A stretch of DNA of 64,000 bases, taken from Gammaproteobacteria bacterium (GTDB lineage: Bacteria; Pseudomonadota; Gammaproteobacteria; JAABTG01). Shown here piece after piece: positions 1-64,000 of the stretch. How positions within the stretch are numbered: the stretch's first letter is position 1; the number at the start of each line of letters is the position of its first letter. Under the pieces are notes generated by a model. The model saw only the letters and a list, made by a program, of their open reading frames with translations, searched no databases and had not been told where the DNA came from. The translations under genes were made by a program, and so were the position numbers. The stretch covers positions 1,116,001-1,180,000 of the forward strand of contig JAXHLS010000002.1 in NCBI GenBank assembly GCA_034522055.1. Reading direction: 5' to 3'.

Positions 1-450
1 GTCGGCCAGGGTCCCGCGGTAGTGCACCGTGACCTCGGAATCGGTATCGGGCGACGCGCCGGTACCGGCCTCGAGCGTCCGGTAGAGCACCCCATCCGCC
101 AATTGTTTCACCCCCTCCCGCTGGCGGAATGCCGTCAGAAACGCCTCCTCATCCGCCGCCTTCTGGGCCAGCAGGGCGGCCTGCTCGCGGCGCACGGCCT
201 CGCGGCGCTCAACCGCAGCCTCATCCATCTCCTGCTGCGTCAGGCGGGGCTCCCGTCCGGCCACCGCGTCCGCGAGACCGAGGGCGAAGGCCTCGGGGTC
301 GATGGCCACGCCGTCACGCTTGAAACTGCGGCCGACCTCGGTACCCACCAGATAGCTGTAGCGCTCCAGCACGGTTTCCGGCTTGCCATCCGCGGCGTCG
401 GTGGCCGGCGCCAGGAACAGGGCCATGGCCACGGCGGGAATCAGTCTCAT
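1..450 (-). CDS. FKBP-type peptidyl-prolyl cis-trans isomerase, N-terminal part (runs off the window)
   Basis: The reading frame starts at an ATG (448-450) preceded by a GAGGAGAG ribosome binding site and leaves the window at base 1, so about 150 residues are visible. Residues 1-19 form a signal peptide ending near ATDA, so the protein should act in the periplasm. Residues about 25-115 are charged and helical and resemble the FKBP_N dimerisation domain of FkpA/Mip proteins. The stretch GVLYRTLEAGTGASP followed by VTVHYRGTL is the start of the FKBP catalytic domain. The family catalyses proline cis-trans isomerisation and acts as a folding chaperone. The C-terminal domain is outside the window, so FkpA, FklB and Mip cannot be told apart. 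Confidence 0.88.
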   Translation of the reverse strand, partial: MRLIPAVAMALFLAPATDAADGKPETVLERYSYLVGTEVGRSFKRDGVAIDPEAFALGLADAVAGREPRLTQQEMDEAAVERREAVRREQAALLAQKAADEEAFLTAFRQREGVKQLADGVLYRTLEAGTGASPDTDSEVTVHYRGTLAD

Positions 451-546
451 GGTGCGGTCTCTCCTCGTGATTGCGGACCCGTGCCATGATGCCACATACG
501 GCGTGACCGTTATCAACCGGAGGCGCCGGGGACTCTTTGCGCGCCC

Positions 547-1407
547 TCAAATGCTCAACATCACTACGCCCGCCAGCATCACGGCGCCGGCCGCCAGGTG
601 CTGGGCCAGCCGCTCCTCGTGGAACCACAAGGCGCCGTAGACGATACCGAACAGCAGGCTCGTGCGTTTGACCGCGATCATGTAGGCCGCCTCCACCAGG
701 TCGAGGGCCAGGAAATGGGTGACGGCCATGACACCCATGGCCAGTCCCACGGCGCCGCCGGCCCACGGCCGGCGCCACAGCACCGCCAGGCCCGCGCGCC
801 GCCGGCCGCCGAACAACACCAGGGTGGCGACGCCGAGCAGGGCAAAATAGAAGGGCCCGAAGCTGGCCGGTGTGGCATGGGCCATGGCCGCCTTGCCGAA
901 CACCGCGGTGAGACTGTAGAGGGCCGCGGTGGCGAGCATGAAGCGGGCACCGGGCTCATGGCTGATGGCCGCGAAGGGCGCGAGGACGCCCTCGTGGAGG
1001 CGCTCCACGTTCAGCAACCATGCCCCCGCCACCACCAGCAGCACCCCCACCAGCCCCACCAGGGGCACCGTCTCTCCCAGCACCACGTAGCCGGTGACCG
1101 TCACCAGCACCGGCGTGAACGCCAGGTAGGGAAGGGTGAGGGCCAGGGGGCTGGTCTGGATGGCCCTGACGTAGAACCACATGGCCAGCAGTTCCAGGGG
1201 TACCAGCAGGGCCAGCAATCCCCAGAAGGCCGGAGGCACGGGCGGCAGCGGATTCACCAACACCAGGGGCACCATCATCATGCCGGCATAGCCGAAGCGC
1301 ACCAGCACCGCCTCCAGCGGACTGTATGCCGCGAGGTAGCGCTTGGTGAGGGCGTCCGCCGTGGCGAGACTGAAGGCGCACACCAGGGACAACACGAGCC
1401 AACTCAT
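547..1407 (-). CDS. EamA/DMT-family transporter
   Basis: This 286-residue protein is hydrophobic throughout and can be laid out as about ten membrane helices in two similar halves, the usual form of the drug/metabolite transporter (EamA) family. The first half starts with the ATG at 1407; the second half begins near residue 150 after a short loop (SHEPGARF). Length and layout match inner-membrane EamA exporters such as RhaT/YdcZ-like proteins. The substrate cannot be read from the sequence. It stands alone between the FKBP gene and a divergent gene cluster. Confidence 0.85.
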   Translation of the reverse strand: MSWLVLSLVCAFSLATADALTKRYLAAYSPLEAVLVRFGYAGMMMVPLVLVNPLPPVPPAFWGLLALLVPLELLAMWFYVRAIQTSPLALTLPYLAFTPVLVTVTGYVVLGETVPLVGLVGVLLVVAGAWLLNVERLHEGVLAPFAAISHEPGARFMLATAALYSLTAVFGKAAMAHATPASFGPFYFALLGVATLVLFGGRRRAGLAVLWRRPWAGGAVGLAMGVMAVTHFLALDLVEAAYMIAVKRTSLLFGIVYGALWFHEERLAQHLAAGAVMLAGVVMLSI

Positions 1408-1524
1408 GGCTGGATGGTAACCCGCACCCCTCTTCGCGACGATGAATGCCGAAAGAACGCGCCGAATTCGTTATGATTGGGACGTGTCTTCCATCCGTCC
1501 CATATCGGCATCAGGCCCCCCGTC

Positions 1525-2040
1525 ATGCTAACCCTCATCCACACCTTCTGGGCCCTGTGTCTGTTGCGCCTGGGTCCGGAGGACCTGCCCGCATCGGATT
1601 TCCTGCTCTATCTGATGCTGGGCCTCCATGCCGTCGCCGTGGTGCTGATCTCGCTCGCCGTCTATCCCCTCGGTACGGCGTTGCTGGCGGGGATCACGGG
1701 CACCCTGGTGTTGGCCGGCCTCACCCTGGCCGTGCTGCAGATCCATAAGCTGGCGGGGCGTTTCCATCAGACCCTGACGGCCCTGGCCGGCAGCGGCGCC
1801 CTGCTGACCTTTATCGCCCTGGTGCCCAACTGGTGGTTCTACGCCGCCCGTGAGTCCGGTGCGGGCTGGGGTACGCCCACCCTGCTGCTGTTTCTCATCC
1901 TCATCTGGAGCGTGGTGGTCACCGCTCACATCCTGCGCCGCGCCCTGTCCACCCACTTCTTTCTCGGCCTAGTCATCGCCGTGGTGTTCTATTGGGTGTC
2001 CGCACAGATCCACGCGAGCCTGTTTCCCGTGCCCGCCTGA
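1525..2040 (+). CDS. Small integral membrane protein upstream of mpl
   Basis: I chose the ATG at 1525 because the hydrophobic protein begins there (MLTLIHTFWALCLLRLG), while the longer frame from 1477 adds a polar tail. The product is 171 residues with about five or six membrane helices and no catalytic motif that I recognise. It may be a YIP1-like membrane protein, but this is a weak guess. Its TGA stop overlaps the ATG of mpl by one base, so the two genes are probably translationally coupled. No function is proposed. Confidence 0.7.
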   Translation: MLTLIHTFWALCLLRLGPEDLPASDFLLYLMLGLHAVAVVLISLAVYPLGTALLAGITGTLVLAGLTLAVLQIHKLAGRFHQTLTALAGSGALLTFIALVPNWWFYAARESGAGWGTPTLLLFLILIWSVVVTAHILRRALSTHFFLGLVIAVVFYWVSAQIHASLFPVPA

Positions 2041-3407
2041 TGCACATCCACATCCTCGGCATCTGCGGCACCTTCATGGGCGGCGTGGCCCTGCTGGCCC
2101 GGGCCATGGGCCACCGGGTCAGCGGCTCGGACGCGAACGTCTATCCCCCCATGAGCGACATGCTCGCCCGCGAGGGCATCGAGGTGATGCAGGGCTTCGA
2201 ACCGGCCCACCTGGATCCCGCGCCCGACCAGGTGGTGGTGGGCAATGCCCTGTCGCGGGGCAACGAGGCGGTGGAGTCCATGCTCAACCGCGGCCTGGAC
2301 TACACCTCGGGGCCGCAATGGCTGGCCCGGCACCTGCTGCGGGAGCGCTGGGTGCTGGCGGTGGCCGGCACCCACGGCAAGACCACCACCAGCAGCATGC
2401 TGGCGTGGATCCTCGAAGCCGCCGGCCTCGAACCCGGCTTTCTCATCGGCGGCGTGCCGGAGAACTTCGGCGTGTCGGCGCGGGTGGGTGGCGGCACCTT
2501 CTTCGTGGTGGAGGCCGACGAGTACGACACGGCGTTCTTCGATAAGCGCTCCAAGTTCGTGCACTACCGCCCGCGCACCGCGGTGCTCAACAATCTCGAG
2601 TTCGATCACGCCGACATCTTCCCGGATCTGGAGGCGATCCAGCGCCAGTTTCATCATCTGGTGCGCACGGTGCCGGGTGAGGGCCTGATCATCCGCCCCC
2701 ATGACAGCCCGGCCCTGGACGACACCCTGGCCATGGGCTGTTGGACCCCGCAACTGCGCTTCGGCTCGGCCCACGAGTGGACGGCCGAGGCCATCGACGC
2801 GGACGGCAGCCACTTCCGGGTCATGGTGGCGGGCCGCCACGAGGGCACGGTGCACTGGGAACTGGCGGGCCACCACAACATGGACAACGCCCTGGCGGCC
2901 CTGGCGGCGGCCCGCCACGCCGGCGTACCCCTGGCCGCAGGCTGCGCCGCCCTGGGCGATTTCCGCAACGTCAAGCGGCGCCTGGAACTGCGGGGCCGGC
3001 CGGCCGGTATCGCCGTCTACGACGACTTCGCCCACCACCCCACCGCCATCCGCCTGACCATCGAGGCCCTGGCCCGGCTGCGCCCCGAGGGCCGCGTCAT
3101 CGCCGTGCTCGAGCCTCGCTCCAACACCATGCGCATGGGCGTACACCGCGCTACACTGGGCCCCGCCCTGGCCGCCGCCGATGTCGTGGCGGCGCTGCAG
3201 GGGCCGGCCATGGAATGGGACCTCGGCGAGGCCCTGGCCCCCCTCGGCGCCAAGGCCAGGGTACTGGCCACGGTGGACGCCATCATCGACTACTGCGTCG
3301 CCGAGGCGCGCCCCGGCGACAGCGTGCTGATCATGAGCAATGGTGCCTTCGAGGGCATCCACCAGCGCCTCATGAATGCCCTGGAGCGGCATCATGACAA
3401 AGCCTGA
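2040..3407 (+). CDS. mpl: UDP-N-acetylmuramate:L-Ala-gamma-D-Glu-meso-DAP ligase
   Basis: The 455-residue product starts MHIHILGICGTFMGG, the signature N-terminus of Mpl. It has the Mur-ligase ATP-binding loop GTHGKTTT at residues 110-117 and the Mur middle-domain motif EADEYDTAFFDKRSKF near residue 160. Mpl joins recycled murein tripeptide to UDP-MurNAc in the cytoplasm and so bypasses the MurC/D/E steps during peptidoglycan recycling. Length matches E. coli Mpl (about 457). The start overlaps the stop of the upstream membrane-protein gene, so they form one transcript. Confidence 0.96.
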   Translation: MHIHILGICGTFMGGVALLARAMGHRVSGSDANVYPPMSDMLAREGIEVMQGFEPAHLDPAPDQVVVGNALSRGNEAVESMLNRGLDYTSGPQWLARHLLRERWVLAVAGTHGKTTTSSMLAWILEAAGLEPGFLIGGVPENFGVSARVGGGTFFVVEADEYDTAFFDKRSKFVHYRPRTAVLNNLEFDHADIFPDLEAIQRQFHHLVRTVPGEGLIIRPHDSPALDDTLAMGCWTPQLRFGSAHEWTAEAIDADGSHFRVMVAGRHEGTVHWELAGHHNMDNALAALAAARHAGVPLAAGCAALGDFRNVKRRLELRGRPAGIAVYDDFAHHPTAIRLTIEALARLRPEGRVIAVLEPRSNTMRMGVHRATLGPALAAADVVAALQGPAMEWDLGEALAPLGAKARVLATVDAIIDYCVAEARPGDSVLIMSNGAFEGIHQRLMNALERHHDKA

Positions 3408-3482
3408 ACGATGCCGATGGCGTTGCCCCACCCGCGACCACGCCCTGCAATACTGGCGATGCCTCAACAGGAATGAACACCC

Positions 3483-4073
3483 ATGGCGGAAAACCTGATC
3501 CCCATTTTCCCGCTCAATACGGTGCTGTTCCCGGAGGGACCGCTGCCGCTGCGCATCTTCGAGCCACGCTACCTGGAGATGGTGAGCGAATGCCTGAGGG
3601 CGGGCACGGGATTCGGCGTGTGCCTCATCGTGAGCGGCACGGAGGTGGGGGCGGCCCCGGAGATAAACGAACAGGGTACCCTCGCCCACATCACCGACTG
3701 GCACCAGCGTAACGATGGCCTCCTGGGGATCACCGCCACCGGCATCCAGCGCTTTCGAATCATCTCCCGCCGGCTGCGCCCCAACCGCCTCATGGAGGCC
3801 GACGTGGAACTCGTCGACAACGAGCCGCCCATCGACCTGCCGGCGGAATACATTCCCCTGACGGATCTGCTGCGCCAGTTGATCAAGCAGGTCCCGGACC
3901 TGTTCCAGGGCCTCACCATCAAGTACGGCGATGCCGGTTGGGTCAGCAACCGCCTGGCGGAATTGCTGCCCATGCCCCTCGAGGAGAAACAGCAGCTTCT
4001 GGAAACCCACGAACCCATGGAACGCCTGGCGCGCCTGCGCGTGATCATGGATCGCATGAACATCCAGTTCTGA
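3483..4073 (+). CDS. Lon-substrate-binding-domain protein without ATPase (LON_substr_bdg, PF02190)
   Basis: The 196-residue protein begins NLIPIFPLNTVLFPEGPLPL followed by RIFEPRYLEMV, the hallmark of the N-terminal domain of Lon proteases. The rest of Lon (AAA+ and peptidase) is absent and the gene ends cleanly, so this is the free-standing form common in proteobacteria (YcaP/Lon_N-like, often annotated as peptidase S16). The domain binds unfolded protein segments in Lon; the role of the stand-alone form is not settled. It is 75 bp downstream of mpl on the same strand. Confidence 0.88.
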   Translation: MAENLIPIFPLNTVLFPEGPLPLRIFEPRYLEMVSECLRAGTGFGVCLIVSGTEVGAAPEINEQGTLAHITDWHQRNDGLLGITATGIQRFRIISRRLRPNRLMEADVELVDNEPPIDLPAEYIPLTDLLRQLIKQVPDLFQGLTIKYGDAGWVSNRLAELLPMPLEEKQQLLETHEPMERLARLRVIMDRMNIQF

Positions 4074-4531
4074 GGCCGGGCAGAGCGCCCGCCCGACCAT
4101 CCCCCGGCCCGCGACGAGGGCCACTTCACCATTTCCGCCGTGATGGCGCTTCCTCGCGCCATGCCATTGCGGGTAAATGAAAAACACGCAAGATGCAACA
4201 GGGTGCCCTTGTGGTTTAGGGTAAACCCGAGGGCGTAACGTACGGCCGGAGGTACCCCACGGCCTCCCGGGTGACCAAGGAGGGCCAGGGGGCGATCGCG
4301 GCCATTCATCGCTGTCATCCCTTTGGTCGTCCGCGGATGATCACCAAGTACGGCATGCAGGAGGGCGCGGCATGACTCCCCCCGGCAAGCTACCCTCAAA
4401 GGGCGCGTAGATACCCGCCGGCCCCCGGGCCGGCAACCATAAGCAGAGTGTCAGATTGAAACATTATGCTCCCGGGAACCGGTATTAGACCGGCCCCAAT
4501 ACCCGCTTCGACGCGAGGAGGCTTGACCCCG
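4074..4531 (+). other. 458-bp non-coding region upstream of rpfF
   Basis: No gene is visible here. The last part has a perfect GC-rich hairpin (4417-4434, 8-bp stem, CC loop) about 100 bp before the rpfF start. The region is long enough for a structured leader or regulatory region. I compared it by eye with GEMM (c-di-GMP), SAH, TPP and glycine riboswitch cores and found no convincing match. Confidence 0.5.
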
Positions 4532-5449
4532 ATGAAACACCAGATCCAGCAGTTGCCCCATGACCACTACCTGCCCTTCAACTGGCAGTTCGACGAACTC
4601 ACCACCCACCACGACGTGGAGCGCCGCATTGTCGAGTTCTCCATGACCCCCCGGGGCCGGCCCAGCTTCACCCCTGCCCTGTTGCGGGACCTCAACGCAT
4701 TTCAGACCGCCCTGGCGGTCGCCGTCACCGAGGCCATGGACCACGGAGAGGATGCGCCGGTGGACTACCTCGTCCACACCTCCTCGGTACCGGAGGTATT
4801 CAACCTCGGCGGCGACCTCCAGTTCTTCCTGCGTTGCATAGGCGCGGCTGACGAGCAGACCCTCAGGCACTACGCCCATCTCAGTATCGACGTATTGCAC
4901 ACCAACCTGGTGAATCTCCACCTGCCGGTCACCACGGTGGCCCTGATCGAGGGCACCGCGCTCGGCGCCGCCTTCGAGGCCGCGCTGTCCAGCGATGTCA
5001 TCATCGCCGAGCGACATGCCCAGATCGGCTTTCCCGAGGTGGTGTTCAACATGTTCCCCGGCATGGGGGCCTACAGCTTCCTGAGCCGTCGCCTGGCCCC
5101 CGCCCTGGTGGAACGCATGATCATGAGCGGGCGCATGTACCATGCCGAGGAACTCCATGAGATGGGGGTGATCGACCACCTTGCCGAACCCGGCGAGGGC
5201 CGCGAGGCACTGCGCCGTTTCATCCACAATGACCGCCGTACGGCCACCACCCGGCGCGCCCTGCTGAAGATGCGCGAGCGGGTGCATCCCATCACCAAGC
5301 AGGAACTGCTGGACATCGCCGACCTGTGGGTGGAATCGGCCCTGTCTCTGACGGACAAGGACCAGCGCATGATGGCACGGCTGGTGAAGGCCCAGGAGAA
5401 ACGCATGGAAAAACAGGCCTCGGCCCGCGTACAGGCGGTATCCGCCTGA
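4532..5449 (+). CDS. rpfF: RpfF-type DSF synthase (crotonase-fold thioesterase/dehydratase)
   Basis: The 305-residue product is a crotonase-family protein that resembles RpfF strongly, especially around FEAALSSDVIIAE and FPEVVFNMFPGMGAYSFLS. The two catalytic glutamates of RpfF/DspI proteins correspond to Glu149 (FEAALS) and Glu169 (PEV), with the expected spacing of 20 residues. RpfF makes cis-2-unsaturated fatty acid signals (DSF family) from acyl-ACP. The ATG at 4532 was chosen because GAGGAGG lies just upstream. The gene converges with the rpfG-rpfC genes, the same arrangement as in Xanthomonas. The exact acyl chain made cannot be predicted. Confidence 0.9.
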   Translation: MKHQIQQLPHDHYLPFNWQFDELTTHHDVERRIVEFSMTPRGRPSFTPALLRDLNAFQTALAVAVTEAMDHGEDAPVDYLVHTSSVPEVFNLGGDLQFFLRCIGAADEQTLRHYAHLSIDVLHTNLVNLHLPVTTVALIEGTALGAAFEAALSSDVIIAERHAQIGFPEVVFNMFPGMGAYSFLSRRLAPALVERMIMSGRMYHAEELHEMGVIDHLAEPGEGREALRRFIHNDRRTATTRRALLKMRERVHPITKQELLDIADLWVESALSLTDKDQRMMARLVKAQEKRMEKQASARVQAVSA

Positions 5450-5537
5450 AAGGGATGTAGGCGCGGCCCATGGAGCGGATACAGGGATGTACCGCCCAGG
5501 GCCCTGACGCGCCGTGGACTTCGGGGCGGCATGGATG

Positions 5538-8099
5538 TCAGTTAGGGGTTTCCTTACCCTTGACGTCATTCTCGGCCCCGCTCCGGCCCGCCAGATAGGC
5601 CTCGAGAACCCCCTCGGTCTGCTCCAGTTCCCGGACCATGCGTTCGCGCATGGCGGCGCCGTCATGGGCCAGGGCCGCATCATCGGCGCGGGAGGCAAGC
5701 CTGGCCAGGTGGTACAGGGAGTTGGCACCGACACTGCTGGCCGAACCCTCCAGGGCGTGGGCGTTGTCGCGGTAGCCATCGTGGTCGCGGCGGGCGATGG
5801 CCGCCGCGATGGCGTCCAGGGCGCCACGGGCATCCTCCAGGAAGCCGGCGATGAGATCATCGAGGAACCCGGCGTCGTTGCTGATGGCGGCCAGGGCCTC
5901 GAGCACCGACTCGTCCAGGTGTTCCTCCCCCTGCTCCACCTGCCTGAGGTCGTGAACCACCGGGGTCGACGTCCCGGCGGCCATCCCCAGCCTCGCCACC
6001 GTCGACAGCAGGGCCTCGATATCGATGGGTTTGGTCAGGTAGGCATCCACACCGGCATCATGGCACTCCCGCTGGGCCACCGCCGTGGTGTTCGCCGACA
6101 GCACGATGAAGGGCAACTCCCGGCCGATCCCCATGCCGAAACGATAGGCCCTCATCACGTCCAGCCCCCCCAGCTTGGGCATCTGCAGATCCACGATCAC
6201 CACATCGAACTCGCTCTCCTCCAGGGCGTCTAGGGCGGCCTCGCCGTCGTTCACCAGGAAGACCCGGTGGCCGGCCTTCTCGAGGATGGCGCGGATCACC
6301 TTCTGGTTGGTCTGGTTGTCGTCCGCCACCAGGATCTCCAGCACCGGCTGGTTGTCGTGCACGCCGTAACGGGCCGCCAGGCTGGCCACGCTCTCCGATA
6401 CCGGCGTAGTGACGAACACGGCGTGGACGGCATTGAATACCTGGGGCTTGTTCAGGGGCAGGTGAATGACGCTGCGGTAGCCCTTGAGCAGGCTACCCCG
6501 GTCTGCCGCCCGCTGCTGGTCCCGCACCAGCACCAGGGGCGAGTGCTTCAGGGCGGGTTCCGCGGCCGTGGTGGCGGCGAACTGGCCGGGCTCCAGGTCC
6601 CCCGAGGTGCCGTCCACCAGCACCACCTGATAGGCGGTACCCTGACGTGCTGCCGACACCAGGGTGGCGAAGGCCTGGGCGGAGGTCTGAACGATGGTGA
6701 GACGCACCCCCCACCCTGCCAGCATCTCCGCCAGCTGCCCGTGCCAGACACCGCCCTTTGACACCAGCAGGGCCTGACGACCGTCGAACACCGACTCCTG
6801 CTCCGCGTCGCCGCCGCCGGTCTGGCGCTGCAGGGGTACCTCGAACCAGAAATTCGTGCCCCGCCCCAGCTCGCTGTGGAGGCCCATGGCCCCCCCCATG
6901 AGTTCCACCAGGTGGCGGGAGATGGTAGTGCCGAGGCCGCTGCCACCGTAGCTGCGAGTGGTGGAGGCATCGGCCTGGGTGAAGCGCTCGAAGATGCGCT
7001 GCTGGGCGTCCTCGGAGATGCCGATCCCGGTATCCGCCACCTCGAAACGCAGCCGCGCCGTGGTGGCATCGGACGTCACCGAGGTCACTCGCAGGTCCAC
7101 GTAGCCCTCTTCGGTGAACTTGATGGCATTGCCCAACAGGTTGAGCAGGATCTGGCGCAGGCGCAGGGGGTCGCCCCGCAGGGCGTAGGGCACATCCGGA
7201 TGGATGTGGCTGAACAGGCGGATGCCCTTGGCCTCGGCCTGGCTGTGGGTGGACAGCACGATGCTGTTGATGAGCTCGTGGAGGTCGAGATCGAGGGTCT
7301 CCACCATGATCTTGTCGGACTCGATCTTGGAAAAATCGAGGACGTCGTTGAGCAGGTTCAACAGGGTGCGGGCCGAGGCATCGATGGTACGCACGTGCTC
7401 GGCGGTATCGCGATCCAGGGGCGCGTCCTGGATGAGATTGGCCATGCCGATGATGCCCGTCAGGGGGGTGCGGATCTCATGGCTCATGTTGGCCAGAAAC
7501 TGACTCTTCGCCACGTTGGCGGCCTCGGCCTCGGCCTTGGCGCGCTTCAACTTGTCGAGCAGGGACGACACGAACACCGGAATCACCACCAGGGCCACCA
7601 GGATCCCCCAGCTGATGGCGGAATGGCTGCCCCAGAAGGGGCTCTGCCACATCACCAGGGCGAAGCCGACGGCCCCCAGGAGGGTACCGAAATAGAGGTA
7701 TTTGACCCCGTAGCGCACGCCATTGCCGATGGTCACCCACAGGGTGACCGTGAAAAAGGGCGCCCCCAGTTCCCCCGCCTGGTACATGGCGAAGGTAGTG
7801 ATGGAGAGATCGGTGGTGAGGGTGATGACCCGGCGCACGTGGGAGGGCCGCGGCCAGCGCCGAAAGCTCGCCAGCACCACGAAACCCACCATCAGATAGG
7901 CACCCACCAGGGTGGTGGTGAGCAGGTGCCCGGCATCGGCGGCGGCGGAGCTGTAGGTGTAGGCCAGATAGATCAGCACCACTAGGGTGATGGCCACGCG
8001 GATGACGGCCTGCTCGCGCTCACCCTCCGCCAGCTTCTCCGAACGACCCGCCTCGGGCCGGGGGATGAATCCCTTGAGCATGTTCACCAGCCGCTTCAT
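5538..8099 (-). CDS. rpfC: RpfC-type hybrid sensor histidine kinase for DSF
   Basis: The product is about 853 residues from the ATG at 8099 (a TTG seven codons earlier is possible). About five membrane helices fill residues 30-180. Then follow HisKA with SHEIRTPL (His207), HATPase_c with NLLGNAIKF and the RpfC/BarA-like box [12 protein letters not shown], a degenerate receiver, a true receiver ([10 protein letters not shown], phospho-Asp in VIVDLQMP), and a C-terminal Hpt domain with [10 protein letters not shown]. This domain order and the 5-TM input region match RpfC, which senses DSF and binds or represses RpfF. The extra receiver-like segment makes it longer than Xanthomonas RpfC (about 726). 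It is downstream of rpfG and convergent with rpfF. Confidence 0.9.
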
Positions 8100-8185
8100 G
8101 ACGCCCACCCGGGGCAGCAAATACCGGCAACTACCATCGCGTATCCCTGCCCGCCTTTCACTTCCCTCATATCAGTCCCGTCCCT

Positions 8186-9343
8186 TCAGTCCCGTCCCTG
8201 ATCCTTCAAGTCACTATCGCTCAGCCTCTCGAAGATGTCCCTCACCGAATCCTGGCGCCACAGGAAGGCCTCGGCCACCGCCGGGTCGAACTTGCTGCCG
8301 GACTGCTGCTTGATGAAGCCGAGGGCCTCGTCGAAGGGCCAGGCCCGCTTGTAGGGCCGTTCCGACACCAGGGCGTCGAACACGTCCGCCACGGCGACGA
8401 TACGCGCCGCCACCGGGATCTCGGCGCCCTCGAGGCCCCCGGGATAGCCGCTGCCGTCGTAATTCTCGTGATGCCCCAGGGCGATGATGGCGCCCTGGCG
8501 CAGATAGACGGAGGGGCTGTCCTTGAGGATCTCGTAGCCGATCTGGGCATGGGTCTCCATCACCGCCCGCTCCTCGGGGGTGAGGCGCCCGGGCTTGAGC
8601 AGCACCGCATCGGGAATACCGATCTTACCGATGTCGTGCATCGGGGCGGCCAACTCGATCTCGTCCACCTCGGCCGCAGACAGATGCAGCTCTTCCGCCA
8701 ACAGACGGGAATAGCGGGCGATGCGCAGAATGTGGTTGCCCGTGCCTTCGTCACGATACTCCCCCGCCTTCGCTAGTCGCAGCAGGGTCTCTTCCTCACG
8801 GGTGCGGATCTGGCGGGTGGCCACGGCCACCTGCTGTTCGAGCCAGGCGGCGCGGTCACGGATGATCATCTGTTGGCGACGCAGGGTGATGAGGTTACGA
8901 CAGCGGGCCTGGCACTCGTGATGGTCCACCGGGCGGGTGAGAAAATCGGTGGCACCGGCCTCCAGGGCCTGGTAGCGCACGCGGCGCTCGCTCACCACCG
9001 TCACCACCACCAGCGGCACGTCGGCGCAAGCGCCGATCTGACGGAAGCGACGGGTGAACTCCACGCCGTCCATGATGGGCATCTTGTAATCCGTCAGCAC
9101 CAGGTCGGGGACATGCTGCGTCGCATCCTCCAGGGCCTCGTAGGGATTGGAGAAGCTCTTGACCGTGACCCCGGGCTCCACGCTGGACACCAGTTCCTCG
9201 AGGATCTTGCGACCGGTGTACTGATCGTCGAGCACCAGCACCCGCACCGGGCGCTTGCGCTGGCCGGCAGGATTAGTTCCGTTCCCGCCACCGTCCTTGT
9301 GACCCGGAGAATGGGAACGTAGTTTCTCCGCGGTTAAAGTCAT
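8186..9343 (-). CDS. rpfG: RpfG-type response regulator, HD-GYP c-di-GMP phosphodiesterase
   Basis: The 385-residue protein has an N-terminal receiver domain (VLVLDDQYTGRK; phospho-Asp85 in LTDYKMP) and a C-terminal HD-GYP domain with His236-Asp237 in MHDIGKIGIPD, HHEN at 291-294 and the GYP motif at 299-301 (DGSGYPGG). RpfG is phosphorylated by RpfC on DSF perception and degrades c-di-GMP, lowering biofilm and changing virulence or dispersal genes in Xanthomonas. Here it lies 86 bp upstream of rpfC on the same strand, so they are likely one transcript. rpfH, found between them in Xanthomonas, is absent. Confidence 0.93.
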   Translation of the reverse strand: MTLTAEKLRSHSPGHKDGGGNGTNPAGQRKRPVRVLVLDDQYTGRKILEELVSSVEPGVTVKSFSNPYEALEDATQHVPDLVLTDYKMPIMDGVEFTRRFRQIGACADVPLVVVTVVSERRVRYQALEAGATDFLTRPVDHHECQARCRNLITLRRQQMIIRDRAAWLEQQVAVATRQIRTREEETLLRLAKAGEYRDEGTGNHILRIARYSRLLAEELHLSAAEVDEIELAAPMHDIGKIGIPDAVLLKPGRLTPEERAVMETHAQIGYEILKDSPSVYLRQGAIIALGHHENYDGSGYPGGLEGAEIPVAARIVAVADVFDALVSERPYKRAWPFDEALGFIKQQSGSKFDPAVAEAFLWRQDSVRDIFERLSDSDLKDQGRD

Positions 9344-9571
9344 GGAGTACCCCGCCTCGATTGGCTGTGGCTGGAAAACCTTAAACGGCTGAAAACGTAT
9401 AAAGTTTAACCTCTTTCGGGGCGGGAATCGCAGGGCGCGCCAAATTCGGCCCCCGTGACCATCCGGACACCACCGCCGGGGGCCGGGAAAACCGCCATCT
9501 CGGCGCGCCGCCCGGCGCTCACCACGAAGGCGGCAAAGGCATTGAAACTTCGAGTGTTCCGCCCTTTGAGG

Positions 9572-10327
9572 TTAGTTCAGAAAAGCGGCCAGGGCGGCGT
9601 AATAGGCCGGCTGGGCAGCGATATCGTTGTGTCCGGTGCCCGGAATCTCCACCACCTCGAGGCGCTCCGCCGGGAAGGCGTCCACCAGGCGCCGGACGCC
9701 GGCGGCGGGAATGATCTCGTCCCTTGCGGCATGGAGGATCAGGGTGTCGGCGGTCACCGCCGGGGCCTCTTTCACCGCAGCATAGCGATCCTTGAGCAAC
9801 AGCCCCACCGGGAACAGAGGAAAGGCACCGGCCCCAACGGTGACCAGGCTGTCGAAGGGGGTGATCAGTGCCAGCCGCGCCACCGGCCGGCGGGCGGCCA
9901 CCGCCACGGCCACCGCGCTGCCCAGGCTGCGTCCCATCACCGCCACCCGTTCATGATCGCCGGCCACCCGGTCGTAGAGGGCCAGGGCATCCCGCACCAG
10001 AGCCTCCTCGGTGGGAGAGCCCCCGCTGTCGCCGTAACCCCGGTAGGCCAGCATATATATAGTGTGCCGCGGCAGCAGGGCCTCGAACTCGGGGATGTTG
10101 TACTCGATGCGCTCGGCGTTACCACCGAAGTAGACGAAGGCCTCGTCGTGCCCGGGCTGCAGGCGCCAACCCCTGAGGGTGACGCCGTCGCGGACCAGCT
10201 CCAGGTTGGTGTCGAGGGCAGCCGGCCGGGTGAGCGCGGGAAAATAGATGTAACTGCGCTGGAACAGGTACAGATAGCCGGCCGCCGCCCCATAGATCAG
10301 CAGGGCCACCAGGAGCAGGGTCTTCAT
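9572..10327 (-). CDS. Alpha/beta hydrolase, Bem46/YfhR-like
   Basis: The 251-residue protein begins with a membrane anchor or signal segment (MKTLLLVALLIYGAAAGYLY) and continues as an alpha/beta hydrolase. The nucleophile elbow GRSLGS places Ser134. Asp203 (HAARDEIIP) and His233 (GTGHND) complete the triad, and AYRGYGDSGGSP is the usual oxyanion/lid strand. The domain should face the periplasm if the anchor is not cleaved. The family includes Bem46 and YfhR serine hydrolases of unknown substrate. It follows an SDR gene by 31 bp on the same strand. Confidence 0.85.
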   Translation of the reverse strand: MKTLLLVALLIYGAAAGYLYLFQRSYIYFPALTRPAALDTNLELVRDGVTLRGWRLQPGHDEAFVYFGGNAERIEYNIPEFEALLPRHTIYMLAYRGYGDSGGSPTEEALVRDALALYDRVAGDHERVAVMGRSLGSAVAVAVAARRPVARLALITPFDSLVTVGAGAFPLFPVGLLLKDRYAAVKEAPAVTADTLILHAARDEIIPAAGVRRLVDAFPAERLEVVEIPGTGHNDIAAQPAYYAALAAFLN

Positions 10328-10358
10328 GGCGGCGGGGCTCCGGCGGCGGGCATCCCCT

Positions 10359-11207
10359 TCAGCGGTCCCCCTCCCGATCCGACACCCGTTGCAGCACCCG
10401 GTCCAGGGCGCGGTGGGGCAGGATCCGCTTGAGGGCGGCGAACAGATGAGTGGGGAAGGTCACGTAGTAACGGACCCGCGGCCGCGGGCTCTCCAGGGCA
10501 TGGACGAGGCGCCGCAACACCGCCTCCGGCGACTGGGTGAAGGGCGCCGCCGGACCCGGCGTGGTGAGACGCCGTTCCATGGCCTCGTAGACCTGCCGGT
10601 GGGCGCTGCGCTCGGCGTCGATATGACGCCGGTACGCGGCATGGGCGTTGTCCCGAAAGCGGCTGGTGATGGGCCCCGGCTCGATGATGCTGACATGGAT
10701 ACCGGTACCGGCGAGTTCGAGGCGCAGGGTGTCCGACAGCCCCTCGAGGGCATGCTTGCTGGCGTTGTAGGCGCCGCGGTAACGCAGGCTGACGAAGCCG
10801 AGCACCGAGCTGTTCTGGACGATGCGCCCGCCGCCCCGGCGGCGCATCACGGGTATCACCTGGCGCGTCACCTCGTGGGCGCCGAAGACATTGGTGTCGA
10901 ACTGCTCCCGCAGGGCCTCCAGGGACAGGTCCTCCACCGCCCCCGGCTGGCCGAAGCCGGCGTTGTTGAACAGGCCGTAGAGTTCGCCGCCGGTCCTGTC
11001 CAGGATATCCTCCAGGGCGCGGGCGATGGAGTCCTCGTCCCGTACGTCCAGCCACAGGGACTCGAAGCCTTCCGCCGCCAGGCGCTCCACGTCCCGGGCC
11101 CGGCGCGCCGTCGCGAACACCCGGTAGCCCCGCTCCCGCAGGCCCCGGGCGGCGTGATAGCCGATGCCCGAGGAGCAGCCGGTAATGAGCACGGGACGCC
11201 CGGGCAT
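10359..11207 (-). CDS. Short-chain dehydrogenase/reductase
   Basis: This is a classical SDR of 282 residues. It has the cofactor loop TGCSSGIG (9-16), NNAG (81-84), Ser134 and the catalytic pair Tyr147-Lys151 (YNASK). The motif IIEPGPITSRFR after the active site resembles the E. coli YbbO group. It reduces or oxidises an unknown carbonyl or alcohol with NAD(P). Its stop is 31 bp from the start of the hydrolase gene, so the two may be co-transcribed. Confidence 0.88.
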   Translation of the reverse strand: MPGRPVLITGCSSGIGYHAARGLRERGYRVFATARRARDVERLAAEGFESLWLDVRDEDSIARALEDILDRTGGELYGLFNNAGFGQPGAVEDLSLEALREQFDTNVFGAHEVTRQVIPVMRRRGGGRIVQNSSVLGFVSLRYRGAYNASKHALEGLSDTLRLELAGTGIHVSIIEPGPITSRFRDNAHAAYRRHIDAERSAHRQVYEAMERRLTTPGPAAPFTQSPEAVLRRLVHALESPRPRVRYYVTFPTHLFAALKRILPHRALDRVLQRVSDREGDR

Positions 11208-11412
11208 CTCAGGTCCCGGGGCGCCGGGCGCCAGGGGGAAATGGATCTCGCCAAGTCGCCAAGCCCAAGAAACAACATGGATAGATGCAGGGCTGACCGG
11301 TCACCTGCACCCGGTCATCGGTCACCCGCCGGTGCCACTTCAATGCAAGCCCTTTGCGCACTTAGCGTCTCCGCGAGAACTCGCTTTTTTCTGATCTCAC
11401 CATACCCTCCGG

Positions 11413-11829
11413 CTACTCGCCGTGGACCGTCACGGTGACGCGGCGGCGGTGGGCGGCGTGGCGGTGCTCCCACAGGTAGATCCCCTGCCAGGTGCCGAGA
11501 CCGCACCGGCCATCCGTGACGGGCAGGCTGAGGCCCGACTGGGTGAGCACCGTGCGCACGTGGGCGGCCATGTCGTCGGGGCCTTCGGCGGTATGCCGGA
11601 ACAGGGGGTCGCCGTCGGTCACCAGCCGGGCCATGAAGGCCTCCAGGTCGCGGCGCACCGTGGGATCGGCGTTCTCGCACAACATCAGGGAGGCGCTGGT
11701 GTGCTGGATGAACACATGGCACAGGCCGGTGCGGACGCCGCTGGCCATCACCACGTCGTCCACCCGGCCGGTGATGTCCACGGTGTCGCGGCCGCCGGTA
11801 GGAACTGTGATGACTTCCTGCACCCACAT
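11413..11829 (-). CDS. yjbQ: YjbQ family protein (UPF0047)
   Basis: The protein (about 138 residues from the ATG at 11829; a GTG at 11862 is possible) carries the family signatures VFIQHTSASLMLCENADP and the C-terminal GTWQGIYLWEHR. UPF0047 proteins form trimers with a metal-like site and E. coli YjbQ has weak thiamine-phosphate synthase activity, so databases often call them secondary thiamine-phosphate synthase. I start it at MWVQEVITVP, as in E. coli. That ATG lies six bases after the pdxH stop, with no clear Shine-Dalgarno sequence, which suggests coupling to pdxH. Confidence 0.88.
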   Translation of the reverse strand: MWVQEVITVPTGGRDTVDITGRVDDVVMASGVRTGLCHVFIQHTSASLMLCENADPTVRRDLEAFMARLVTDGDPLFRHTAEGPDDMAAHVRTVLTQSGLSLPVTDGRCGLGTWQGIYLWEHRHAAHRRRVTVTVHGE

Positions 11830-11834
11830 GCCGA

Positions 11835-12422
11835 TCAGGGGTTCAGCAGGGTCTTGGACCACTCACCCTGCGCGTTCCTGTATTCCACCCGATGGTGGAG
11901 CCGGAACTCGCCGGCGGTCCAGAATTCCACCCGCTCCGGCACCAGGCGATAACCCGACCAGTGGGGCGGCCGCGGCACCTCCTGGTCCTCGTAGCGGGCG
12001 CGTACCGCCGCCACCCGCGCCAGCAACTCCTCACGGTCGGCCAGGGGCTCGGACTGATGAGAGGCCCAGGCCCCCACCTGGCTCTCCCGCGGCCGGGTGG
12101 CGAAGTAGACGTCGGCCTCGGCCGCCGTCACGGGGTGCACCATACCCTCGACGTGGACCTGCTCGCCGAGGGGCTGCCAGTAGAAACACAGGGCGGCATT
12201 GGGATTGTCCCGCAGCTCCCGCCCCTTGCGACTGGTAGTGTTGGTGTAGAACACGAAGCCATCGGCATCGAAGCCCTTGAGCAACACCGTGCGGGCGCTG
12301 GGGAGGCCATCGCTGCCCACGGTGGCCAGGGTCATGGCCGTGGGTTCCGGCAGATCGGTCGCCCGCGCCCGCTCGAGCAGGCCACCGAAACGATGAAGGA
12401 TCTCACTGTGGTAATCAGTCAC
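11835..12422 (-). CDS. pdxH: Pyridoxamine 5'-phosphate oxidase
   Basis: The 195-residue product starts at a GTG (12422) behind a GAGGAGC site. It has PdxH motifs: [54 protein letters not shown] and the C-terminal [10 protein letters not shown]. PdxH uses FMN and oxygen to make pyridoxal 5'-phosphate in the salvage and final biosynthetic step. The coding start overlaps the end of the epimerase gene by 8 bp and its stop is followed immediately by yjbQ, so the three genes form an operon. Confidence 0.95.
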
Positions 12423-13287
12423 GCCTTGTCTGCTCCTCGTGGGCCAGCATGGCCCCGTAGCCTGCCCGGTAATCGGGATGGATGAATTGATAGCCCGACG
12501 CCTCGAGGCGTCGATTGCTGCAGCGCTTGCCACTCGCCGTGCCGCCAGCGGCCGCGCCACCATGGGCCGTGCCACCATGGGTCCGGGGCGGCGCCGGCCG
12601 CCCGAGGCGCCAGGCCAGCCAGTCCATGACCTCGCACTGGGGCGCCGGCGCGTCGTCCACCGCCACGTAGACGGGCTCCGGCGCTTCGAGGGCCAGCAGG
12701 TGGGCCAGGACCCCCGCGCCATCGTCGCGATGTATGCGGTTGGTGTAAAGCCCCGGGGCACAGGGCTCCCCGCGCTCCACCCGTGCCAGCAGCCAGCGCC
12801 GGCCCGGGCCATAGATGCCGCCGAAACGCACGGCGATGGCCGGCCACGGCGCATCCCGCGCCACCGCCTCGGCCGCCAACTGGTTGCGACCGGTGAAATG
12901 GCCAGGCGAGGTGGCCGCCGTCTCGTCCACCCACTCGCCGTCATCCTGGGCGTAGACGGCGGTGCTGGAGACGAAGACCAACCGCTGCAGAGATTCTCGG
13001 CGGGCCGTCAGAACCGCCACCAGGTTGGCCAGCCCGCCGGGGTAGGCGGCCTCATAGGCCGCCTCCGTGCGGCCGTCCGCGGCCGCCGCGTAGACCACCT
13101 GGTCGAGCCCGCCGGGAAGCCCCGCCAGGGTCTCCGGCCGCGTCAGGTCAGCCTGCACCGGCGTGATGCCGGGCCCCAGGTCGACGGCGCTGCGCCGCAG
13201 CCCGAACACCGTATCGCCGCGCCCTGCAAGCTGCCGGCCGAGGGCCGTGCCCACGTCCCCGCAACCCGCGATCAACACCCTCGCCAT
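12415..13287 (-). CDS. NAD(P)-dependent epimerase/dehydratase-like protein (YeeZ type)
   Basis: The 290-residue protein begins [19 protein letters not shown], an N-terminal Rossmann fold with GxGxxG. It contains [20 protein letters not shown] and FGGIYGPGR, as in the atypical extended SDRs of the YeeZ/SDR5 group. These proteins lack a firm assigned substrate. A low-complexity Thr/His/Gly/Ala stretch (near residues 235-250, [17 protein letters not shown]) interrupts the C-terminal part and looks like a small repeat expansion. It overlaps pdxH by 8 bp. Confidence 0.82.
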
Positions 13288-13491
13288 AATCGCCTTTCTC
13301 CCCCCGGCTCCCGGCCCCCGGAAACATGATTGCCTTCATTCCATCCCGGCCCAACCGCTCCCCGCAGCACCAGGGACCATGGATCGCCACGCGGATTCTA
13401 ATACACATGTACTCTCAGCATGGGGCAACCCTCCTGTTCCAAGCCTCACTGTCATGCTCGGATAATCCCGCGACCCTTACCTTGAGCAGGA

Positions 13492-14088
13492 TCAAGGGCT
13501 GACGGACCACCCCAGGGCCCGCCCGGCGGCCAGCAGGGCGAAGGCGAGGAACAGGCCCCCACCCGCCCGATGCAGCCAGGTCAGGGGCAGGCGCTGGAAC
13601 AGGGTGCAGCCCGCCCACACTCCGAGGGCGGACAGGGTAACCAGGGCCGCCGACGCCCCCAGCCACACCCCCAGGGGGTCGAAGCCGCCGGCCAGTCCCG
13701 CCACGGCGAGCTGGGTCTTGTCGCCGAATTCCGCCACGAAGACGAGGGCGAAGGTGGTGGCGAAGATGCCGCGGCCGGAGGCCGCCACCGGCTCCACCAC
13801 CTCGGCCTCGGCCGAGGCCCGCAGCGCCTGAATACCGAACACGGCGAACAGCAGGGCCACCAGTCCCGCCACCGCCCGCTCCGGCAACCAGACGGCCACC
13901 CCGGCACCGAACAGCACGGCCAGGGCGTTGAGCAGCAGGAAGGCCGCCGAGGCCCCCAGCAGCACCGGCCAGTGGCGGTGGCGGGCCGCCAGGCTGATGC
14001 ACACCAGCTGGCTCTTGTCGCCGATCTCCGCCAGGCCGACGAGGGCGAAGGCCGAAGAGGCCACCGAGAGGATGTCAAGGGCACTCAT
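13492..14088 (-). CDS. GDT1/TMEM165 family (UPF0016) manganese exporter-like protein
   Basis: The 198-residue protein has six predicted membrane helices in two halves, each with the family motif E-x-G-D-K-(S/T)-Q: EIGDKSQ from residue 21 and EFGDKTQ from residue 120. The UPF0016 family includes MneA of Vibrio and Mnx of cyanobacteria, which export Mn2+ through the inner membrane. I saw no yybP-ykoY Mn riboswitch: only 18 bp separate it from the LysR gene upstream. Confidence 0.9.
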   Translation of the reverse strand: MSALDILSVASSAFALVGLAEIGDKSQLVCISLAARHRHWPVLLGASAAFLLLNALAVLFGAGVAVWLPERAVAGLVALLFAVFGIQALRASAEAEVVEPVAASGRGIFATTFALVFVAEFGDKTQLAVAGLAGGFDPLGVWLGASAALVTLSALGVWAGCTLFQRLPLTWLHRAGGGLFLAFALLAAGRALGWSVSP

Positions 14089-14106
14089 GGGAGGTCGGGC
14101 CGGCCT

Positions 14107-14976
14107 TCAGGCGCCCGCTGGCGGCGCCTTTTCTCGCTCCTCGAGGGCGAGGCGACGCAGGCCCTCGAGGGCGGTGCGGAAATAGGGTTCGGCATCCACC
14201 GTATGGTAGACCGCGTAGGTGGGCAGGCGGAACACGGGACTGCCGGGGACACGCTGCAGCCGGCCCGCCGCCACCAGGTCCTGGGTGATGCGCGACGGGA
14301 AATACCCCGAGCCCCCGTAGGCGAGGATATGACCGATGCCGAGCCAGCCGATATTGGCCACCAGCCCCGGCTGTTCCATGGCCGGATAGGCCTCACGGTG
14401 CTGGGCATGGAACTCGGGCCCCCAGTCGATATAGACGTAACCGGGGTCGGGCCAGGGCGTTCCCACATCGCTGGTCACCAGCACCAGGGACTCGTCGAAC
14501 AGGTGCTCCACCCGCAGCCCCGGGCGGTGCTGGGGCGTGTACATGGTGGCGATGTCCATGGTGCCCTGGATGAGGCTGTCCATGAGGTCCTGCTCGAAGC
14601 CGATCTCCATACGCACGGAGACCCGCGGCGCCTGCTCCCGCAACCAGTGGATCCACCGCGGCAGCAAGCCCTCCCACAGCGCGATACGTCCCCCCAGGGT
14701 GAGGCTGCCCTCGTAGCCGGCGGGCAGCCCCACCTCGTGACGGGCCTGCTCCATGGTACGCATGAGCATCTTGGCATGGCGCGAGAAGCGGTGCCCCGCG
14801 GCGGTCAGGCGGGCGCCGCCGCGGCCGCGCTCGAAGAGCCGGGCCCCCAGGATGGACTCCAGGGAGCCGATACGGGTGCTGACGGTGGACTGGGTGACAT
14901 GGAGCCGGTCGGCGGCGGCGACGAAGTTGCCGGCATCCCTCACGGCCAGAAAGGTCCGGGCGAGTTCGAGGTCCAA
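14107..14976 (-). CDS. LysR-family transcriptional regulator
   Basis: The product has an N-terminal winged helix-turn-helix (LELARTFLAVRDAGNFVAAA then RLHVTQSTVSTRI) and a LysR substrate-binding domain. I choose the TTG at 14976, because it begins exactly at the HTH, follows a GGGGA motif and gives a normal length of 289 residues. Upstream in-frame starts lie in the AT-rich promoter region. It may control the divergent DsrC/TusE-like gene or the GDT1-like gene 18 bp downstream, but no operator is proven. Confidence 0.87.
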   Translation of the reverse strand: MDLELARTFLAVRDAGNFVAAADRLHVTQSTVSTRIGSLESILGARLFERGRGGARLTAAGHRFSRHAKMLMRTMEQARHEVGLPAGYEGSLTLGGRIALWEGLLPRWIHWLREQAPRVSVRMEIGFEQDLMDSLIQGTMDIATMYTPQHRPGLRVEHLFDESLVLVTSDVGTPWPDPGYVYIDWGPEFHAQHREAYPAMEQPGLVANIGWLGIGHILAYGGSGYFPSRITQDLVAAGRLQRVPGSPVFRLPTYAVYHTVDAEPYFRTALEGLRRLALEEREKAPPAGA

Positions 14977-15097
14977 TAGGGCATCCCCTGAATTATTTAA
15001 TAAATCGATATTAAAAACGAAATATTCTCGTTTTACTAATTCAACAGGACTCCCTAATGTTGTTACTTGGAATACCAACCGAAAAAGGCACCTACTG
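14977..15097. promoter_or_regulatory. Divergent AT-rich promoter region, lysR / dsrC-like gene
   Basis: About 120 bp between the LysR start and the DsrC/TusE-like start are much richer in A and T than the surrounding sequence (about 14990-15050). LysR regulators commonly bind such divergent regions near a T-N11-A motif. No exact operator could be fixed by eye. Confidence 0.4.
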
Positions 15098-15441
15098 ATG
15101 GATATGGCAGTCGGCGACATACCCCTGGAGCGTGACGAGGAAGGCTTCCTGATCGATTCCCGATTCCGCGGACCCCCGAACTGGCCGAGGCCCTGGCGGT
15201 GGAGGAGGACCTGGAGTTGGATTCCGAGCGCTGGGCCATCGTGAACTACATCCGCGATTACTGGGAGCGACAGTCATCGGTACCCGAGGCCCGCACCCTG
15301 CTCAAGCACCTCAAGTCCGAATGGGGGGCCGAGAAGGCCACCCGCAGGGACCCGTACCGGCTCTTCCCTTACGGCTACGGCCAGCAGGCCTGCAAGATCG
15401 CCGGCATGCGCAAGCCCCGCAAACTCATGCTGGACGTGTAA
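15098..15441 (+). pseudogene. DsrC/TusE family protein, frameshifted
   Basis: The N-terminal 25 or so residues from ATG 15098 (DIPLERDEEGFLID) and the remainder from about 15170 (TPELAEALAVEEDLELDSER, then RLFPYGYGQQACKIAGM) are in different frames and together match the whole DsrC/TusE/RspA family, about 113 residues. The frameshift falls near 15155-15175. The cysteine in QACKIAG (CysB position) is present. The penultimate CysA, which carries sulfur in DsrC and TusE, is missing: the tail ends RKPRKLMLDV. That fits the regulatory-like RspA group better than a sulfur carrier. The frameshift may be a sequencing error. Confidence 0.75.
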
Positions 15442-15815
15442 GCTGCCCGGGAGCAGAAGAGCCTTTAAAGCGAAAAGCCTTTCAAACTACGAAGACGCAC
15501 CGAACGGCGCGAAAAAACTCTACTTACTCTGAGTTTTGTCTCCGGGAAGGTCCGTGGCGCTCGTTAGCTGGTGCTGCAGAGGAGCGAGTAACTGCTTCAA
15601 TAAAACTTTTGCGTATTTCGTAGTTAACTTCATGGCGATACGCGCCACCGAAATAATGAAAGAGGAGCGCGTATCGCCATGTTCGTTCCCTCACCCCATC
15701 CGCAACTCCGGGCATCCTGCCCTTCGCCCTGCGGGCCGCGCCAAGGCGCGTCCAAATCCGTTCCCGACGGATTTGTCCAAGAGGGAGAGGGGGAGTACGT
15801 GCTTCGCGACTTTCA
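15442..15815. other. Non-coding region between the dsrC-like gene and IS110 copy 1
   Basis: No convincing gene is present. The stretch 15670-15800 has the composition of a dispersed intergenic repeat seen in many proteobacteria (a CCCTCACCCC-like start and an AGGGAGAGGG-like end). The stretch 15475-15660 is less GC-rich and may be a remnant of transferred DNA. Confidence 0.4.
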
Positions 15816-15819
15816 CGTT

Positions 15820-15899
15820 AACTCTCATGCATCTGTGAGGCACCCGATAATGAAAGATAACTCTCATGCATCTGTGAGGCACCCCCGATAATGAAAGAT
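15820..15899 (+). repeat. Tandem duplication of the IS110 left end
   Basis: Two adjacent units of 39 and 41 bp, both starting AACTCTCATGCATCTGTGAG and ending GATAATGAAAGAT, differ only by two C residues. The second IS copy has a single unit, so the duplication belongs to this insertion. Confidence 0.8.
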
Positions 15900-16136
15900 G
15901 ATACGGGGTGCCGTCGCCGTGGGCAGAGGTCGCGATACTTTCTGATGGCGCTAGACCGCGCAAGTTAACTCGACCCGCCACCATTCACTCGTACCCCAGA
16001 TTGCTTGGCATGGCCTGAAGCGGTCATGGACAGCGCACGCTAAAAAGAGCCGTCGGTTTCCGACAGGCCGTTGAATGGCGGCGCCCTTGGCGACAGCACA
16101 TCATCAATGATAGTGCGTCAGCCTCAGGAGGTCAGC
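15861..16136 (+). ncRNA. Candidate IS110 bridge RNA region, copy 1
   Basis: IS110 elements are known to express a bridge RNA from the non-coding end, upstream of the transposase in the IS110 subgroup. This 276-bp segment is nearly identical between the two copies although it codes for nothing, and contains a stem-loop at 16052-16064. The word GTTAACTC (about 15963) matches the joined right-end/left-end junction of the element. RNA limits and loops are not determined. Confidence 0.45.
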
Positions 16137-17354
16137 ATGGACATCACCCCGATTCACCAGCGGGTCATCGGTCTGGATGTGCACCAGAACAAGATCACGG
16201 CCTGCGCCCTGACCGAGCAAGCCGATGGCAGTGTGGCAGTGGAACAACGCGAGTTTGGTGGCTTCAAGCGGGAGCGTCGGGCGCTGGCAGAGTGGGCACA
16301 CGGGTTCGCCCCGGACATCGTTGTCATGGAAAGCACGGGGATTTACTGGAAGAGCCCCTATGCGGCATTGGAGCGAGTAGGCATCGCGGCCTGGGTGGTC
16401 AATGCCCGTCATGTCAAGAACGTGCCCGGCCGCAAGACGGACATCTCCGATGCCCAGTGGCTGGCTACGCTGGCGCGGGCGGGCCTGGTGCGGGCCTCGT
16501 TCATTCCTCCGGCCGACATCCGTCACCTGCGCCTGATCTCCCAGGCAGCACCAGAAGTTGGGTGGAATGCTGGCCGCGGAGAAGAACCGGCTACACAAGG
16601 TGCTGGCCGATGCCGGGATCCGCCTGAATGTGCTGGTCTCCGATTTGCATGGGCAGGCTGGCACGGGCCATGGTCAAGGCCCTGCTGGCCGATGCGCCCA
16701 TCGATGCCATCCTCAATCGCGCCGGACGCCTGCGGGCCAGCGCGTGAGGATCTGTTCGAAGCCCTGCAACCGGAAGAACTCAGCGCAAAGCACCGCTTCG
16801 TGCTCAACGAGATCATGGCGCATATCGAGTACCTGGAAGCCACGATGGCCCGCTTCGCACAGGAACTGCTCGACGGCCTTGCCCCCTGGGAGGCGCAGAT
16901 GAGCCTGCTGGAAACCGTTCCCGGCATCGACCGCATGGGCGCCGCCATGCTGCTGGTGGAAATCGGCACCGACATGGACAGCTTCGGCAGCGCCGAACGC
17001 CTGGCTTCCTGGGTCGGGATCTGTCCCGGCAATAACGAGAGTGCCGGCAAACGCAAGCGCGGACGCACGCGCAAGGGCAATGCTTGGGTGCGACGCCTGT
17101 TGTGCGAGTTCGCCCAGGCCGCCTCACGAACCCGCTGCGCCCTCAAGGACAAGTTCTCCGCCCTGTCCATACGTAAGGGACACAAGCGCTCCATCATCGC
17201 CCTGGCCCACAAGATGCTGCGTATCGTCTATGCCATGCTCACCAACATGACACCCTATCAGGATCGCACCGTCGATTACGAAGCACTGATGGTCGGCCGC
17301 AACGCGCCTCGCTGGCTGAAGATGCTGGCCAAACACGGCTACATCGCTGCCTGA
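16137..17354 (+). CDS. IS110 family transposase (central part frame-scrambled)
   Basis: The start ATG (16137) follows CAGGAGGTCAGC. The N-terminal DEDD RuvC-like domain is intact: Asp14 in GLDVHQ, Glu65 in MESTG, and Asp102/Asp105 in GRKTDISDAQWL. The C-terminal Tnp domain with the PGIDRMGAAML motif and the catalytic serine region GNNESAGKRKRG is present. Compared with copy 2, this copy has three one-base insertions (about 16543, 16661 and 16741). They put about 65 residues into the wrong frame and then restore it, so the frame stays open to 17354. It is probably inactive unless the insertions are sequencing errors. Confidence 0.88.
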   Translation: MDITPIHQRVIGLDVHQNKITACALTEQADGSVAVEQREFGGFKRERRALAEWAHGFAPDIVVMESTGIYWKSPYAALERVGIAAWVVNARHVKNVPGRKTDISDAQWLATLARAGLVRASFIPPADIRHLRLISQAAPEVGWNAGRGEEPATQGAGRCRDPPECAGLRFAWAGWHGPWSRPCWPMRPSMPSSIAPDACGPAREDLFEALQPEELSAKHRFVLNEIMAHIEYLEATMARFAQELLDGLAPWEAQMSLLETVPGIDRMGAAMLLVEIGTDMDSFGSAERLASWVGICPGNNESAGKRKRGRTRKGNAWVRRLLCEFAQAASRTRCALKDKFSALSIRKGHKRSIIALAHKMLRIVYAMLTNMTPYQDRTVDYEALMVGRNAPRWLKMLAKHGYIAA

Positions 17355-17460
17355 GTCGTTCTGTAGACCTGACAACCCGCCAACGTTCCTTGCGCCCGGC
17401 ATGCGTCACGCCAGAATCGCGCTCGCCCAAAGGCCGGGTTCTTTCACGTTAACCCCGTTG

Positions 17461-18545
17461 TTAAATCCCGCTGTTCCAACCTGCCACCCTGCCCGCGGCC
17501 GCATTCAGGCGCGCGCGGCGGGCCGGGCGGTCGAGGGCGGCCAGGGCCTCCACCCGGCGGTAGAAGGCCGGCAGGTCGCCCTCCGCTTCCTGCAGCAGGG
17601 CCTCGAAGCCGGGTACGAGGTCGTGGTAGAGGGCCACGGTGGCCAGGCGGGCGTTGTTAGGGGGAGACGTGAACCAGCCTTCGTAGGCCGCGGCCCGGGG
17701 CCCCGCGGCGGCGTGGAAGCCCTCCCATCGGCTGGTGAAGGCCGCCAGGGCCTCGGCCTTGGCCCGCTGCCGGGCAGGCACCGGCAGCCCGCCGCGAGTG
17801 AGATCCTCCGCCAGTTCCGCCCGCAAGTCGGCGATGTGGTGCAGGAAGGCGGCCTGTGCCTGCAACTCCTCCCTGTAGGAGTTCACCGCATCCTCGGTGC
17901 CATGGGCTCGCAGCCAGCGCCTTACGCCCGTGCGCTCCACGGCGGTGGCGAAGGCCTCGTTGAAGGCGGAGTCGTCGGCGACGTAGACGACCTGATGGGC
18001 CAGTTCGTGAAATATCAGCCCCGCCAGGCGGTGAGTAGGCCAGTGGATGACGGTGCTGGGCAGGGGATCCGCCAGCCACCCCAGGGTGGAGTAGGCCGGC
18101 ACGCCGCCCACGTGGACCTCCAGGCCCTGCTCCTTCAACTCTGCCGCGAAGTCCCGGGCCGCCGTCTCGTCGAAGTAGCCACGGTAGTTCACGCAACCGG
18201 CGAACAGGAAACACCAGGTCATGGGCTCGAGGGAAAACTCGGGGGCGGCCACCACGGACCACACCACGTAAGGGCGGTCGAGGGCGGCGTAGCGGCGGTA
18301 GCTCTGGTTGTCCGGCAGGGCCAGCCGGGCGCTGGCGGAGTCGCGGATCCGTGCCACCGTGGAAAGGCGCCCGCGCAAGAGTTCGTCCCCGCAGTGTCCT
18401 CCGCCAGCAGGCGGTGGATGGGCTGCTGGCGGCCCAGCAGGTCCAGGTGGCCGCCGACGGACTGGGCGTAGTAGGACAGGTTTGCGCATCCGCTCGCGGC
18501 CGCCACCAGGGCCATCACCGCGACGGCGCCGAGGGCCCGAGCCAT
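17461..18545 (-). pseudogene. Zinc aminopeptidase-like lipoprotein (COG4324/DUF2265 family), frameshifted
   Basis: The ATG at 18545 opens a lipoprotein signal (VMALVAAASGC), followed by ANLSYYAQSVGGHLDLL. The frame breaks near 18385-18400 and continues in another frame with NQSYRRYAALDRPYVVW, VHVGGVPAYSTLGWLADP and the zinc-binding motif FHELAHQVVY, characteristic of this predicted peptidase family. It should be anchored in the envelope. The C-terminus ends nine bases before the right end of the IS110 element, so the insertion may have clipped the tail. The ATG overlaps the tesA stop as TGATG. Confidence 0.78.
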
Positions 18546-19191
18546 CACCCCCTGTCCAGCAGGGGCGCCAACACCGCCGAGCACGTTGTCCAGGATGCGC
18601 CCTGGCCGGCCGCCCTGGGGTGGATGCCGTCATCCTGCATGAGGGCCGGGTCTGCCACGCCCTCCAGCAGAAAGGGTACCAGGGGCACCCCCTGGGCCGC
18701 GGCGACATCGGGGAAGACGGCGGCGAAGCGCTGCGTGTAGACGGGACCGTAGTTGGGGGGATCTGGATCCCCAGCAGCAGCGACCGGCACCGGCGGCCCG
18801 CACCCGTTCCACCATGGCCTCGAGGTTGTCCCGGGTGACCCGGGCGCTAATCCCCCGCAGGCCGTCGTTGCCCCCCAACTCCAGCAGCACCCACGCGGGA
18901 CGATGGCGTTCCGGGGCGGCGTCCAGGCGCGCCAGGCCCCCGCCCGTGGTGTCGCCGCTGATGCTGGCGTTCACCACCCGGTAGGGGCATCTCCCGCTCC
19001 AGGCGGCGCTGCAGCCGCGCCAGCCAGGCCCTCGGCCACCGGGATGCCGTAGGCCGAACTCAGGCTGTCCCCGACCACGAGGATCATCACGGAGCGGGGC
19101 CTTCTGCCGCCCGCAGCCCGGGGGCCATGGCCAGCAGCACCAGTGCCGCGATGGACACCAGCCACAGCATGAACGCCCGGGTAGCGGGCAT
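18545..19191 (-). pseudogene. tesA: TesA-like SGNH lysophospholipase/arylesterase, several frameshifts
   Basis: Pieces of one SGNH hydrolase are read in order on the minus strand in changing frames: a signal peptide (MLWLVSIAALVLLAMAPG), block I VVGDSLSSAYGI, block II SGDTTGGG, block III LELGGNDGLRG and block V DGIHP. At least three one-base shifts separate them. TesA is a periplasmic thioesterase/protease I. The position, divergent from ybbA-ybbP, is the conserved tesA context. With all four active-site blocks intact, sequence error is as likely as decay. Confidence 0.8.
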
Positions 19192-19521
19192 GGTGGATGG
19201 TGGATGGGGACTTCTGCGGCATCTGGACGGTCTCCGGCTATGGGCATGACAACCTATGGTCATGACAACCCCGGCGCGCGGCGGTTCGCCCCAGGAGGCT
19301 ACCCCGAGCCGGTATCGCCCTGGTGCGATGCGCCTGCTAACATCGCGGCCGAAAGGGCCCCTCCTCCACCGATCAAGGGTGCGCACGCGGATAGCTCCGC
19401 CATTACCCCCTGTCCCTGCCCTAGCGCGTAAGACCCGGCCGCTGCCTGGACACTGGCGGTGATCCTTTTGCCCTGAACGCGGGTAAATCCCTGGATGTCT
19501 ATAACCCGAAATGAAACGGAC

Positions 19522-20216
19522 ATGAGTCCTGCTGATGCCATGATAACAGTGGAGGCCGTACGCAAGACGGTGCCGAGCCCCGAGGGTGCGCCTGCATATC
19601 CTCCAGGACATCGACCTCGAGATCGCTCGCGGAGAGACCGTGGCGGTGGTGGGAGTCGGGCTCCGGCAAGCCACCCTCATCGGTCTCATGGCCGGCCTCG
19701 ATTCGCCGACCCATGGCCGTATACTCATCGAGGGCCGTGACCTCGGGGCCCTGGACGAGGACCAGCGGGCCATCCTGCGAGGCGAGTTGGTAGGCTTCGT
19801 GTTCCAGTCATTCCAGCTCATCCACAGCCTCACGGCCCTGGAGAACGTGATGCTGCCCTGGAACTGGCCGGTCCGACGAGCCGGCCCGCCGCGGCGGCCA
19901 CCGCGGAACTCGAGCGGGTGGGCCTGGCACCGCGGCGCCACCACTACCCGAGCCAGCTCTCGGGCGGCGAGCAGCAGCGGGTGGCCATCGCCCGCGCCTT
20001 CGCCACCCGGCCGCCGCGGCTGTTGTTCGCCGATGAGCCTACCGGCAACCTCGACCGTCGCACCGGCCACCAGGTGGAGGAGCTGCTGTTCGAACTGAAT
20101 CGCGAACGGGGCACCACCCTGGTACTGGTGACCCACGACCCCGGGCTGTCTGCCCGCTGCGGGCGGGAGCTGCATCTGGAGGCCGGGCGCATCGTCGGCG
20201 GCGAAGCGGCCGGCGT
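19522..20216 (+). pseudogene. ybbA: YbbA-like ABC transporter ATP-binding protein, frameshifted
   Basis: The start is at ATG 19522 (MSPADAMITVEAVRKTV). The next piece, RLHILQDIDLEIARGETVAV, runs in another frame, and the Walker A loop around 19655-19670 is broken (GSGK in one frame, ATLIG in another). The Q-loop region [19 protein letters not shown] is intact. A second shift near 19890-19920 precedes the ABC signature [15 protein letters not shown] and Walker [13 protein letters not shown]. YbbA and YbbP form an ABC-type complex divergent from tesA in E. coli. The final codons lead into the permease gene. Confidence 0.8.
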
Positions 20217-20287
20217 GAGCCATTCCCCTGTCATGGCGCCTGGGGCTGCGCCTGCTGGCCCGGGAATGGCGGGCCGGCGAGTTACGG

Positions 20288-22723
20288 GTGCTGGCCATGG
20301 CGGTGGTGATAGCCGCCGCCAGCGTCTCCTCCGTGGGCCTCTTCGCCGACCGCGTGCGCGGTGCCCTCCACGGCCAGGCGGCGGAACTGCTGGCCGCTGA
20401 CCAGGTGGTGATATCCCCCGCCCCCATCCCGGAGGACTGGCAACAGGCCGCCACCGCGCGCGGGCTGGACACCGCCCGCACCGTCACCTTCCCCAGCATG
20501 GTGAGCGCCGGCGAGCGCCTCAAGCTGGCGGATGTCAAGGGCGTGAGCGACGCCTATCCCCTGCGGGGCGACCTGATGGTGAGCCGCGAGGCCTTCGGCG
20601 AGGCCACTGCGCGGTCCGAGGGGCCGGAGGCCGGCACGGTGTGGCTGGACACCCGCCTCGCCGCCCCCCTCGAGGTCACTCCCGGCGACCGGGTGCAGGT
20701 GGGCGAGCGCACCTTCACCGTGGCGGCCATCCTGGCGCGGGAACCGGACCGCGGCGGCGACCTCTTCAGCCTCGCGCCACGGCTGATGATGAATATCGCC
20801 GACGTGCCCGCCACCGGCCTCATCCAGCGAGGCAGCCGCGTGACCTACCGGCTGCTGGTGTCCGGCAGCCCCGCGGCGGTGGCCGACTTCCGCACCTGGG
20901 TGGAACCCCGCCTCGGGCGCCGGGCCAGCACCGAGGGCGTCCAGGACGCGCGGCCGGAGATGCGGATGGCCCTGGAGCGGGCCGAACGCTTTCTCGCCCT
21001 CACGGCGTTGATGAGCGTGGTGCTGGCGGGCATCGCCGTGGCCGTGTCCGCCGACCGCCATGCCCGCCGTCACCTCGACGCGGTGGCCATCCTCAAGGCC
21101 ATGGGCGCCACCCAGGGCCGTGTCACCACCACCATCACGGTACAGATGGTCGCCCTCGGCCTGGCGGCCGGCGGTGTGGGGGTGGCCATCGGTTTCGTAG
21201 GCCAATGGGGCCTGGTGCATCTGCTGGCCACCCTGCTGCCGGCGGCCCTGCCGGCTCCCGGCCCCTGGCCGGCGCTCGGTGGACTGCTCACCGCCCTCAT
21301 CACCCTGGCAGGCTTCGGCCTGCCGCCCATCCTGGGGCTGCGCCGCACCCCCCCCATGCGCATCCTCAACCGCAGCCTGGTGGCGCCGCCCGCCGCAGGG
21401 CGGCTGATCTACGTCTCGGCGGTGGCCGCCGTGGTGCTGCTGGCCCTGTGGCTCATCCGCGACGTGCGCCTGGTGGCCTACGCCCTGGGCGGCATGGCCG
21501 GAGCCTTTCTTCTGCTCTCCCTGGTGGCCGCGGCGGCGGTGGCGCTGCTCATCCAGCTGCGCCGGGGCGGCTCGGGCAGCTGGCGCTTCGGCCTCGCCGG
21601 CCTGTCACGCCACCCCGAGGCCAGCGTCATCCAGGTGGTGGCCTTCGGCATGGCGGTACTGGTGATCCTGCTTCTCACGGTGGTGCGCGGCGAGCTGCTG
21701 GCGGTGTGGCAGGAGCGCCTGCCGCCGGACACGCCCAACATCTTTCTCATCAACGTCCAGGCCGAGGAGCGCGCCGCAGTGACCGCCTTCCTGCGCGACA
21801 ACGGCGTGGAGCGGGCCGAACTCTACCCCATGATCCGAGGCCGGCTCACCGCCATCGACGGGCGTCCGGTAACGGCCGGCGACTACGCCAACGCTCGTGC
21901 CCAGCGCCTGGTGGATCGGGAGTTCAACCTGTCCTGGGCCACCCGCCCCCAAGCGGACAACCGCATCGTCGCGGGCCGCTGGTGGACCGCAGACGACAGC
22001 GGCGAGGCCGTGAGTTCGGTGGAGTTGGGGCTGGCCGAGCTGCTGGGGATCGAGCTGGGGGACCGCCTCACTTTCCGCATCGCCGGCCAGGAACTCACCA
22101 CCCGGGTCACCAGCCTGCGCACGGTGGAATGGGATTCCTTCAACGTCAATTTCTTCATCGTCATGCCCCCCGGGGTGCTGGAGGATTATCCCCAGACCTT
22201 CATCACCAGCTTCCACCTCCCCGCCGCCGAGCACCGGGTGCTGGCACGGCTGGTGGAGCACTTCCCCAGCGTCACGGTGCTGGACGTGGCGGCCCTCATG
22301 GCCAAGGTGCGCTCCGTCATGACCCACGCCACCCGGGCCATCGAGTTCGTATTCGGCTTCGCCCTGGTGGCCGCCTTCGCGGTCTTCGCCGCCGCCATCC
22401 AGAGCACCCAGGACGAGCGCCGGCGTCAGACCGCGGTGGTGCGAGTGCTGGGGGGTCGCAAACGAGCAGATCCGCCCTGGGTCTGGCCCTGGAGTTCGCC
22501 ACCTCGAGGAGGCCTGGCCGGGCTGCTGGGGGCGGCGGGCGCCGAAGCCACGGGCTGGCTGCTGGCCCGTTTCGTGTTCGAGCTGCCCTACGACCTGCAA
22601 CCGGCCCTGTGGCTGGCCGGCTCCACCCTCACCGCCCTGGTGCTGGTGTCCGCCGGCTGGCTGGCGAGCCGCCGGGTCGTGGACTCGCCGCCCCTGCTCA
22701 CCCTGCGCGGCGAGCAGGAATAG
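20288..22723 (+). CDS. ybbP: FtsX-like ABC transporter permease, YbbP type
   Basis: This is an 811-residue membrane protein with the start [20 protein letters not shown] typical of YbbP. It has membrane segments near the N-terminus, around residues 240-460 and at the C-terminus, and large periplasmic (MacB-like) domains. The frame is open upstream to 20219 ([17 protein letters not shown]), but no normal start codon is seen there, so I report the GTG at 20288; the true start may lie earlier or be hidden by an indel. A local frame disturbance at about 22455-22505 changes the conserved GG-x-KRQ-like segment and then corrects itself. Confidence 0.85.
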
Positions 22724-23415
22724 CACCCGGGGACAGGCACCCGGGGGGCACCCGGGGACAGTATACTTTTAGCCCGTGCGCGGAATCGGTGGGTGAATGT
22801 TTCGCCCGCCGTGAGCGCCAGGCATATGATGTGCACGGATAAATGATGGCGGCCTGGCACACCTTCGCGTGAGTTTTTCCGCCACGAACAACAGGCTCTC
22901 GCCAAGAACGCGAAGAACGCGAAGAACGCCAAGAAAGCCTCAGCTTATTGTTTTTCGTTGTATGCGTGCCCTGTCGCGGTTGATAAAAAAGCATTCGTCT
23001 CTCACGGAGGCACGGAGGCACGGAGAATCGAGACGAAAGCGCATTGCTTTCCGTTGGTTATGCGGAACGGGGATCTGTCGCCAAAACAGCCATACAGACC
23101 CAGCCATCTGTCTTTCTCCGTGCCTCCGTGCCTCCGTGAGAGACTGTATTGCAGGCCTGCTTAATATCCCGTGGCTTCAGGGGCAAGACGAACGGCATTC
23201 AGTACCAAGGATGATTCCTGACCGGGCTAACTTGGCGCTCTTGGCGGCTTGGCGAGAGGAACTCTTCTCCTAACATCCACGAATTCCGCCGACTATCCTT
23301 TTGACCTCACCATCTCCGGCGCCATGTCCAGAGCGGCATAGGATGTGTCGACGGGCTGCCTGTGGCCGGCGCGAGTGACCGATCCGGGTAGCCTGGCGGA
23401 GGGGTTACGGGTGCC
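22724..23415. other. 690-bp intergenic region with several repeats
   Basis: No gene of convincing length is present. The first 40 bp carry three direct repeats of a CACCCGGGG unit. From about 22885 to 22935 there are repeats of a GAACGCGAA unit. A perfect long inverted repeat follows (separate entry). Such units are dispersed repeats in many environmental proteobacteria. Confidence 0.5.
22997..23144. repeat. Perfect 31-bp inverted repeat with 86-bp spacer
   Basis: The left arm (22997-23027) and right arm (23114-23144) are exact reverse complements. Each arm contains two or three GGAGGCAC/GTGCCTCC units. A transcript would form a long hairpin; it may be a small mobile repeat rather than a terminator. 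Confidence 0.8.
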
Positions 23416-23565
23416 TTAGCGGCCGCTGTAGAACTCGCGCATCAGGCGCCAGCGGCGGCGGCGCTGGTTTTCCTTGCGGCCCTTGAGGCCCAGGCGCCGC
23501 AGAAGAAACCGCTCCAGGAGGGAGCGGCGTGGGGGCTCGGAGTGCGTGTGGGTCGAGAATATCAT
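23416..23565 (-). CDS. Small Arg-rich protein downstream of bfd
   Basis: A 49-residue frame from ATG 23565 to TAA 23416 begins 12 bp after the bfd stop. The product is very basic (RRSLLERFLLRRLGLKGRKE, then QRRRRWRLMREFYSGR). It has no domain that I know. Its position suggests co-transcription with bfd and therefore iron control. The ribosome binding site is weak, so it could be a chance frame. Confidence 0.4.
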   Translation of the reverse strand: MIFSTHTHSEPPRRSLLERFLLRRLGLKGRKENQRRRRWRLMREFYSGR

Positions 23566-23577
23566 GGTGGTTGGCCG

Positions 23578-23772
23578 TCAGGCGGCGGCCTCGGTCTGCA
23601 TCATGAGTTCACCAAAGGCCTCGTGCATGACCTTGCGGGCGCAGCTGGCGCAACGGCCACAGCAGGTGGCCACGCCGAGTTGCTCGCTTAAGGCGTCCAT
23701 GGAACCAGCGCCGCCATGGACGGCCTCCCGGATTTCACCGTCTGTCACTGCATTGCAGATGCATACATACAT
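23578..23772 (-). CDS. bfd: Bacterioferritin-associated ferredoxin
   Basis: The 64-residue protein has the Bfd [2Fe-2S] pattern: Cys4-x-Cys6 (MYVCICNAVTDGEI) and Cys38-x2-Cys41 in ATCCGRCASC. Bfd delivers electrons to bacterioferritin haem to release stored iron under iron starvation. A Fur-like box lies about 37 bp upstream. The bacterioferritin genes are divergent, only about 200 bp away. Confidence 0.95.
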   Translation of the reverse strand: MYVCICNAVTDGEIREAVHGGAGSMDALSEQLGVATCCGRCASCARKVMHEAFGELMMQTEAAA

Positions 23773-23808
23773 GCCCCACCTCCAGCGCCGTAAACCAGGA
23801 TATTTCCA

Positions 23809-23827
23809 ATGAGAACGATTCGTATTA
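23809..23827. promoter_or_regulatory. Fur-like box upstream of bfd
   Basis: The segment AATGAGAACGATTCGTATT is close to the Fur consensus (GATAATGATAATCATTATC) and sits at promoter distance from the bfd start. bfd is Fur-repressed in many gammaproteobacteria. It may also affect the divergent bfr genes. Confidence 0.65.
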
Positions 23828-23975
23828 TAGACCGTTTTTGCGCCATGTAAAGCCTGCCAGTAGACTTTATGGGACGGGACGGCGAGATAAGGTTACGATG
23901 GGTCTGTTCCCGATGCGCCGCGGCCGGCCACGCGACCCGCGCCCACCTCCATACGAACCAGGGAGTCCAGCCACC

Positions 23976-24446
23976 ATGAAGAGCGAATCCGGAGTCATAA
24001 ACGAGCTGAATCAACTGCTTAAGGACCAGCTCACCACCATCAACCAGTTCTTCCTGCACGCCCGGATGTTGAAAAACTGGGGCCTGGAGGAACTCAACGA
24101 CCATGCCTATGGCTGCTCCATCAAGGCCATGAAGCATGCCGACGACCTCATCGCCCGGGTGCTGCTGTTGGAGGGCCTGCCCAACCTCCAGGATCTGGGC
24201 AAGCTGCTGGTGGCCGAGAATGCCCCCGAGGCCATCAGCAACGACCTCACCCTCCAGACCGGCAACCGCGCCCGCCTGCAGAGTGCCATCGCCCATTGCG
24301 AGGGTGTGCGGGACTACGTCAGCCGCGACCTGCTGGAAGGGATCCTGAAACACACCGAGGAGCACATCGACTGGCTCGAATCCCAACAGTGGCTCATGGA
24401 CAACACGGGGCTGGAGAACTATCTGCAGTCCCAGATGGATGACTGA
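23976..24446 (+). CDS. bfr: Bacterioferritin, haem-binding subunit type with degenerate ferroxidase site
   Basis: The 156-residue four-helix protein is a clear bacterioferritin ([28 protein letters not shown]). Compared with E. coli Bfr, Met52, the axial haem ligand, is kept (KAMKHADD), and so are His54 and the Glu-x-x-His pair in helix D. Glu18 is Gln and Glu51 is Ala, so two ferroxidase ligands are lost. The start ATG at 23976 matches the family start. It is followed 20 bp later by a second bfr of complementary type, so a mixed 24-mer is likely. Confidence 0.93.
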
Positions 24447-24466
24447 CGGACAACGAGGAGCGCGAC

Positions 24467-24952
24467 ATGAAAGGCAATGACAAGGTAATCGCCGAGCTGC
24501 AGAAACTGCTGCGCGGCGAGTTGGCGGCCCGCGACCAGTACTTCACCCATTCCCGCATGTACGAGGACTGGGGCCTGCACCGGCTCTATGAGCGTATCAA
24601 CCACGAGATGGAGGACGAGACCGGCCACGCGGATGCCCTGATCAAGCGCCTCCTGTTCCTGGAGGCCACCCCGGACCTGTCCCAGCTGGACCCACTCCAC
24701 ATCGGCCACGATGTCCCCACCATGCTGAAGAAGGATCTGGAGGTGGAGTACGCGGTCATCGCCAACCTGCGCCAGGCCATGGCGGTGTGCGAGCAGGAAC
24801 AGGACTACCAGACCCGGGAGATCCTCCAGCAGATGCTCGCCGACACCGAAGAGGACCACGCCTACTGGCTCGAGATCCAGCTCGGCCTCATCGAGCGCAT
24901 CGGGCTGCCGAATTACCTGCAGTCCCAGATGAGGAGCGCATCACAGCCCTAG
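24467..24952 (+). CDS. bfr: Bacterioferritin, ferroxidase subunit type lacking the haem methionine
   Basis: The 161-residue protein starts [20 protein letters not shown]. The ferroxidase ligands are present: Glu18, Glu51 and His54 in [13 protein letters not shown], and Glu/His in [10 protein letters not shown]. The residue aligned with the haem ligand Met52 is Thr. It would therefore oxidise and store iron while the partner supplies haem. It ends just before a strong terminator. Confidence 0.93.
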
Positions 24953-24970
24953 GGGCAGGCGCATGACACG

Positions 24971-24996
24971 CGAAAAGGGCCCGCCGGGCCCTTTTT
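24971..24996 (+). terminator. Rho-independent terminator of the bfr operon
   Basis: A GC hairpin (AAAAGGGCCC, GCC loop region, GGGCCCTTTTT) with a T-run begins about 18 bp after the second bfr stop. Confidence 0.88.
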
Positions 24997-25274
24997 CGTA
25001 TCTGCTCCTGCCGATACCTGGGCTATACCGGGCCGACGGCATCTCCCTGATGATGGATATCCTGAACAGTACCACCCTGTCCCTGGAGTGGGCCCACGAC
25101 GAGGACCATGGCCCTGGCGAGGGCGGCCCCGGCGAGGATGCCGCCACCCCCACGGTGCAGCTCGCCGTCGAATCCTGATCCCGGCCGCGGCCATGCTGCG
25201 GGCGTGCCGATCCCGGTTGGCCCGTGGGCTATGCTTATCTTCGATCCCGACCTTCACACAGGAGCCGCCACGCC

Positions 25275-25748
25275 ATGAAATACCTCTTTCTGTTGCTCGC
25301 CCTCACCGCCGCGTTGCCCGCCGCGGCCACCGCCAACCCAATCGTGGATGTCCAGTGGACCGCCGACACGGGCCAGGGCGCGCCAACAAATGAGATGATG
25401 CGGGCGGCCGTGAATGACGCATTCCATCATCAGGCGGCGCGCTGGCTGCCGCCGGGGGCACGACTCGAGGTGCGGATCCAGTCCTTCGGGCGGGCAGGCC
25501 GTGCCGAACCCTGGGGGCCTCCCGCCTACGGTCATGTGCGTTTTCTTCGCGGGGTGCGCTCACCGGGCATGCAGCTTCGCTACCGTGCCTACGACCCCGC
25601 CCGCGGCCTGTGGCTCACGGGGGAGCAGCGCATCGTCCACCAAGCCCCCCTGCCGGCGGCCGCACGTAGCGGAGCGCACCGCCCCTTCGCCCACGAGCGC
25701 TACATGGTGGCCCGGTGGATACGCCAACTGGGGCAGCGGATGCGTTGA
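25275..25748 (+). CDS. Exported DUF3016-like protein
   Basis: The ATG at 25275 follows AGGAG. Residues 1-20 are a signal peptide (MKYLFLLLALTAALPAAATA). The mature protein of about 137 residues (NPIVDVQWTADTGQGAPTN, RLEVRIQSFGRAGRAEPWG, HERYMVARWIRQLGQRMR) resembles DUF3016 proteins, short periplasmic proteins of unknown role. No catalytic motif is visible. Confidence 0.65.
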   Translation: MKYLFLLLALTAALPAAATANPIVDVQWTADTGQGAPTNEMMRAAVNDAFHHQAARWLPPGARLEVRIQSFGRAGRAEPWGPPAYGHVRFLRGVRSPGMQLRYRAYDPARGLWLTGEQRIVHQAPLPAAARSGAHRPFAHERYMVARWIRQLGQRMR

Positions 25749-25759
25749 GGTGAAAGTCG

Positions 25760-25900
25760 CGAGGCCTCTATGTTGGGGTTCGTACCTCACCCCAACCTAC
25801 CCTCCGGGCCAATTCATCCCGTAGGTTGGAGTGAGCCCGCGAACTCCAACGCAATCATTTGGCCCCATCGTGTTGGGGTGCGTTCCTCACCCCAACCGGC
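25760..25900. repeat. GTTGGGGT / ACCCCAAC palindromic repeat units
   Basis: Two copies of a GTTGGGGT...CCTCACCCCAAC palindrome surround a third diverged unit (GTAGGTTGGAGTGAGC). They look like a small dispersed intergenic repeat. Confidence 0.55.
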
Positions 25901-26581
25901 TCAGCACTCGGACCAGCGGCGCACCAGGTTGTTGTAGAGGCCGGTGAGGCGTACCAGATGGGCTTCGTCGTCGCCGTACTGCTCCCGCAGGGCCATCAGG
26001 GCCATATCCATTTCGAACAGGTGGCGGCGATTCTCGGTGTCTTTCACCAGGCTCTGCATGAACATATAACAGGCCAGCCGTTCGCCACCGGTGACCGCCG
26101 TAACTTCGTGGATGGAACCCGACGGATACACCACCAGGCTCCCGGCGGACAGCTTGACGCGGTGGGTGCCATAGGTGTCCTCGATGGAGAGTTCCCCGCC
26201 TGCGTAGTCCTCGGGCTCGGAGAGGAACAGGGTGGCCGAGACGTCGGTACGCAGATAGCTGCCGTCCGGCAGAGGCCTCAGGGTGCTGTCGGTGTGCAGG
26301 CCGTAGCGGTTGGTGGCACCGGTATAGCGGTTGAAATTGGGCGGCAGGATCTTGTACGGCAGGGCCGCGGTGATGAGCAGGGTGCTGCGATTGAGCGCCC
26401 GCATGACGGTGGCCCGCAACTCCGGCAGGACGGGCGAGTCCTCCGCCAACTGCTGGTTCTGTTTGGCCAGCCGGGCCTGGGGGCCGGCGCTGATCCCCTG
26501 GGACCAGTTCGCCTCGCGGAGCCGGTCACGCACGGCGGCCAGCTCCTCCGGCGTCAAAACGTTATCGATGGTTACGACCAT
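25901..26581 (-). CDS. PKHD-type Fe(II)/2-oxoglutarate hydroxylase (PiuC/YbiX family)
   Basis: The 226-residue product has the double-stranded beta-helix dioxygenase ligands His96-x-Asp98 (GLHTDST) and His158 (GSIHEVTAV), with Arg168 for 2-oxoglutarate. The N-terminus MVVTIDNVLTPEELAAVRDR is typical of YbiX/PiuC. These genes usually sit next to TonB-dependent siderophore receptors of the Fiu/PiuA class, as here, and are iron-regulated. The natural substrate is unknown. Confidence 0.9.
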   Translation of the reverse strand: MVVTIDNVLTPEELAAVRDRLREANWSQGISAGPQARLAKQNQQLAEDSPVLPELRATVMRALNRSTLLITAALPYKILPPNFNRYTGATNRYGLHTDSTLRPLPDGSYLRTDVSATLFLSEPEDYAGGELSIEDTYGTHRVKLSAGSLVVYPSGSIHEVTAVTGGERLACYMFMQSLVKDTENRRHLFEMDMALMALREQYGDDEAHLVRLTGLYNNLVRRWSEC

Positions 26582-26910
26582 GGCGCTATACTATCCAATG
26601 TGGCGGCGGCGGACATCCCCACCCCTTCCCGGGACGCCGTAATCGGACGGCCAGTATATGAAGTGGCGAGAGCCCTTCAGGAACGGGCCGGACCATGCCG
26701 TGAATCCTTGAAGCCGCACGGTTGGACGGCCGCTCGCCCTTGACGCCGCCATGCTTCAGGAAAACGCCGGGCTGTGCCGCGTTTTCCACGTGAGCCATGG
26801 GTGGGCCGGGCAGCCGTCGCGTAAACGGCTCGAATGTGTGAGCCCGACCCGGGCTCGGACCGGGTCGGGCGCTGCTGATTCATTCCAGGACGGTTTGAAT
26901 CGGCGCTTCG
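26582..26910. other. Intergenic region between the hydroxylase and the TonB receptor
   Basis: No gene is supported in these 329 bp. A strong inverted repeat at 26841-26870 (AGCCCGACCC...GGGTCGGGC) lies about 40 bp past the end of the receptor gene and may terminate it, although no T-run follows. Confidence 0.5.
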
Positions 26911-29397
26911 CTAGAAGTCATAGCGCAAAGTGGCGATGACATGGCGGGCCTTGCCCGGGATCCCCTGGGCGCCGCCTTCCGCCAGCTGCGAGATGTACTC
27001 CTTGTCGAAGATGTTGAAGGCATTGACCCGGATCTGGGCGTTCTTGGTCAGCTTGTAGGTGGTATAGAGATCCACCACGGTGTAGTCGTCGATGGACACG
27101 TTGCGCCGCCGCGGCGGCGGGTCCAGCACCGGCTGGGGCGCGCTGATCTGGTCATCCACGTACTGCAGGCCGCCACCCACGCTGAAGCGTGGGGTAAGAT
27201 CGTAGGTGGTGAACACGTTGAAGGAGTGCTCCGGCGTGCCACCCAGCTCCTGCCCCTCGAGTTGCGGAAAGGCGGCCGACTTGCGGACCTCGGAATCGAG
27301 GAAGGTGTAGCCGCCAAACAGGCGCCACCGCGGCGTCACCTGGCCGGCCACCAGCAGTTCGAAGCCGTCGATGCGTTGCTCGGTGTCCAGCACCCCCGGA
27401 TCATCTGCGCCCAGCCCCTGCAGCCGCGCCTTGGTCTTGTCGGTGCGGAACAGGGCGGCGTTGATGTCGAGGCCCTCCAGCACCCGCCACTTGACGCCGA
27501 TCTCGTAGGCCTCGGTCTCCTCCGGGTCCACGTCGAACTCGCTCCCGTCCGGCGCGGTCACGCGGGAATCGGGACCACCCGCCAGCTGCACCACGCCGCG
27601 ATCGAAATTGCCGGAGATCTCGAAGGCCGTGCCGTAGGACGCGTAGAGGGAGGCGTTGGGCACCGGCTTGTAGACCAGGCCGAGGCTGTAGCTCCATTCC
27701 TTGTCGGTGCGACTCAACGAAATGGCGTCGGGACGCCCCTCCTCACTGACCTCGGCCTCCACCCGGTCCCAGCGCACGCCGGCGTTGAGTTCCCACTGGG
27801 GTGAGAACTGGAGCGTATCGAGGACGAAGACCGCAAACTCCTCGGTCTCGAATTCATGGACCGTGCTTTCGCCGGGGTCCCCGGGATCAAATTCCGAAGC
27901 GAAGGGGGCGGCGGGCCGCGTACGCCTCTCGGGATTTAAAAGACTGGTACGGGGACCCTTAACGTCGGGGCGGCGGCGGTTCTCGTAAGTAAAGCGTCCC
28001 GCTTCGAAGCCGGTGACCAGGTCATGGCTGATGCCCCCGGTGTCGAAGTTGAACACCAGGTCGGTCTGGTTGAAATAGCCCTCGTCCTCCTGGTCCCGGG
28101 GCTTCAGATCGCCCTGGACCAGCGCCTTGGAGAAGTCCCCGGAACCGAAGTCGGCGGGGTTCACCTTGATGCGCGGCGACGATGTAATGGAGTCGTTCTC
28201 CACCAGAGAATAGCGGAAGTTGGTGCGGAACAGCACGTTGTCGCTGAAGGCGTGCTCGAGACCGAGATTGACGATATCCACGTCGATGTCCTGGAAGTCG
28301 TCCACGTGACCGAAGAAGTCATCGAAATCGACGGCATCGGGCAGCTTGCCGGTGGCGAAGCCGTCCCCGCAACGCTGGTTGCCGACCCTGCCTACCCGGT
28401 CGTTGGTCGGATCATCGCATTCGGCCTTCGAGCCGGTGAAACCCTCGCGGTCTAAGGGCAGGCCCTTGTCCTCGAGGTTGTCCTGGCTGGTATGCAGCCA
28501 GTCTGCGGTCACCAGGGTGTCGCCCCGGAAGCCCCAGGTGTAGGCGCCGAACAGGCCCCAGCGTTCGTCGTTGACCACGTCCCGTCCGGGAACATCGGCC
28601 GAATGGCCCATGAAGTTGAGACGGAAGGCGCTGTTGTCGTCGATGGGCTGGTTCACATCCACGGTGGCGCGCACGTATTCGTCCGTACCGACGCTGGCCT
28701 CGACACGGTTGAAGGGCTGCAAGCTCGGCTTCTTGGTGACGAAGTTAATGGTACCACCGGCGGAACCACGACCATTGAAGGCGGAGTTGGGGCCTTTGAC
28801 CACTTCCAGTTGCTCGACGTAGAAGGGGTCGCGGAAATAGTTGCCCAGGTCGCGGATGCCGTTGACGTTGATGTCATCACGGGCGTTGAAGCCACGGATC
28901 TTCAACTGATCGCCCCCCGGCGGGTTGCCCTCACCCGCCTGCAGGCTGATGCCCGGAATATTGCGCATGGCATCGCGCAGGGAGGTCACGTTCTGTTCCT
29001 CCAGCAGGTCCTTCGGCAGCACCGTGATGATGCGCGGTGTATCGAGGAGATCACGGGTATAACGCGGACTGTTCATGCGCTCGCCGCGAAACTCGATGAC
29101 ATCGATGGTATCCAACACCATCGGCGTCCCCTCGGCACCGCTGCCCGCACCTTGGGCCAGGGCCATCCCGCTGTGGGCGAGACCGGCGCCCAGCAGGCCC
29201 GAGACGGCGAGCCCGACAGCCCCGCGGCGGCATGGCGGCGGTGTCGCAACGGGCCGGACCATCCCAACGGATTCCGCGCCATGACCATCCCTGCCGGTGG
29301 CGGCTTCGCTCCCTTGAGTCGTCTGGCGACCGGGCTGCGCTCCATCTGGACCGGCCTGCTCCAGGCCGCTATCGCTGCACTGTCTGAAGAAAAACAT
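26911..29397 (-). CDS. TonB-dependent siderophore receptor (Fiu/PiuA-like)
   Basis: The ATG at 29397 follows CAGGAG and gives 828 residues; the first 80 or so form an unusually long leader before the hydrophobic signal (VGLAVSGLLGAGLAHSGMAL). The plug domain (TPRIITVLPKDLLEEQNVTS, RGFNARDDINVNGIRDLG) and the barrel up to the terminal aromatic ATLRYDF are complete. These proteins import ferric catecholate siderophores with TonB energy. It is next to the PKHD hydroxylase, as usual for this class. A possible Fur site lies at 29600-29618. Confidence 0.93.
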   Translation of the reverse strand: MFFFRQCSDSGLEQAGPDGAQPGRQTTQGSEAATGRDGHGAESVGMVRPVATPPPCRRGAVGLAVSGLLGAGLAHSGMALAQGAGSGAEGTPMVLDTIDVIEFRGERMNSPRYTRDLLDTPRIITVLPKDLLEEQNVTSLRDAMRNIPGISLQAGEGNPPGGDQLKIRGFNARDDINVNGIRDLGNYFRDPFYVEQLEVVKGPNSAFNGRGSAGGTINFVTKKPSLQPFNRVEASVGTDEYVRATVDVNQPIDDNSAFRLNFMGHSADVPGRDVVNDERWGLFGAYTWGFRGDTLVTADWLHTSQDNLEDKGLPLDREGFTGSKAECDDPTNDRVGRVGNQRCGDGFATGKLPDAVDFDDFFGHVDDFQDIDVDIVNLGLEHAFSDNVLFRTNFRYSLVENDSITSSPRIKVNPADFGSGDFSKALVQGDLKPRDQEDEGYFNQTDLVFNFDTGGISHDLVTGFEAGRFTYENRRRPDVKGPRTSLLNPERRTRPAAPFASEFDPGDPGESTVHEFETEEFAVFVLDTLQFSPQWELNAGVRWDRVEAEVSEEGRPDAISLSRTDKEWSYSLGLVYKPVPNASLYASYGTAFEISGNFDRGVVQLAGGPDSRVTAPDGSEFDVDPEETEAYEIGVKWRVLEGLDINAALFRTDKTKARLQGLGADDPGVLDTEQRIDGFELLVAGQVTPRWRLFGGYTFLDSEVRKSAAFPQLEGQELGGTPEHSFNVFTTYDLTPRFSVGGGLQYVDDQISAPQPVLDPPPRRRNVSIDDYTVVDLYTTYKLTKNAQIRVNAFNIFDKEYISQLAEGGAQGIPGKARHVIATLRYDF

Positions 29398-29599
29398 GCT
29401 GTTGGATCTCCTGCTTGTTGGATGTCTGTAAACTGCCACGCCGTTGCTCACGGCTGCGTGCGGTGCGGTACCGGCCCTGCCAAGCCTTTCCCGTGTACCG
29501 AGGACCACCTCGGTTGCCCCTTGGAGCGTGCCCCCATACCGGAGGCGGGAACGGGACTCGAACATGAGGAAACTTAACGTGGGGCAGGACTATAACCGC

Positions 29600-29618
29600 A
29601 ATACGAATGACTCGCAAC
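29600..29618. promoter_or_regulatory. Possible degenerate Fur box upstream of the TonB receptor
   Basis: The minus strand shares the core ATTCGTATT with the better Fur box upstream of bfd. The other half is poor. The site is about 200 bp before the receptor start. Confidence 0.3.
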
Positions 29619-29645
29619 TACGTTTATTAACGTGACGGCTTGCGG

Positions 29646-30048
29646 GTGGTACCGACCCGGCGCGAGGTATGTGCGGCGGGTTTGAATGTCGGGATGAATC
29701 CCGACCTACATCCGTGACCCGGGAACGAGCGGTGGGGGGTGTTTGTAGGTCGGGCTTCAGCCCGACAGCCTCAGGGTGGTACCGACCCGGCGCACGGTAT
29801 GCGCGGCGGGTTGAATGTCGGGATGAATCCCGACCTACATCCGTGCCAAAGGAATGGGCGGTGGGGTGTTGCGTAGGTTCGGCTGTAGGTCGGGCTTCAG
29901 CCCGACAGCCTGCCGGTGGTACCAGCCCGGCGCGCGGTATGCCCGGCGGGTTTGAATGTCGGGATGAATCCCGACCTACATTCATGCCGAAGGAACCGGC
30001 GGTGGCGGTGTGTCTGGCCGGAATGTCGGGATGAATCCCGACCTACAT
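29646..30048. repeat. REP-like palindrome array (six units)
   Basis: Four copies of a 24-bp palindrome with TGTCGGGATGAATCCCGACC (29687, 29816, 29957, 30024) alternate with two related ones with TGTAGGTCGGGCTTCAGCCC (29744, 29884). Three of them lie in a longer unit of about 65 bp that begins GGTGGTACC. Each unit can form a hairpin. The layout resembles BIME clusters made by REP elements. Confidence 0.85.
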
Positions 30049-30136
30049 CCGTGCCGAAGGAGCAGGCGGTGGTCATGTATCTATATAGAGCCCTGACCCG
30101 CCGGTGATGATCCCTCACCGGCACCCTGTAGACACA

Positions 30137-30155
30137 AATAATGAGAATCATTAGT
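30137..30155. promoter_or_regulatory. Fur box upstream of the ferric-iron ABC transporter
   Basis: AATAATGAGAATCATTAGT matches the 19-bp Fur consensus closely and is 41 bp before the ATG of the iron-binding protein gene. Confidence 0.8.
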
Positions 30156-30195
30156 ATTACTTCCCCATTTATTCAATCGAGCGAGGTTGCAAGCG

Positions 30196-31266
30196 ATGTT
30201 CACCAAAGCGAGGTTCGGCTTGATTCCGGCATTGTCCATTTCCCCGGCCATTTCCCTGGCCGTTTTCCTGGCCGTTTTTCTGGCCATCCCCCTGGCCATG
30301 GCCCCGTCCGGTGGCGCCATGGCGGCGGCCGCCGAGGAGGTGGTGGTCTACTCCGCCCGCAAGGAACACCTCATCAAGCCCCTGTTCGATGCCTTCACTG
30401 CCGAGACCGGCATCAATGTCCGTTACGTCACCGACAAGGCCGGCCCCCTGCTGGCCCGTCTCCAGGCCGAGGGCGCCAACACTCCGGCGGACATGCTGAT
30501 GACGGTGGACGCCGGCAACCTGTGGCAGGCCGCCGAGCAGGGGGTGCTGGCCGCCGTGGAATCGGAGACTTTGAAGGCCAACGTGCCCGCCCACCTGCGG
30601 GACCCCGAGGGTCGGTGGTTCGGCCTGTCGGTGCGCGCCCGCACCATCGTCTACAGCACCGAGCGGGTGGACACCGAGGAGCTGTCCACCTACGAGGGCC
30701 TGGCGGACCCCAAGTGGCAGGGGCGGCTGTGCCTGCGCACCTCCAAGAAGGTGTACAACCAGTCCCTGGTGGCCATGATGATGGAGCGGCTGGGGGCCGA
30801 ACGCACCCAGGAGGTGGTGGAAGGCTGGGTGGCCAACCTCGCCACCCAACCCTTCTCCAACGACACCAAGACCATGGAAGCCGTCGCCGCCGGCCAGTGT
30901 GACGTGGCCATCGTCAACACCTATTATTTCGGGCGCCTGCAGAAGAAGGATCCGGACATCGAGCTGGCCTTGTTCTGGCCCAACCAGGATGACAGCGGCG
31001 TGCACGTGAACGTCTCGGGGGCCGGCATCACCCGCCATGCCCCCCACCCCGAGGCGGCCCTCAGGCTGCTGGAGTGGCTGTCCACGCCGGCGGCCCAGGA
31101 CAGGTTCGCCGGGCTCAACATGGAGTATCCGGTGAACCCCGCAGTGGAACCGGACCCCCTGGTGGCCGCCTGGGGCGACTTCAAGGCCGACAACATCAAC
31201 GTCTCCAAGGCCGGTGAACTCCAGGCCGAGGCGGTGATGCTCATGGATCGGGCCGGCTACCGCTAA
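30196..31266 (+). CDS. fbpA: Fe(3+) ABC transporter, periplasmic iron-binding protein
   Basis: The 356-residue protein has a long signal peptide (to about residue 36, ending GGAMAAA) and then [20 protein letters not shown], the start of FbpA/FutA ferric-binding proteins. The iron-ligand tyrosine pair appears in [10 protein letters not shown]. It captures Fe3+ in the periplasm and passes it to the permease encoded next. A Fur box precedes it. A TTG at 30187 is an alternative start. Confidence 0.93.
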
Positions 31267-31281
31267 ACGCGTCTCCGCTCC

Positions 31282-32970
31282 ATGGAACCCATCCCCGCCG
31301 GACCGCCGGGCGCGGTCTTACCGGCGGGGGACCACCACGGCTCGTTGCGGCGCTTCCTGCGCCGCAACGTCTGGGCCCTGACGAGCCTCGCCCTCGCCTT
31401 CGTGGTGGCCCTCCCCCTGCTGGTGATCTTCTCGGGCTGGCTGCACGCTCAGAACGAGGTGTGGCAGCACCTGGCCAGCACGGTGCTGCGGGACCTGGTG
31501 GTGAACACCCTGGTGCTGATGGCCGGGGTGGCCGCCGGCGTGCTGGTGCTGGGGGTGGGTCTGGCCTGGCTCACCAGCCTGTGCGAATTCCCGGGCCGGC
31601 GCTTCTTCGACTGGGCCCTCATGCTGCCCCTGGCCATCCCCGCCTATGTGCTGGCCTTCGTGGCCATCGCCCTGCTGGACTTCACCGGCCCGGTCCAGAC
31701 CGCCCTGCGAGAGGCGTTCGGTGCCGGCGGCTTCTGGTTCCCGGACATCCGTTCCACCGGCGGGGTCATCACCGTCATGGCCCTAGTGCTCTACCCCTAC
31801 GTCTACATGCTCTCCCGCAGCGCCTTCCTGGCCCAGGGCCGCAGCCCCCTGGACGCTGCCCGCAGCCTGGGCCTGGGGCCCTGGCGGGCCTTCTTCCGGG
31901 TGGCCCTGCCCATGGCCCGTCCCGCCATCATCGCCGGGTTGTCCCTGGCCCTCATGGAGACCCTGGCGGATTTCGGCACGGTGGCGGTATTCAACTACGA
32001 CACCTTCACCACCGCCATCTACAAGGCCTGGTTCGGGTTGTTCAACCTCCAGGCGGCCTCCCAACTGGCCTCACTGCTGCTGCTGGTGGTGGCCCTGGCC
32101 CTGACCGGCGAGCGCCTGATGCGCGGGCGCGCCCGTTTCCACGAACTCTCGGGCGCCGGCCGGCCGGTGCGTTTCCGCCTGAAGGGCGGGCGGGCCTGGC
32201 TGGCCAGCGCGGCCGCCGGCCTGGTGTTCACGGTGGCCTTCGTGGCCCCCGTGAGCCAGCTGCTGCTGTGGGCCTGGGACATCGTCAGGGACGATCTCGA
32301 CCCGCGCTACTGGCAGCTGCTGTGGAACACCCTGTCCCTGGGGGCCAGCGCCGCCGTGGTCACCGTGTGCGGGGCTCTGCTCCTGGTATTCGCCAAGCGC
32401 TTCGGCAAGGGCCCGGTGAACGCCGGCGCCGTCACCGTCGCCACCCTGGGCTACGCCCTGCCGGGCTCGGTGCTGGCGGTGGGGATCATGCTGGTGTTCA
32501 CCGGCATGGACAACTTCCTGGCCTCGGTGGGGCGCATCTTCGGCCCCGACGGCGGCGCGCCGGTGCTCACGGGGACCATCGCCGCCCTGCTTTTGGCCTA
32601 CCTGGTGCGCTTCCTGGCGGTGGCCTTCGGGCCCACGGACAGCGCCATGGAGCAGATCCGCCCCAGCCTCCCCGAGGCCGCCCGCAGCCTGGGGGCACGG
32701 CCGGCGCAGATCTTCCGGGAGGTCTACCTGCCGCTGCTGCGGCCCGGCATCCTCACCGCCATGCTGCTGGTGATGGTGGACGTGATGAAGGAGATGCCGG
32801 CCACCCTGCTGCTGCGCCCCTTCGGCTGGGACACCCTGGCGGTGCGCATCTACGAGATGACCTCCGAGGGCGAGTGGGAGCGCGCCGCCCTGCCCGCCAT
32901 CACCCTGGTGGCGGCGGGCCTGCTGCCGGTGATGGTCCTGGTGTGGCGCTCGGCCCGCCGGCCCTCGTGA
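31282..32970 (+). CDS. fbpB: Fe(3+) ABC transporter, fused-double permease
   Basis: The 562-residue protein has about twelve membrane helices in two homologous halves. Each half has an EAA-type cytoplasmic loop (DAARSLGLGPWRAFFRVALP and EAARSLGARPAQIFREVYLP), as in FbpB/SfuB/HitB. It starts 15 bp after the fbpA stop. Confidence 0.93.
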   Translation: MEPIPAGPPGAVLPAGDHHGSLRRFLRRNVWALTSLALAFVVALPLLVIFSGWLHAQNEVWQHLASTVLRDLVVNTLVLMAGVAAGVLVLGVGLAWLTSLCEFPGRRFFDWALMLPLAIPAYVLAFVAIALLDFTGPVQTALREAFGAGGFWFPDIRSTGGVITVMALVLYPYVYMLSRSAFLAQGRSPLDAARSLGLGPWRAFFRVALPMARPAIIAGLSLALMETLADFGTVAVFNYDTFTTAIYKAWFGLFNLQAASQLASLLLLVVALALTGERLMRGRARFHELSGAGRPVRFRLKGGRAWLASAAAGLVFTVAFVAPVSQLLLWAWDIVRDDLDPRYWQLLWNTLSLGASAAVVTVCGALLLVFAKRFGKGPVNAGAVTVATLGYALPGSVLAVGIMLVFTGMDNFLASVGRIFGPDGGAPVLTGTIAALLLAYLVRFLAVAFGPTDSAMEQIRPSLPEAARSLGARPAQIFREVYLPLLRPGILTAMLLVMVDVMKEMPATLLLRPFGWDTLAVRIYEMTSEGEWERAALPAITLVAAGLLPVMVLVWRSARRPS

Positions 32971-33137
32971 GCCGCCACGCCCACCGGCGCTGTATGGAAC
33001 GCCGCACCCCGGGGCCGGCGCGGCCCGCCGCCCGCCATCCCGCCACGGCGCCGGCACCCGCCCGGGTGTCACCGCGGGATACCCCGCCAGGGGCCGCCAT
33101 TGGTCAGGCGGAGGAGAACCTGATAAAAGAGCAGGAG

Positions 33138-34181
33138 ATGAACTATCTGCTCGGCATCGAGGACATCCGCTGCGGCTACGGCGGCGAGCCCGTGGTGGAT
33201 GGCCTGACCCTGCACATCCGTGCCGGCGAACTGACCTGCCTGCTGGGCCCCAGCGGCTGTGGCAAGACCACGGCGCTCCGGGCCATCGCCGGCTTCGAGC
33301 CGGTTACCCGGGGTCAGATCACCCTCGACGGCACCCCAGTCTCCCGGCCCGGTCTCACCCTCGCCCCGGAGCGCCGCCGGCTGGGGATGGTATTCCAGGA
33401 CTACGCCCTGTTTCCCCACCTATCGGTGGCGGACAACGTGGCCTTCGGGTTGCGCCGCCAGTCGCGGTCCGCCGCCCGCGCCACAGCGGAGCGGCTGCTG
33501 GAGCTGGTGGGCCTGGCAGGCCACGGCGCCCGCTATCCCCACGAGCTGTCGGGTGGCCAGCAGCAGCGGGTGGCCGTGGCCCGCGCCCTGGCCCCCGAGC
33601 CGCCCCTGCTGCTGTTGGACGAGCCCTTCTCCAACCTCGACGTGGAACTGCGGGAACGTCTCGCCGGCGAGGTGCGGGACATCCTGCGCCAGCAGGGTAC
33701 CGCCGCCGTGTTCGTCACCCACGACCAGCACGAGGCCTTCGTCATGGGCGAGCGGGTAGGGGTGATGCACGAGGGCCGGCTGCTGCAGTGGGACACCCCC
33801 TTCAACCTCTATCACGAGCCGGCCGACCGCTTCGTGGCCGACTTCGTGGGCCAGGGGCGCCTCGTCGACGGCACCCTGGTGAACCCCACCATGGTGGACA
33901 CCCCCCTGGGACGGCTGTCGGGCAACCGTGCCTATACCCTGCCCAAGGGCAGCGCCGTGGAGGTGCTGCTGCGCCCCGACGACGTATGCATCGACGGCGA
34001 TGCGACCCTGCGCTGCCGGGTAGTGGACCGCGCCTTCAAGGGCGCGGAGACCCTCTACACCCTGCGCCTGGCCGACGCCACCGAGGTGCTGTCCCTGATG
34101 CCCAGCCATCAGGACTACGAGGTGGGCCAGGAGGTGGGGATCAACGTGGAGGCCGACCACCTCATCCTGTTCCAGAAATAG
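33138..34181 (+). CDS. fbpC: Fe(3+) ABC transporter, ATP-binding protein
   Basis: The 347-residue ATPase has Walker A GPSGCGKTT (residues 37-45), the Q-loop VFQDYALFPH, the signature LSGGQQQR (from 137) and Walker B LLLLDEPFSNLD. A C-terminal TOBE-type regulatory domain follows (about 240-347). The GC-rich 167-bp gap after fbpB has no gene. The start ATG at 33138 follows AGCAGGAG very closely; a longer frame upstream is not supported. Confidence 0.92.
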   Translation: MNYLLGIEDIRCGYGGEPVVDGLTLHIRAGELTCLLGPSGCGKTTALRAIAGFEPVTRGQITLDGTPVSRPGLTLAPERRRLGMVFQDYALFPHLSVADNVAFGLRRQSRSAARATAERLLELVGLAGHGARYPHELSGGQQQRVAVARALAPEPPLLLLDEPFSNLDVELRERLAGEVRDILRQQGTAAVFVTHDQHEAFVMGERVGVMHEGRLLQWDTPFNLYHEPADRFVADFVGQGRLVDGTLVNPTMVDTPLGRLSGNRAYTLPKGSAVEVLLRPDDVCIDGDATLRCRVVDRAFKGAETLYTLRLADATEVLSLMPSHQDYEVGQEVGINVEADHLILFQK

Positions 34182-34217
34182 ACCACTCCCGCCTTCCGGC
34201 TGCGGCTGGTTCATACT

Positions 34218-36332
34218 ATGGCGATATGGGCCCCATGCATCCGCCACTTGAACGCCCCTGAGCACTTCCCCGCCTCGTCACGCCCGGGTGCGGCCCGGTG
34301 GTGGCCGGCGGCCGCGCTGCTGGTCCTCGCCGCTCCGGCACCGGCCGTGGAACGCCTGACCATCACCGTGGGGGCCGTGGAGGGCGCGGACGGGTCCGGC
34401 GGCGCGGCCGCCATCACCCTGGATCTGGGAGAGTCCGACGCCGGCCTGGCATTAACAGCAGAGATCGAAGAACTGCGCCTGGCCGCCGTGCCCGGACTGT
34501 CGCGCATCGCCGTGGACTGTCCGGCTCTCGCCATCACCGGCGATGCCATCGCCTGCGATGGCGGCAGCGCCCGCCTGGGACTGCCGCAACTGGATGATCC
34601 CGCCTTCGATTTCAGTATCCGCCATGTCCCCGGGGAGGGGCACTTCGAGGCCACCCTCAGCGGCCTGCGGGCCGCCGGCGGCCGGCTGGCGGCCACGGCC
34701 AGCGGCACCCCCCGGAAATGGCGGCTGGAATTGGAGGCCGCGGGCCTCGGGCTGTCCGCCCTCGGCACGACCCTGGCACCCTGGCTGCCCCCCCTGCCCG
34801 AGGGCTTCGAGTACAGCGGCGACGGCCGTATTCACGGCATCCTGGAGGGAGGCGAAACCCTGCGGCATTTCACCATCGATGCCGCGCTGGAGGCGCTGGC
34901 CTTCTCCGACGCCAGCGGCCTGCGGGCCGGGGAAGGGATGGCGGCCACCCTCGAGGCCACCGGCAGCCACGACGGTGGAGGCTGGAAAGTGGATGCCGGG
35001 ATGCGGCTCACCGGCGGCGCCTTCTACGTGGACCCCTGGTACGTGGCCGTGGCGGGGGAGCCCCTGTCCGCCCACTGCGCCGCCGGCATCGGGGACGGCG
35101 GCGGCATCCACCACGCCCGCTGCCGCTTCCACCATCCCGGGGTACTGGAGGCCGCCACCGACCTCCACGGCACGCCGCAGGCGGGCGGCCTGCCCGCTGA
35201 TGGCCGGCTCACGTTCTCGACCCCGGCCCTCGGCGAGGCCTACAAGGTCTATCTCCAGCCCCTGTTGGCCGGCACCCCGGGGGACCGCCTGGCCATCTCG
35301 GGCACGGCCGACGGACGCGTGACCCTGGAGGCCGGTATAGCGGCGGCGGCGGAACTTCACCTCGGCGACATCGCCCTGGAGGACGAGGCCGGGCGTTTCG
35401 GCATCCACGGCCTCGGCGGTGACCTCCACTGGCGGCGGGAGGGAAAGGTCTCCCTCTCCGAGCTGCTGTGGCAAGGGGGTTATCTGTGGCGCCTTGATTT
35501 CGGGGCGTCGCGCCTGGCCCTGCGCGCCGCCGCCCGCGGGCTGGAGCTTGAAGAAGCCCTCTCCTTGCCCCTGCTGGACGGCGCCCTGGTCATGGAGTCC
35601 TTCGCGGTGGATTCCGCCGGAGACGGCGTGGAGGGGGTCCTGGAGGGTTACCTCACACCCATCTCCATGGAACGGCTCTCCGCCGCCTTCGGCTGGCCCC
35701 CCTTCCGGGGGCGACTGTCGGGGGTACTGCCCCGTGTCGCCTTCAGCCACCAGCGGGTCACCATCGACGGCGCCCTGCTCATGAACATCTTCGACGGCCG
35801 GGTGGTATTGAGGAACCTGCTCCTGGAGCGTCCCCTGGGCCCCGTGCCCGAGCTGCGCGCCAACCTCGATATCAACCGGCTGGACCTGGACCTGCTCACC
35901 AGCGCCCTCTCCTTCGGGCGCATCCAGGGCCGCCTCGATGGCAGCATCCATAATCTGATACTCCAGGACTGGCAGCCGGTGGCCTTCGACGCCCGCTTCG
36001 ACACCCCGGACGACGGCGATTTCAGGAAACGCATCAGCCAGGAGGCGGTGAACGACCTTACTCAGGTGGGCGGCGGCGCCGGCATCGGCGGGGCCCTGTT
36101 CATGGGTCTGTTCAAGGAATTCCGCTACGATGCCATCGGACTCGGCTGCGAACTGGCGGACGGGGTGTGTGTCATGAGCGGGGTGGCGCCGGCAGACCAG
36201 GGCTACTACCTGGTTCGCGGTTCCGGACTGCCGCGCATCGACATCATCGGCTATAACCGGCTGGTGGACTGGGACACCCTGCTGACCCGTTTGCGGCGGG
36301 TGACCACATCAGGCCCGGCCCGAGTGGAGTAG
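34218..36332 (+). CDS. ydbH: YdbH-like AsmA-family intermembrane protein
   Basis: The 704-residue protein has an N-terminal hydrophobic segment (WWPAAALLVLAAPAPAV) and a long beta-rich body. Its conserved C-terminal part includes FDGRVVLRNLLLERPLGPVP, LDINRLDLDLLTSALSFGRI and FKEFRYDAIGLGCEL, typical of the YdbH branch of the AsmA/TamB/YhdP group. These span the periplasm and help move phospholipids to the outer membrane. It is followed by a YdbL-type gene, as in the E. coli ydbH-ynbE-ydbL operon. The exact start is uncertain within about ten codons. Confidence 0.8.
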   Translation: MAIWAPCIRHLNAPEHFPASSRPGAARWWPAAALLVLAAPAPAVERLTITVGAVEGADGSGGAAAITLDLGESDAGLALTAEIEELRLAAVPGLSRIAVDCPALAITGDAIACDGGSARLGLPQLDDPAFDFSIRHVPGEGHFEATLSGLRAAGGRLAATASGTPRKWRLELEAAGLGLSALGTTLAPWLPPLPEGFEYSGDGRIHGILEGGETLRHFTIDAALEALAFSDASGLRAGEGMAATLEATGSHDGGGWKVDAGMRLTGGAFYVDPWYVAVAGEPLSAHCAAGIGDGGGIHHARCRFHHPGVLEAATDLHGTPQAGGLPADGRLTFSTPALGEAYKVYLQPLLAGTPGDRLAISGTADGRVTLEAGIAAAAELHLGDIALEDEAGRFGIHGLGGDLHWRREGKVSLSELLWQGGYLWRLDFGASRLALRAAARGLELEEALSLPLLDGALVMESFAVDSAGDGVEGVLEGYLTPISMERLSAAFGWPPFRGRLSGVLPRVAFSHQRVTIDGALLMNIFDGRVVLRNLLLERPLGPVPELRANLDINRLDLDLLTSALSFGRIQGRLDGSIHNLILQDWQPVAFDARFDTPDDGDFRKRISQEAVNDLTQVGGGAGIGGALFMGLFKEFRYDAIGLGCELADGVCVMSGVAPADQGYYLVRGSGLPRIDIIGYNRLVDWDTLLTRLRRVTTSGPARVE

Positions 36333-36372
36333 AATGGTTTTTTATCAAGACAATCACAGAATGGAGATCCCC

Positions 36373-36966
36373 ATGCGTCCCTTCCTCAGTCTCTCCGGTG
36401 TCGCCCTCACCCTGCTGCTGTCGGCCTGCGTCACCGTCAACGTCTACTTCCCCGCCTCCGCCGCCGAGAAGGCGGCCGACCGCATCATCGAGGATGTATG
36501 GGGTCAACAGCCCCCCGCAGGCACACCGGCCGCGGAAGAACCCCAGGCCATGATCCGGCCCCAGGGCACTCTGGTAGCCGTGCTGGATCTCCTGGTGCCC
36601 GCGGCCCAGGCCCAGCAGGCGGACATCGACATCTCCTCCCCCGCCATCAAGAAGATCGAGGCCACCATGAAGGCCCGCCACAACCAACTGGAGCAGTTCT
36701 ATGCCAGCGGCGCGGTGGGACTCACCAACGACGGCATGGTGGCGGTCCGGGACCCCAAGCAGGTGCCCCTGGCGGAGCGCCGCACCGTGAACCAGCTGGT
36801 GGCCGAAGAGAACCGTGACCGCAAGGCCCTGTATCGGGCCATCGCCGAGGCCAACGGCCATCCCGAATGGGAGAGCCAGATCCAGAACACCTTCGCCTCC
36901 CGCTGGATAGCCAAGGCCAGGAAAGGCTGGTGGTACCAGGCCGGCGGCGGCTGGAAGCAGAAATAG
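36373..36966 (+). CDS. YdbL-like (DUF1318) lipoprotein
   Basis: I start at ATG 36373, which follows TGGAG at proper distance; 197 residues result. The N-terminus is a lipoprotein signal with lipobox LLSAC and then VTVNVYFPASAAEKAADRII. The C-terminal half has the DUF1318/YdbL pattern (EATMKARHNQLEQFYASGAV, AEENRDRKALYRAIAEANG, WIAKARKGWWYQ). In E. coli, YdbL is a small periplasmic protein and YnbE is the lipoprotein of the same operon. Here one protein has both a lipid anchor and the YdbL domain. It follows the YdbH gene by 40 bp. Confidence 0.82.
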   Translation: MRPFLSLSGVALTLLLSACVTVNVYFPASAAEKAADRIIEDVWGQQPPAGTPAAEEPQAMIRPQGTLVAVLDLLVPAAQAQQADIDISSPAIKKIEATMKARHNQLEQFYASGAVGLTNDGMVAVRDPKQVPLAERRTVNQLVAEENRDRKALYRAIAEANGHPEWESQIQNTFASRWIAKARKGWWYQAGGGWKQK

Positions 36967-37016
36967 GCGGGCGTCGTGGCCAGGAGGGTATTCCCTGGGG
37001 CCTGTAGGGGCCCGCT

Positions 37017-37063
37017 TGCGAGCGAACCCCGGCGCTCCCAACAGACCGCCGGGGTCCCGTTCG
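37017..37063. repeat. Imperfect inverted repeat after the YdbL-like gene
   Basis: GCGAGCGAACCCCGGCG pairs with CGCCGGGGTCCCGTTCGC around a 12-base loop. No T-run follows; it may be a terminator-like or REP-like element. Confidence 0.5.
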
Positions 37064-37111
37064 CGCCCGAGGGCGCTCCGGTAACCTGAGGACCGACGAC
37101 ACGGGAGAACC

Positions 37112-39013
37112 ATGGAAGCGGAAATCCGCGAGATTCGCGATCATATGGGCCAGTATCCGCCCTTCGACGGTCTGAAGGACGAACTCCTCGACGAGGCGGC
37201 CGGCGCGGTGGAGATCGCCTATTTCAAGGCCGGCACCGCCATCTCCGAACGGGACCAGCCGGTCGAGGCCCTGTCCTATATCCGCAGCGGTGCGGTGGAG
37301 GTGTACCTCCACAACGGACAGCTCTACAACCGCCTCGGCGAGGGCGATATCTTCGGCCAGTTCGACCTGCTGCGTGACCGCCAGGTGCGCTTTCCGGTCC
37401 AGGCCATCGAAGACACCCTGCTCTATCTGATCCCGAAGCCCGTATTCGACCGCCTGTGCGCCGCAGACGGCAACTTCGCCGATTTCGTGGAGCTGTCCGG
37501 GTCGCGGCTCAAGAGCACGGTGGAGCAGAGCCTGCGCGACAACGACATGATCGCCACCCGGGTGCGCCGGCTCATCTCCCGCCTGCCCGTGATGATCGAG
37601 GAATCCGCTACCGTGCAGGAGGCAGCCCGCCTGATGACGGAGAACGACGTCTCCTCGGTGCTGTTGCTCAAACCCGGCAACGACGAGGACTCGGACCGCG
37701 TGTTCACCGACGGCGAAGGGCGGCAATGGCTGCTCACGGGCATGATCACAGACAAGGACCTGCGCCAGCGCATCATCGCCGAGGGGGCCTCGGCCCAGAC
37801 CCCCCTGGCCACCATCAGCCACGGCAAGCTCATCACCATCCAGTCCGACGAGTCGGTCAACGAGGCCATGTTGACCATGCTGCGCAACAACATCCAGCGC
37901 CTCCCCGTGCTCCATCGCCGCCGTCCCGTGGGGGTGGTGCACCTGTCGGACATCGTACGCTACGAGACCAACAACAGCGTCTATCTGGTCAACAACATCT
38001 TCAACCGCACCTCCGTCAAGGCCCTGGCGCGCCTCACACCGGAGGTGCGGGCCTCCTTCGTGCGCCTGGTGGACGAGGGTGCCTCCTCGCAGATGATCGG
38101 CGGCGCCATGTCGAGCGTGGGCCGCAGCCTGATGCGCCGCCTCGTGGAGTTCGCCGAGGCCGAACTGGGTCCGCCCCCCATCCCCTACTGCATCATGGTG
38201 CACGGCTCCCTCGCCCGTAACGACCAGTCCATCACCACGGATCAGGACAATGCCATGGTGCTCCATGACTCCTTCGATCCGAAGCGCCACGATGACTACT
38301 TCAGGGAGCTGGCCCGGCAGGTAAGCGACGGGCTGGACGCCTGCGGCTACCCCTATTGCAAGGGCGGCGTCATGGCCACCAACGAGCCGTGGCGCCAGCC
38401 CCTCGCCCAATGGAAGCGCTACTTCAGTGACTGGATCGCCAGGCCGGACCCCCAACGGCTGCTGCACAGCTCCATCTTCTTCGACCTGGACGCCGTCCAC
38501 GGCGAGGAGCGCTTCGTGGAGGAGCTGCAGGACCTCATCGCCGCCCGGGCCCAGAACAGCCCCCTGTTCCTCGCGGCCCTGGCGCGCAACGCCCTCGGCC
38601 GCACGCCGCCGCTGGGCCTGTTCCGCACCTTCGTGCTGGAGCAGGACGGGCGACACAACAACACCATCAATATCAAACGCCGCGGCATCGCCCCCATGAA
38701 CGACGTCATCCGGGTCCATGCCCTGGGGGTGGGCTCCCGGGCCCAGAACGGCTTCGAGCGGCTGGAGGACATCAGCGGGGCCGGGGCCCTGCCCGCCGGG
38801 CAGACCGACAAGCTGAGCTACGCCCTGGAGTTCCTGTCCATGGTGCGCATGCGCCACCAGGCGGAGGATATCAAGAAGGACCAGGAACCCGACAACGCCA
38901 TCGAACCCGAACTCGTCTCGGATACCGACCGCCACAATCTCAAGGAGGCCTTCCAGATCCTGAGCAACGCCCAGAAGTTTCTGCGCTTCCGCTACCCCAG
39001 CCCGGGCCGCTGA
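37112..39013 (+). CDS. CNB-CBS-CBS-DUF294 nucleotidyltransferase-like protein
   Basis: The 633-residue protein has four parts in order: a cyclic-nucleotide-binding-like domain (about 20-135), two CBS domains (about 150-290; PVMIEESATVQEAARLM and VNEAMLTMLRNNIQRLPVL), a GlnD-like DUF294 nucleotidyltransferase (about 340-470; HGSLARNDQSITTDQDNAMV with the G-S...D-x-D signature), and DUF294_C. The CNB pocket has FGQ rather than FGE, so ligand binding is doubtful. Such proteins are often encoded next to DEDDh exonucleases, as here. The target of transfer is unknown. Confidence 0.9.
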   Translation: MEAEIREIRDHMGQYPPFDGLKDELLDEAAGAVEIAYFKAGTAISERDQPVEALSYIRSGAVEVYLHNGQLYNRLGEGDIFGQFDLLRDRQVRFPVQAIEDTLLYLIPKPVFDRLCAADGNFADFVELSGSRLKSTVEQSLRDNDMIATRVRRLISRLPVMIEESATVQEAARLMTENDVSSVLLLKPGNDEDSDRVFTDGEGRQWLLTGMITDKDLRQRIIAEGASAQTPLATISHGKLITIQSDESVNEAMLTMLRNNIQRLPVLHRRRPVGVVHLSDIVRYETNNSVYLVNNIFNRTSVKALARLTPEVRASFVRLVDEGASSQMIGGAMSSVGRSLMRRLVEFAEAELGPPPIPYCIMVHGSLARNDQSITTDQDNAMVLHDSFDPKRHDDYFRELARQVSDGLDACGYPYCKGGVMATNEPWRQPLAQWKRYFSDWIARPDPQRLLHSSIFFDLDAVHGEERFVEELQDLIAARAQNSPLFLAALARNALGRTPPLGLFRTFVLEQDGRHNNTINIKRRGIAPMNDVIRVHALGVGSRAQNGFERLEDISGAGALPAGQTDKLSYALEFLSMVRMRHQAEDIKKDQEPDNAIEPELVSDTDRHNLKEAFQILSNAQKFLRFRYPSPGR

Positions 39014-39017
39014 CGCG

Positions 39018-39740
39018 GTGGCCCCGGGCAAACAGGAGCAGGCCGAGGCACCTGGCTGGCCCGAGTATTTCGCCAGGCAGGCCGAGGCCTGCAGGACCCC
39101 GGCCCTGAAGCACTTCTACGAGACGGGGTTGCCCGGGGAGCAGCGGCCCATCGAGGACATCCCGTTGATGGCCCTGGATTTCGAGACCACGGGCCTGGAC
39201 CCCCGGGAGCATGCCATCGTCAGCATCGGCATGGTGCCCTTCGACCTGCGCGTCATCCGCCCGTCGGCGGGCCGTTACTGGGTCGTCAAGCCCCCCCGCC
39301 CCCTGCGGGAGGAGTCCATCGCCTTCCATCGCATCACCCATTCGGAGGTGGAACACGCACCACCCATCGCCGCGATACTGGACGAAGTGCTGGCCGAACT
39401 CGCCGGGCGCCTGGCGGTGGTCCACTACCGCAACATCGAACGGCCGTTCCTCGATGCCGCCGTCCTGGCCACCCGCGGTGAACCCTGCCTGTTTCCCCTC
39501 ATCGACACCATGGCCCTGGAGGCACGCTGGGAACGCCAGGGCCGCCTGCAGGGCTTCAAGCGCCTCTTCGGCATCGAGCCCTCCTCCATCCGCCTGGCCG
39601 ACAGCCGCGGCCGCTACGGCCTGCCCCACTATTCCTCCCATCACGCCAAGGTAGATGCCATGGCCACGGCGGAGCTGTTCCAGGCCCAGGTGGCCCGGCA
39701 CTTCTCGCCGGACACGCCGGTGTCCGAACTCTGGATCTAG
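39018..39740 (+). CDS. DnaQ-like 3'-5' exonuclease (DEDDh)
   Basis: The 240-residue protein starts at a GTG four bases after the preceding stop. It has exonuclease motif I LDFETTGLDP, motif II around VVHYRNIERPFLDAA and motif III HHAKVDAMATAEL, giving the DEDDh set. The N-terminal 45 residues (WPEYFARQAEACRTPALKHF) recur in this subfamily. It degrades nucleic acid 3' ends. The tight coupling to the CNB-CBS-DUF294 gene suggests a joint role. Confidence 0.9.
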   Translation: MAPGKQEQAEAPGWPEYFARQAEACRTPALKHFYETGLPGEQRPIEDIPLMALDFETTGLDPREHAIVSIGMVPFDLRVIRPSAGRYWVVKPPRPLREESIAFHRITHSEVEHAPPIAAILDEVLAELAGRLAVVHYRNIERPFLDAAVLATRGEPCLFPLIDTMALEARWERQGRLQGFKRLFGIEPSSIRLADSRGRYGLPHYSSHHAKVDAMATAELFQAQVARHFSPDTPVSELWI

Positions 39741-39799
39741 ACGAGAAGCCCTCGGTCCGCCGAGGCCGTCGTCGCGCAGGTCGACCCGTCATCGGCGCA

Positions 39800-39819
39800 G
39801 ATAGTTGCGTTGGTCCGAC
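39800..39819 (+). repeat. 20-bp direct repeat, left boundary of the accessory island
   Basis: GATAGTTGCGTTGGTCCGAC recurs exactly at 45451-45470 in the same orientation, both times preceded by CGCA(A). Everything between is accessory DNA. No integrase gene was seen. Confidence 0.75.
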
Positions 39820-39841
39820 GTGTCATCTTTGCGACATGATT

Positions 39842-39916
39842 CATGTACGCTTTTATTGCGTACATATTGCTGACCGCCCCGTCTTGGCGTACAATTTCAA
39901 TGCGTACAACTAGGAG
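39842..39916. promoter_or_regulatory. GCGTACA repeat operator of the tacAT-like pair
   Basis: Three GCGTACA words and one inverted TGTACGC lie in 75 bp before the antitoxin start. This fits a ribbon-helix-helix autorepressor binding in tandem. The AGGAGG ribosome binding site follows. Confidence 0.6.
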
Positions 39917-39925
39917 GACTCAACC

Positions 39926-40725
<800 letters not shown>

Positions 40726-40761
40726 ATAAATTTGTAAACGATACGCGAAAAGAGAATTGTC

Positions 40762-40960
40762 ATGACCGCTGTAGCGTTCAAAGAAGCCTGCCACAGCTTC
40801 GCCCAAGCTGCGGCGCCCTACCTTCCGATCCGGGACGACGCACACTACGAAGAGGCGCTGGAGCTGATCGAAAGCCTGCTGGAGGAAGCGGAAGACTCCG
40901 CCGATAACCCGATCAATGCCGTCATCGACTTGCTCGGCCACGCCATCGAAACCTATGAGA
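40762..40960 (+). pseudogene. HigA-like antitoxin N-terminal fragment
   Basis: About 66 residues (FKEACHSFAQAAAPYLPIRD, YEEALELIESLLEEAEDSAD, INAVIDLLGHAIETYE) match the N-terminal part of HigA-type antitoxins. The DNA-binding half is gone: from about 40960 the sequence is the tail of a different gene on the other strand. No HigB toxin lies upstream. It looks like a rearranged remnant. Confidence 0.65.
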
Positions 40961-40980
40961 CACCCAGGAAGGCCGCACTA

Positions 40981-41229
40981 TTATTGCCCGCTCTCGTCCT
41001 TTTCGACCTCATCAAAAATGCTGTCAATGGTTCTGGTGGAAAGCTCGCGCTTCTTCGCGGCTGCGATGCGGGGCTCCAGAAACGTTTCCAGCTCTTGCAG
41101 GGCTTTTTGCTCTTCATGATTCGGCAGAGAGCGCTCAAGCACATAGTCCTTGATGGACTGGCCTTGCAAGGCTGCAGCGGCCTTCAGGCGCTGATGTTGT
41201 TCCGGGGTAACTTCTATGGAGAGACGCAT
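40981..41229 (-). CDS. ParD-like ribbon-helix-helix antitoxin, orphan
   Basis: The ATG at 41229 gives 82 residues starting MRLSIEVTPEQHQRLKAAAA and QGQSIKDYVLERSL, an RHH antitoxin fold, followed by an acidic/basic helical tail. The toxin gene expected downstream (below 40981) is absent: there the HigA remnant begins. Thus the toxin was deleted. Confidence 0.75.
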   Translation of the reverse strand: MRLSIEVTPEQHQRLKAAAALQGQSIKDYVLERSLPNHEEQKALQELETFLEPRIAAAKKRELSTRTIDSIFDEVEKDESGQ

Positions 41230-41280
41230 GGGGAGTTCCTCGGTATCTCGGAGGTTTTCCTCAATGATAGGCTTACAACA

Positions 41281-41307
41281 ACAAATGTTCAATAGTGCAC
41301 AAATGTT
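41281..41307. promoter_or_regulatory. Operator-like ACAAATGTT repeats before the orphan antitoxin
   Basis: Two ACAAATGTT words 18 bp apart, with flanking CAAC/GTTG, lie about 50 bp upstream of the ParD-like start. They are likely binding sites for the RHH protein. Confidence 0.45.
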
Positions 41308-41387
41308 GTGATTTCTCCCCAAGTCTGTGTTGGCTCATAAGCTATTTCAGCTGGACGGGACGAGCTTGACCCAGGAGATTAACGGGG

Positions 41388-41645
41388 TATCAACAGCGGC
41401 TGATTGATTCACGCGGCAACGATCTCGAACCCGAAGGCTACGTGATGTTCTACATACTGGACGATACAACGTCGGGCGATGGGCAGCGGCGCGAATACCG
41501 TGCGCAGTTCATCGCCGGCAGGCTCAGGCATATCGTTCGAGTCGCCAACGGCGATCCCGGTGATCGCTACTACGGCCTGGCTTCGTTTCGATGGTACAAC
41601 TCGCCGAGCTTCATGTTCGGCGATCAGGACGCCGAGGATGTATAG
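41388..41645 (+). CDS. Hypothetical protein fragment
   Basis: An open frame that ends at 41645 encodes VMFYILDDTTSGDGQRREYR and ANGDPGDRYYGLASFRWYN. The frame is open above the possible GTG at 41442 and has no clear start, so it is probably the C-terminal end of a broken gene. I do not recognise the family. Confidence 0.35.
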   Translation, partial: YQQRLIDSRGNDLEPEGYVMFYILDDTTSGDGQRREYRAQFIAGRLRHIVRVANGDPGDRYYGLASFRWYNSPSFMFGDQDAEDV

Positions 41646-41733
41646 CCCCGAGCTCGGATCGGGGCTGCGAACCCCGTTTCCGAGCGCGTCAGGAAGGCGG
41701 CCGGCAAACCGCGCGGGCTTGATGCTCCAGCAT

Positions 41734-41754
41734 TCTGATAATATGATAATCAGA
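41734..41754. promoter_or_regulatory. Palindromic operator of the first phd/vapC-like pair
   Basis: TCTGATAATATGATAATCAGA is a near-perfect palindrome 25 bp before the antitoxin start and is the likely site of autoregulation. Confidence 0.6.
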
Positions 41755-41779
41755 TACGACACAACGTGGAGAGCAGCGC

Positions 41780-42046
41780 ATGGAGTCGATTACCGCGACC
41801 AAAGCAGCGCGTCATTTCTCTGACCTGCTCAACCGTGTTGCATACCGCCACGAATCGTTGGAGATCAGACGCGGCGGTCGCGCGGTGGCCAGGCTTGTTC
41901 CGGCCGAACCCAAAGCCGGAATCAAACTCAAGGACTTGAACAAGCTGTTGGCGCAGTTACCCGGGCTGGCCGACGATGCGGCGGCATTCGCCGCAGATGT
42001 CAAAACCGCTGAACCGGAGCCCGAGGACGATGCGTGGGAATCGTAG
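41780..42046 (+). CDS. Phd/YefM-type antitoxin
   Basis: The 88-residue protein (MESITATKAARHFSDLLNRV, then EIRRGGRAVARLVPAEPKAG) has the Phd/YefM fold with an acidic C-terminal tail that should bind the toxin. It overlaps the PIN-domain gene by 13 bp. Confidence 0.88.
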   Translation: MESITATKAARHFSDLLNRVAYRHESLEIRRGGRAVARLVPAEPKAGIKLKDLNKLLAQLPGLADDAAAFAADVKTAEPEPEDDAWES

Positions 42047-42441
42047 TCGATACCAGCGTATTCATTGCATTCGAACGCAATGCCCAGGCAGTCGACTTGG
42101 GCGGGTTGCCGACGGACGAAGACCTGTTCATCAGCGCCATTACCGCCTCGGAACTGCTGGTCGGCGTACACCGGGCGGACTCGCCTGCTCGTCGCAACCG
42201 ACGACTGGCTTACGTAGAGGCAATTCTGGCTGACTTCCCTATATTGCCACTGGATGGCGAAGCCGCACGCATTCATGCCCAATTGCAGGCGGCGCAACTG
42301 GACGCGGGGCTGCGCAGCGGCGCACACGATCTGCTGATTGCGGCCACCGCGCTCGCCCACGGCTTTGCCGTCATGACCTGTGATGTCGATGACTTCCGGC
42401 GCGTGCCTGGACTGACGGTATATCCGATGCATCCGGATTGA
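42034..42441 (+). CDS. vapC: VapC-type PIN-domain RNase toxin
   Basis: The 135-residue protein starts at GTG 42034 with GIVVDTSVFIAFER (catalytic Asp6), has SAITASELLVGVHRAD and the third acidic cluster in RSGAHDLLIAATAL and TCDVDDFRRV. PIN toxins cleave RNA, often initiator tRNA or rRNA. It pairs with the overlapping Phd-like antitoxin. Confidence 0.9.
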   Translation: MGIVVDTSVFIAFERNAQAVDLGGLPTDEDLFISAITASELLVGVHRADSPARRNRRLAYVEAILADFPILPLDGEAARIHAQLQAAQLDAGLRSGAHDLLIAATALAHGFAVMTCDVDDFRRVPGLTVYPMHPD

Positions 42442-42529
42442 GTCTGCGGCCATTGGAGCGCGGCGCAAGTTTCGGTGTCCTCGCTGGACGCCCGGCCGGG
42501 ACTTTCCACAGCATCCAGATCCTGCCGTT

Positions 42530-43050
42530 AACATTAGAATCTGCACGCTTTGCGGCACCCCGTTTTGCAGGATCAGCGCGGTGCGGCCGCGTAGCGCATT
42601 AAAGCCTTCCTGCCTGGTCCCCGTCGCGCCCCGAAAACCCGGCATAGCCTGCTGCAGCATACGCTGAATATCGCGGGTAACCTGGCGCTGCTGGTCGAGT
42701 GATTCACTGTCGATAACGGTGACTGAGCCGGGAATGGTGGAGACCGAGCGCTCGACCCGGCTCGCCGTCACTTGGACCGGCCCCATCCGCAGCGGCCCGT
42801 CGTCCTCCTGCGCCCTCGCCCCAGCCAGCGTCACCGTATCGGTGTCGGAGAAGCGATAGGCCGGCCCGGTACCGGCGAGGATGCGCCGCAGGCCCTCCTC
42901 GACCGTGTACTCGCCCGTGAGCCCGGGGCTCTCCTTGCCGGCGGTGAGCGCGCCCCCGGTGGCCAGCACGAGGCCGATGCGGCTGGCGTCGTGTGTGCGC
43001 AAGATGATGATCGCCGGTCGCGGCGCTTGCACGGCCATGACGCCGTTGCC
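42530..43050 (-). pseudogene. TonB-dependent receptor fragment (STN plus plug domain)
   Basis: The fragment has an STN domain (LTGEYTVEEGLRRILAGTGP, AYRFSDTDTVTLAG) and the first part of a plug (MGPVQVTASRVERSVSTIPG, MLQQAMPGFRGATGTRQEGF). The protein then runs into unrelated sequence near 42530, and no barrel or signal peptide is present. STN-containing receptors (FpvA/FecA type) normally signal to an anti-sigma factor. This copy is truncated at both ends. Confidence 0.8.
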
Positions 43051-43106
43051 GTAGTTGGTCAACTCAGATACCATTTGGTCAATATCCCATCGAGGTATTG
43101 TCATCC

Positions 43107-43343
43107 ATGCTCGTGAATATCTATGAAGCCAAGACCCAGCTCTCCGCGCTGCTGGAGCGTGCGCAGGCCGGAGAAGACATCGTCATCGCCCGCGCCGGCA
43201 AACCCATTGCCCGGTTGACCCCCATCGCAGGGGCCAACGCGTCCCGCAGCGGCGTGCGCTTCGGCGGCATCCGGCCGGCGCAACTGAAGCTGGCCGACGA
43301 CTTCCACGCCCCGCTGACCGACGACGACCTGCTGGCTTCTTGA
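43107..43343 (+). CDS. Phd/YefM-type antitoxin, second pair
   Basis: The 78-residue protein (MLVNIYEAKTQLSALLERAQ, then EDIVIARAGKPIARLTPIAG) is a typical Phd/VapB-like antitoxin. The ATG at 43107 was chosen over a TTG at 43098. Its stop overlaps the start of the toxin gene. Confidence 0.9.
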   Translation: MLVNIYEAKTQLSALLERAQAGEDIVIARAGKPIARLTPIAGANASRSGVRFGGIRPAQLKLADDFHAPLTDDDLLAS

Positions 43344-43747
43344 AGCTGCTGCTGGACACGCACTGCCTGATCTGGGTGCTCACCGACGCGCCGGCATTGG
43401 ACGCCCGTGCCCGCAGGCTCATCGCCGATGCCGACGGCGTGTGGTTCTCGGAAGCCTCCATCTGGGAGCTGGGTCTGAAATGGCGCAAGGGCAAGATCGC
43501 CCTCGCCCCCCGCAAGCTCGCCGACCAAGCCCTTGCCAACGGCCTGCGACCGCTGGCGATTTATCTGGAAGCGTTGCTCAAGTCCAGCGAATTGCGCCAG
43601 ACCCACGGTGATCCGTTTGACCGGCTGCTCTATGCCCAGGCGCTGCACGGCGGCTACCGGCTGCTTAGCATTGACCGGACACTGGCGGATTTCGGCGCCA
43701 CGGTGATCAACCCATCTCGGTCTGGTGGAACGCAGGGCAAAGCCTAG
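43340..43747 (+). CDS. vapC: PIN-domain toxin, second pair
   Basis: The 135-residue protein starts at a TTG (MKLLLDTHCLIWVLTDAPAL; Asp6), has ASIWELGLKWRKGKI and a DPFDRLLYAQAL acidic cluster. This belongs to the PIN subgroup with a Leu-Leu-Leu-Asp-Thr-His start, always with Phd-like antitoxins. It ends about 100 bp before the second IS110 copy. Confidence 0.9.
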   Translation: MKLLLDTHCLIWVLTDAPALDARARRLIADADGVWFSEASIWELGLKWRKGKIALAPRKLADQALANGLRPLAIYLEALLKSSELRQTHGDPFDRLLYAQALHGGYRLLSIDRTLADFGATVINPSRSGGTQGKA

Positions 43748-43948
43748 CTTGGGTTCGGGCTTTGGCTTCAACCCGGCCTGCCGTTGGAAGATTGAGTGGC
43801 GGCCACCGAGACGTGAATCCCCGCAAGGCCGGCCGGGGCACTGAGCCCTTTAACGTGAAAGAACCCGGCCTTTTGGGTCGAGCGCGATTCTGGCGTGACG
43901 CATGCCGGGCGCAAGGAACGTTGGCGGGTTGTCAGTCTACAGAACGAC

Positions 43949-45165
43949 TCAGGCAGCGATGTAGCCGTGTTTGGCCAGCATCTTCAGCCAGCGAGGCGCG
44001 TTGCGGCCGACCATCAGTGCTTCGTAATCGACGGTGCGATCCTGATAGGGTGTCATGTTGGTGAGCATGGCATAGACGATACGCAGCATCTTGTGGGCCA
44101 GGGCGATGATGGAGCGCTTGTGTCCCTTACGTATGGACAGGGCGGAGAACTTGTCCTTGAGGGCGCAGCGGGTTCGTGAGGCGGCCTGGGCGAACTCGCA
44201 CAACAGGCGTCGCACCCAAGCATTGCCCTTGCGCGTGCGTCCGCGCTTGCGTTTGCCGGCACTCTCGTTATTGCCGGGACAGATCCCGACCCAGGAAGCC
44301 AGGCGTTCGGCGCTGCCGAAGCTGTCCATGTCGGTGCCGATTTCCACCAGCAGCATGGCGGCGCCCATGCGGTCGATGCCGGGAACGGTTTCCAGCAGGC
44401 TCATCTGCGCCTCCCAGGGGGCAAGGCCATCGAGCAGTTCCTGTGCGAGCGGGCCATCGTGGCTTCCAGGTACTCGATATGCGCCATGATCTCGTTGAGC
44501 ACGAAGCGGTGCTTTGCGCTGAGTTCTTCCGGTTGCAGGGCTTCGAACAGATCCTCACGGCTGGCCCGCAGGCGTCCGGCGCGATCGAGGATGGCATCGA
44601 TGGGCGCATCGGCCAGCAGGGCCTTGACCATGGCCCGTGCAGCCTGCCCATGCAGATCGGAGACCAGCACATTCAGGCGGATCCCGGCATCGGCCAGCAC
44701 CTTGTGTAGCCGGTTCTTCTCCGCGGCCAGCATTCCACCCAACTTCTGGTGCTGCCGGGAGATCAGGCGCAGGTGACGGATGTCGGCCGGAGGAATGAAC
44801 GAGGCCCGCACCAGGCCCGCCCGCGCCAGCGTAGCCAGCCACTGGGCATCGGAGATGTCCGTCTTGCGGCCGGGCACGTTCTTGACATGACGGGCATTGA
44901 CCACCCAGGCCGCGATGCCTACTCGCTCCAATGCCGCATAGGGGCTCTTCCAGTAAATCCCCGTGCTTTCCATGACAACGATGTCCGGGGCGAACCCGTG
45001 TGCCCACTCTGCCAGTGCCCGACGCTCCCGCTTGAAGCCACCAAACTCGCGTTGTTCCACTGCCACACTGCCATCGGCTTGCTCGGTGCAGGCGCGCAGG
45101 CCGTGATCTTGTTCTGGTGCACATCCAGACCGATGACCCGCTGGTGAATGCGGGGTGATGTCCAT
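43949..45165 (-). pseudogene. IS110 family transposase, frameshifted
   Basis: Relative to copy 1 this gene has insertions in its first 30 codons, which destroy the first catalytic Asp (GLDVHQ is not read). It also lacks one T at about 44447, which produces an early stop (GRRR) after roughly 255 residues. The rest continues from MSLLETVPGIDRMG to the end. The central region that is scrambled in copy 1 is intact here (LISRQHQKLGGMLAAEKNRL), so the two copies together give a full sequence. Confidence 0.88.
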
Positions 45166-45440
45166 GCTGACCTCCTGAGGCTGACGCACTATCATTGATG
45201 ATGTGCTGTCGCCGAGGGCGCCGCCATTCAACGGCCTGTCGGAAACCGACGGCTCTTTTTAACGTGCGCTGTCCATGACCGGTTCAGGCCATGCCAAGCA
45301 ATCTGGGGTACGAGTGAATGGTGGCGGGTCGAGTTAACTTGCGCGGTCTAGCGCCATCAAAAAGTATCGCGACCTCTGCCCACGGCGACGGCACCCCTAT
45401 TATCTTTCATTATCGGGGGTGCCTCACAGATGCATGAGAG
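45166..45440 (-). ncRNA. Candidate IS110 bridge RNA region, copy 2
   Basis: This is the same non-coding left end as in copy 1, with only a few base changes. The conservation of this untranslated segment supports an RNA role. Limits are not determined. Confidence 0.45.
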
Positions 45441-45450
45441 CTTAACGCAA

Positions 45451-45470
45451 GATAGTTGCGTTGGTCCGAC
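45451..45470 (+). repeat. 20-bp direct repeat, right boundary of the accessory island
   Basis: This is an exact copy of the repeat at 39800-39819. Confidence 0.75.
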
Positions 45471-45630
45471 CCGTGGTTTGTTCCGTGGTTTGCCCGTTCG
45501 AGCGTTAGTTCACCCTTTGACCACCGACTGACGTCCCTGATGGCATCGAGCCGGTGCGCGCCCTGGACCGGCATCGCGGGGACATCGACATGCTGTTATA
45601 ACCGACCGCCCGGACCCTACGAACCACAGA

Positions 45631-45656
45631 AGAGGGCGGCCGCAGCCGCCCTCTTC
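45631..45656. terminator. Hairpin between the island and the BCCT gene
   Basis: AGAGGGCGGC and GCCGCCCTCT form a strong stem around a short loop, about 50 bp past the end of the minus-strand BCCT gene. A second hairpin (GGCAGGCCTTACGGCCTGCC) follows at about 45667. They probably end transcription of the BCCT gene. Confidence 0.55.
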
Positions 45657-45703
45657 AGCCGCTCTCGGCAGGCCTTACGGCCTGCCGGGGCGGGGCTCGC
45701 TCA

Positions 45704-47372
45704 TCAGGTCCCTATGACGATGGCGTAGCAGCCGGCCAGAAGCAGCAGGGTGAAGGGCAGGCCGGCCGTGGATACGGCCATCGGCCTGCAGGTGCGCCCA
45801 GGCCGCCGCCCAGCAGAGGCGATGGCGACGGCGCTTCGATGATGCCCCAGAACACGCGCTGGGGCTTGGGGGCGTCGATCTTGCCGCCAGCCGGTGATGG
45901 TGTCGATGACCAGGGAGCCGGAGTCCGAGGAGGTGATGAAGAACACCATCACCAGCACGATGCCGATGAACGAGGGCTGATGTCCGTCAGGGCAGTCGCC
46001 CCAGCATCACGAAGAGCTGCAACGGCAGCTCGGCCGTCTGGCGCCCTTCGAAGCCCTCCTGCACCTGGTCGATGGCGGTGGTGCCGAAGGCCGGTCATCC
46101 AGAAGATGGACACGGTGGTGGGGACGAGCAGCGACCGGCAGACCGAGGAACTCCCGCACCGACCGGCCGCGGCTGACCCGGGCGATGAACATGCCCGACG
46201 AAGGGTGACCAGCTGATCCACCAGCCCCAGTACGAAGGTGGTCCAGCCCTGGCTGAAGTTGGCGTCCTCCCGCCCGAAGGGGTTGGACAGGAAGGGCAGC
46301 TCACGCCAGGTAGCTGGCGATGATTACTTCGAAGAAGCCGGTGACGATGAGGAGCGTCGGCCCCACGAATACCGACGAACATCAGCAGCAGGAAGGCCAG
46401 GACCATGTTGAGTTCGGACAGACGCTTCACGCCCTTGTCGACGCCGGCCACGATGGACACGATGGCCACCGCGGTGATGCCCGTGATGAGCAGCACCAGG
46501 GTGGTGTCACCACCGCCGATGCCGAACAGATGGTTCAGCCCGGAGGTCGCCTGCTGGGCGCCGTAGCCAAGGGAGGTGGCCAGCCCGAACAGGGTGGCGA
46601 ACACCGCCATGATGTCGATGATATGACCCGGCCAGCCCCAGATGCGCTCACCCAGGATGGGGTAGAAGATGGACCGTACCGTCATGGGCAGGCCCTTGTT
46701 GTAGGAGAAGATGGCACAGGGCCAGCGCCACGATGGCATACGATGGCCCAGGGGTGCAGGCTCCAGTGGAGGATGAGTCGCGGCCATGCCCAGGCTGGCG
46801 TTGCGGCCTGCGGGTCGCCGGCGGCGCCTCCGAGGGGGGCCCAGTCGGTACGCATTCCCTGCTCGCCCACGGTTGTGCCACCCAGAGACGTGCCGTAGTG
46901 GCTCAGGGGCTCGGACACACCGTAGAACATCAGGCCGACGCCCATACCGGCTGCGAACAGCATCGAAAACCAGGAGATCCTGGAGAAGTCCGGCGTCGCG
47001 TTGGCGCCGCCTATGCGGATCTCGCCCCAGGGGCGAGAACGATCAGGCCGAGGCACAGCACCACGAAGACGTTGGCCGACAGCAGGTAGAACCAGGTGGC
47101 GTGGGTAGTTGATCCAGTTCTTCGCCCGTCGAAGCGTGGCGGTGGCCTGCTCGGGCAGGGCCAGGGTGAGGACCACGAAGGCGAGAATGACCAGCGACGA
47201 CACCGCGAACACCGCACCGTGAATGTCGATGTTCACCCCGAGGGGCCTGGCCTGGTAGTTGTCCTGACCGACCTGGTAATCGGTATCGATCAGATTGGCC
47301 GCACCTTCCGGGGCCGGCACGCCGACCGACTCCGGCGGTGATCTCCAGGACTGTTGCGGGTTTTTTTTCCAC
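45704..47372 (-). pseudogene. BCCT-family betaine/choline transporter, many frameshifts
   Basis: From the GTG at 47372 (MEKKPATVLEIT) onward, pieces of a BCCT transporter occur in order in changing frames: VNIDIHGAVFAVSSLVILAF, ISWFSMLFAAGMGVGLMFYG, SEPLSHY, HWSLHPWAI, TTLVLLITGITAVAIVSIVA and FFITSSDSGSLVIDTIT. The last piece, STAGLPFTLLLLAGCYAIVI, ends at 45704. BCCT proteins take up glycine betaine or choline for osmoprotection. At least six one-base shifts are needed; either the gene is dead or the sequence is poor here. Confidence 0.85.
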
Positions 47373-47390
47373 GATATTCCCCCCTACTCT

Positions 47391-47845
47391 TTAAAGTTTT
47401 TGTTCTTTATGCGGTGTTCTTATTGGCGGCATCCGGGCGCACGAGGAATACGGACACCTCGGTGTGCTTGGCGATTTGGCGCCGTTGGGGGCATGATGGC
47501 GTCGAGATGGTGTGGGCAGGTGGGTCGCCATGACCACCAGATCCGCACCCGCATCGTCGATGGCCTGGGCCAGGATGTCGTCCAGATCGGTCACCGGGTC
47601 GTGGCTGTTATAAACGCGGGCCGTCGGATCGTGGCCGCTGTCGGGGGCATGCTCGTGGGCGAATGCCCTGAGCTTCTGCTCGTATTCCTCCGGCGTGCGG
47701 GCCACGGCGCTGGGCTGGAGGTGGTCACACCGACGTAGCACAGGGCCGCCCCGTAGTGGCGGGACAGATCGGCGGCGACCGTCAGGGCCTTCTCCAGCGC
47801 ACCCAGGTGCGCCAGGTCCACGGGCACCATAATCTTTTTGAACAT
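47391..47845 (-). pseudogene. UspA-family universal stress protein, frameshifted
   Basis: The ATG at 47845 follows AGGAGGCCC and opens MFKKIMVPVDLAHLGALEKA. Frame changes near 47715 and 47500 separate this from YEQKLRAFAHEHAPDSG and DDAGADLVVMATHL and the tail. UspA proteins next to BCCT-type or TRAP transporters are common. The shifts are of the same one-base kind as in the BCCT gene. Confidence 0.82.
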
Positions 47846-48101
47846 GAACGAGGGCCTCCTGGGACGATGTGCGGGCACGTTGGGGGCTTGCCCCCGACAA
47901 CCGGTTCATTTGATGAGTCTGCCGACAGTCTGAGCAGGAGGGCGATTCCGAAAACCATTGCACGGGGCGGGTGCTTCTCCAGGCGAAGAACGGCCGTTCA
48001 TCCGCTGCGAGTCTGGATTGCTGAGCGGTTCGCGCCCAAGGGCGCTCTTACGGGGGGAAATGACAAGGCCCCGCGGGGCGGGGCCCACGGCAAATTTGTT
48101 C

Positions 48102-49297
48102 TCACCCTGCCGCCCGAGCCGAACCGAGTGAGTTGTCGGTCAGGCGCAGGTAGTCGAGGATCCTTCGAGAGCTGGAGGCAAGTTGGCGCATCATTTGCGC
48201 GATCGACTGGCGGGGTTTCTGGAACGACTTCAAGATCCCCACCGCGAAGCGGCGCAGGCGCGTGACGTTCTCCGGGCCATAACCGGTGCGTATGCGGCTG
48301 CGATCCTCGTCGTAATTCCAGTCGATGATGTAGTGGGTGCTCTCGATGCGCCAGTGTTCGCGATCGATCGCGAGCAGGCGCTCGGGCGATGCCTGCTGTG
48401 GCGAACGGCTGGTGATGCCGAGGGCGATTTCGCAGCTTCGCTTTCCGGTTTTCTTGATAAGCACCTCGCGCTCGATCAGAAAGACCTGTCCGATGTGCGG
48501 GAAATCGAGGTAGCTGTTCAGTGCCGTGCTCGCCCAGATGCGCCGCGTCTCGATCCGTCCATGCGCCAGGGTGGGTGGCTCGGCGAAGTCTGGTGCGCCG
48601 CGCCGCTCGAAGTGCAGGGCAATGTCGTTTGCGAGGGTGGGCTGATTGCCTTTGACCGTGAAGTGGTAGTGTGCCTGGCGCTCGACGATGTACGCGGCGA
48701 GTCCGCGTTGTGTCAGGAGCGCATCGGCGGTGATGTCCCGGCCCGCAATCTCGCATTGCGCGAGCAGCGGGATCGCCATGCCGATTTCATTGGTCCGTTT
48801 AAGCGCGTCGCTTCCCGTTACCGGCAGCGAGCCGACTTTTTTTGGGTGTAGCAGTGACCGGACTCATGGCCAACGACGCTCATGATATGCGTTTGTTCTC
48901 CGGCTTCATCGATGGCGTTCTTCATCGTCTTGCCATCGATAGCCAGCGCCTCCTCCTTGGCCGCCCATGCCTGGTTCCAGGCATCGAGCGCACATTCGAG
49001 AGCGCCCGGTTCGATACGCACCAGACAGTCACGGATCACGTATTCGCTGGGCACCTCGTAATGGACCTTGCCGTTGACGCGGGTGCGGCGGCAGCCGAAG
49101 CGGGCCCGCGCGGCCTGTCCAAGCCCGCTGGCCCAATCGGCCATGGCCTTGTAGCCGCGCATTCCACACAGGCTCGCGCCGGCCGCGAGCGCCAACACCA
49201 CCGGCAGGCGATGACGGCGCCCGTGGGCACGGCGTGGATCGGGGATCGAGGCAAAACAGCGCGGCAGCGAGTACATTTGTTCGGCATTGAGTTGCAT
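48102..49297 (-). pseudogene. ISAs1-family transposase, two frames joined at an A-AAA-AAG site
   Basis: From ATG 49297 the first frame reads MQLNAEQMYSLPRCFASIPD, the catalytic-region segment LAIDGKTMKNAIDEA and stops after HCYTQKKSARCR. The next frame (-1) reads KVGSLPVTGSDALKRTNEIG, ITADALLTQRGLAAYIVE, FTVKGNQP, REHWRIESTHYIIDWNYDED and ends RLTDNSLGSARAAG. The join is exactly at the heptamer A-AAA-AAG (48838-48844), so a programmed -1 frameshift or a one-base deletion in the A-run could explain it. ISAs1 transposases are DDE enzymes. Confidence 0.85.
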
Positions 49298-49341
49298 CTT
49301 GGGGACTCCAGCAAGGCCCAGGTGGGCACGATCGGGATGGT

Positions 49342-49930
49342 TCAGGCGAGCCGGGACATTGCGGCACAGCGGCCGCACGAATACCCGTTTGGGGCACAGG
49401 CCTCGGTCGAGTAGCCCTCGCGCGTACGTCGGTAGCCGCGCGTCAGCCCGAGTTCAAGCCAGTTCGCGGCGCGGTAGACACCGCCATGGAAGCGGCGCGG
49501 ATCGACAAATGTTTCGAGCAACAGCAGCGGATGCCCGAACTGGCACTGCCAATCGGCGCCGATGCGCCGCTCCAGCAGCGACAGCACCTTCGAGCCCACG
49601 TTCGGCCAGCGGCCTTCAGGCAGGATCAGAAAGCGGCTGTTGTTGGCGATCAGCTTGAGCCGGTCGTACTGAAGCCGGAAGTCCCAGCCGATCCAGCGAT
49701 CCCGCACGCCACATTTGAGCGCCGCCGCCGAGATGCTGAGCAACGCGACCCATTGCTCGCGCCAGGTTGCCACGTACCACAGCGTCTCGCCGATTCTCGG
49801 CAGATCGCCCAGGTAGCGGTGCCGGGCCATCTGCGCTTGATAGCGCGCCTGTTCGCTGCGCGTGACCGGGCGAAGGATCAGTTCGGACAGGCATTGGCCT
49901 TGGAAATTGTTGATGAGTTCATGCGCCCGT
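49342..49930 (-). pseudogene. DUF4338-like N-terminal part of the ISAs1 transposase
   Basis: The frame reads ELINNFQGQCLSELILRPVT, MARHRYLGDLPRIGETLWYV, LILPEGRWPNVGSKVLSLLE and YRRTREGYSTEACAPN, a DUF4338 domain. It ends out of frame with the next segment, and a one-base shift near 49390 would fuse it to the ISAs1 part. No good start codon exists upstream (an in-frame stop lies close before), so the N-terminus is missing. DUF4338 occurs as the front half of some ISAs1 transposases. Confidence 0.65.
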
Positions 49931-50030
49931 TATACCGGGCTTTTTCGGTCTTGTCCAGCGGTAGAGGCTAAGTTATTGGCTTCACCCAAGAAACTTGGGA
50001 GGACAAATTCGCCCTGGGGCGGGGCCTTGT

Positions 50031-50617
50031 TGGAACGACCGGGAGGGAAGCCCGGCCAGCAGGTCGCCGGCGGTCAGGCCTTCCAGCACGATGCCAGCGC
50101 TGGAGAAGGACTCCTCCACCGTCGGGAAATCGGCCACGGCCTCGGCATCCAGGGTGAAGAACAAGGACCCCGAGAAAGTGTAGCCGGTGGAGAGGCTGTC
50201 ATTGAGGATCTCGATCTCGAAGCCGGCGCTGGCATCGGCACCGGCATCCGAGGGAGCCGGGTCGGCCTCGGCCGAGCCTTCGGTGAAGGCGCTGACGGTG
50301 AAATCGAACGCGGGCGAGGAGGAGAAGAGGCCCGGGACGCTGGTGACTCTGGTGGCCGTACCCGCATCGTGGAAGGCAGCGGCGGTGCCGGTGGTGGCCT
50401 CGGAACCCAGCTTGTCGGAAGTGAAGAACAGGGTCAGATCTGTGGAATCCGCCGCGCCCGCGTCGTCCGGGGTGGCGTCGAAGAGGGTGAACGTGGCATC
50501 GGCGAAGTTGAAGAAGGAAGCCGTTGCGTGAGCCTGGCCGGCCGCCAGGCCGGTGGCCAGGAGGGCACCGGCCAGGGCGGTCCGGGTGAAGTACTGTGTC
50601 AACTGTGGGTTAAACAT
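50031..50617 (-). pseudogene. Exported protein cut by the ISAs1 element
   Basis: From ATG 50617 a signal peptide (LAGALLATGLAAGQAHA) is followed by about 160 residues rich in Ala, Asp, Ser and Thr (FNFADATFTLFDATPDDAGA, FSGSLFFTLDAEAVADFPTV). The composition resembles secreted PEP-CTERM or surface proteins. The C-terminus is replaced by IS sequence after GLPSRSFQ, so any sorting signal is lost. I found no remainder of the gene on the other side of the IS. Confidence 0.65.
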
Positions 50618-50709
50618 TGCTGTGTCTCCTGAAGAGGTTACAACGTCCGCCGGGATGTGGGTCACCCTTAGACGGTCGTGAAGGCTGAAAGGGTTTGGTT
50701 GCCGGTCCA

Positions 50710-50768
50710 TGAGTCGATACTCAGGGGTCGATACTCAGGGGTCGGTACTCAGGGCTCGGTACTCAGAG
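50710..50768. repeat. Tandem 14-15 bp repeat, four units
   Basis: Four units of GTCGATACTCAGGG with small changes (GTCGGTACTCAGGG, CTCGGTACTCAGAG) stand head to tail about 95 bp upstream of the exported-protein gene. Confidence 0.8.
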
Positions 50769-50836
50769 CCTAGGGCCGCCATGTAACACGGGGCTTACAG
50801 GCCATTTACCGTTCGTTGACCATGGACCTTCCTTGG

Positions 50837-50864
50837 CACGGCCCCGGCAGCTGCCGGGGCCGTG
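50837..50864. repeat. Perfect inverted repeat after phoX
   Basis: CACGGCCCCGGCAG and CTGCCGGGGCCGTG form a 14-bp stem with no loop, 31 bp after the phoX stop. No T-run follows on the minus strand. It may act as a terminator or transcript stabiliser. Confidence 0.6.
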
Positions 50865-50894
50865 ATGGCTCATGGCCTCGTCATCGCAAGTTCC

Positions 50895-52883
50895 TCAGGA
50901 ACCGATGATGCCGCCATCCTTGCGGGTGATGACGATGGTGGCGTCCCGGGGCACGGTGACTCCGTCGGGGCCGCCCTGCTGGGGGAAGTTGCTCTCCGAT
51001 GCGTCACCGCCACCCGGATGCTGCACATTGATGAACATGGTGCGGCGGTCCGGGGTCGGGGCGACACCGGTGATCTCGCAGCCCGGCACGCCGGTGAAGA
51101 TGCGCTTGATCTCCTTTGTATCGAGGTTCGCCACCAGCATCTGGTTGTTGAGGCCGTCCGCCTGGCCACCGTCGGTCTGGATGAACAGGCGGCCGTCGGG
51201 GTCGGCCCAGATACCGTCGGGATCGGAGAAGCTCTCCTCGGTACCGTGGGTGTCCTGGGAAAACACGAATATGTCCCACGCGAAGGTGGTGCCGGTATGG
51301 CCCGCGGTCTCCGTCCAGCGGATGATGTGGCCGTCAGGGTTGGGGGTGAGGGGGTTGGCCTCGTCCGCGCCGGCGTCCACTTCCCGACCGTTGACCGTCC
51401 GCGTGCCGCCAGTGCGCTGGCGGTTGTTGGTCAGGGAGCAGTAGACCTGGCCGTCGGGGGCCACCGTGATCCACTCGGGGCGGTCCATGGGGGTGGCGCC
51501 GGCCATGTCCGCCGCCTTGCGGGTGTTCACCAGCAGTTCGCCCATGTCGGCGAACACGTCTCCGAGCACACCGCCGTCCTTCATGGGGCCGTCCAGGGTG
51601 AGGGGCAGCCACTCGCCGACACCACGGTTATCGCCGCTGGTACCGCCGCTGGTGGCATCGTCGTCGAAGCGGGCCGCATACAGGGTGCCGCGGTCCAGGG
51701 GGCTCTCGCCGTTGGCGCGCATGGTGCGCCAGTCCTCGGCGGAGACGAACTTGTAGACGTACTCCCAGCGCTCGTCGTCGCCGATGTAGACCACCACCCG
51801 GCCGTCGGGGGCCACGAAGTTGATGGCGCCCTCGGTCTTGCGCCGCCCCAGGGCGGTGCGCTTGACCGGGGTCTGGTTGGGGTCGAAGGGGTCGATCTCA
51901 ACAACCCAGCCGTAGGTGTTGGCCTCGTTCTTGTAGCCCGGGTCCGCCAGGTCGAAGCGCTTGTCGAAGAGGTGCCAGAAGTAGCCGAAGCCGCCACTGC
52001 TCATGCCGTAGCGGGTCTCGGTCTCATCGGGGGTCCAGGCCGCATCTTCGGTGCCGAAGTAGCCGTGGAAATTCTCCTCGCAGGTGAGGTAGGTACCCCA
52101 GGGGGTGACGCCATAGGCACAGTTGTTCAGGGTACCCAGGGGCACGTTGCCGTTGGCGGTGGCGAGCAGGGAATGACCGGCGGCGGGGCCGCTGAAGGTC
52201 ACCGGGGTGTTGGCGTGGATGCGCCGGCCCAGGTCGCCTTTCACCGTGCGCCAGCGACCGAAGCGGCCGGGGGAGCGCTTAATCTCGATGACCGACACGC
52301 CGTGGGCATGCTGAGAGGCCCGCACCTCGTCGAGGTTGTCGGGCACGGGCTTGCGCAGCACGTGGTTGTTGGTGCCGAACTCGTGGTTGAGGCACAGCAC
52401 GCCGTGGAAGTTACCGGGGCCCATGCCGAGGCGGCGGTCGTCCCACGGATTCAAGTCGTTACCATCATCCCAGCCGAAGCGGGGGCGGCGGGGGTTGCGG
52501 ATGGGGAAGAACCACATGCCGTCGTGGCCGATGCCGATCTGCTGGGTCTGAGCCTCGGGATCCACGGGGATCTGGAAACCGGGACCACCGGGCTCGATGG
52601 GGTCACCCCAGGGCAGGATGATGTCGAAGTCGTAGTCGACGGAGATGTTGGGGTCGATGCCACCGCCGTCGGCCACCGCCACGGGGGTGAAGCCCATGAG
52701 TTCGCCGCCGCGCCGGCCGCGGCCCACGAAGGCCTCGGCCATGCCCATGGGGCCGATGACCGCGAGGGTAGTGGCCGCCGCGACGCCGCCCTTCAGGACC
52801 CTGCGGCGGGCCAGATTGACCTTGAGTACGTCTTCAAAGGGGCGGTTGCCCGAATTGTTGCTGATGGGGTTGTCATCTTTCAC
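50895..52883 (-). CDS. phoX: PhoX-family Tat-exported alkaline phosphatase
   Basis: The GTG at 52883 follows TGGAGG and gives 662 residues. The N-terminus has a twin-arginine signal (NLARRRVLKGGVAAATTLAV). Conserved PhoX segments include FHGVLCLNHEFGTNNHV, NNCAYGVTPWGTYLTCEENF, GYGWVVEIDPFDP-like TYGWVVEIDPFD, and DGIWADPDGRLFIQTDGG. PhoX enzymes release phosphate from organic esters in the periplasm using Ca and Fe. They are usually under PhoB control; a weak Pho-box-like site lies upstream. Confidence 0.92.
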   Translation of the reverse strand: MKDDNPISNNSGNRPFEDVLKVNLARRRVLKGGVAAATTLAVIGPMGMAEAFVGRGRRGGELMGFTPVAVADGGGIDPNISVDYDFDIILPWGDPIEPGGPGFQIPVDPEAQTQQIGIGHDGMWFFPIRNPRRPRFGWDDGNDLNPWDDRRLGMGPGNFHGVLCLNHEFGTNNHVLRKPVPDNLDEVRASQHAHGVSVIEIKRSPGRFGRWRTVKGDLGRRIHANTPVTFSGPAAGHSLLATANGNVPLGTLNNCAYGVTPWGTYLTCEENFHGYFGTEDAAWTPDETETRYGMSSGGFGYFWHLFDKRFDLADPGYKNEANTYGWVVEIDPFDPNQTPVKRTALGRRKTEGAINFVAPDGRVVVYIGDDERWEYVYKFVSAEDWRTMRANGESPLDRGTLYAARFDDDATSGGTSGDNRGVGEWLPLTLDGPMKDGGVLGDVFADMGELLVNTRKAADMAGATPMDRPEWITVAPDGQVYCSLTNNRQRTGGTRTVNGREVDAGADEANPLTPNPDGHIIRWTETAGHTGTTFAWDIFVFSQDTHGTEESFSDPDGIWADPDGRLFIQTDGGQADGLNNQMLVANLDTKEIKRIFTGVPGCEITGVAPTPDRRTMFINVQHPGGGDASESNFPQQGGPDGVTVPRDATIVITRKDGGIIGS

Positions 52884-53208
52884 CGTGTAGCCTCCATTGG
52901 CTGTGTTCTGGGGAGCGCCAACGGTAGCGGAATGCCATGACAGGTCCGTGAAGGATCCATGATGGTTGAGGGAAAGGTAATCGCCCGGCAGGCCCATCCA
53001 AGGCGGGTGGTGCATGCGCCGGATGCGCGCGCCGCCGACGACGGTGCCACCGGCCCCTGGATACCGGGGCAAGCCCGGCATGACGGTACGAACAGCGAAT
53101 GCCGGCTCAAGCCCCGCATGACGGCAGGAAGGCGCCATGTCGAGGCCGGCTTGACGAAAGGAGGAGGACGCCGGAGGAGATTCGGAAGTGATGGTCCCGG
53201 GAGCCGCC
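52884..53208. other. 325-bp region between the ABC exporter and phoX
   Basis: No gene is supported. It should hold the phoX promoter and the end of the ABC gene. Confidence 0.45.
52937..52954 (-). promoter_or_regulatory. Weak Pho-box-like site upstream of phoX
   Basis: On the minus strand, CCTTCAC-GGAC-CTGTCAT has the 11-bp spacing of two PhoB half sites. The second half is exact and the first is poor. It is about 54 bp before the phoX start. Confidence 0.3.
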
Positions 53209-55020
53209 TCAGGCGGTCTGGTAATCCCCGTAGAGCTTGGCGTAGAGGCCGCCGCTCTCCATGAGTTCGCGATGGCCGCCCTGTTCGATGATGCGGCCGC
53301 TCTCGAAGACGTAGACCCGATCCGCCTGCTTCACCGCCGACAGGCGGTGGGCCACGATGAGGGTGGTGCGACCCTCGAGGAAGCGGTGAAGGGCGTCGTG
53401 GAGCCGGGCCTCGGTCTCGGTGTCCAGGGCCGAGGTGGCCTCGTCGAGGATCACCACCCGCGGATCGGACAAGACCATGCGCGCCACCGCGAGACGCTGG
53501 CGCTGGCCGCCGGAGAGGCGCACGCCCTGGCGCCCCACCACGGTGTCCAGGCCGCGGGGCAACTCGGCCATGAAGTCCCGCAGCTGGGCGATCCCCAGAG
53601 CGCGGTGGAGTTCCTGGTCGGAAGCCTGCCGCCCCAGGGTGAGGTTGGCGCGGATGGTGTCGTTGAACAGCGCCGGATGCTGCAGCACCACGGCCACGTT
53701 CTCGCGCACCACGTCGAAGCCCACCTGCTCCACCGGCACGCCACCGTAGTACACGGTGCCCGAACGGGACGGGTAGAGTCCCACCAGCACCTGCACCAGG
53801 GTGGACTTGCCGCCGCCGCTCGCCCCCACCAGGGCCACCTTCTCGCCCGGCTGGATGCTGAGGGATACGCCATCCAGCACGCGCGGACCATCGCCGTAGG
53901 CGAAGGTCACATCGGCCACTCGTATACCCACGGTACGCCGGCCGGCGAAGGGGTCGCTGTGGCTGGGGTACACCGGTTCCGGCTCCAGGGTCAGCAGTTC
54001 GTTGATGCGCCCCAGGGCCGCCTTCGCCCCATAATAGGAATACTGCATGTTCAGCAGTTCCTGCACCGGGGACATCATGAACCACAGGTAGCCGAACACC
54101 GCCATCATCTGGCCCACGGACAGGTCGGAGAACACCACCATCAACATGCTGACGGCCCGAAATACCTCGAAGCCCAAGAGGAACACCAGGAATGACATGC
54201 GGTTGGCGGCATCGCTGCGCCAATGGAAGGTGATGCCGTGGTCCCTCACCTCTCGGGCCATGTCCACCACCCGCCCGAGATAATGGCGCTCGCGGTTGCT
54301 GGCCCGGATCTGCTGAATGGCGTCCAGGGCCTCCGTGAGGGACTCCTGGAACACCTCGAAGGCCTTGTTCTCGCGCTTCTTCAGTTCCTTGACCCGCCCG
54401 CCCAGCACCACGGTGAAATAGATCACCAGCGGGTTCATGAAGAGGATGAACAGCGCCAGGGGCCAGTGGATCCACAGCAGCACTACGGCGGTGCCGATGA
54501 TGGTAAGCACGGCGATGAGCACCTTGCCGACGGAGGTGCCCAGGAACTCGTCCACCGACTCGATATCGGTGACGAAGTGGGAACTGACGCGGCCGCTGCC
54601 CATGGTCTCGTAGGAGGCTAGGGACACCCGCTCCATGCGCTGCAGCAACTCCCGGCGCAGGCGGTAGGTCACGTCCTTGGCGATGACGGTGAACTCGCGG
54701 GTCTGCCATACCGCCAGCATGGTAGCGCCGAAGCGCAGGCCCATGGTCACCACCATGATGGTGAGGATATAGAGCACCGGCCCGTGGAGTCCCGCCGGGA
54801 AAACGGCCTGGATGGCCCCCACGATGGCCCCCGGCTGGTCCAGCAGCACTTCGTCCACCATCAGGGGCATCAGCAGCGGCATGGGGATGGACAGGGCCGC
54901 TGAGATGATGGCGATGACGTGGGCGAACACCAGCTCGCGCCGGTGACGCAGGATCCCCTCCATGAGGTAGCGCCAGTCGTAACGGCGCTCGCCGGAGGCA
55001 GCCGGATCGTGGTCAGCCAT
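53209..55020 (-). CDS. MsbA-like ABC exporter (fused permease and ATPase)
   Basis: From ATG 55020 the product is 603 residues: six membrane helices (about 25-300) of the type 1 exporter fold, then an ATPase with Walker [10 protein letters not shown], the signature [14 protein letters not shown], Walker [13 protein letters not shown] and the H-loop IVAHRL. Half transporters of this kind dimerise and move lipids, lipid A or peptides. Its place at the end of the pqi/RND/two-component set suggests a lipid substrate, but this is inference. Confidence 0.9.
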
Positions 55021-55122
55021 GGGGATACCGACCGCAGGGCCATGGCAGCACCTGGGGGCCCCGGCCCATGGTGGGAAGTGTGCCGGGCAAGCGGCGCACG
55101 ACAAGGCTGGACCCCGGGCCGC

Positions 55123-55815
55123 TCACGGCAGATGGAGGGTGAACACGCCCCCGCCAAGCCCCCCGCCATTGCCGAGTTCCATGGTACCCCTGGAACCCCG
55201 GTGCTCATGACCGGCCATCACCCGGGACGCGAAATAGAGACCGAGACCGGTGCTGGAGTTGCGGAAATTCATGGCATGGGCCTCGGGTCCCACCATCTCG
55301 ATGATGGATTGGGGATAGCCCTCGCCATCGTCCTCCACCCGCATGGCCAACCACTCCCCCTCCAGCTTCGCGGACAGCCGGACCCGCCGCCGGGCATAGC
55401 GCACGAGGTTGTTGAGGGCATTACGCACCACGCCCATGACCAGATTGTCGTCGAACACCCACACCAGATCGTCGTCACAGTCGATGTCCACGGTGAGGCC
55501 GCCGGTGACAAACACGGACTCGAACTCGAAAAAGGCCTCGTGGAGAAAGTCCGCCACCGCCACCTGGCGCGGATTGACGGCGAATTCGCCCCGCCCCATG
55601 CGGTAGAGGGCCAGGAGTTGAACCAGGTGATTGTTCAGCCGGCGCGCCTCGGCCTGCACCGGATGGAGCTCCTGCTGCATCGCCGGCATGGTCGTTTCCA
55701 CCCGTTGGCTAAAGCCGTCGATGGCGTTGATGAGCGTCCCCAGGGAGTTCTTCATGTCGTGGATGGTGGAGGCCAGGATGGTCTCGAAGTCGGGCCCGGG
55801 CGGCTGGTCAGTCAT
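55123..55815 (-). CDS. Small soluble sensor histidine kinase
   Basis: The 230-residue protein has an H-box-like segment with His19 (STIHDMKNSLGTLINAID) and a C-terminal HATPase (VMGVVRNALNNLVRYARRRV, VEDDGEGYP, STGLGLYFASRVM). There is no membrane or sensor domain. It starts 14 bp after the response-regulator gene behind GGAGG, so the two should work together. Confidence 0.88.
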   Translation of the reverse strand: MTDQPPGPDFETILASTIHDMKNSLGTLINAIDGFSQRVETTMPAMQQELHPVQAEARRLNNHLVQLLALYRMGRGEFAVNPRQVAVADFLHEAFFEFESVFVTGGLTVDIDCDDDLVWVFDDNLVMGVVRNALNNLVRYARRRVRLSAKLEGEWLAMRVEDDGEGYPQSIIEMVGPEAHAMNFRNSSTGLGLYFASRVMAGHEHRGSRGTMELGNGGGLGGGVFTLHLP

Positions 55816-55829
55816 GGCAAACCGCCTCC

Positions 55830-57452
55830 TCAAGACCCGCCCGCGGCGGCGGCCAGCTTTTCCAGGCGCTCCCTGACCGAACGGTACTTGGCGTTGTCGG
55901 GGTCCACCTTCGCCACCCGTTCGAGGTAGCGCTCAGCCTCCGCGAGGAGCTTCTGATCTACGCCCTTGTCCCGCATCTCGATCACCAGCACCTGGGCGGC
56001 GTTGAGGTTCACCACGCGATTGGCCGGCATGCCCTCGGCGGCGTCCCGGAACAGGGCGATGGCCTCACCGAGCTTGCCGGCGCGGGCCAGGTCCACCCCC
56101 TCGTTGTTGAGGCGGATGAGCTGGTCCTGGGTGGCATCCACCATGGCGCTGCCCCGCTCCCGCAGCCCGGCCTCGGCGAACACCGATTTGACCTCCGCCA
56201 GCAGGGCCTCGTCCTCGTGATTGTTGCGTACCAGCTCCTCGAGGAGATGGGCTGCGGCATCGGCCTTGCCTTCTTCGAACAGGCGGCGGGCATCATCGAG
56301 GGACGAATGGCGCGCATCCGCCGGCTCGCCGGCGGCCGGTTCCACCGCCGCCAGGACGGCGCGCGCCTCATCCTCGCGCCCCATGGACTTCAGTACGCCC
56401 CCCTCCAGGAGTGCCGCCCGGCGGGCGTCCTCGGCGTTGGCTTCCACCCGGTGGATACGCTGCCCTTCCCGCAGGGCGCTGAGGGCGCCGCTATCATCGC
56501 CGGCGGAGTGGAGCGCCTCCGCGAGGCGCGTGTGATCCGACAACGACCGAAAGGATGAGTATCTGTTGAGCCGTACCACCGAGCGAAAGGCCTTGCCCGC
56601 CAGCTCGTAATCGGCATTCCCGTAGGCCAGTTCTCCCAGCGCCTTCTGGCGATGTACCGACTTGGGCGACAGGGCGGTAGCCTGGGCCAGCACCTGTTGC
56701 GCCTGGCGGGTGTTGCCGCGAGCCTTTTCCACCCGGGCCAACCAGTCGTAGGCCTCCATGGCGAGACGATTCGATGACACGAGTTCGGCGAAAATGTCAT
56801 GGGCCTGTTCCAGATCGCCCATATGGAACAGGCAGATCCCCCGTCCCAGCTTCGCCCAGTGCAGCTCGCGGTGGGCCAGCACCTCGTCGTAGAGGGCGAG
56901 CGCACCGGCGTGATCACCCGCCTCCAGCAGCAGTCCCCCCTTGCGTTCCATGATCTCGAGGCCGTAACGACCCTTGTGGGCCAGCCCCTCGTCGCAGCGG
57001 GCGATGGCGCCCCGCACATCGCCGGCCGCCGCCGCCGCCTCGATGGGCGCGAACTCGGCCTTGCGAGCCATGGCCCTGTCGAGACGCAGTTTCAACGCGT
57101 TGCGGTTGAAAGGCTTGATGATGTAATCGTCGGGCTTGTGATCCACCGCCCCCAGCACCATGTCGATGCTGGTCTCGGCGGTGACCATGATGAACACCGC
57201 CGCGGGCTTGAGCAGCCGGCGCGCGCGCGCCTCCTCCAAGATCTGCTGGCCGTCCTTGGAATCGCCGAGGTTGTAGTCGCACAACACGGCGTCCATGGGG
57301 AACCGGGCCATCTCCTTGATGGCGTCCTCGCCATTGGCGGCCAACCTGACCTCCTTCGCGCCCATGGCCTCCAGCATCTGCCGGATGGCACGCAGCATGT
57401 CGTCGAAGTCCTCGACCACGAGAAAGCGCTTTTTCGTATAGTCTTCGGACAT
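55830..57452 (-). CDS. Response regulator with TPR repeats
   Basis: The 540-residue protein starts at ATG 57452. The receiver (residues 8-125) has Glu14-Asp15, phospho-Asp59 (AVLCDYNLG) and Lys113 (YIIKPFN). The remainder is a chain of tetratricopeptide-like helices (about 140-535; AKLGRGICLFHMGDLEQAHD, ALGELAYGNADYELAGKAF, LNNEGVDLARAGKLGEAIAL). No output enzyme or DNA-binding domain is seen, so it should act by protein contacts. The gene order puts it between the RND transporter and the histidine kinase. Confidence 0.9.
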   Translation of the reverse strand: MSEDYTKKRFLVVEDFDDMLRAIRQMLEAMGAKEVRLAANGEDAIKEMARFPMDAVLCDYNLGDSKDGQQILEEARARRLLKPAAVFIMVTAETSIDMVLGAVDHKPDDYIIKPFNRNALKLRLDRAMARKAEFAPIEAAAAAGDVRGAIARCDEGLAHKGRYGLEIMERKGGLLLEAGDHAGALALYDEVLAHRELHWAKLGRGICLFHMGDLEQAHDIFAELVSSNRLAMEAYDWLARVEKARGNTRQAQQVLAQATALSPKSVHRQKALGELAYGNADYELAGKAFRSVVRLNRYSSFRSLSDHTRLAEALHSAGDDSGALSALREGQRIHRVEANAEDARRAALLEGGVLKSMGREDEARAVLAAVEPAAGEPADARHSSLDDARRLFEEGKADAAAHLLEELVRNNHEDEALLAEVKSVFAEAGLRERGSAMVDATQDQLIRLNNEGVDLARAGKLGEAIALFRDAAEGMPANRVVNLNAAQVLVIEMRDKGVDQKLLAEAERYLERVAKVDPDNAKYRSVRERLEKLAAAAGGS

Positions 57453-57530
57453 GGCAGATCCGTCGCAACTCTTATAAGGATAGGATACCCATGATGGGCC
57501 CGTGACGCAGCCGGCCCACGACACGGGCGT

Positions 57531-60293
57531 TCATGGCCCCTCCTCCCGCCCGGCATAGCGCCGGGTCATGGCGGCGAGGCGCGCGCCGAGGATGGCGCTG
57601 ATATTCAAGTTGAGACGCGCCACGACGTTGGGAAAGAACTTGAGATCCTTACGGATCTTGTCGAAATCGAAGCGCAGGACGCTGACCGGGGTAAGGGCCC
57701 TGACGTCCGCGGTGCGCTCCGTCTCCTGCACGAAACCGATCTCACCGAACACCTGCCCCGGCAGCAGCACCGTAAGCCGGCGCTGGGCATCCTTGCCCCG
57801 GTGCATCACCTCCACCTCGCCGGACAGGAGGAGAAACATGCTGCGGCCCATCGTGCCCTGGCGCACCAGCAGCTCGCCGGCCTCGAACTCGTGGAGTTCG
57901 GAGATGAGAATGGCCTTGCGCATCTGGTAGCCGCTCATGCCCCGGAACAGGGGACTGTGCTCCAGCACCTCCCGCTGCATGGAGAAACCCAGGATCTGAT
58001 ACAGGCCCACGAGGCGTACCCGGGCCATGATGATGGGGGTGATGAGAAGATTGGCGAATACCGCGAACAGCATGGTGGCGGCCGCCAGGGCACCGAACTG
58101 GGCGATCACGGTGAACTCGGAGAACAACAACACCCCGAAGCCCAGGGCCAGGGCGATGCTGGTGGCCACCACCGGTGTGGCCTCCTCCCGCACCGTGGTG
58201 GCCACCGCCTCGTCGTAATCCGCGGTGCGGCGGCACAAGTCGTTGTAACGCGAAAACAGGTGAATGGTGCCGTCGATGGCGATACCGATGGCGATGACGG
58301 CCACCATGGCGGTGCCGGGATTGAGGGAGATGTCCAGCAGGCCCATGACCCCGAACATGAGGATGATGGGCACCACCGCCGGCACCAGGGCGATGAGCCC
58401 CCCCTTGACGGAGGTGAACATGACCGCCATGACCACGAAGATGGCCCCCAGCAGCATCGTCAGGGATTTCACCTGGGCCACCATGAGGGACTCGGCGGCG
58501 GCATTGACCATGAGGTTCTCCCCCACGACATGGGCCTCCACCCCGGGCCCCGCGATGTCCCGGGCCACCACCTTGAGTTCCCCGATATGGCGGTTCAGGG
58601 TGCTGGAGTCGCTGACCTGATGGCGCACCACGATGTTGGCTCTCTGGTAGTCGTGACTCAGGTAGCTGCCGAGTTCCTGGCGATGGAAAAACAGCAGGTA
58701 CTGGGCCACCAGTTCGCGGCTGCCGGGGATGGTGGCGTAGTCCTCGTCGCCGCCGTGGTAGGCACGGTTGATCAGGGACAACAGGTCCACCACCGAGGTA
58801 CTGCGATCGAAGATCCCCTGCTTGTCGAGGAAGGCTTGGATCTCCGCCAGCCGTTCGAGATTGGCCGGTTCCAGGAAGGCCTTGTCGCGGCGGGATTCCA
58901 GCATGATGTAGAACACCCGGGTGCCCGCCAGGTCCTGCTGCAGGCGGCGGCTGTCCGTCACCAGGGCGCGGTCGCCGCGGAAATAGGTCATGGGGTCGTT
59001 GGTGACATGGAGACCCTGGGCCTGGTAGAGGAAGAAGGCGCACAGCCCGGCCGTGAATACCAGCAGGGTGCGGGGCAGGTGGCGGTGGCCGAAGCCGAAC
59101 ACCCGCACCACCAGCCCGGTGAGCCCGCCGGGCCGGCCGCCCTCGCCCCACACCCGGCTGCGCCGGGGCCCCAGGGCCTGAAGCAGCAGGGGCACCAGCA
59201 ATACCGTGATGAGGCCGTTGGCGAGGATGGCGAAGGACGCCGCGATGCTGAAATCCCGAATCAGACCGATGCCGCTGAACAGGTTGCTGGCGAAACCCAG
59301 GGCCGTGGTGACGACGGTGAGGACCAGCGGTGCCCCCATGTGGCCCATCATGAAGCCCACCGCCGCCCGCCGGGGCACCTCGCCGTCATGGCCCAGCCGG
59401 CGCAGATAGGCCGCCACCATGTGAGTGTCCTCGGTAGAGCCGATGACCACGACCAGGGAAGGCAGCATGGCACTCAGGATGTTGAGGGGGATCCCCGCCC
59501 AGCCCATCATGCCGAAGGTCCAGAGAATGGCGAGGGCCGAGGTGAGCAGGGGCACGAAGGCTGCGAAGCCGCTGCGCAGGAACAGCAGGATGGTCGCCAC
59601 CAGCAGGCCCGCCGACAGCAGGCCGAGGCGGCGCAGATCGGTGAACAGGCTGTCCTGCAATTCGGCGGTGATGCGAGCCCCGCCCACCTGGAACACCTCA
59701 GAGAAGTCTTGGCGGGCGGCGTCCACCACCTCTTCCAGGGCGGCATGGACCCGCTGCCCCCCCCCCGCGGCGGGACCATCACGCCGCAGGGCGACCATGA
59801 GGGCCGTGCCGTGGCCGTCGGGCGCCAGCAGCCGGCCCACCGCCAGGGGGTTGGCCAGCGCCACCTCCCGAGCCCGATCCGCCACCTCCTGGGTCTGGGG
59901 CACCTCTTCGAGAAGGGGCTGCACGGTGAGTGTGTCTTCACTCCCATGGATGTCGCGGAGGGTGAACAGATCATCCACCGTGGCCACGAAATCGAGCCCC
60001 AGCAGCGCGTGATGCAGGCGCTCCAGGGCCGCCAGTTTCGCCGGCGTCCACAGGGCCGGGTCGCGCACATAGACCACGCTGCGCTGGTCCGATCCGAACT
60101 CATCCGCCACCCGCCGGTAAGCGAGACGATCGGGATCGCTGTCGGCGATGAGGCTGGAGAAACCGGTATCCACCTGGAGCCGGGGCAGGCCGGCAGCGGC
60201 GACGGCCGTGACGGCGGCGAGGAAGAACAACGCCCGGAAGGGGTGACGGGCCCCCGCCATCATGGACCTGCCGAGGAATCCCTGGGCATTCAT
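57531..60293 (-). CDS. RND/MMPL-type transporter with C-terminal cyclic-nucleotide-binding domain
   Basis: From ATG 60293 (overlapping the previous stop as ATGA) the protein has 920 residues. Residues 1-775 form a two-half RND exporter of the MMPL/HpnN class, about twelve membrane helices with two large periplasmic domains. Residues about 785-915 are a CNB domain (LFRGMSGYQMRKAILISELH; MGRSMFLLLSGEVEVMHRG) with the phosphate-binding cassette FGEIGFVQETERTADVRA, where both the Glu and the Arg are kept. RND proteins with a LolA-like partner carry lipids or hopanoids to the outer membrane. The CNB domain would lie in the cytoplasm and could gate export. Confidence 0.9.
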   Translation of the reverse strand: MNAQGFLGRSMMAGARHPFRALFFLAAVTAVAAAGLPRLQVDTGFSSLIADSDPDRLAYRRVADEFGSDQRSVVYVRDPALWTPAKLAALERLHHALLGLDFVATVDDLFTLRDIHGSEDTLTVQPLLEEVPQTQEVADRAREVALANPLAVGRLLAPDGHGTALMVALRRDGPAAGGGQRVHAALEEVVDAARQDFSEVFQVGGARITAELQDSLFTDLRRLGLLSAGLLVATILLFLRSGFAAFVPLLTSALAILWTFGMMGWAGIPLNILSAMLPSLVVVIGSTEDTHMVAAYLRRLGHDGEVPRRAAVGFMMGHMGAPLVLTVVTTALGFASNLFSGIGLIRDFSIAASFAILANGLITVLLVPLLLQALGPRRSRVWGEGGRPGGLTGLVVRVFGFGHRHLPRTLLVFTAGLCAFFLYQAQGLHVTNDPMTYFRGDRALVTDSRRLQQDLAGTRVFYIMLESRRDKAFLEPANLERLAEIQAFLDKQGIFDRSTSVVDLLSLINRAYHGGDEDYATIPGSRELVAQYLLFFHRQELGSYLSHDYQRANIVVRHQVSDSSTLNRHIGELKVVARDIAGPGVEAHVVGENLMVNAAAESLMVAQVKSLTMLLGAIFVVMAVMFTSVKGGLIALVPAVVPIILMFGVMGLLDISLNPGTAMVAVIAIGIAIDGTIHLFSRYNDLCRRTADYDEAVATTVREEATPVVATSIALALGFGVLLFSEFTVIAQFGALAAATMLFAVFANLLITPIIMARVRLVGLYQILGFSMQREVLEHSPLFRGMSGYQMRKAILISELHEFEAGELLVRQGTMGRSMFLLLSGEVEVMHRGKDAQRRLTVLLPGQVFGEIGFVQETERTADVRALTPVSVLRFDFDKIRKDLKFFPNVVARLNLNISAILGARLAAMTRRYAGREEGP

Positions 60294-61144
60294 CCCTCGC
60301 CATCCCCGGCGGGCGCCACGGCCGGGACGGCGGCGGTGTCTTCGATATGAGAATTGGTGAGCAGCCAGTCGGCCTCGAACAGCCGCGCCGGCACGTAGTC
60401 GCGGGAGAATACCCGCCGCAGCACCTTGATGAGGCTGCGATGGTCCCGCCGGTGGTCCTCCATGAGCACCATATCGGCCCGCCACATGTCACCGTCCACC
60501 GCCTTGAGGTCGAAACGGGTACGCGTCTTCTCCACCCGGCCGCGGCGGTCATAATAGTCCGTGCGCACGATGAACAGGTTGTCCTGGCGCAGAAAGTGGC
60601 GGCGCCGCGACACTCCCGCCGAGTCTTCGAGGAGCTCCGCCTCCACCACGTAGTGGGGCACCTCGCCGAGAGTCCGGTCCTCGAGCCGGCGGTAGCGGAA
60701 GGCATCACCATCCTCGGGCAACAGGTCCCCCACCGTGAAATCCGTACCCAACAGCCGGCTCTGGCGCGCCGCCACCGCGCCCCCCTTGAGGCGCGGGCCG
60801 AAGGCCGGCAGATAGAGGCCGGTGTCCCGGCTTCCGTCCGGCCCATGGATGGAGCGCAGGGCCACGCCGCGCACCTCCGGCGGGTCGTCGAACACCAGCA
60901 ACAGGCGCAGGGTACCGTCCGCCTCGATGCGCGAGAAACGCCGCAGCCGGTAACTGACGCGGTGGCCGGCGGCATCGTCCAGAATCAGGGACTGCTCCTC
61001 GTAGACGTGGGGATAATGCTCATGGCGGCGGGCCGACTCCGCCATGATATCCGCCCCCGACCATTGCGGGGAGGCGACAGCGGCGGCGGTGGACAGCAGC
61101 AACACCGTGGCGCAAAAAGGGGCCAGGCTCAGGGGACGGGCCAT
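60290..61144 (-). CDS. LolA-like outer-membrane lipoprotein-sorting family protein (PF17131)
   Basis: The 284-residue protein has a signal peptide (SLAPFCATVLLLSTAAAVA) and then DIMAESARRHEHYPHVYEEQ, SYRLRRFSRIEADGTLRLLL and GLYLPAFGPRLKGGAVAARQ. This is the LolA-like fold typically encoded just before MMPL/RND transporters. It probably carries a hydrophobic cargo through the periplasm. It lies 5 bp after pqiC and overlaps the RND gene. Confidence 0.88.
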   Translation of the reverse strand: MARPLSLAPFCATVLLLSTAAAVASPQWSGADIMAESARRHEHYPHVYEEQSLILDDAAGHRVSYRLRRFSRIEADGTLRLLLVFDDPPEVRGVALRSIHGPDGSRDTGLYLPAFGPRLKGGAVAARQSRLLGTDFTVGDLLPEDGDAFRYRRLEDRTLGEVPHYVVEAELLEDSAGVSRRRHFLRQDNLFIVRTDYYDRRGRVEKTRTRFDLKAVDGDMWRADMVLMEDHRRDHRSLIKVLRRVFSRDYVPARLFEADWLLTNSHIEDTAAVPAVAPAGDGEG

Positions 61145-61149
61145 GCCGT

Positions 61150-61806
61150 TCAGGCACCCGCCGGCCGGCCGCCGGCGGGGGAGGCGTGGCGGCGGATGGC
61201 CGCCGCCATGTCACGGCCGAGACGGGCGAACATCACGGCCATGGCCGCCACCGTGGTGTTGTAGTCCGCGCCGGGGACCAGGGGTGCGCTCTCGAGTTCG
61301 CTCACCCGCGTCTCCAGGGTGGTGCGGCCCGCCCCGTCCAGCACCCGCCACCAGGCCGCCAGGGCCACGCGCCGGTCGGGACCGCGCTCGAAACGGGTGA
61401 TCTCCAGTTCCACCAGCAGATCGGCGTCGAGGCCCGCCCGGTGGGGAGGACCCGATACCCGGCTCGTGCCCAGCTCGCGGGACAGGTTCTGCACCATCAC
61501 GCTCACCAGGTTCTTGCGCAGATTGCCCCCCCACTGGTGATACTCCGCCAACTCGAGGCGCTGGGGCGCGCTGCGGGTGACGATCTGGGGACGCTCCAGG
61601 TACTGGGGCAGCCGCAGCTCCAGCAGCTTCACCGTGAGTTCCGAAGCCGGCGCCGCCGGGCCGTCCGGTGCGGCCACCGCGTCCAACACGTAGTAGCGCA
61701 CCGGCGGGGCCTGGGAGCCCATGCAGCCGCCGAGGACCAGGGCCAAGGCCAGGACCATAACCATGACGACCCACCAGGGCCCGGGCGGAGTGGAATGGCG
61801 GGTCAT
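61150..61806 (-). CDS. pqiC: PqiC-like lipoprotein (ABC-type transport auxiliary)
   Basis: The 218-residue product has a lipobox (LALVLGGC) and PqiC/DUF330 features: VRYYVLDAVAAPDG, LRLPQYLERPQIVTRSAPQR, YHQWGGNLRKNLVSVMVQNL. PqiC sits in the outer membrane and contacts the PqiB tunnel. The start overlaps the pqiB stop (TGATG). Confidence 0.92.
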   Translation of the reverse strand: MTRHSTPPGPWWVVMVMVLALALVLGGCMGSQAPPVRYYVLDAVAAPDGPAAPASELTVKLLELRLPQYLERPQIVTRSAPQRLELAEYHQWGGNLRKNLVSVMVQNLSRELGTSRVSGPPHRAGLDADLLVELEITRFERGPDRRVALAAWWRVLDGAGRTTLETRVSELESAPLVPGADYNTTVAAMAVMFARLGRDMAAAIRRHASPAGGRPAGA

Positions 61807-63500
61807 CACTGCCCCCCGGGGGGTTGCTTGCCGAAGAGGATGGACTGGGGGTTGCGCTCCAGCAGGTCCACCAGGTGGCGTATGGAACGGGCCATCTCCG
61901 CCAGCTCTTCCGTCATCTGGTTGAAGCGGTACTGGGCGGGCGAGTCCTGGGCCAGCACCTCGTTGAACAGGTTCATGGTGACTTCGATCCTCTCCAGGGC
62001 CTCGTGGCCGGAACCGAGGGCCTTCTCCATGTTGGCGGCGATGGGCTCGGCCCGGGCGTCCAGCTGGGTGAGGGTGCTGCGCAGTACCGCCAGGGTTTCG
62101 TTCAGCCCCCCCACCGCCTGCCGGGCATCGGCGGAATTCAGCAGCTGGTCGGCCCCTTCCAGGGCGCCTTGCAGGGCGGCACCTATCTTGTCCAGTTCCA
62201 CCGCCTCCAGCTTGGCCAACACGCTGCGCAGGGAGCCCGTGAGCTGCTCCAGGCGGCCCGGGATAGTAGGCAGTTCCGGGATATCCTCCCGATCGCTCAC
62301 CAGCCTCGGAGGCAGGTCGGGCCGCATGTCCAGCTCCACGAAGAGTTGCCCGGTCAACAGGTTCCCCATCTGCAGGCGGGCCCTCAGCCCTTGCTCCACC
62401 AGGGTCTGCAGCACCTGCTGGGGGTTCTGGTCTGCACCACCACCGCGGGCGATGACCCGCTCGGGTTCGATCTCGATGAGTACGGGGATACGGAAGGAGG
62501 TATCCCGCTGGTCGTACTCCAGGCGCACGTCCACCACTCGCCCCACCTTGATGCCCTTGAATTCCACGGGCGCGTCGATGGCCAGCCCCCGCACCGAGCC
62601 TTCGAAGAACAGCACGAAACGCACCTTCCTGGTATAGGTCTGCTCCTTGATGCGGGCGCGGCTCTCGTGGAGAGTAAACACCAGGCCGGCCACTTCCTCC
62701 GTGGCGGGCTCCAGGGTGTCGGGGGTGGCGAAGGCGATGCCACCGAACAGCAGGGACTGCACCGATTCCGTGCGCACTCTCAGGCCCTGGGCATCCACCG
62801 TGACATCCAGGCCGCTGATATTCCAGAAGCGGGTGTTGCCACGCACCATGTCCGAATAGGGGGCCTTGACGAAGGCGTGGATAAACACGTTCTTCTGATC
62901 GGAACTGAGTTCATAGCCCAACACCTCGCCGGCCAGGATCCCCTGGTAATAGAGGGGTGATCCGATATCGATGGACCCCAGCCGTTCGGCCATCAGCACC
63001 AGTCTCTTGCCCTCGTCCTCGGCGCGTACCACGGGGGGCGATTCGAGGCCATCGAAGTGGGTCTGAAAGGCACCGCGGCCCGGTTCGATCTCGATATAGG
63101 CCCCCGAAATGAGAGTGCCGAGTCCCGAGACCCCACGGATATCCAGCCGCGGCTTGACCACCCAGAAGCGGGTGCCACGGCGCAGGAAAGGCTCCGCCTC
63201 CTTCGCCATATCGGCGTGCACCACCACCGACTTGAAGTCCTCGGTGAAACGCAGGGACTGCACCACGCCGATCTCGATGTTCTTGTACTTGATGCGGGTC
63301 TTGCCGGCCTCGATGCCTTCCGCGGTCTTGAAGCCGATGGTGATCCGGGGGCCCTTCTCCGACAGGGTATCGACGATGAGCCAGCCGCCGATGAGGGCGG
63401 TGATGAAGGGAATCAGCCACACCAGGGACGGGCCGGAACGCGTCTTCACCCGCGGCGGCGGCATCCCCCCGGGCTGCTCCGTGCCGGCGGGCATGCTCAT
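61806..63500 (-). CDS. pqiB: PqiB-like MCE-domain protein
   Basis: The 564-residue protein has one N-terminal membrane helix (SLVWLIPFITALIGGWLIV) and three MCE repeats (GPRITIGFKTAEGIEAGKTR; a second near residue 155; RFVLFFEGSVRGLAIDAPVE), then a long helical C-terminus that forms the lipid channel of the PqiB syringe. It bridges the inner and outer membranes. It overlaps pqiA (ATGA) and pqiC. Confidence 0.94.
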   Translation of the reverse strand: MSMPAGTEQPGGMPPPRVKTRSGPSLVWLIPFITALIGGWLIVDTLSEKGPRITIGFKTAEGIEAGKTRIKYKNIEIGVVQSLRFTEDFKSVVVHADMAKEAEPFLRRGTRFWVVKPRLDIRGVSGLGTLISGAYIEIEPGRGAFQTHFDGLESPPVVRAEDEGKRLVLMAERLGSIDIGSPLYYQGILAGEVLGYELSSDQKNVFIHAFVKAPYSDMVRGNTRFWNISGLDVTVDAQGLRVRTESVQSLLFGGIAFATPDTLEPATEEVAGLVFTLHESRARIKEQTYTRKVRFVLFFEGSVRGLAIDAPVEFKGIKVGRVVDVRLEYDQRDTSFRIPVLIEIEPERVIARGGGADQNPQQVLQTLVEQGLRARLQMGNLLTGQLFVELDMRPDLPPRLVSDREDIPELPTIPGRLEQLTGSLRSVLAKLEAVELDKIGAALQGALEGADQLLNSADARQAVGGLNETLAVLRSTLTQLDARAEPIAANMEKALGSGHEALERIEVTMNLFNEVLAQDSPAQYRFNQMTEELAEMARSIRHLVDLLERNPQSILFGKQPPGGQ

Positions 63501-64000
63501 GGCCGGGGCTCCGCGTGGTCCCAGATGAGCCGCGGGTCGAAGCTGTGGGCCGCCAGCATGGTGAGCACTACCACGGCGGCGAAGAAGGTGACCCCGATAC
63601 CGGGCACCACCAGGGCCAGGGCATCCATACGCACCAGGGCCGCCAGGATGGCCACCAGGAACACGTCCACCATGGACCACGCCCCCACCACCTCGGTCAC
63701 CCGGAACAGCAGGGTACGATCCCGGGGCCGCCACGGCGAGGACCGCTGCACGGACACGAGCAGGAAGGACAGCACACCGAGCTTGGCGACCGGCACCACG
63801 ATACTGGCGAAGAACACCAGTAGGGCCAGAGGCCACATGCCGTTGGCGATGAGTTCCACCACCCCCGACAGGATGGTGTTGGGCTCGCCGCGCCCCAGGC
63901 GGGTCACGGTCATGACGGGATAGAGGTTGGCAGGGATGAACAGCAACGCCGCCGACACCACCAGGGCCCAGGTGCGAACGATGGCGTCGTGCTTGCGAGC
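63497..64000 (-). CDS. pqiA: PqiA-like membrane protein, C-terminal part (runs off the window)
   Basis: The visible 167 residues contain four membrane segments with FIPANLYPVMTVTRLGRGEP, VVPVAKLGVLSFLL and GAWSMVDVFLVAILAALVRM, signatures of PqiA (paraquat-inducible protein A). The N-terminus is beyond base 64000. PqiA is thought to feed or receive lipids at the inner-membrane end of PqiB. Confidence 0.93.
   Translation of the reverse strand, partial: ARKHDAIVRTWALVVSAALLFIPANLYPVMTVTRLGRGEPNTILSGVVELIANGMWPLALLVFFASIVVPVAKLGVLSFLLVSVQRSSPWRPRDRTLLFRVTEVVGAWSMVDVFLVAILAALVRMDALALVVPGIGVTFFAAVVVLTMLAAHSFDPRLIWDHAEPRP

What the first reader, a model, noticed from the sequence alone, without database searches (positions are those of the whole stretch)
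15861..16136. Conserved non-coding end of the IS110 elements as a bridge RNA
Two copies share about 275 bp of untranslated DNA upstream of the transposase. The word GTTAACTC inside it equals the right-end/left-end junction of the element, as a donor-binding loop would require.
Basis: partly seen in the sequence, partly recalled or inferred. Interest (0 to 1): 0.55.

Follow-up and report, generated by a model that had tools for sequence, protein, structure and literature searches.

The report
Jumping gene's guide RNA plus miniatures
The stretch looks like the guide ("bridge") RNA of a jumping gene, and its two guide words match the landing site and the end of roughly ninety tiny gene-less repeats in the same genome, which suggests that an RNA-guided jumping system spread miniature passengers.

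Summary
In detail: three ~1.59-kb IS110 copies (two in the window, one elsewhere) share ~275 bp of untranslated left end. Nineteen aligned left ends show a paired structure with compensatory changes. Two short words covary with DNA. The first (GTTAA here) tracks the left flank, the target: 53 of 54 variable cells, against 28 of 54 with the right end. The second (CACGTTAA) tracks the element's own right end, the donor: 51 of 54, against 26 of 54 with the flank.

The larger finding is next to it. Copies 1 and 3 stand at the right end of a ~200-bp repeat that has the IS110's own ends. The genome has 100 matches to that left end; 92 also have the right end (~125 or ~197 bp). They carry no transposase and no guide words, and typically follow GTTAA, the target word. 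Nine of 16 tested loci are uninterrupted in a congener. Two other genomes carry sister families with target word NCTAA and the same right end. Best reading: miniatures spread by bridge RNA in trans. Against: own transposases frameshifted, right-hand guides not found, no RNA data.

The parts
15628..15821 (+). miniature element (194 bp, IS110-like left and right ends); the target word GTTAA precedes it at 15623-15627
   Evidence: dispersed repeat; right end CGACTTTCACGTTAA
15822..15860 (+). 39-bp partial extra copy of the IS left end, ending in GATAA, between the miniature and copy 1
   Evidence: read
15861..17452 (+). IS110 element, copy 1 (1592 bp)
   Evidence: alignment of three copies; PF01548 and PF02371
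15891..15897 (+). ATGAAAG, invariant in 19 left ends; nearly the reverse complement of CTTTCAC in the right end (possible subterminal inverted repeat)
15928..15957 (+). helix 1, GGTC (15928-15931) with GACC (15954-15957)
   Evidence: covaries with the left flank
15977..16082 (+). domain closed by helix 2 (15977-15987 with 16072-16082), the helix with most compensatory changes
   Evidence: 8 of 9 pairs changed on both sides in some sequence; coordinates
16036..16043 (+). left donor guide word, CACGCTAA here; CACGTTAA in copies 2 and 3
   Evidence: covaries with the right end
16137..17354 (+). IS110 DEDD transposase of copy 1; frame open for 405 aa, but three single-base insertions relative to copies 2 and 3 scramble the middle; D14, E65, D102, D105 present
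17437..17452 (+). right end of copy 1, GGTTCTTTCACGTTAA (donor side)
43850..45440 (-). IS110 element, copy 2 (1591 bp), transposase frameshifted
45334..45338 (-). target guide word GTTAA of copy 2
45259..45266 (-). donor guide word CACGTTAA of copy 2

Best explanation
The stretch encodes the bridge RNA of an IS110-group insertion sequence. Its first loop carries a left target guide (GTTAA), its second a left donor guide (CACGTTAA, the element's right end). The recombinase with this RNA would excise the element as a circle with the junction CACGTTAA|CTCTCATG and recombine it into a target ending in GTTAA: the left flank keeps the target's GTTAA and the right end brings its own. The exchange point is inferred to lie in the shared TTAA, core probably AA. 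The same machinery, acting in trans, most likely spread about ninety 125-200 bp elements that keep only the two ends. Shown here: paired structure, covariation of both left guides, shared ends, target word before the miniatures, uninterrupted sites in a congener. Inferred: transcription, circle, catalysis, mobilisation in trans.
For: Structure: 93.9% of 361 cells paired (shuffled 80.2, 0 of 500 as high; slid 28-41%), 50 cells changed on both sides (18.6; 0 of 500). Guides: donor 58 of 63 cells in 21 elements, target 100 of 105 in 21, each 0 of 100,000 permutations; one row per guide set 39 of 42 (2 of 100,000) and 68 of 70 (0); cross-comparison 53, 28, 51, 26 of 54. Intact relatives: 14 of 18 checked have a transposase frame of at least 392 aa from the first ATG. 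Miniatures: 100 matches to the left end, reversed-pattern control 1; 92 with right end, GTTAA before 39 of 92, 39 of 76 NNTAA flanks against 8.6% of window NNTAA words, p 7e-22; 9 of 16 loci uninterrupted in G001; sister families with other target words, same right end. No internal GTTAA in the 92.
Against: No RNA was measured. All three own transposase copies are frameshifted, copy 1 has a changed donor word and copy 3 a changed target word. Miniature-bearing G001 and G139 have no relative at E<=1e-10 (G001 is a draft in 290 contigs). Right target and right donor guides were not found, and the inferred core is not the CT of IS621. Further pair types were not above shuffles (19 against 20.1). 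L063 folded alone is unremarkable (z -1.94). In 8 of the 9 uninterrupted sites the congener's five-base word is not identical to the own one.
Confidence: 0.75

Rival explanations
1. The bridge RNA is real, but the miniatures were spread by another enzyme, for example an IS200/IS605-type or REP-associated (RAYT) transposase, which also inserts 3' of a short word, uses hairpins near the ends and makes no target duplication (features recalled).
For: The miniatures have end hairpins and insert after a short word; G001 and G139 have miniatures without a relative of this transposase.
Against: Both miniature ends equal those of the IS110 (CTCTCATG; CTTTCACGTTAA), and their target and donor words are the two guide words of its RNA. 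Fragments of the transposase survive in the genus of G139. The only other IS110-like element detected with P0001 has no such ends. I did not search for HUH transposases.
Confidence: 0.15
2. The repeat is merely a landing site of the IS, as REP elements are for IS621 and QMITE2 is for IS1111, and is not a derivative of it.
For: Copies 1 and 3 stand at the right end of such a repeat; IS110 elements are known to use REPs as targets (PMC1525189, passages; PMC5896051, passages).
Against: The repeat shares both ends with the IS, follows the IS's target word itself, and copies 1 and 3 stand at its outer edge, not inside it. Copy 2 is not next to such a repeat.
Confidence: 0.06
3. The non-coding stretch is only a conserved leader or DNA end; the apparent guide covariation comes from shared ancestry.
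For: The relatives fall in few lineages, and single unrelated columns also score high by chance (for example column 240 with right-end position -4 in complement mode, z 4.5, 18 of 18).
Against: Each word follows its own DNA partner and not the other's (53 and 51 against 28 and 26 of 54); collapsing to one row per guide set keeps the signal; sliding the structure destroys it.
Confidence: 0.04

Closest known systems
IS621 and its bridge RNA (PMC11208160, passages seen)
   Same: DEDD recombinase; RNA from the left end; first loop for the target, second for the donor; [quoted passage not shown]
   Different: No CT core; right guides not seen; target word here is five bases and equals the end of the donor; longer transposase; gene-less relatives in high copy.
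seekRNA of ISEc21 and ISEc11 (PMC11187229, passages seen)
   Same: Upstream non-coding region in the IS110 type; RNA-guided target; for ISEc11, an ends-only mini-element moved when transposase and non-coding region were given in trans.
   Different: Those mini-elements were built in the laboratory; here ends-only elements occur naturally in about 90 copies.
Prokaryotic MITEs (review PMC10969869, passages seen)
   Same: Short, gene-less, high copy, ends shared with a parent IS.
   Different: IS110 does not occur in the text of the review; no target duplication and no terminal inverted repeat pair of the classical kind; target word matches an RNA guide.
QMITE2 as a target of IS1111 in Coxiella (PMC5896051, passages seen)
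   Same: An IS1111/IS110-type element associated with a miniature repeat.
   Different: There the repeat is a target with its own ends; here the repeat has the ends of the IS.

Membership tests
IS110 family | DEDD_Tnp_IS110 and Transposase_20 domains | tested here: met
   PF01548 2.3e-19, PF02371 8.6e-23; D14, E65, D102, D105 present (their match to the catalytic set is recalled)
IS110 family | IS110-type layout: long non-coding region upstream of the transposase (IS1111 type: downstream) | tested here: met
   276 bp upstream, about 98 bp downstream of the gene
IS110 family | insertion without target duplication beyond a short core | tested here: inconclusive
   not tested on an empty site of the IS itself; miniatures show no duplication at 9 of 16 loci with an uninterrupted site
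IS110 bridge RNA | conserved secondary structure | tested here: met
IS110 bridge RNA | first loop matches target (left target guide) | tested here: met
   53 of 54 variable cells, 28 of 54 against the right end; 100 of 105
IS110 bridge RNA | second loop matches donor end (left donor guide) | tested here: met
   51 of 54, 26 of 54 against the flank; 58 of 63
IS110 bridge RNA | right target and right donor guides | tested here: inconclusive
   column scan showed no diagonal; miniature right flanks have no motif
IS110 bridge RNA | CT core as in IS621 | tested here: not met
   bases after the right end vary (A 33, C 24, G 16, T 27% at the first), so CT is not restored there; core inferred AA. CT is the core of IS621, not a requirement of the family
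IS110 bridge RNA | RNA expressed and bound by the recombinase | not testable with these tools
   no RNA data
MITE of an IS110 element | short, gene-less, high copy | tested here: met
   92 elements, 41 under 150 bp, 49 of at least 190 bp
MITE of an IS110 element | ends shared with the parent | tested here: met
   left CTCTCATG, right CTTTCACGTTAA
MITE of an IS110 element | evidence of insertion | tested here: met
   9 of 16 loci uninterrupted in congener
MITE of an IS110 element | moved by the parent's recombinase in trans | not testable with these tools
   needs an experiment

The most novel reading that the evidence does not exclude
Natural bridge-RNA-guided miniature elements: DNA with neither gene nor guide RNA, carrying only the two ends read by an IS110 donor guide, has multiplied to about ninety copies in one genome; families in three lineages land after different words (GTTAA, CCTAA, mostly GCTAA) while keeping one donor end, so that a change of the RNA's target loop redirects a whole family of dispersed repeats.
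Probability: 0.65. Interest if true: 0.75.

Novelty: new variant of a known kind. Interest (0 to 1): 0.62.

Why it matters
Bridge RNAs are being developed as programmable recombination tools. Natural ends-only passengers of about 125 bp (two of 58 bp in another genome) would be natural minimal donors; some ninety insertion sites in one genome would be a natural read-out of how strictly the target loop is obeyed; and a class of high-copy repeats would gain an explanation. The case also shows how a target word shared with the donor end lets elements land on their own relatives.

Tried and rejected
Rfam: no match in the window at gathering scores. Viral contigs: 14 pattern hits, none a relative. 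Stop-codon idea: 13 of 42 miniatures with TAA at the junction end a frame of at least 80 open codons, against 13 of 55 control [TC]TAA sites; no clear enrichment. Promoter scan of 15600-16200: one sigma-70-like site, on the opposite strand, and two terminator-like sites, one per strand. The other IS110-like element of the genome (L012-L014) has no CTTTCAC-type right end, so it is not a likely mover. In G001 the L083 site holds other DNA, not a recognisable miniature. Right guides: not found. Eight genomes with relatives hold 1, 1, 0, 5, 2, 2, 5 and 9 CTTTCACRYTAA sites (reversed controls 0, 1, 0, 2, 5, 1, 1, 0); most of those looked at show no miniature, with the exceptions noted below. A class-wide protein search found a match in 4 of 369 genomes at E<=1e-50, own included.

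Papers: searches (20 of 24 listed; 20 of 20; 0 found; 20 of 224 listed; 21 of 21; 25 of 236 listed), and passages of PMC9769881, PMC3718332, PMC10969869, PMC5896051, PMC11187229, PMC11208160 and PMC1525189. None that I saw reports an IS110-derived MITE. No paper was read whole; subscription papers and preprints are not in the library.

Full report
Observation. Copy 1 (15861-17452, +) and copy 2 (43850-45440, -) of an IS110 element share an untranslated left end; in copy 1 it is 276 bp, up to the ATG at 16137. A third copy lies elsewhere in the same 5.1-Mb genome (read from L004). The three are 1,592, 1,591 and 1,586 bp long and 99.4-99.8% identical over aligned bases. The protein of copy 1 matches PF01548 and PF02371. 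All three genes are frameshifted: copy 1 by three single-base insertions relative to the other two, which scramble the middle though the frame stays open; copies 2 and 3 by other shifts.

Relatives. A scan of genome contigs with the C-terminal 200 residues gave 33 loci, mostly beta- and gammaproteobacteria and Acidithiobacillus, with one distant hit in Prevotella. Of 18 relatives checked, 14 have a transposase frame of at least 392 aa from the first ATG. I aligned 19 left ends, three own and 16 relatives (A1). L052, L054 and L059 (like L050, L053 and L055), L058 (left end replaced) and loci without a readable left end were left out.

Structure. RNAalifold gave 20 pairs, consensus energy -12.9 kcal/mol, of which covariation -2.6. 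Without one isolated pair, 19 pairs in three helices: 93.9% of 361 cells form standard pairs (shuffles 80.2%, 0 of 500 as high), 50 cells are changed on both sides (18.6, 0 of 500), 11 pairs have such a change (7.5, 2 of 500), and sliding by 1-3 columns drops pairing to 28-41%. One measure did not stand out: further pair types, 19 against 20.1. Shuffles do not remove relatedness. Folded alone, copy 2 has z -3.34 (0 of 200 shuffles as stable), L063 z -1.94 (10 of 200).

Guides. Of 23 elements, 21 had both a right end and a donor word: agreement at 58 of 63 variable cells (permutation mean 40.9), words identical over 8 bases in 14 of 21. Twenty-one had both a flank and a target word: 100 of 105 cells (80.8), identical over 5 bases in 16 of 21. 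None of 100,000 permutations did as well in either test. With one row per guide set (14 elements each): 39 of 42 (2 of 100,000) and 68 of 70 (0). On A1, 18 elements: first word with flank 53 of 54, with right end 28; second word with right end 51, with flank 26. For copies 1 and 2 a flank had to be chosen; taking GATAA for copy 1 would cost one cell. A scan of every column against every flank position put columns 129, 128 and 130 (first word) highest, at flank positions -4, -5 and -3, above every hit in either mode. For the right end, columns 206 and 205 (second word, 17 of 18 each) came third and fourth in identity mode, behind two low-agreement columns, and a lone column in complement mode (240, 18 of 18, z 4.5) scored above them; they are the high-agreement neighbours that form a run. 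Exceptions: copy 1 has CACGCTAA for its CACGTTAA end, copy 3 has GTTGA, L057, L060, L068 and L069 differ at one or more bases of the donor word, and L052 and L054 have a right end one base off their donor word. No right guides emerged. The second base after the target word (T, G or C) equals the second base of the left end in 19 of 19; this rests on about three lineages and is unexplained.

The repeat next door. Window 15628-15821 belongs to a dispersed repeat; a BLAST search scored 40 of 231 first-look candidates and listed 41 matches. Copy 3 starts directly at the right end of such a repeat; at copy 1 a 39-bp partial left end (15822-15860) lies between. The repeat's left end CTCTCATGGCGATACGCGCC with up to 3 mismatches occurs 100 times in the genome, reversed-pattern control 1. 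All 100 places were read. In 92 a right end lies within 420 bp at up to 4 mismatches in 14 bases (79 of them at 0 or 1). Of the 8 others, 4 are the opposite arm of the hairpin of copies also counted, and one of the 92 has a miniature-interior left flank and may be such an arm too. Lengths: 41 under 150 bp, 2 between, 49 of at least 190 bp. The left end starts like the IS (CTCTCATG) and has a hairpin with an ATGAAAG-type loop; the right end CTTTCACGTTAA is exact 71 times in the genome, IS copies included. No GTTAA lies inside the 92. Left flanks: GTTAA 39, ATTAA 8, CTTAA 6, CCTAA 6, GATAA 5, GCTAA 5, the rest others; per position G 63, T 71, T 89, A 92, A 97%; right flanks show no motif. Of 76 NNTAA flanks 39 are GTTAA, against 8.6% of 291 NNTAA words in the window, p 7e-22; the 92 left 20-mers are all different.

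Empty sites. I joined 150 bp from each side of 16 miniatures and searched congener G001. Nine of 16 match across the junction, six on one side or in separated pieces, one not at all. The break lies at the target word: own AAGATAA|TGCC against AAGATAA|CCGCC, own GTGTTAA|CTATT against GTGTTAAA|CTACC. In 8 of the 9 the congener's five-base word is not identical, by a substitution, an indel or an extra base.

Other genomes. In 369 genomes of the class, CTTTCACGTTAA occurs 71 times in the own genome, 35 in congener G001 (control 1), 10 in G139 (control 0) and at most twice in any other. G001 has a ~118-bp family with left end CGGACATGG after CCTAA in 8 of 11 distinct places read from 25 loci (others at contig ends dropped out). 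G139 has one with left end CGATCATGG, as in IS110 relatives L051, L056 and L063: 20 places, 14 with a right end (7 exact CACGTTAA), flanks GCTAA 6, ACTAA 2, CCTAA 2, TCTAA 1; 4 of the 20 look like reversed hairpin arms. Base -4 is T in 65 and C in 16 of the own copies, 0 and 11 in G001 (Fisher 2e-7), 2 and 14 in G139 (4e-7). G001 and G139 have no relative of the transposase at E<=1e-10 (G001 is a draft). In G139's family 3 of 38 genomes hold a partial match at E<=1e-40, two in its genus. So miniatures may outlast the IS.

Mechanism. Known for IS110 elements: a left-end RNA whose loops pair with target and donor (PMC11208160, passages). For ISEc11, ends-only elements moved with transposase and non-coding region in trans (PMC11187229, passages). 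Here the target word and donor end of the miniatures are the two guide words of the IS110 RNA in the same genome. Because the right end itself ends in GTTAA, an inserted element offers a fresh target: two IS copies stand at such ends and 3 of 92 miniatures follow a right-end-like flank. Miniature copies have median pairwise identity 94% (38 and 47 copies of the two classes), the IS copies 99.4% or more, so I infer that the miniatures spread earlier, by an intact relative.

Prior knowledge. The text of a 2024 review of prokaryotic MITEs does not contain IS110. The listings and the passages read gave no IS110-derived MITE; there IS110 or IS1111 elements appear as users of repeats or in lists. 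The library is open-access only, so the claim is that I did not find one.

Verdict. The bridge RNA is a new member of a known kind; together with the miniature families it is a new variant. Weakest links: no RNA data, no right guides, no intact IS copy in this genome, and no test for other transposases.

Noticed in passing
window 15822-15860: A 39-bp partial left end ending in GATAA directly before copy 1, as if the IS had once inserted into its own left end (which contains GATAA, a word used by 5 of 92 miniatures) and the rest was lost by recombination (inference).
   Followed up: partly
L229 and L230 (G377), L221 (G376): Two elements of 58 bp with CTAA before the left end CTTTCATG, a hairpin, and the right end CTTTCACGTTAA; and a further candidate miniature, in genomes with IS110 relatives.
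   Followed up: partly
L042, left of the miniature: CTAACTCTCGACTTTCACGTTAA: what looks like a remnant of left end joined to right end, followed by a miniature.
   Followed up: no
A1 columns 133-134 and the first two left-end bases: CT, CG or CC after the target word equals the first two bases of the left end in 19 of 19; unexplained, few lineages.
   Followed up: partly
L012, L013, L014: A second IS110-like element, three nearly identical copies, about 27% identical to P0001 over the matched part, with different ends.
   Followed up: partly
interior of the miniatures (window about 15682-15800): The miniature families of three genomes share a second hairpin of the form CCCTCACCCC...GGGAGAGGG although their left ends differ; its role is unknown.
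   Followed up: no

Follow-up and report, generated by a model that had tools for sequence, protein, structure and literature searches.

The locus considered here lies in a stretch of 64,000 nucleotides from a gammaproteobacterial genome (the window), and it raises the question of whether a membrane pump of the RND superfamily can be controlled directly by a cyclic nucleotide. The open reading frame at 57531-60293 of the reverse strand had been described in an earlier note as an RND transporter fused to a cyclic-nucleotide-binding (CNB) domain. To our knowledge, there are few descriptions of second messengers controlling RND pumps at the post-translational level.

The frame is intact, begins with ATG, and encodes 920 amino acids; an overlap of 4 bases (ATGA) joins its start to the stop of the gene upstream. 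The fusion of an MMPL/RND transporter with a C-terminal CNB domain is borne out by Pfam, which finds MMPL in two stretches of the pump (E = 1.9e-30, 106.4 bits against a cut-off of 20.5) and cNMP_binding (PF00027) at residues 801-881 (E = 6.2e-20; score 71.4 bits, cut-off 27.5). An AlphaFold2 model of the full protein, computed from an alignment of 31 sequences (its own and related ones), has a mean pLDDT of 84.3 and a pTM of 0.77, and it contains 12 long membrane helices and two alpha/beta periplasmic domains, with the C-terminal part forming a separate beta-roll and a C-helix at residues 888-913. Three parts can be delimited on the reverse strand: the pump (residues 1-756, 58026..60293; from Pfam, the model, and Foldseek), the link that joins TM12 to the CNB domain (residues 757-797, with RVRLVGLYQIL, 57903..58025; conserved in the fusions), and the CNB domain with its C-helix (residues 798-913, 57555..57902; from Pfam and a model of the CNB domain by itself).

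Other fusions of this kind were sought in a set with a single genome for each species, which gave 16 loci, among them 15 relatives that share at least 54% identity; further loci came from 398 genomes in the phylum of the window, 297 in that of genome G403, and 77 in that of genome G408 (Nitrospinota). After the removal of duplicates, 55 distinct fusions were obtained, the window's own and 54 further sequences.

The best Foldseek matches of the full model were found to be the mycobacterial transporters MmpL5 and MmpL4 (TM ~0.6 of the query), and human NPC1L1, Burkholderia HpnN, NCR1, and Patched were also matched. The protein shares with the MMPL/HAE3-type RND transporters (MmpL3/4/5, HpnN, and the NPC1/Patched relatives) the two MMPL halves, the 12 helices, the periplasmic domains, and an aspartate in TM10. 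It differs from them in its cytosolic CNB domain and in scoring far below the curated cut-offs of the NCBIfam HAE3 subfamily (TIGR00921, 176.7 bits against 351.9) and of the profiles for the hopanoid transporter HpnN (89.2 against 751.85 and 27.7 against 1100). The TM10 aspartate, D674, is present in all 55 fusions, and E288 of TM4 is present in 49 of 54, with tyrosine in the other five; by analogy with RND pumps, these two residues would occupy the proton-relay positions. The pump had also been called a lipid exporter. The fold matches to MmpL5/MmpL4, NPC1L1, and HpnN and the Pqi and LolA-like genes beside it argue for that description, with a lipid as the putative cargo and export as the putative direction.

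The phosphate-binding cassette, FGEIGFVQETERTA, is located at residues 849-862 (57708..57749, reverse strand) on the basis of residue conservation across the fusions. The earlier note had read an intact pocket from the FGE and R-T-A residues, and this reading holds throughout the collection. G850 and E851 were found in 54 of 54 readable fusions (one row is unreadable), G846, R860, A866, and N897 in 55 of 55, and A862 in 54 of 55. Position 861 is threonine in 41 fusions, serine in 9, and valine in 4, and positions 856-859, which lie between E851 and R860, vary freely. The constancy of G850, E851, and R860, which hold the ribose and the phosphate, extends to fusions as distant as 28% identity.

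Since structural comparison of the whole model barely tests the C-terminal part, the CNB domain was modeled separately. This model (pLDDT 87.6) matches cAMP-bound CRPs with Z ~16 and also the CNB domain of PKG with cGMP; PKG I is the best Foldseek match, and the closest PDB sequence matches of the domain are cGMP-dependent kinases. The domain thus resembles the CRP/PKA-type CNB domains (MtbCRP, GlxR, PKG I, and SthK) in its fold and its phosphate-binding cassette, but it is carried by an RND pump, and no DNA-binding or kinase partner was found. The conserved pocket leads us to predict that the domain binds a cyclic mononucleotide. Among cAMP, cGMP, and c-di-GMP, the last would be the least likely ligand because the conserved motif is the E/R motif of mononucleotide sites.

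Of the two remaining ligands, cAMP would be the most likely and cGMP possible. The base contacts in the C-helix of E. coli CAP are made by R123, T127, and S128, which align by eye (a lead only) with I901, R905, and L906. R905 is conserved in 53 of 55 fusions and sits at about the place of T127; R123 and S128 are not retained. With these replacements in the by-eye alignment, the adenine-contact residues of CAP are not kept, and a CAP-like recognition of adenine would not be preserved. A ligand other than cAMP, either cGMP or a pyrimidine cyclic nucleotide such as cUMP or cCMP, is possible, although we consider it unlikely. The R-T pair at positions 860-861, with threonine in 41 of 55 fusions, resembles the cGMP-responsive sites of PKG and CNG proteins, and the PKG matches in sequence and structure agree with this, as does the presence of a cUMP-binding CNB domain (8jsk) among the structural matches. 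However, a threonine at position 861 fits cAMP as well, and the genome encodes a CRP-like protein (GELGLFDEEQKRSAWVRA, in L162) and five class III cyclase domains, one of them within a CNB-GAF-PAS-cyclase protein (L052), and these point to cAMP as a signal that the organism already uses. Domains of class III cyclases (PF00211) were detected in 21 of 21 fusion genomes of one set and in 11 of 12 of a second, the exception being a 1.6 Mb Nitrospina MAG. They were also detected in 20 of 22 sampled genomes that do not carry a full-length fusion; the presence of cyclases is therefore consistent with control by cAMP but does not discriminate, and cyclase co-occurrence was dropped as a discriminator.

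The 5.1 Mb genome gave 33 matches to cNMP_binding in all. They include two CNB-rhodanese proteins (L051 and L053) and, at L055:1619-5101, an FeeM-like N-acyl amino acid synthase with a C-terminal CNB domain adjacent to a CNB-CNB-NTE/patatin phospholipase. A paralogue of the pump-CNB protein (L049:7567-10815; C2:3259677-3262358) carries an additional C-terminal GGDEF-like domain with a degenerate GGNRF motif (Pfam E = 9e-6), and in another genome (L071) a protein of this arrangement matches GGDEF strongly (E = 8e-21). A second CNB protein of the window, at 37112-39010 of the forward strand, is a CNB-CBS-DUF294 nucleotidyltransferase in which a pattern search found no GE...R cassette. Two CRP/FNR-like CNB segments on contigs C5 and C6 (L168 and L172) are identical over the aligned part, which reflects the duplication either of a gene or of a contig end.

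The operon in which the pump gene lies is absent from the earlier note and likely gives the gene its job. The order on the same strand is PqiA-PqiB(MCE)-PqiC-LolA_like-MMPL-CNB, and it recurs across phyla. The gene with the 4-base overlap encodes a LolA_like protein (PF17131, E = 1.1e-23; 60290..61144), a probable periplasmic carrier. It is preceded by the conserved genes for a PqiC-like outer-membrane lipoprotein (ABC_trans_aux, E = 1e-34; 61150..61809) and for a PqiB-like MCE protein with MlaD domains in three stretches (E = 7e-34; 61806..63560), whose start codon is provisional because the open frame extends to 63836. The PqiA-like inner-membrane protein (E = 1.1e-50; 63497..64000) runs past the end of the window, and its counterpart in L050 continues to the equivalent of about 64744. 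PqiA, PqiB (MCE), and PqiC have homologues in the same order in the lipid transport system of E. coli (PMC10897342), and the window's operon differs in being extended by the LolA_like gene and the RND-CNB gene.

Genes for PqiB or PqiC adjoin 34 of 56 fusion loci and 0 of 20 loci of CNB-less MMPLs (Fisher p = 5e-7, uncorrected for kinship), as counted with profiles that were built from these loci and with several of the 56 fusion loci cut by contig ends. In three loci (L130, L135, and L139), the Pqi genes remain adjacent to the pump gene although they are encoded on the opposite strand. A LolA-like neighbor was found at 46 of 56 fusion loci and at 19 of 20 control loci, and the CNB-less pairs of LolA_like and MMPL thus share the two-gene neighborhood of the fusions while differing in having neither a CNB domain nor nearby Pqi genes. 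The distant fusions (~28-37% identity) have mostly kept the LolA-like partner and mostly have no Pqi genes. No RND-CNB gene was found beside 20 PqiABC operons taken from loci outside the fusion neighborhoods, two of which have a CNB-less MMPL several kilobases away. Since the distant fusions mostly do without Pqi genes and most PqiABC operons do without the pump, the Pqi pairing is a feature of one subclade. In another lineage, a protein of 1234 amino acids directly downstream of PqiABC (L157:2652-6353, reverse strand) has two CNB domains at its C-terminus, and Pfam finds no other domain in it; it is possible that this protein connects Pqi to cyclic nucleotides by a second and independent route.

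Downstream of the pump gene, at 53209-57452 of the reverse strand, there are genes for a response regulator with TPRs, an HATPase_c protein, and an MsbA-like ABC exporter. Only L011, the nearest relative, has these regulator, kinase, and transporter genes at the corresponding position, and they were not counted as members of the system. A PhoX-type alkaline phosphatase (Pfam E = 2e-132) is encoded further downstream, at 50895-53138 of the same strand.

The reading that we consider probable is that of a proton-driven MMPL/RND lipid pump that works with the LolA-like carrier and the Pqi/MCE bridge and whose activity is set by a cyclic mononucleotide at the cytosolic CNB domain. The pump would reside in the inner membrane and would be driven by the proton motive force (PMF) through a relay of D674 and E288, as in other RND transporters. 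The CRP/PKA-type CNB domain would lie in the cytosol after the last membrane helix, and the binding of cAMP, or possibly cGMP, may move the C-helix together with the conserved segment that leads to TM12, such that pumping is raised or lowered. Lipid or another hydrophobic cargo would then pass by way of the LolA-like carrier and the PqiB bridge between the inner and the outer membrane, and the pump may be in physical contact with the Pqi proteins. Within the link, R760 is conserved in 47 and L761 in 49 of 55 fusions, and residues 757-797 may couple the CNB domain to the pump.

The bound nucleotide may instead govern assembly, stability, or the recruitment of a partner, for example by docking to PqiA or to a cytosolic lipid enzyme, rather than the rate of pumping. 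The synthase and the patatin protein described above show that CNB domains are also fused to lipid-related enzymes in this genome, and such domains may therefore mark proteins of lipid metabolism for co-regulation; the conserved Pqi operon likewise favors an output other than rate. The link between TM12 and the CNB domain, however, is short and conserved, as would be expected of a direct coupling to the pump, and we regard this explanation as rather unlikely.

A purely structural or oligomerizing role of the CNB domain, free of any ligand like its counterparts in EAG channels and FNR-type proteins, is improbable. FNR-type domains do not bind cyclic nucleotides. They match the CNB model nearly as well as the CRPs (Z ~14.8), EAG domains of the same fold are also among the structural matches, and the fold alone is therefore no proof of nucleotide binding. 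In addition, of 23 distinct CNB domains read in this genome, 11 do not keep both the glutamate and the arginine and 12 do, as judged by eye from the CNB segments (a stricter script pattern gave 10 of 24 rows, with one spurious match). Against this stands the constancy of E851 and R860 in all readable fusions while positions 856-859 vary freely. Loss of the pocket is frequent in CNB domains generally and never occurs in the sampled pump-CNB fusions.

An assembly or annotation artifact is ruled out for practical purposes: an independent genome (L011, L056) has a copy at 90% identity, and the fusion recurs in 54 further distinct sequences, a number that excludes chance as well. Absence from relatives, by which the earlier note would have judged the fusion an artifact, is clearly not the case.

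The carriers of the fusion belong to the Pseudomonadota, the Desulfobacterota (Desulfobacterales), and the Nitrospinota, with one labeled only Deltaproteobacteria; the same pump-plus-sensor is present in at least three bacterial phyla. One MAG labeled Bordetella parapertussis (L012) has both the fusion and the operon, and its name looks misassigned because its pump groups with those of environmental proteobacterial MAGs. In a maximum-likelihood tree of the pump part, with 53 fusions and 18 CNB-less MMPLs, a single branch (SH-aLRT 99, one label change) has all fusions to one side of it, a pattern that fits one fusion event and its long retention afterwards. A single origin is likely rather than proven by these sequences, as some control branches are long and the tree was made by a quick method. 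No clear case of CNB loss was found among the sampled members of the close clade. The apparently CNB-less loci were not counted as losses: contig ends cut the genes of L016 and L081, and the CNB part lies in another frame right behind the pump in L015 and in L080/L100.

Membrane proteins with a cytosolic CNB domain are known from cyclic-nucleotide-gated channels (SthK) and from the CNBD fusions of MFS transporters that are named in a review (PMC10710835); the MFS belongs to a different transporter superfamily from RND, and the passage of that review on these fusions makes no mention of RND-CNB fusions. The open-access literature gave us no description of an RND-CNB fusion or of RND genes within a Pqi operon and nothing relevant on PF17131 together with RND, although subscription journals or preprints may describe such a fusion. 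The MMPL and CNB kinds of domain are both known, and it is their combination, its conservation, and the operon that appear new to us.

PqiA of E. coli has no known energy source, and a passive process, an unidentified ATPase, and the PMF have each been proposed (PMC10897342). A PMF-driven pump in a Pqi operon is therefore a candidate partner. We tentatively suggest, with less than even confidence, that a second-messenger-gated, PMF-driven RND pump energizes or feeds the Pqi/MCE lipid bridge by way of the LolA-like carrier. If true, this would place a multi-component machine for envelope lipid transport under direct post-translational control by cAMP or cGMP, and it would bear on the powering of Pqi-type bridges, which have no known ATPase. 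Export of envelope lipids may, in these bacteria, be switched directly by a second messenger. With a widespread family that combines a PMF-driven pump, a LolA-like carrier, PqiABC, and an intact nucleotide pocket, the questions of how RND pumps are controlled and how Pqi systems obtain their energy become testable.
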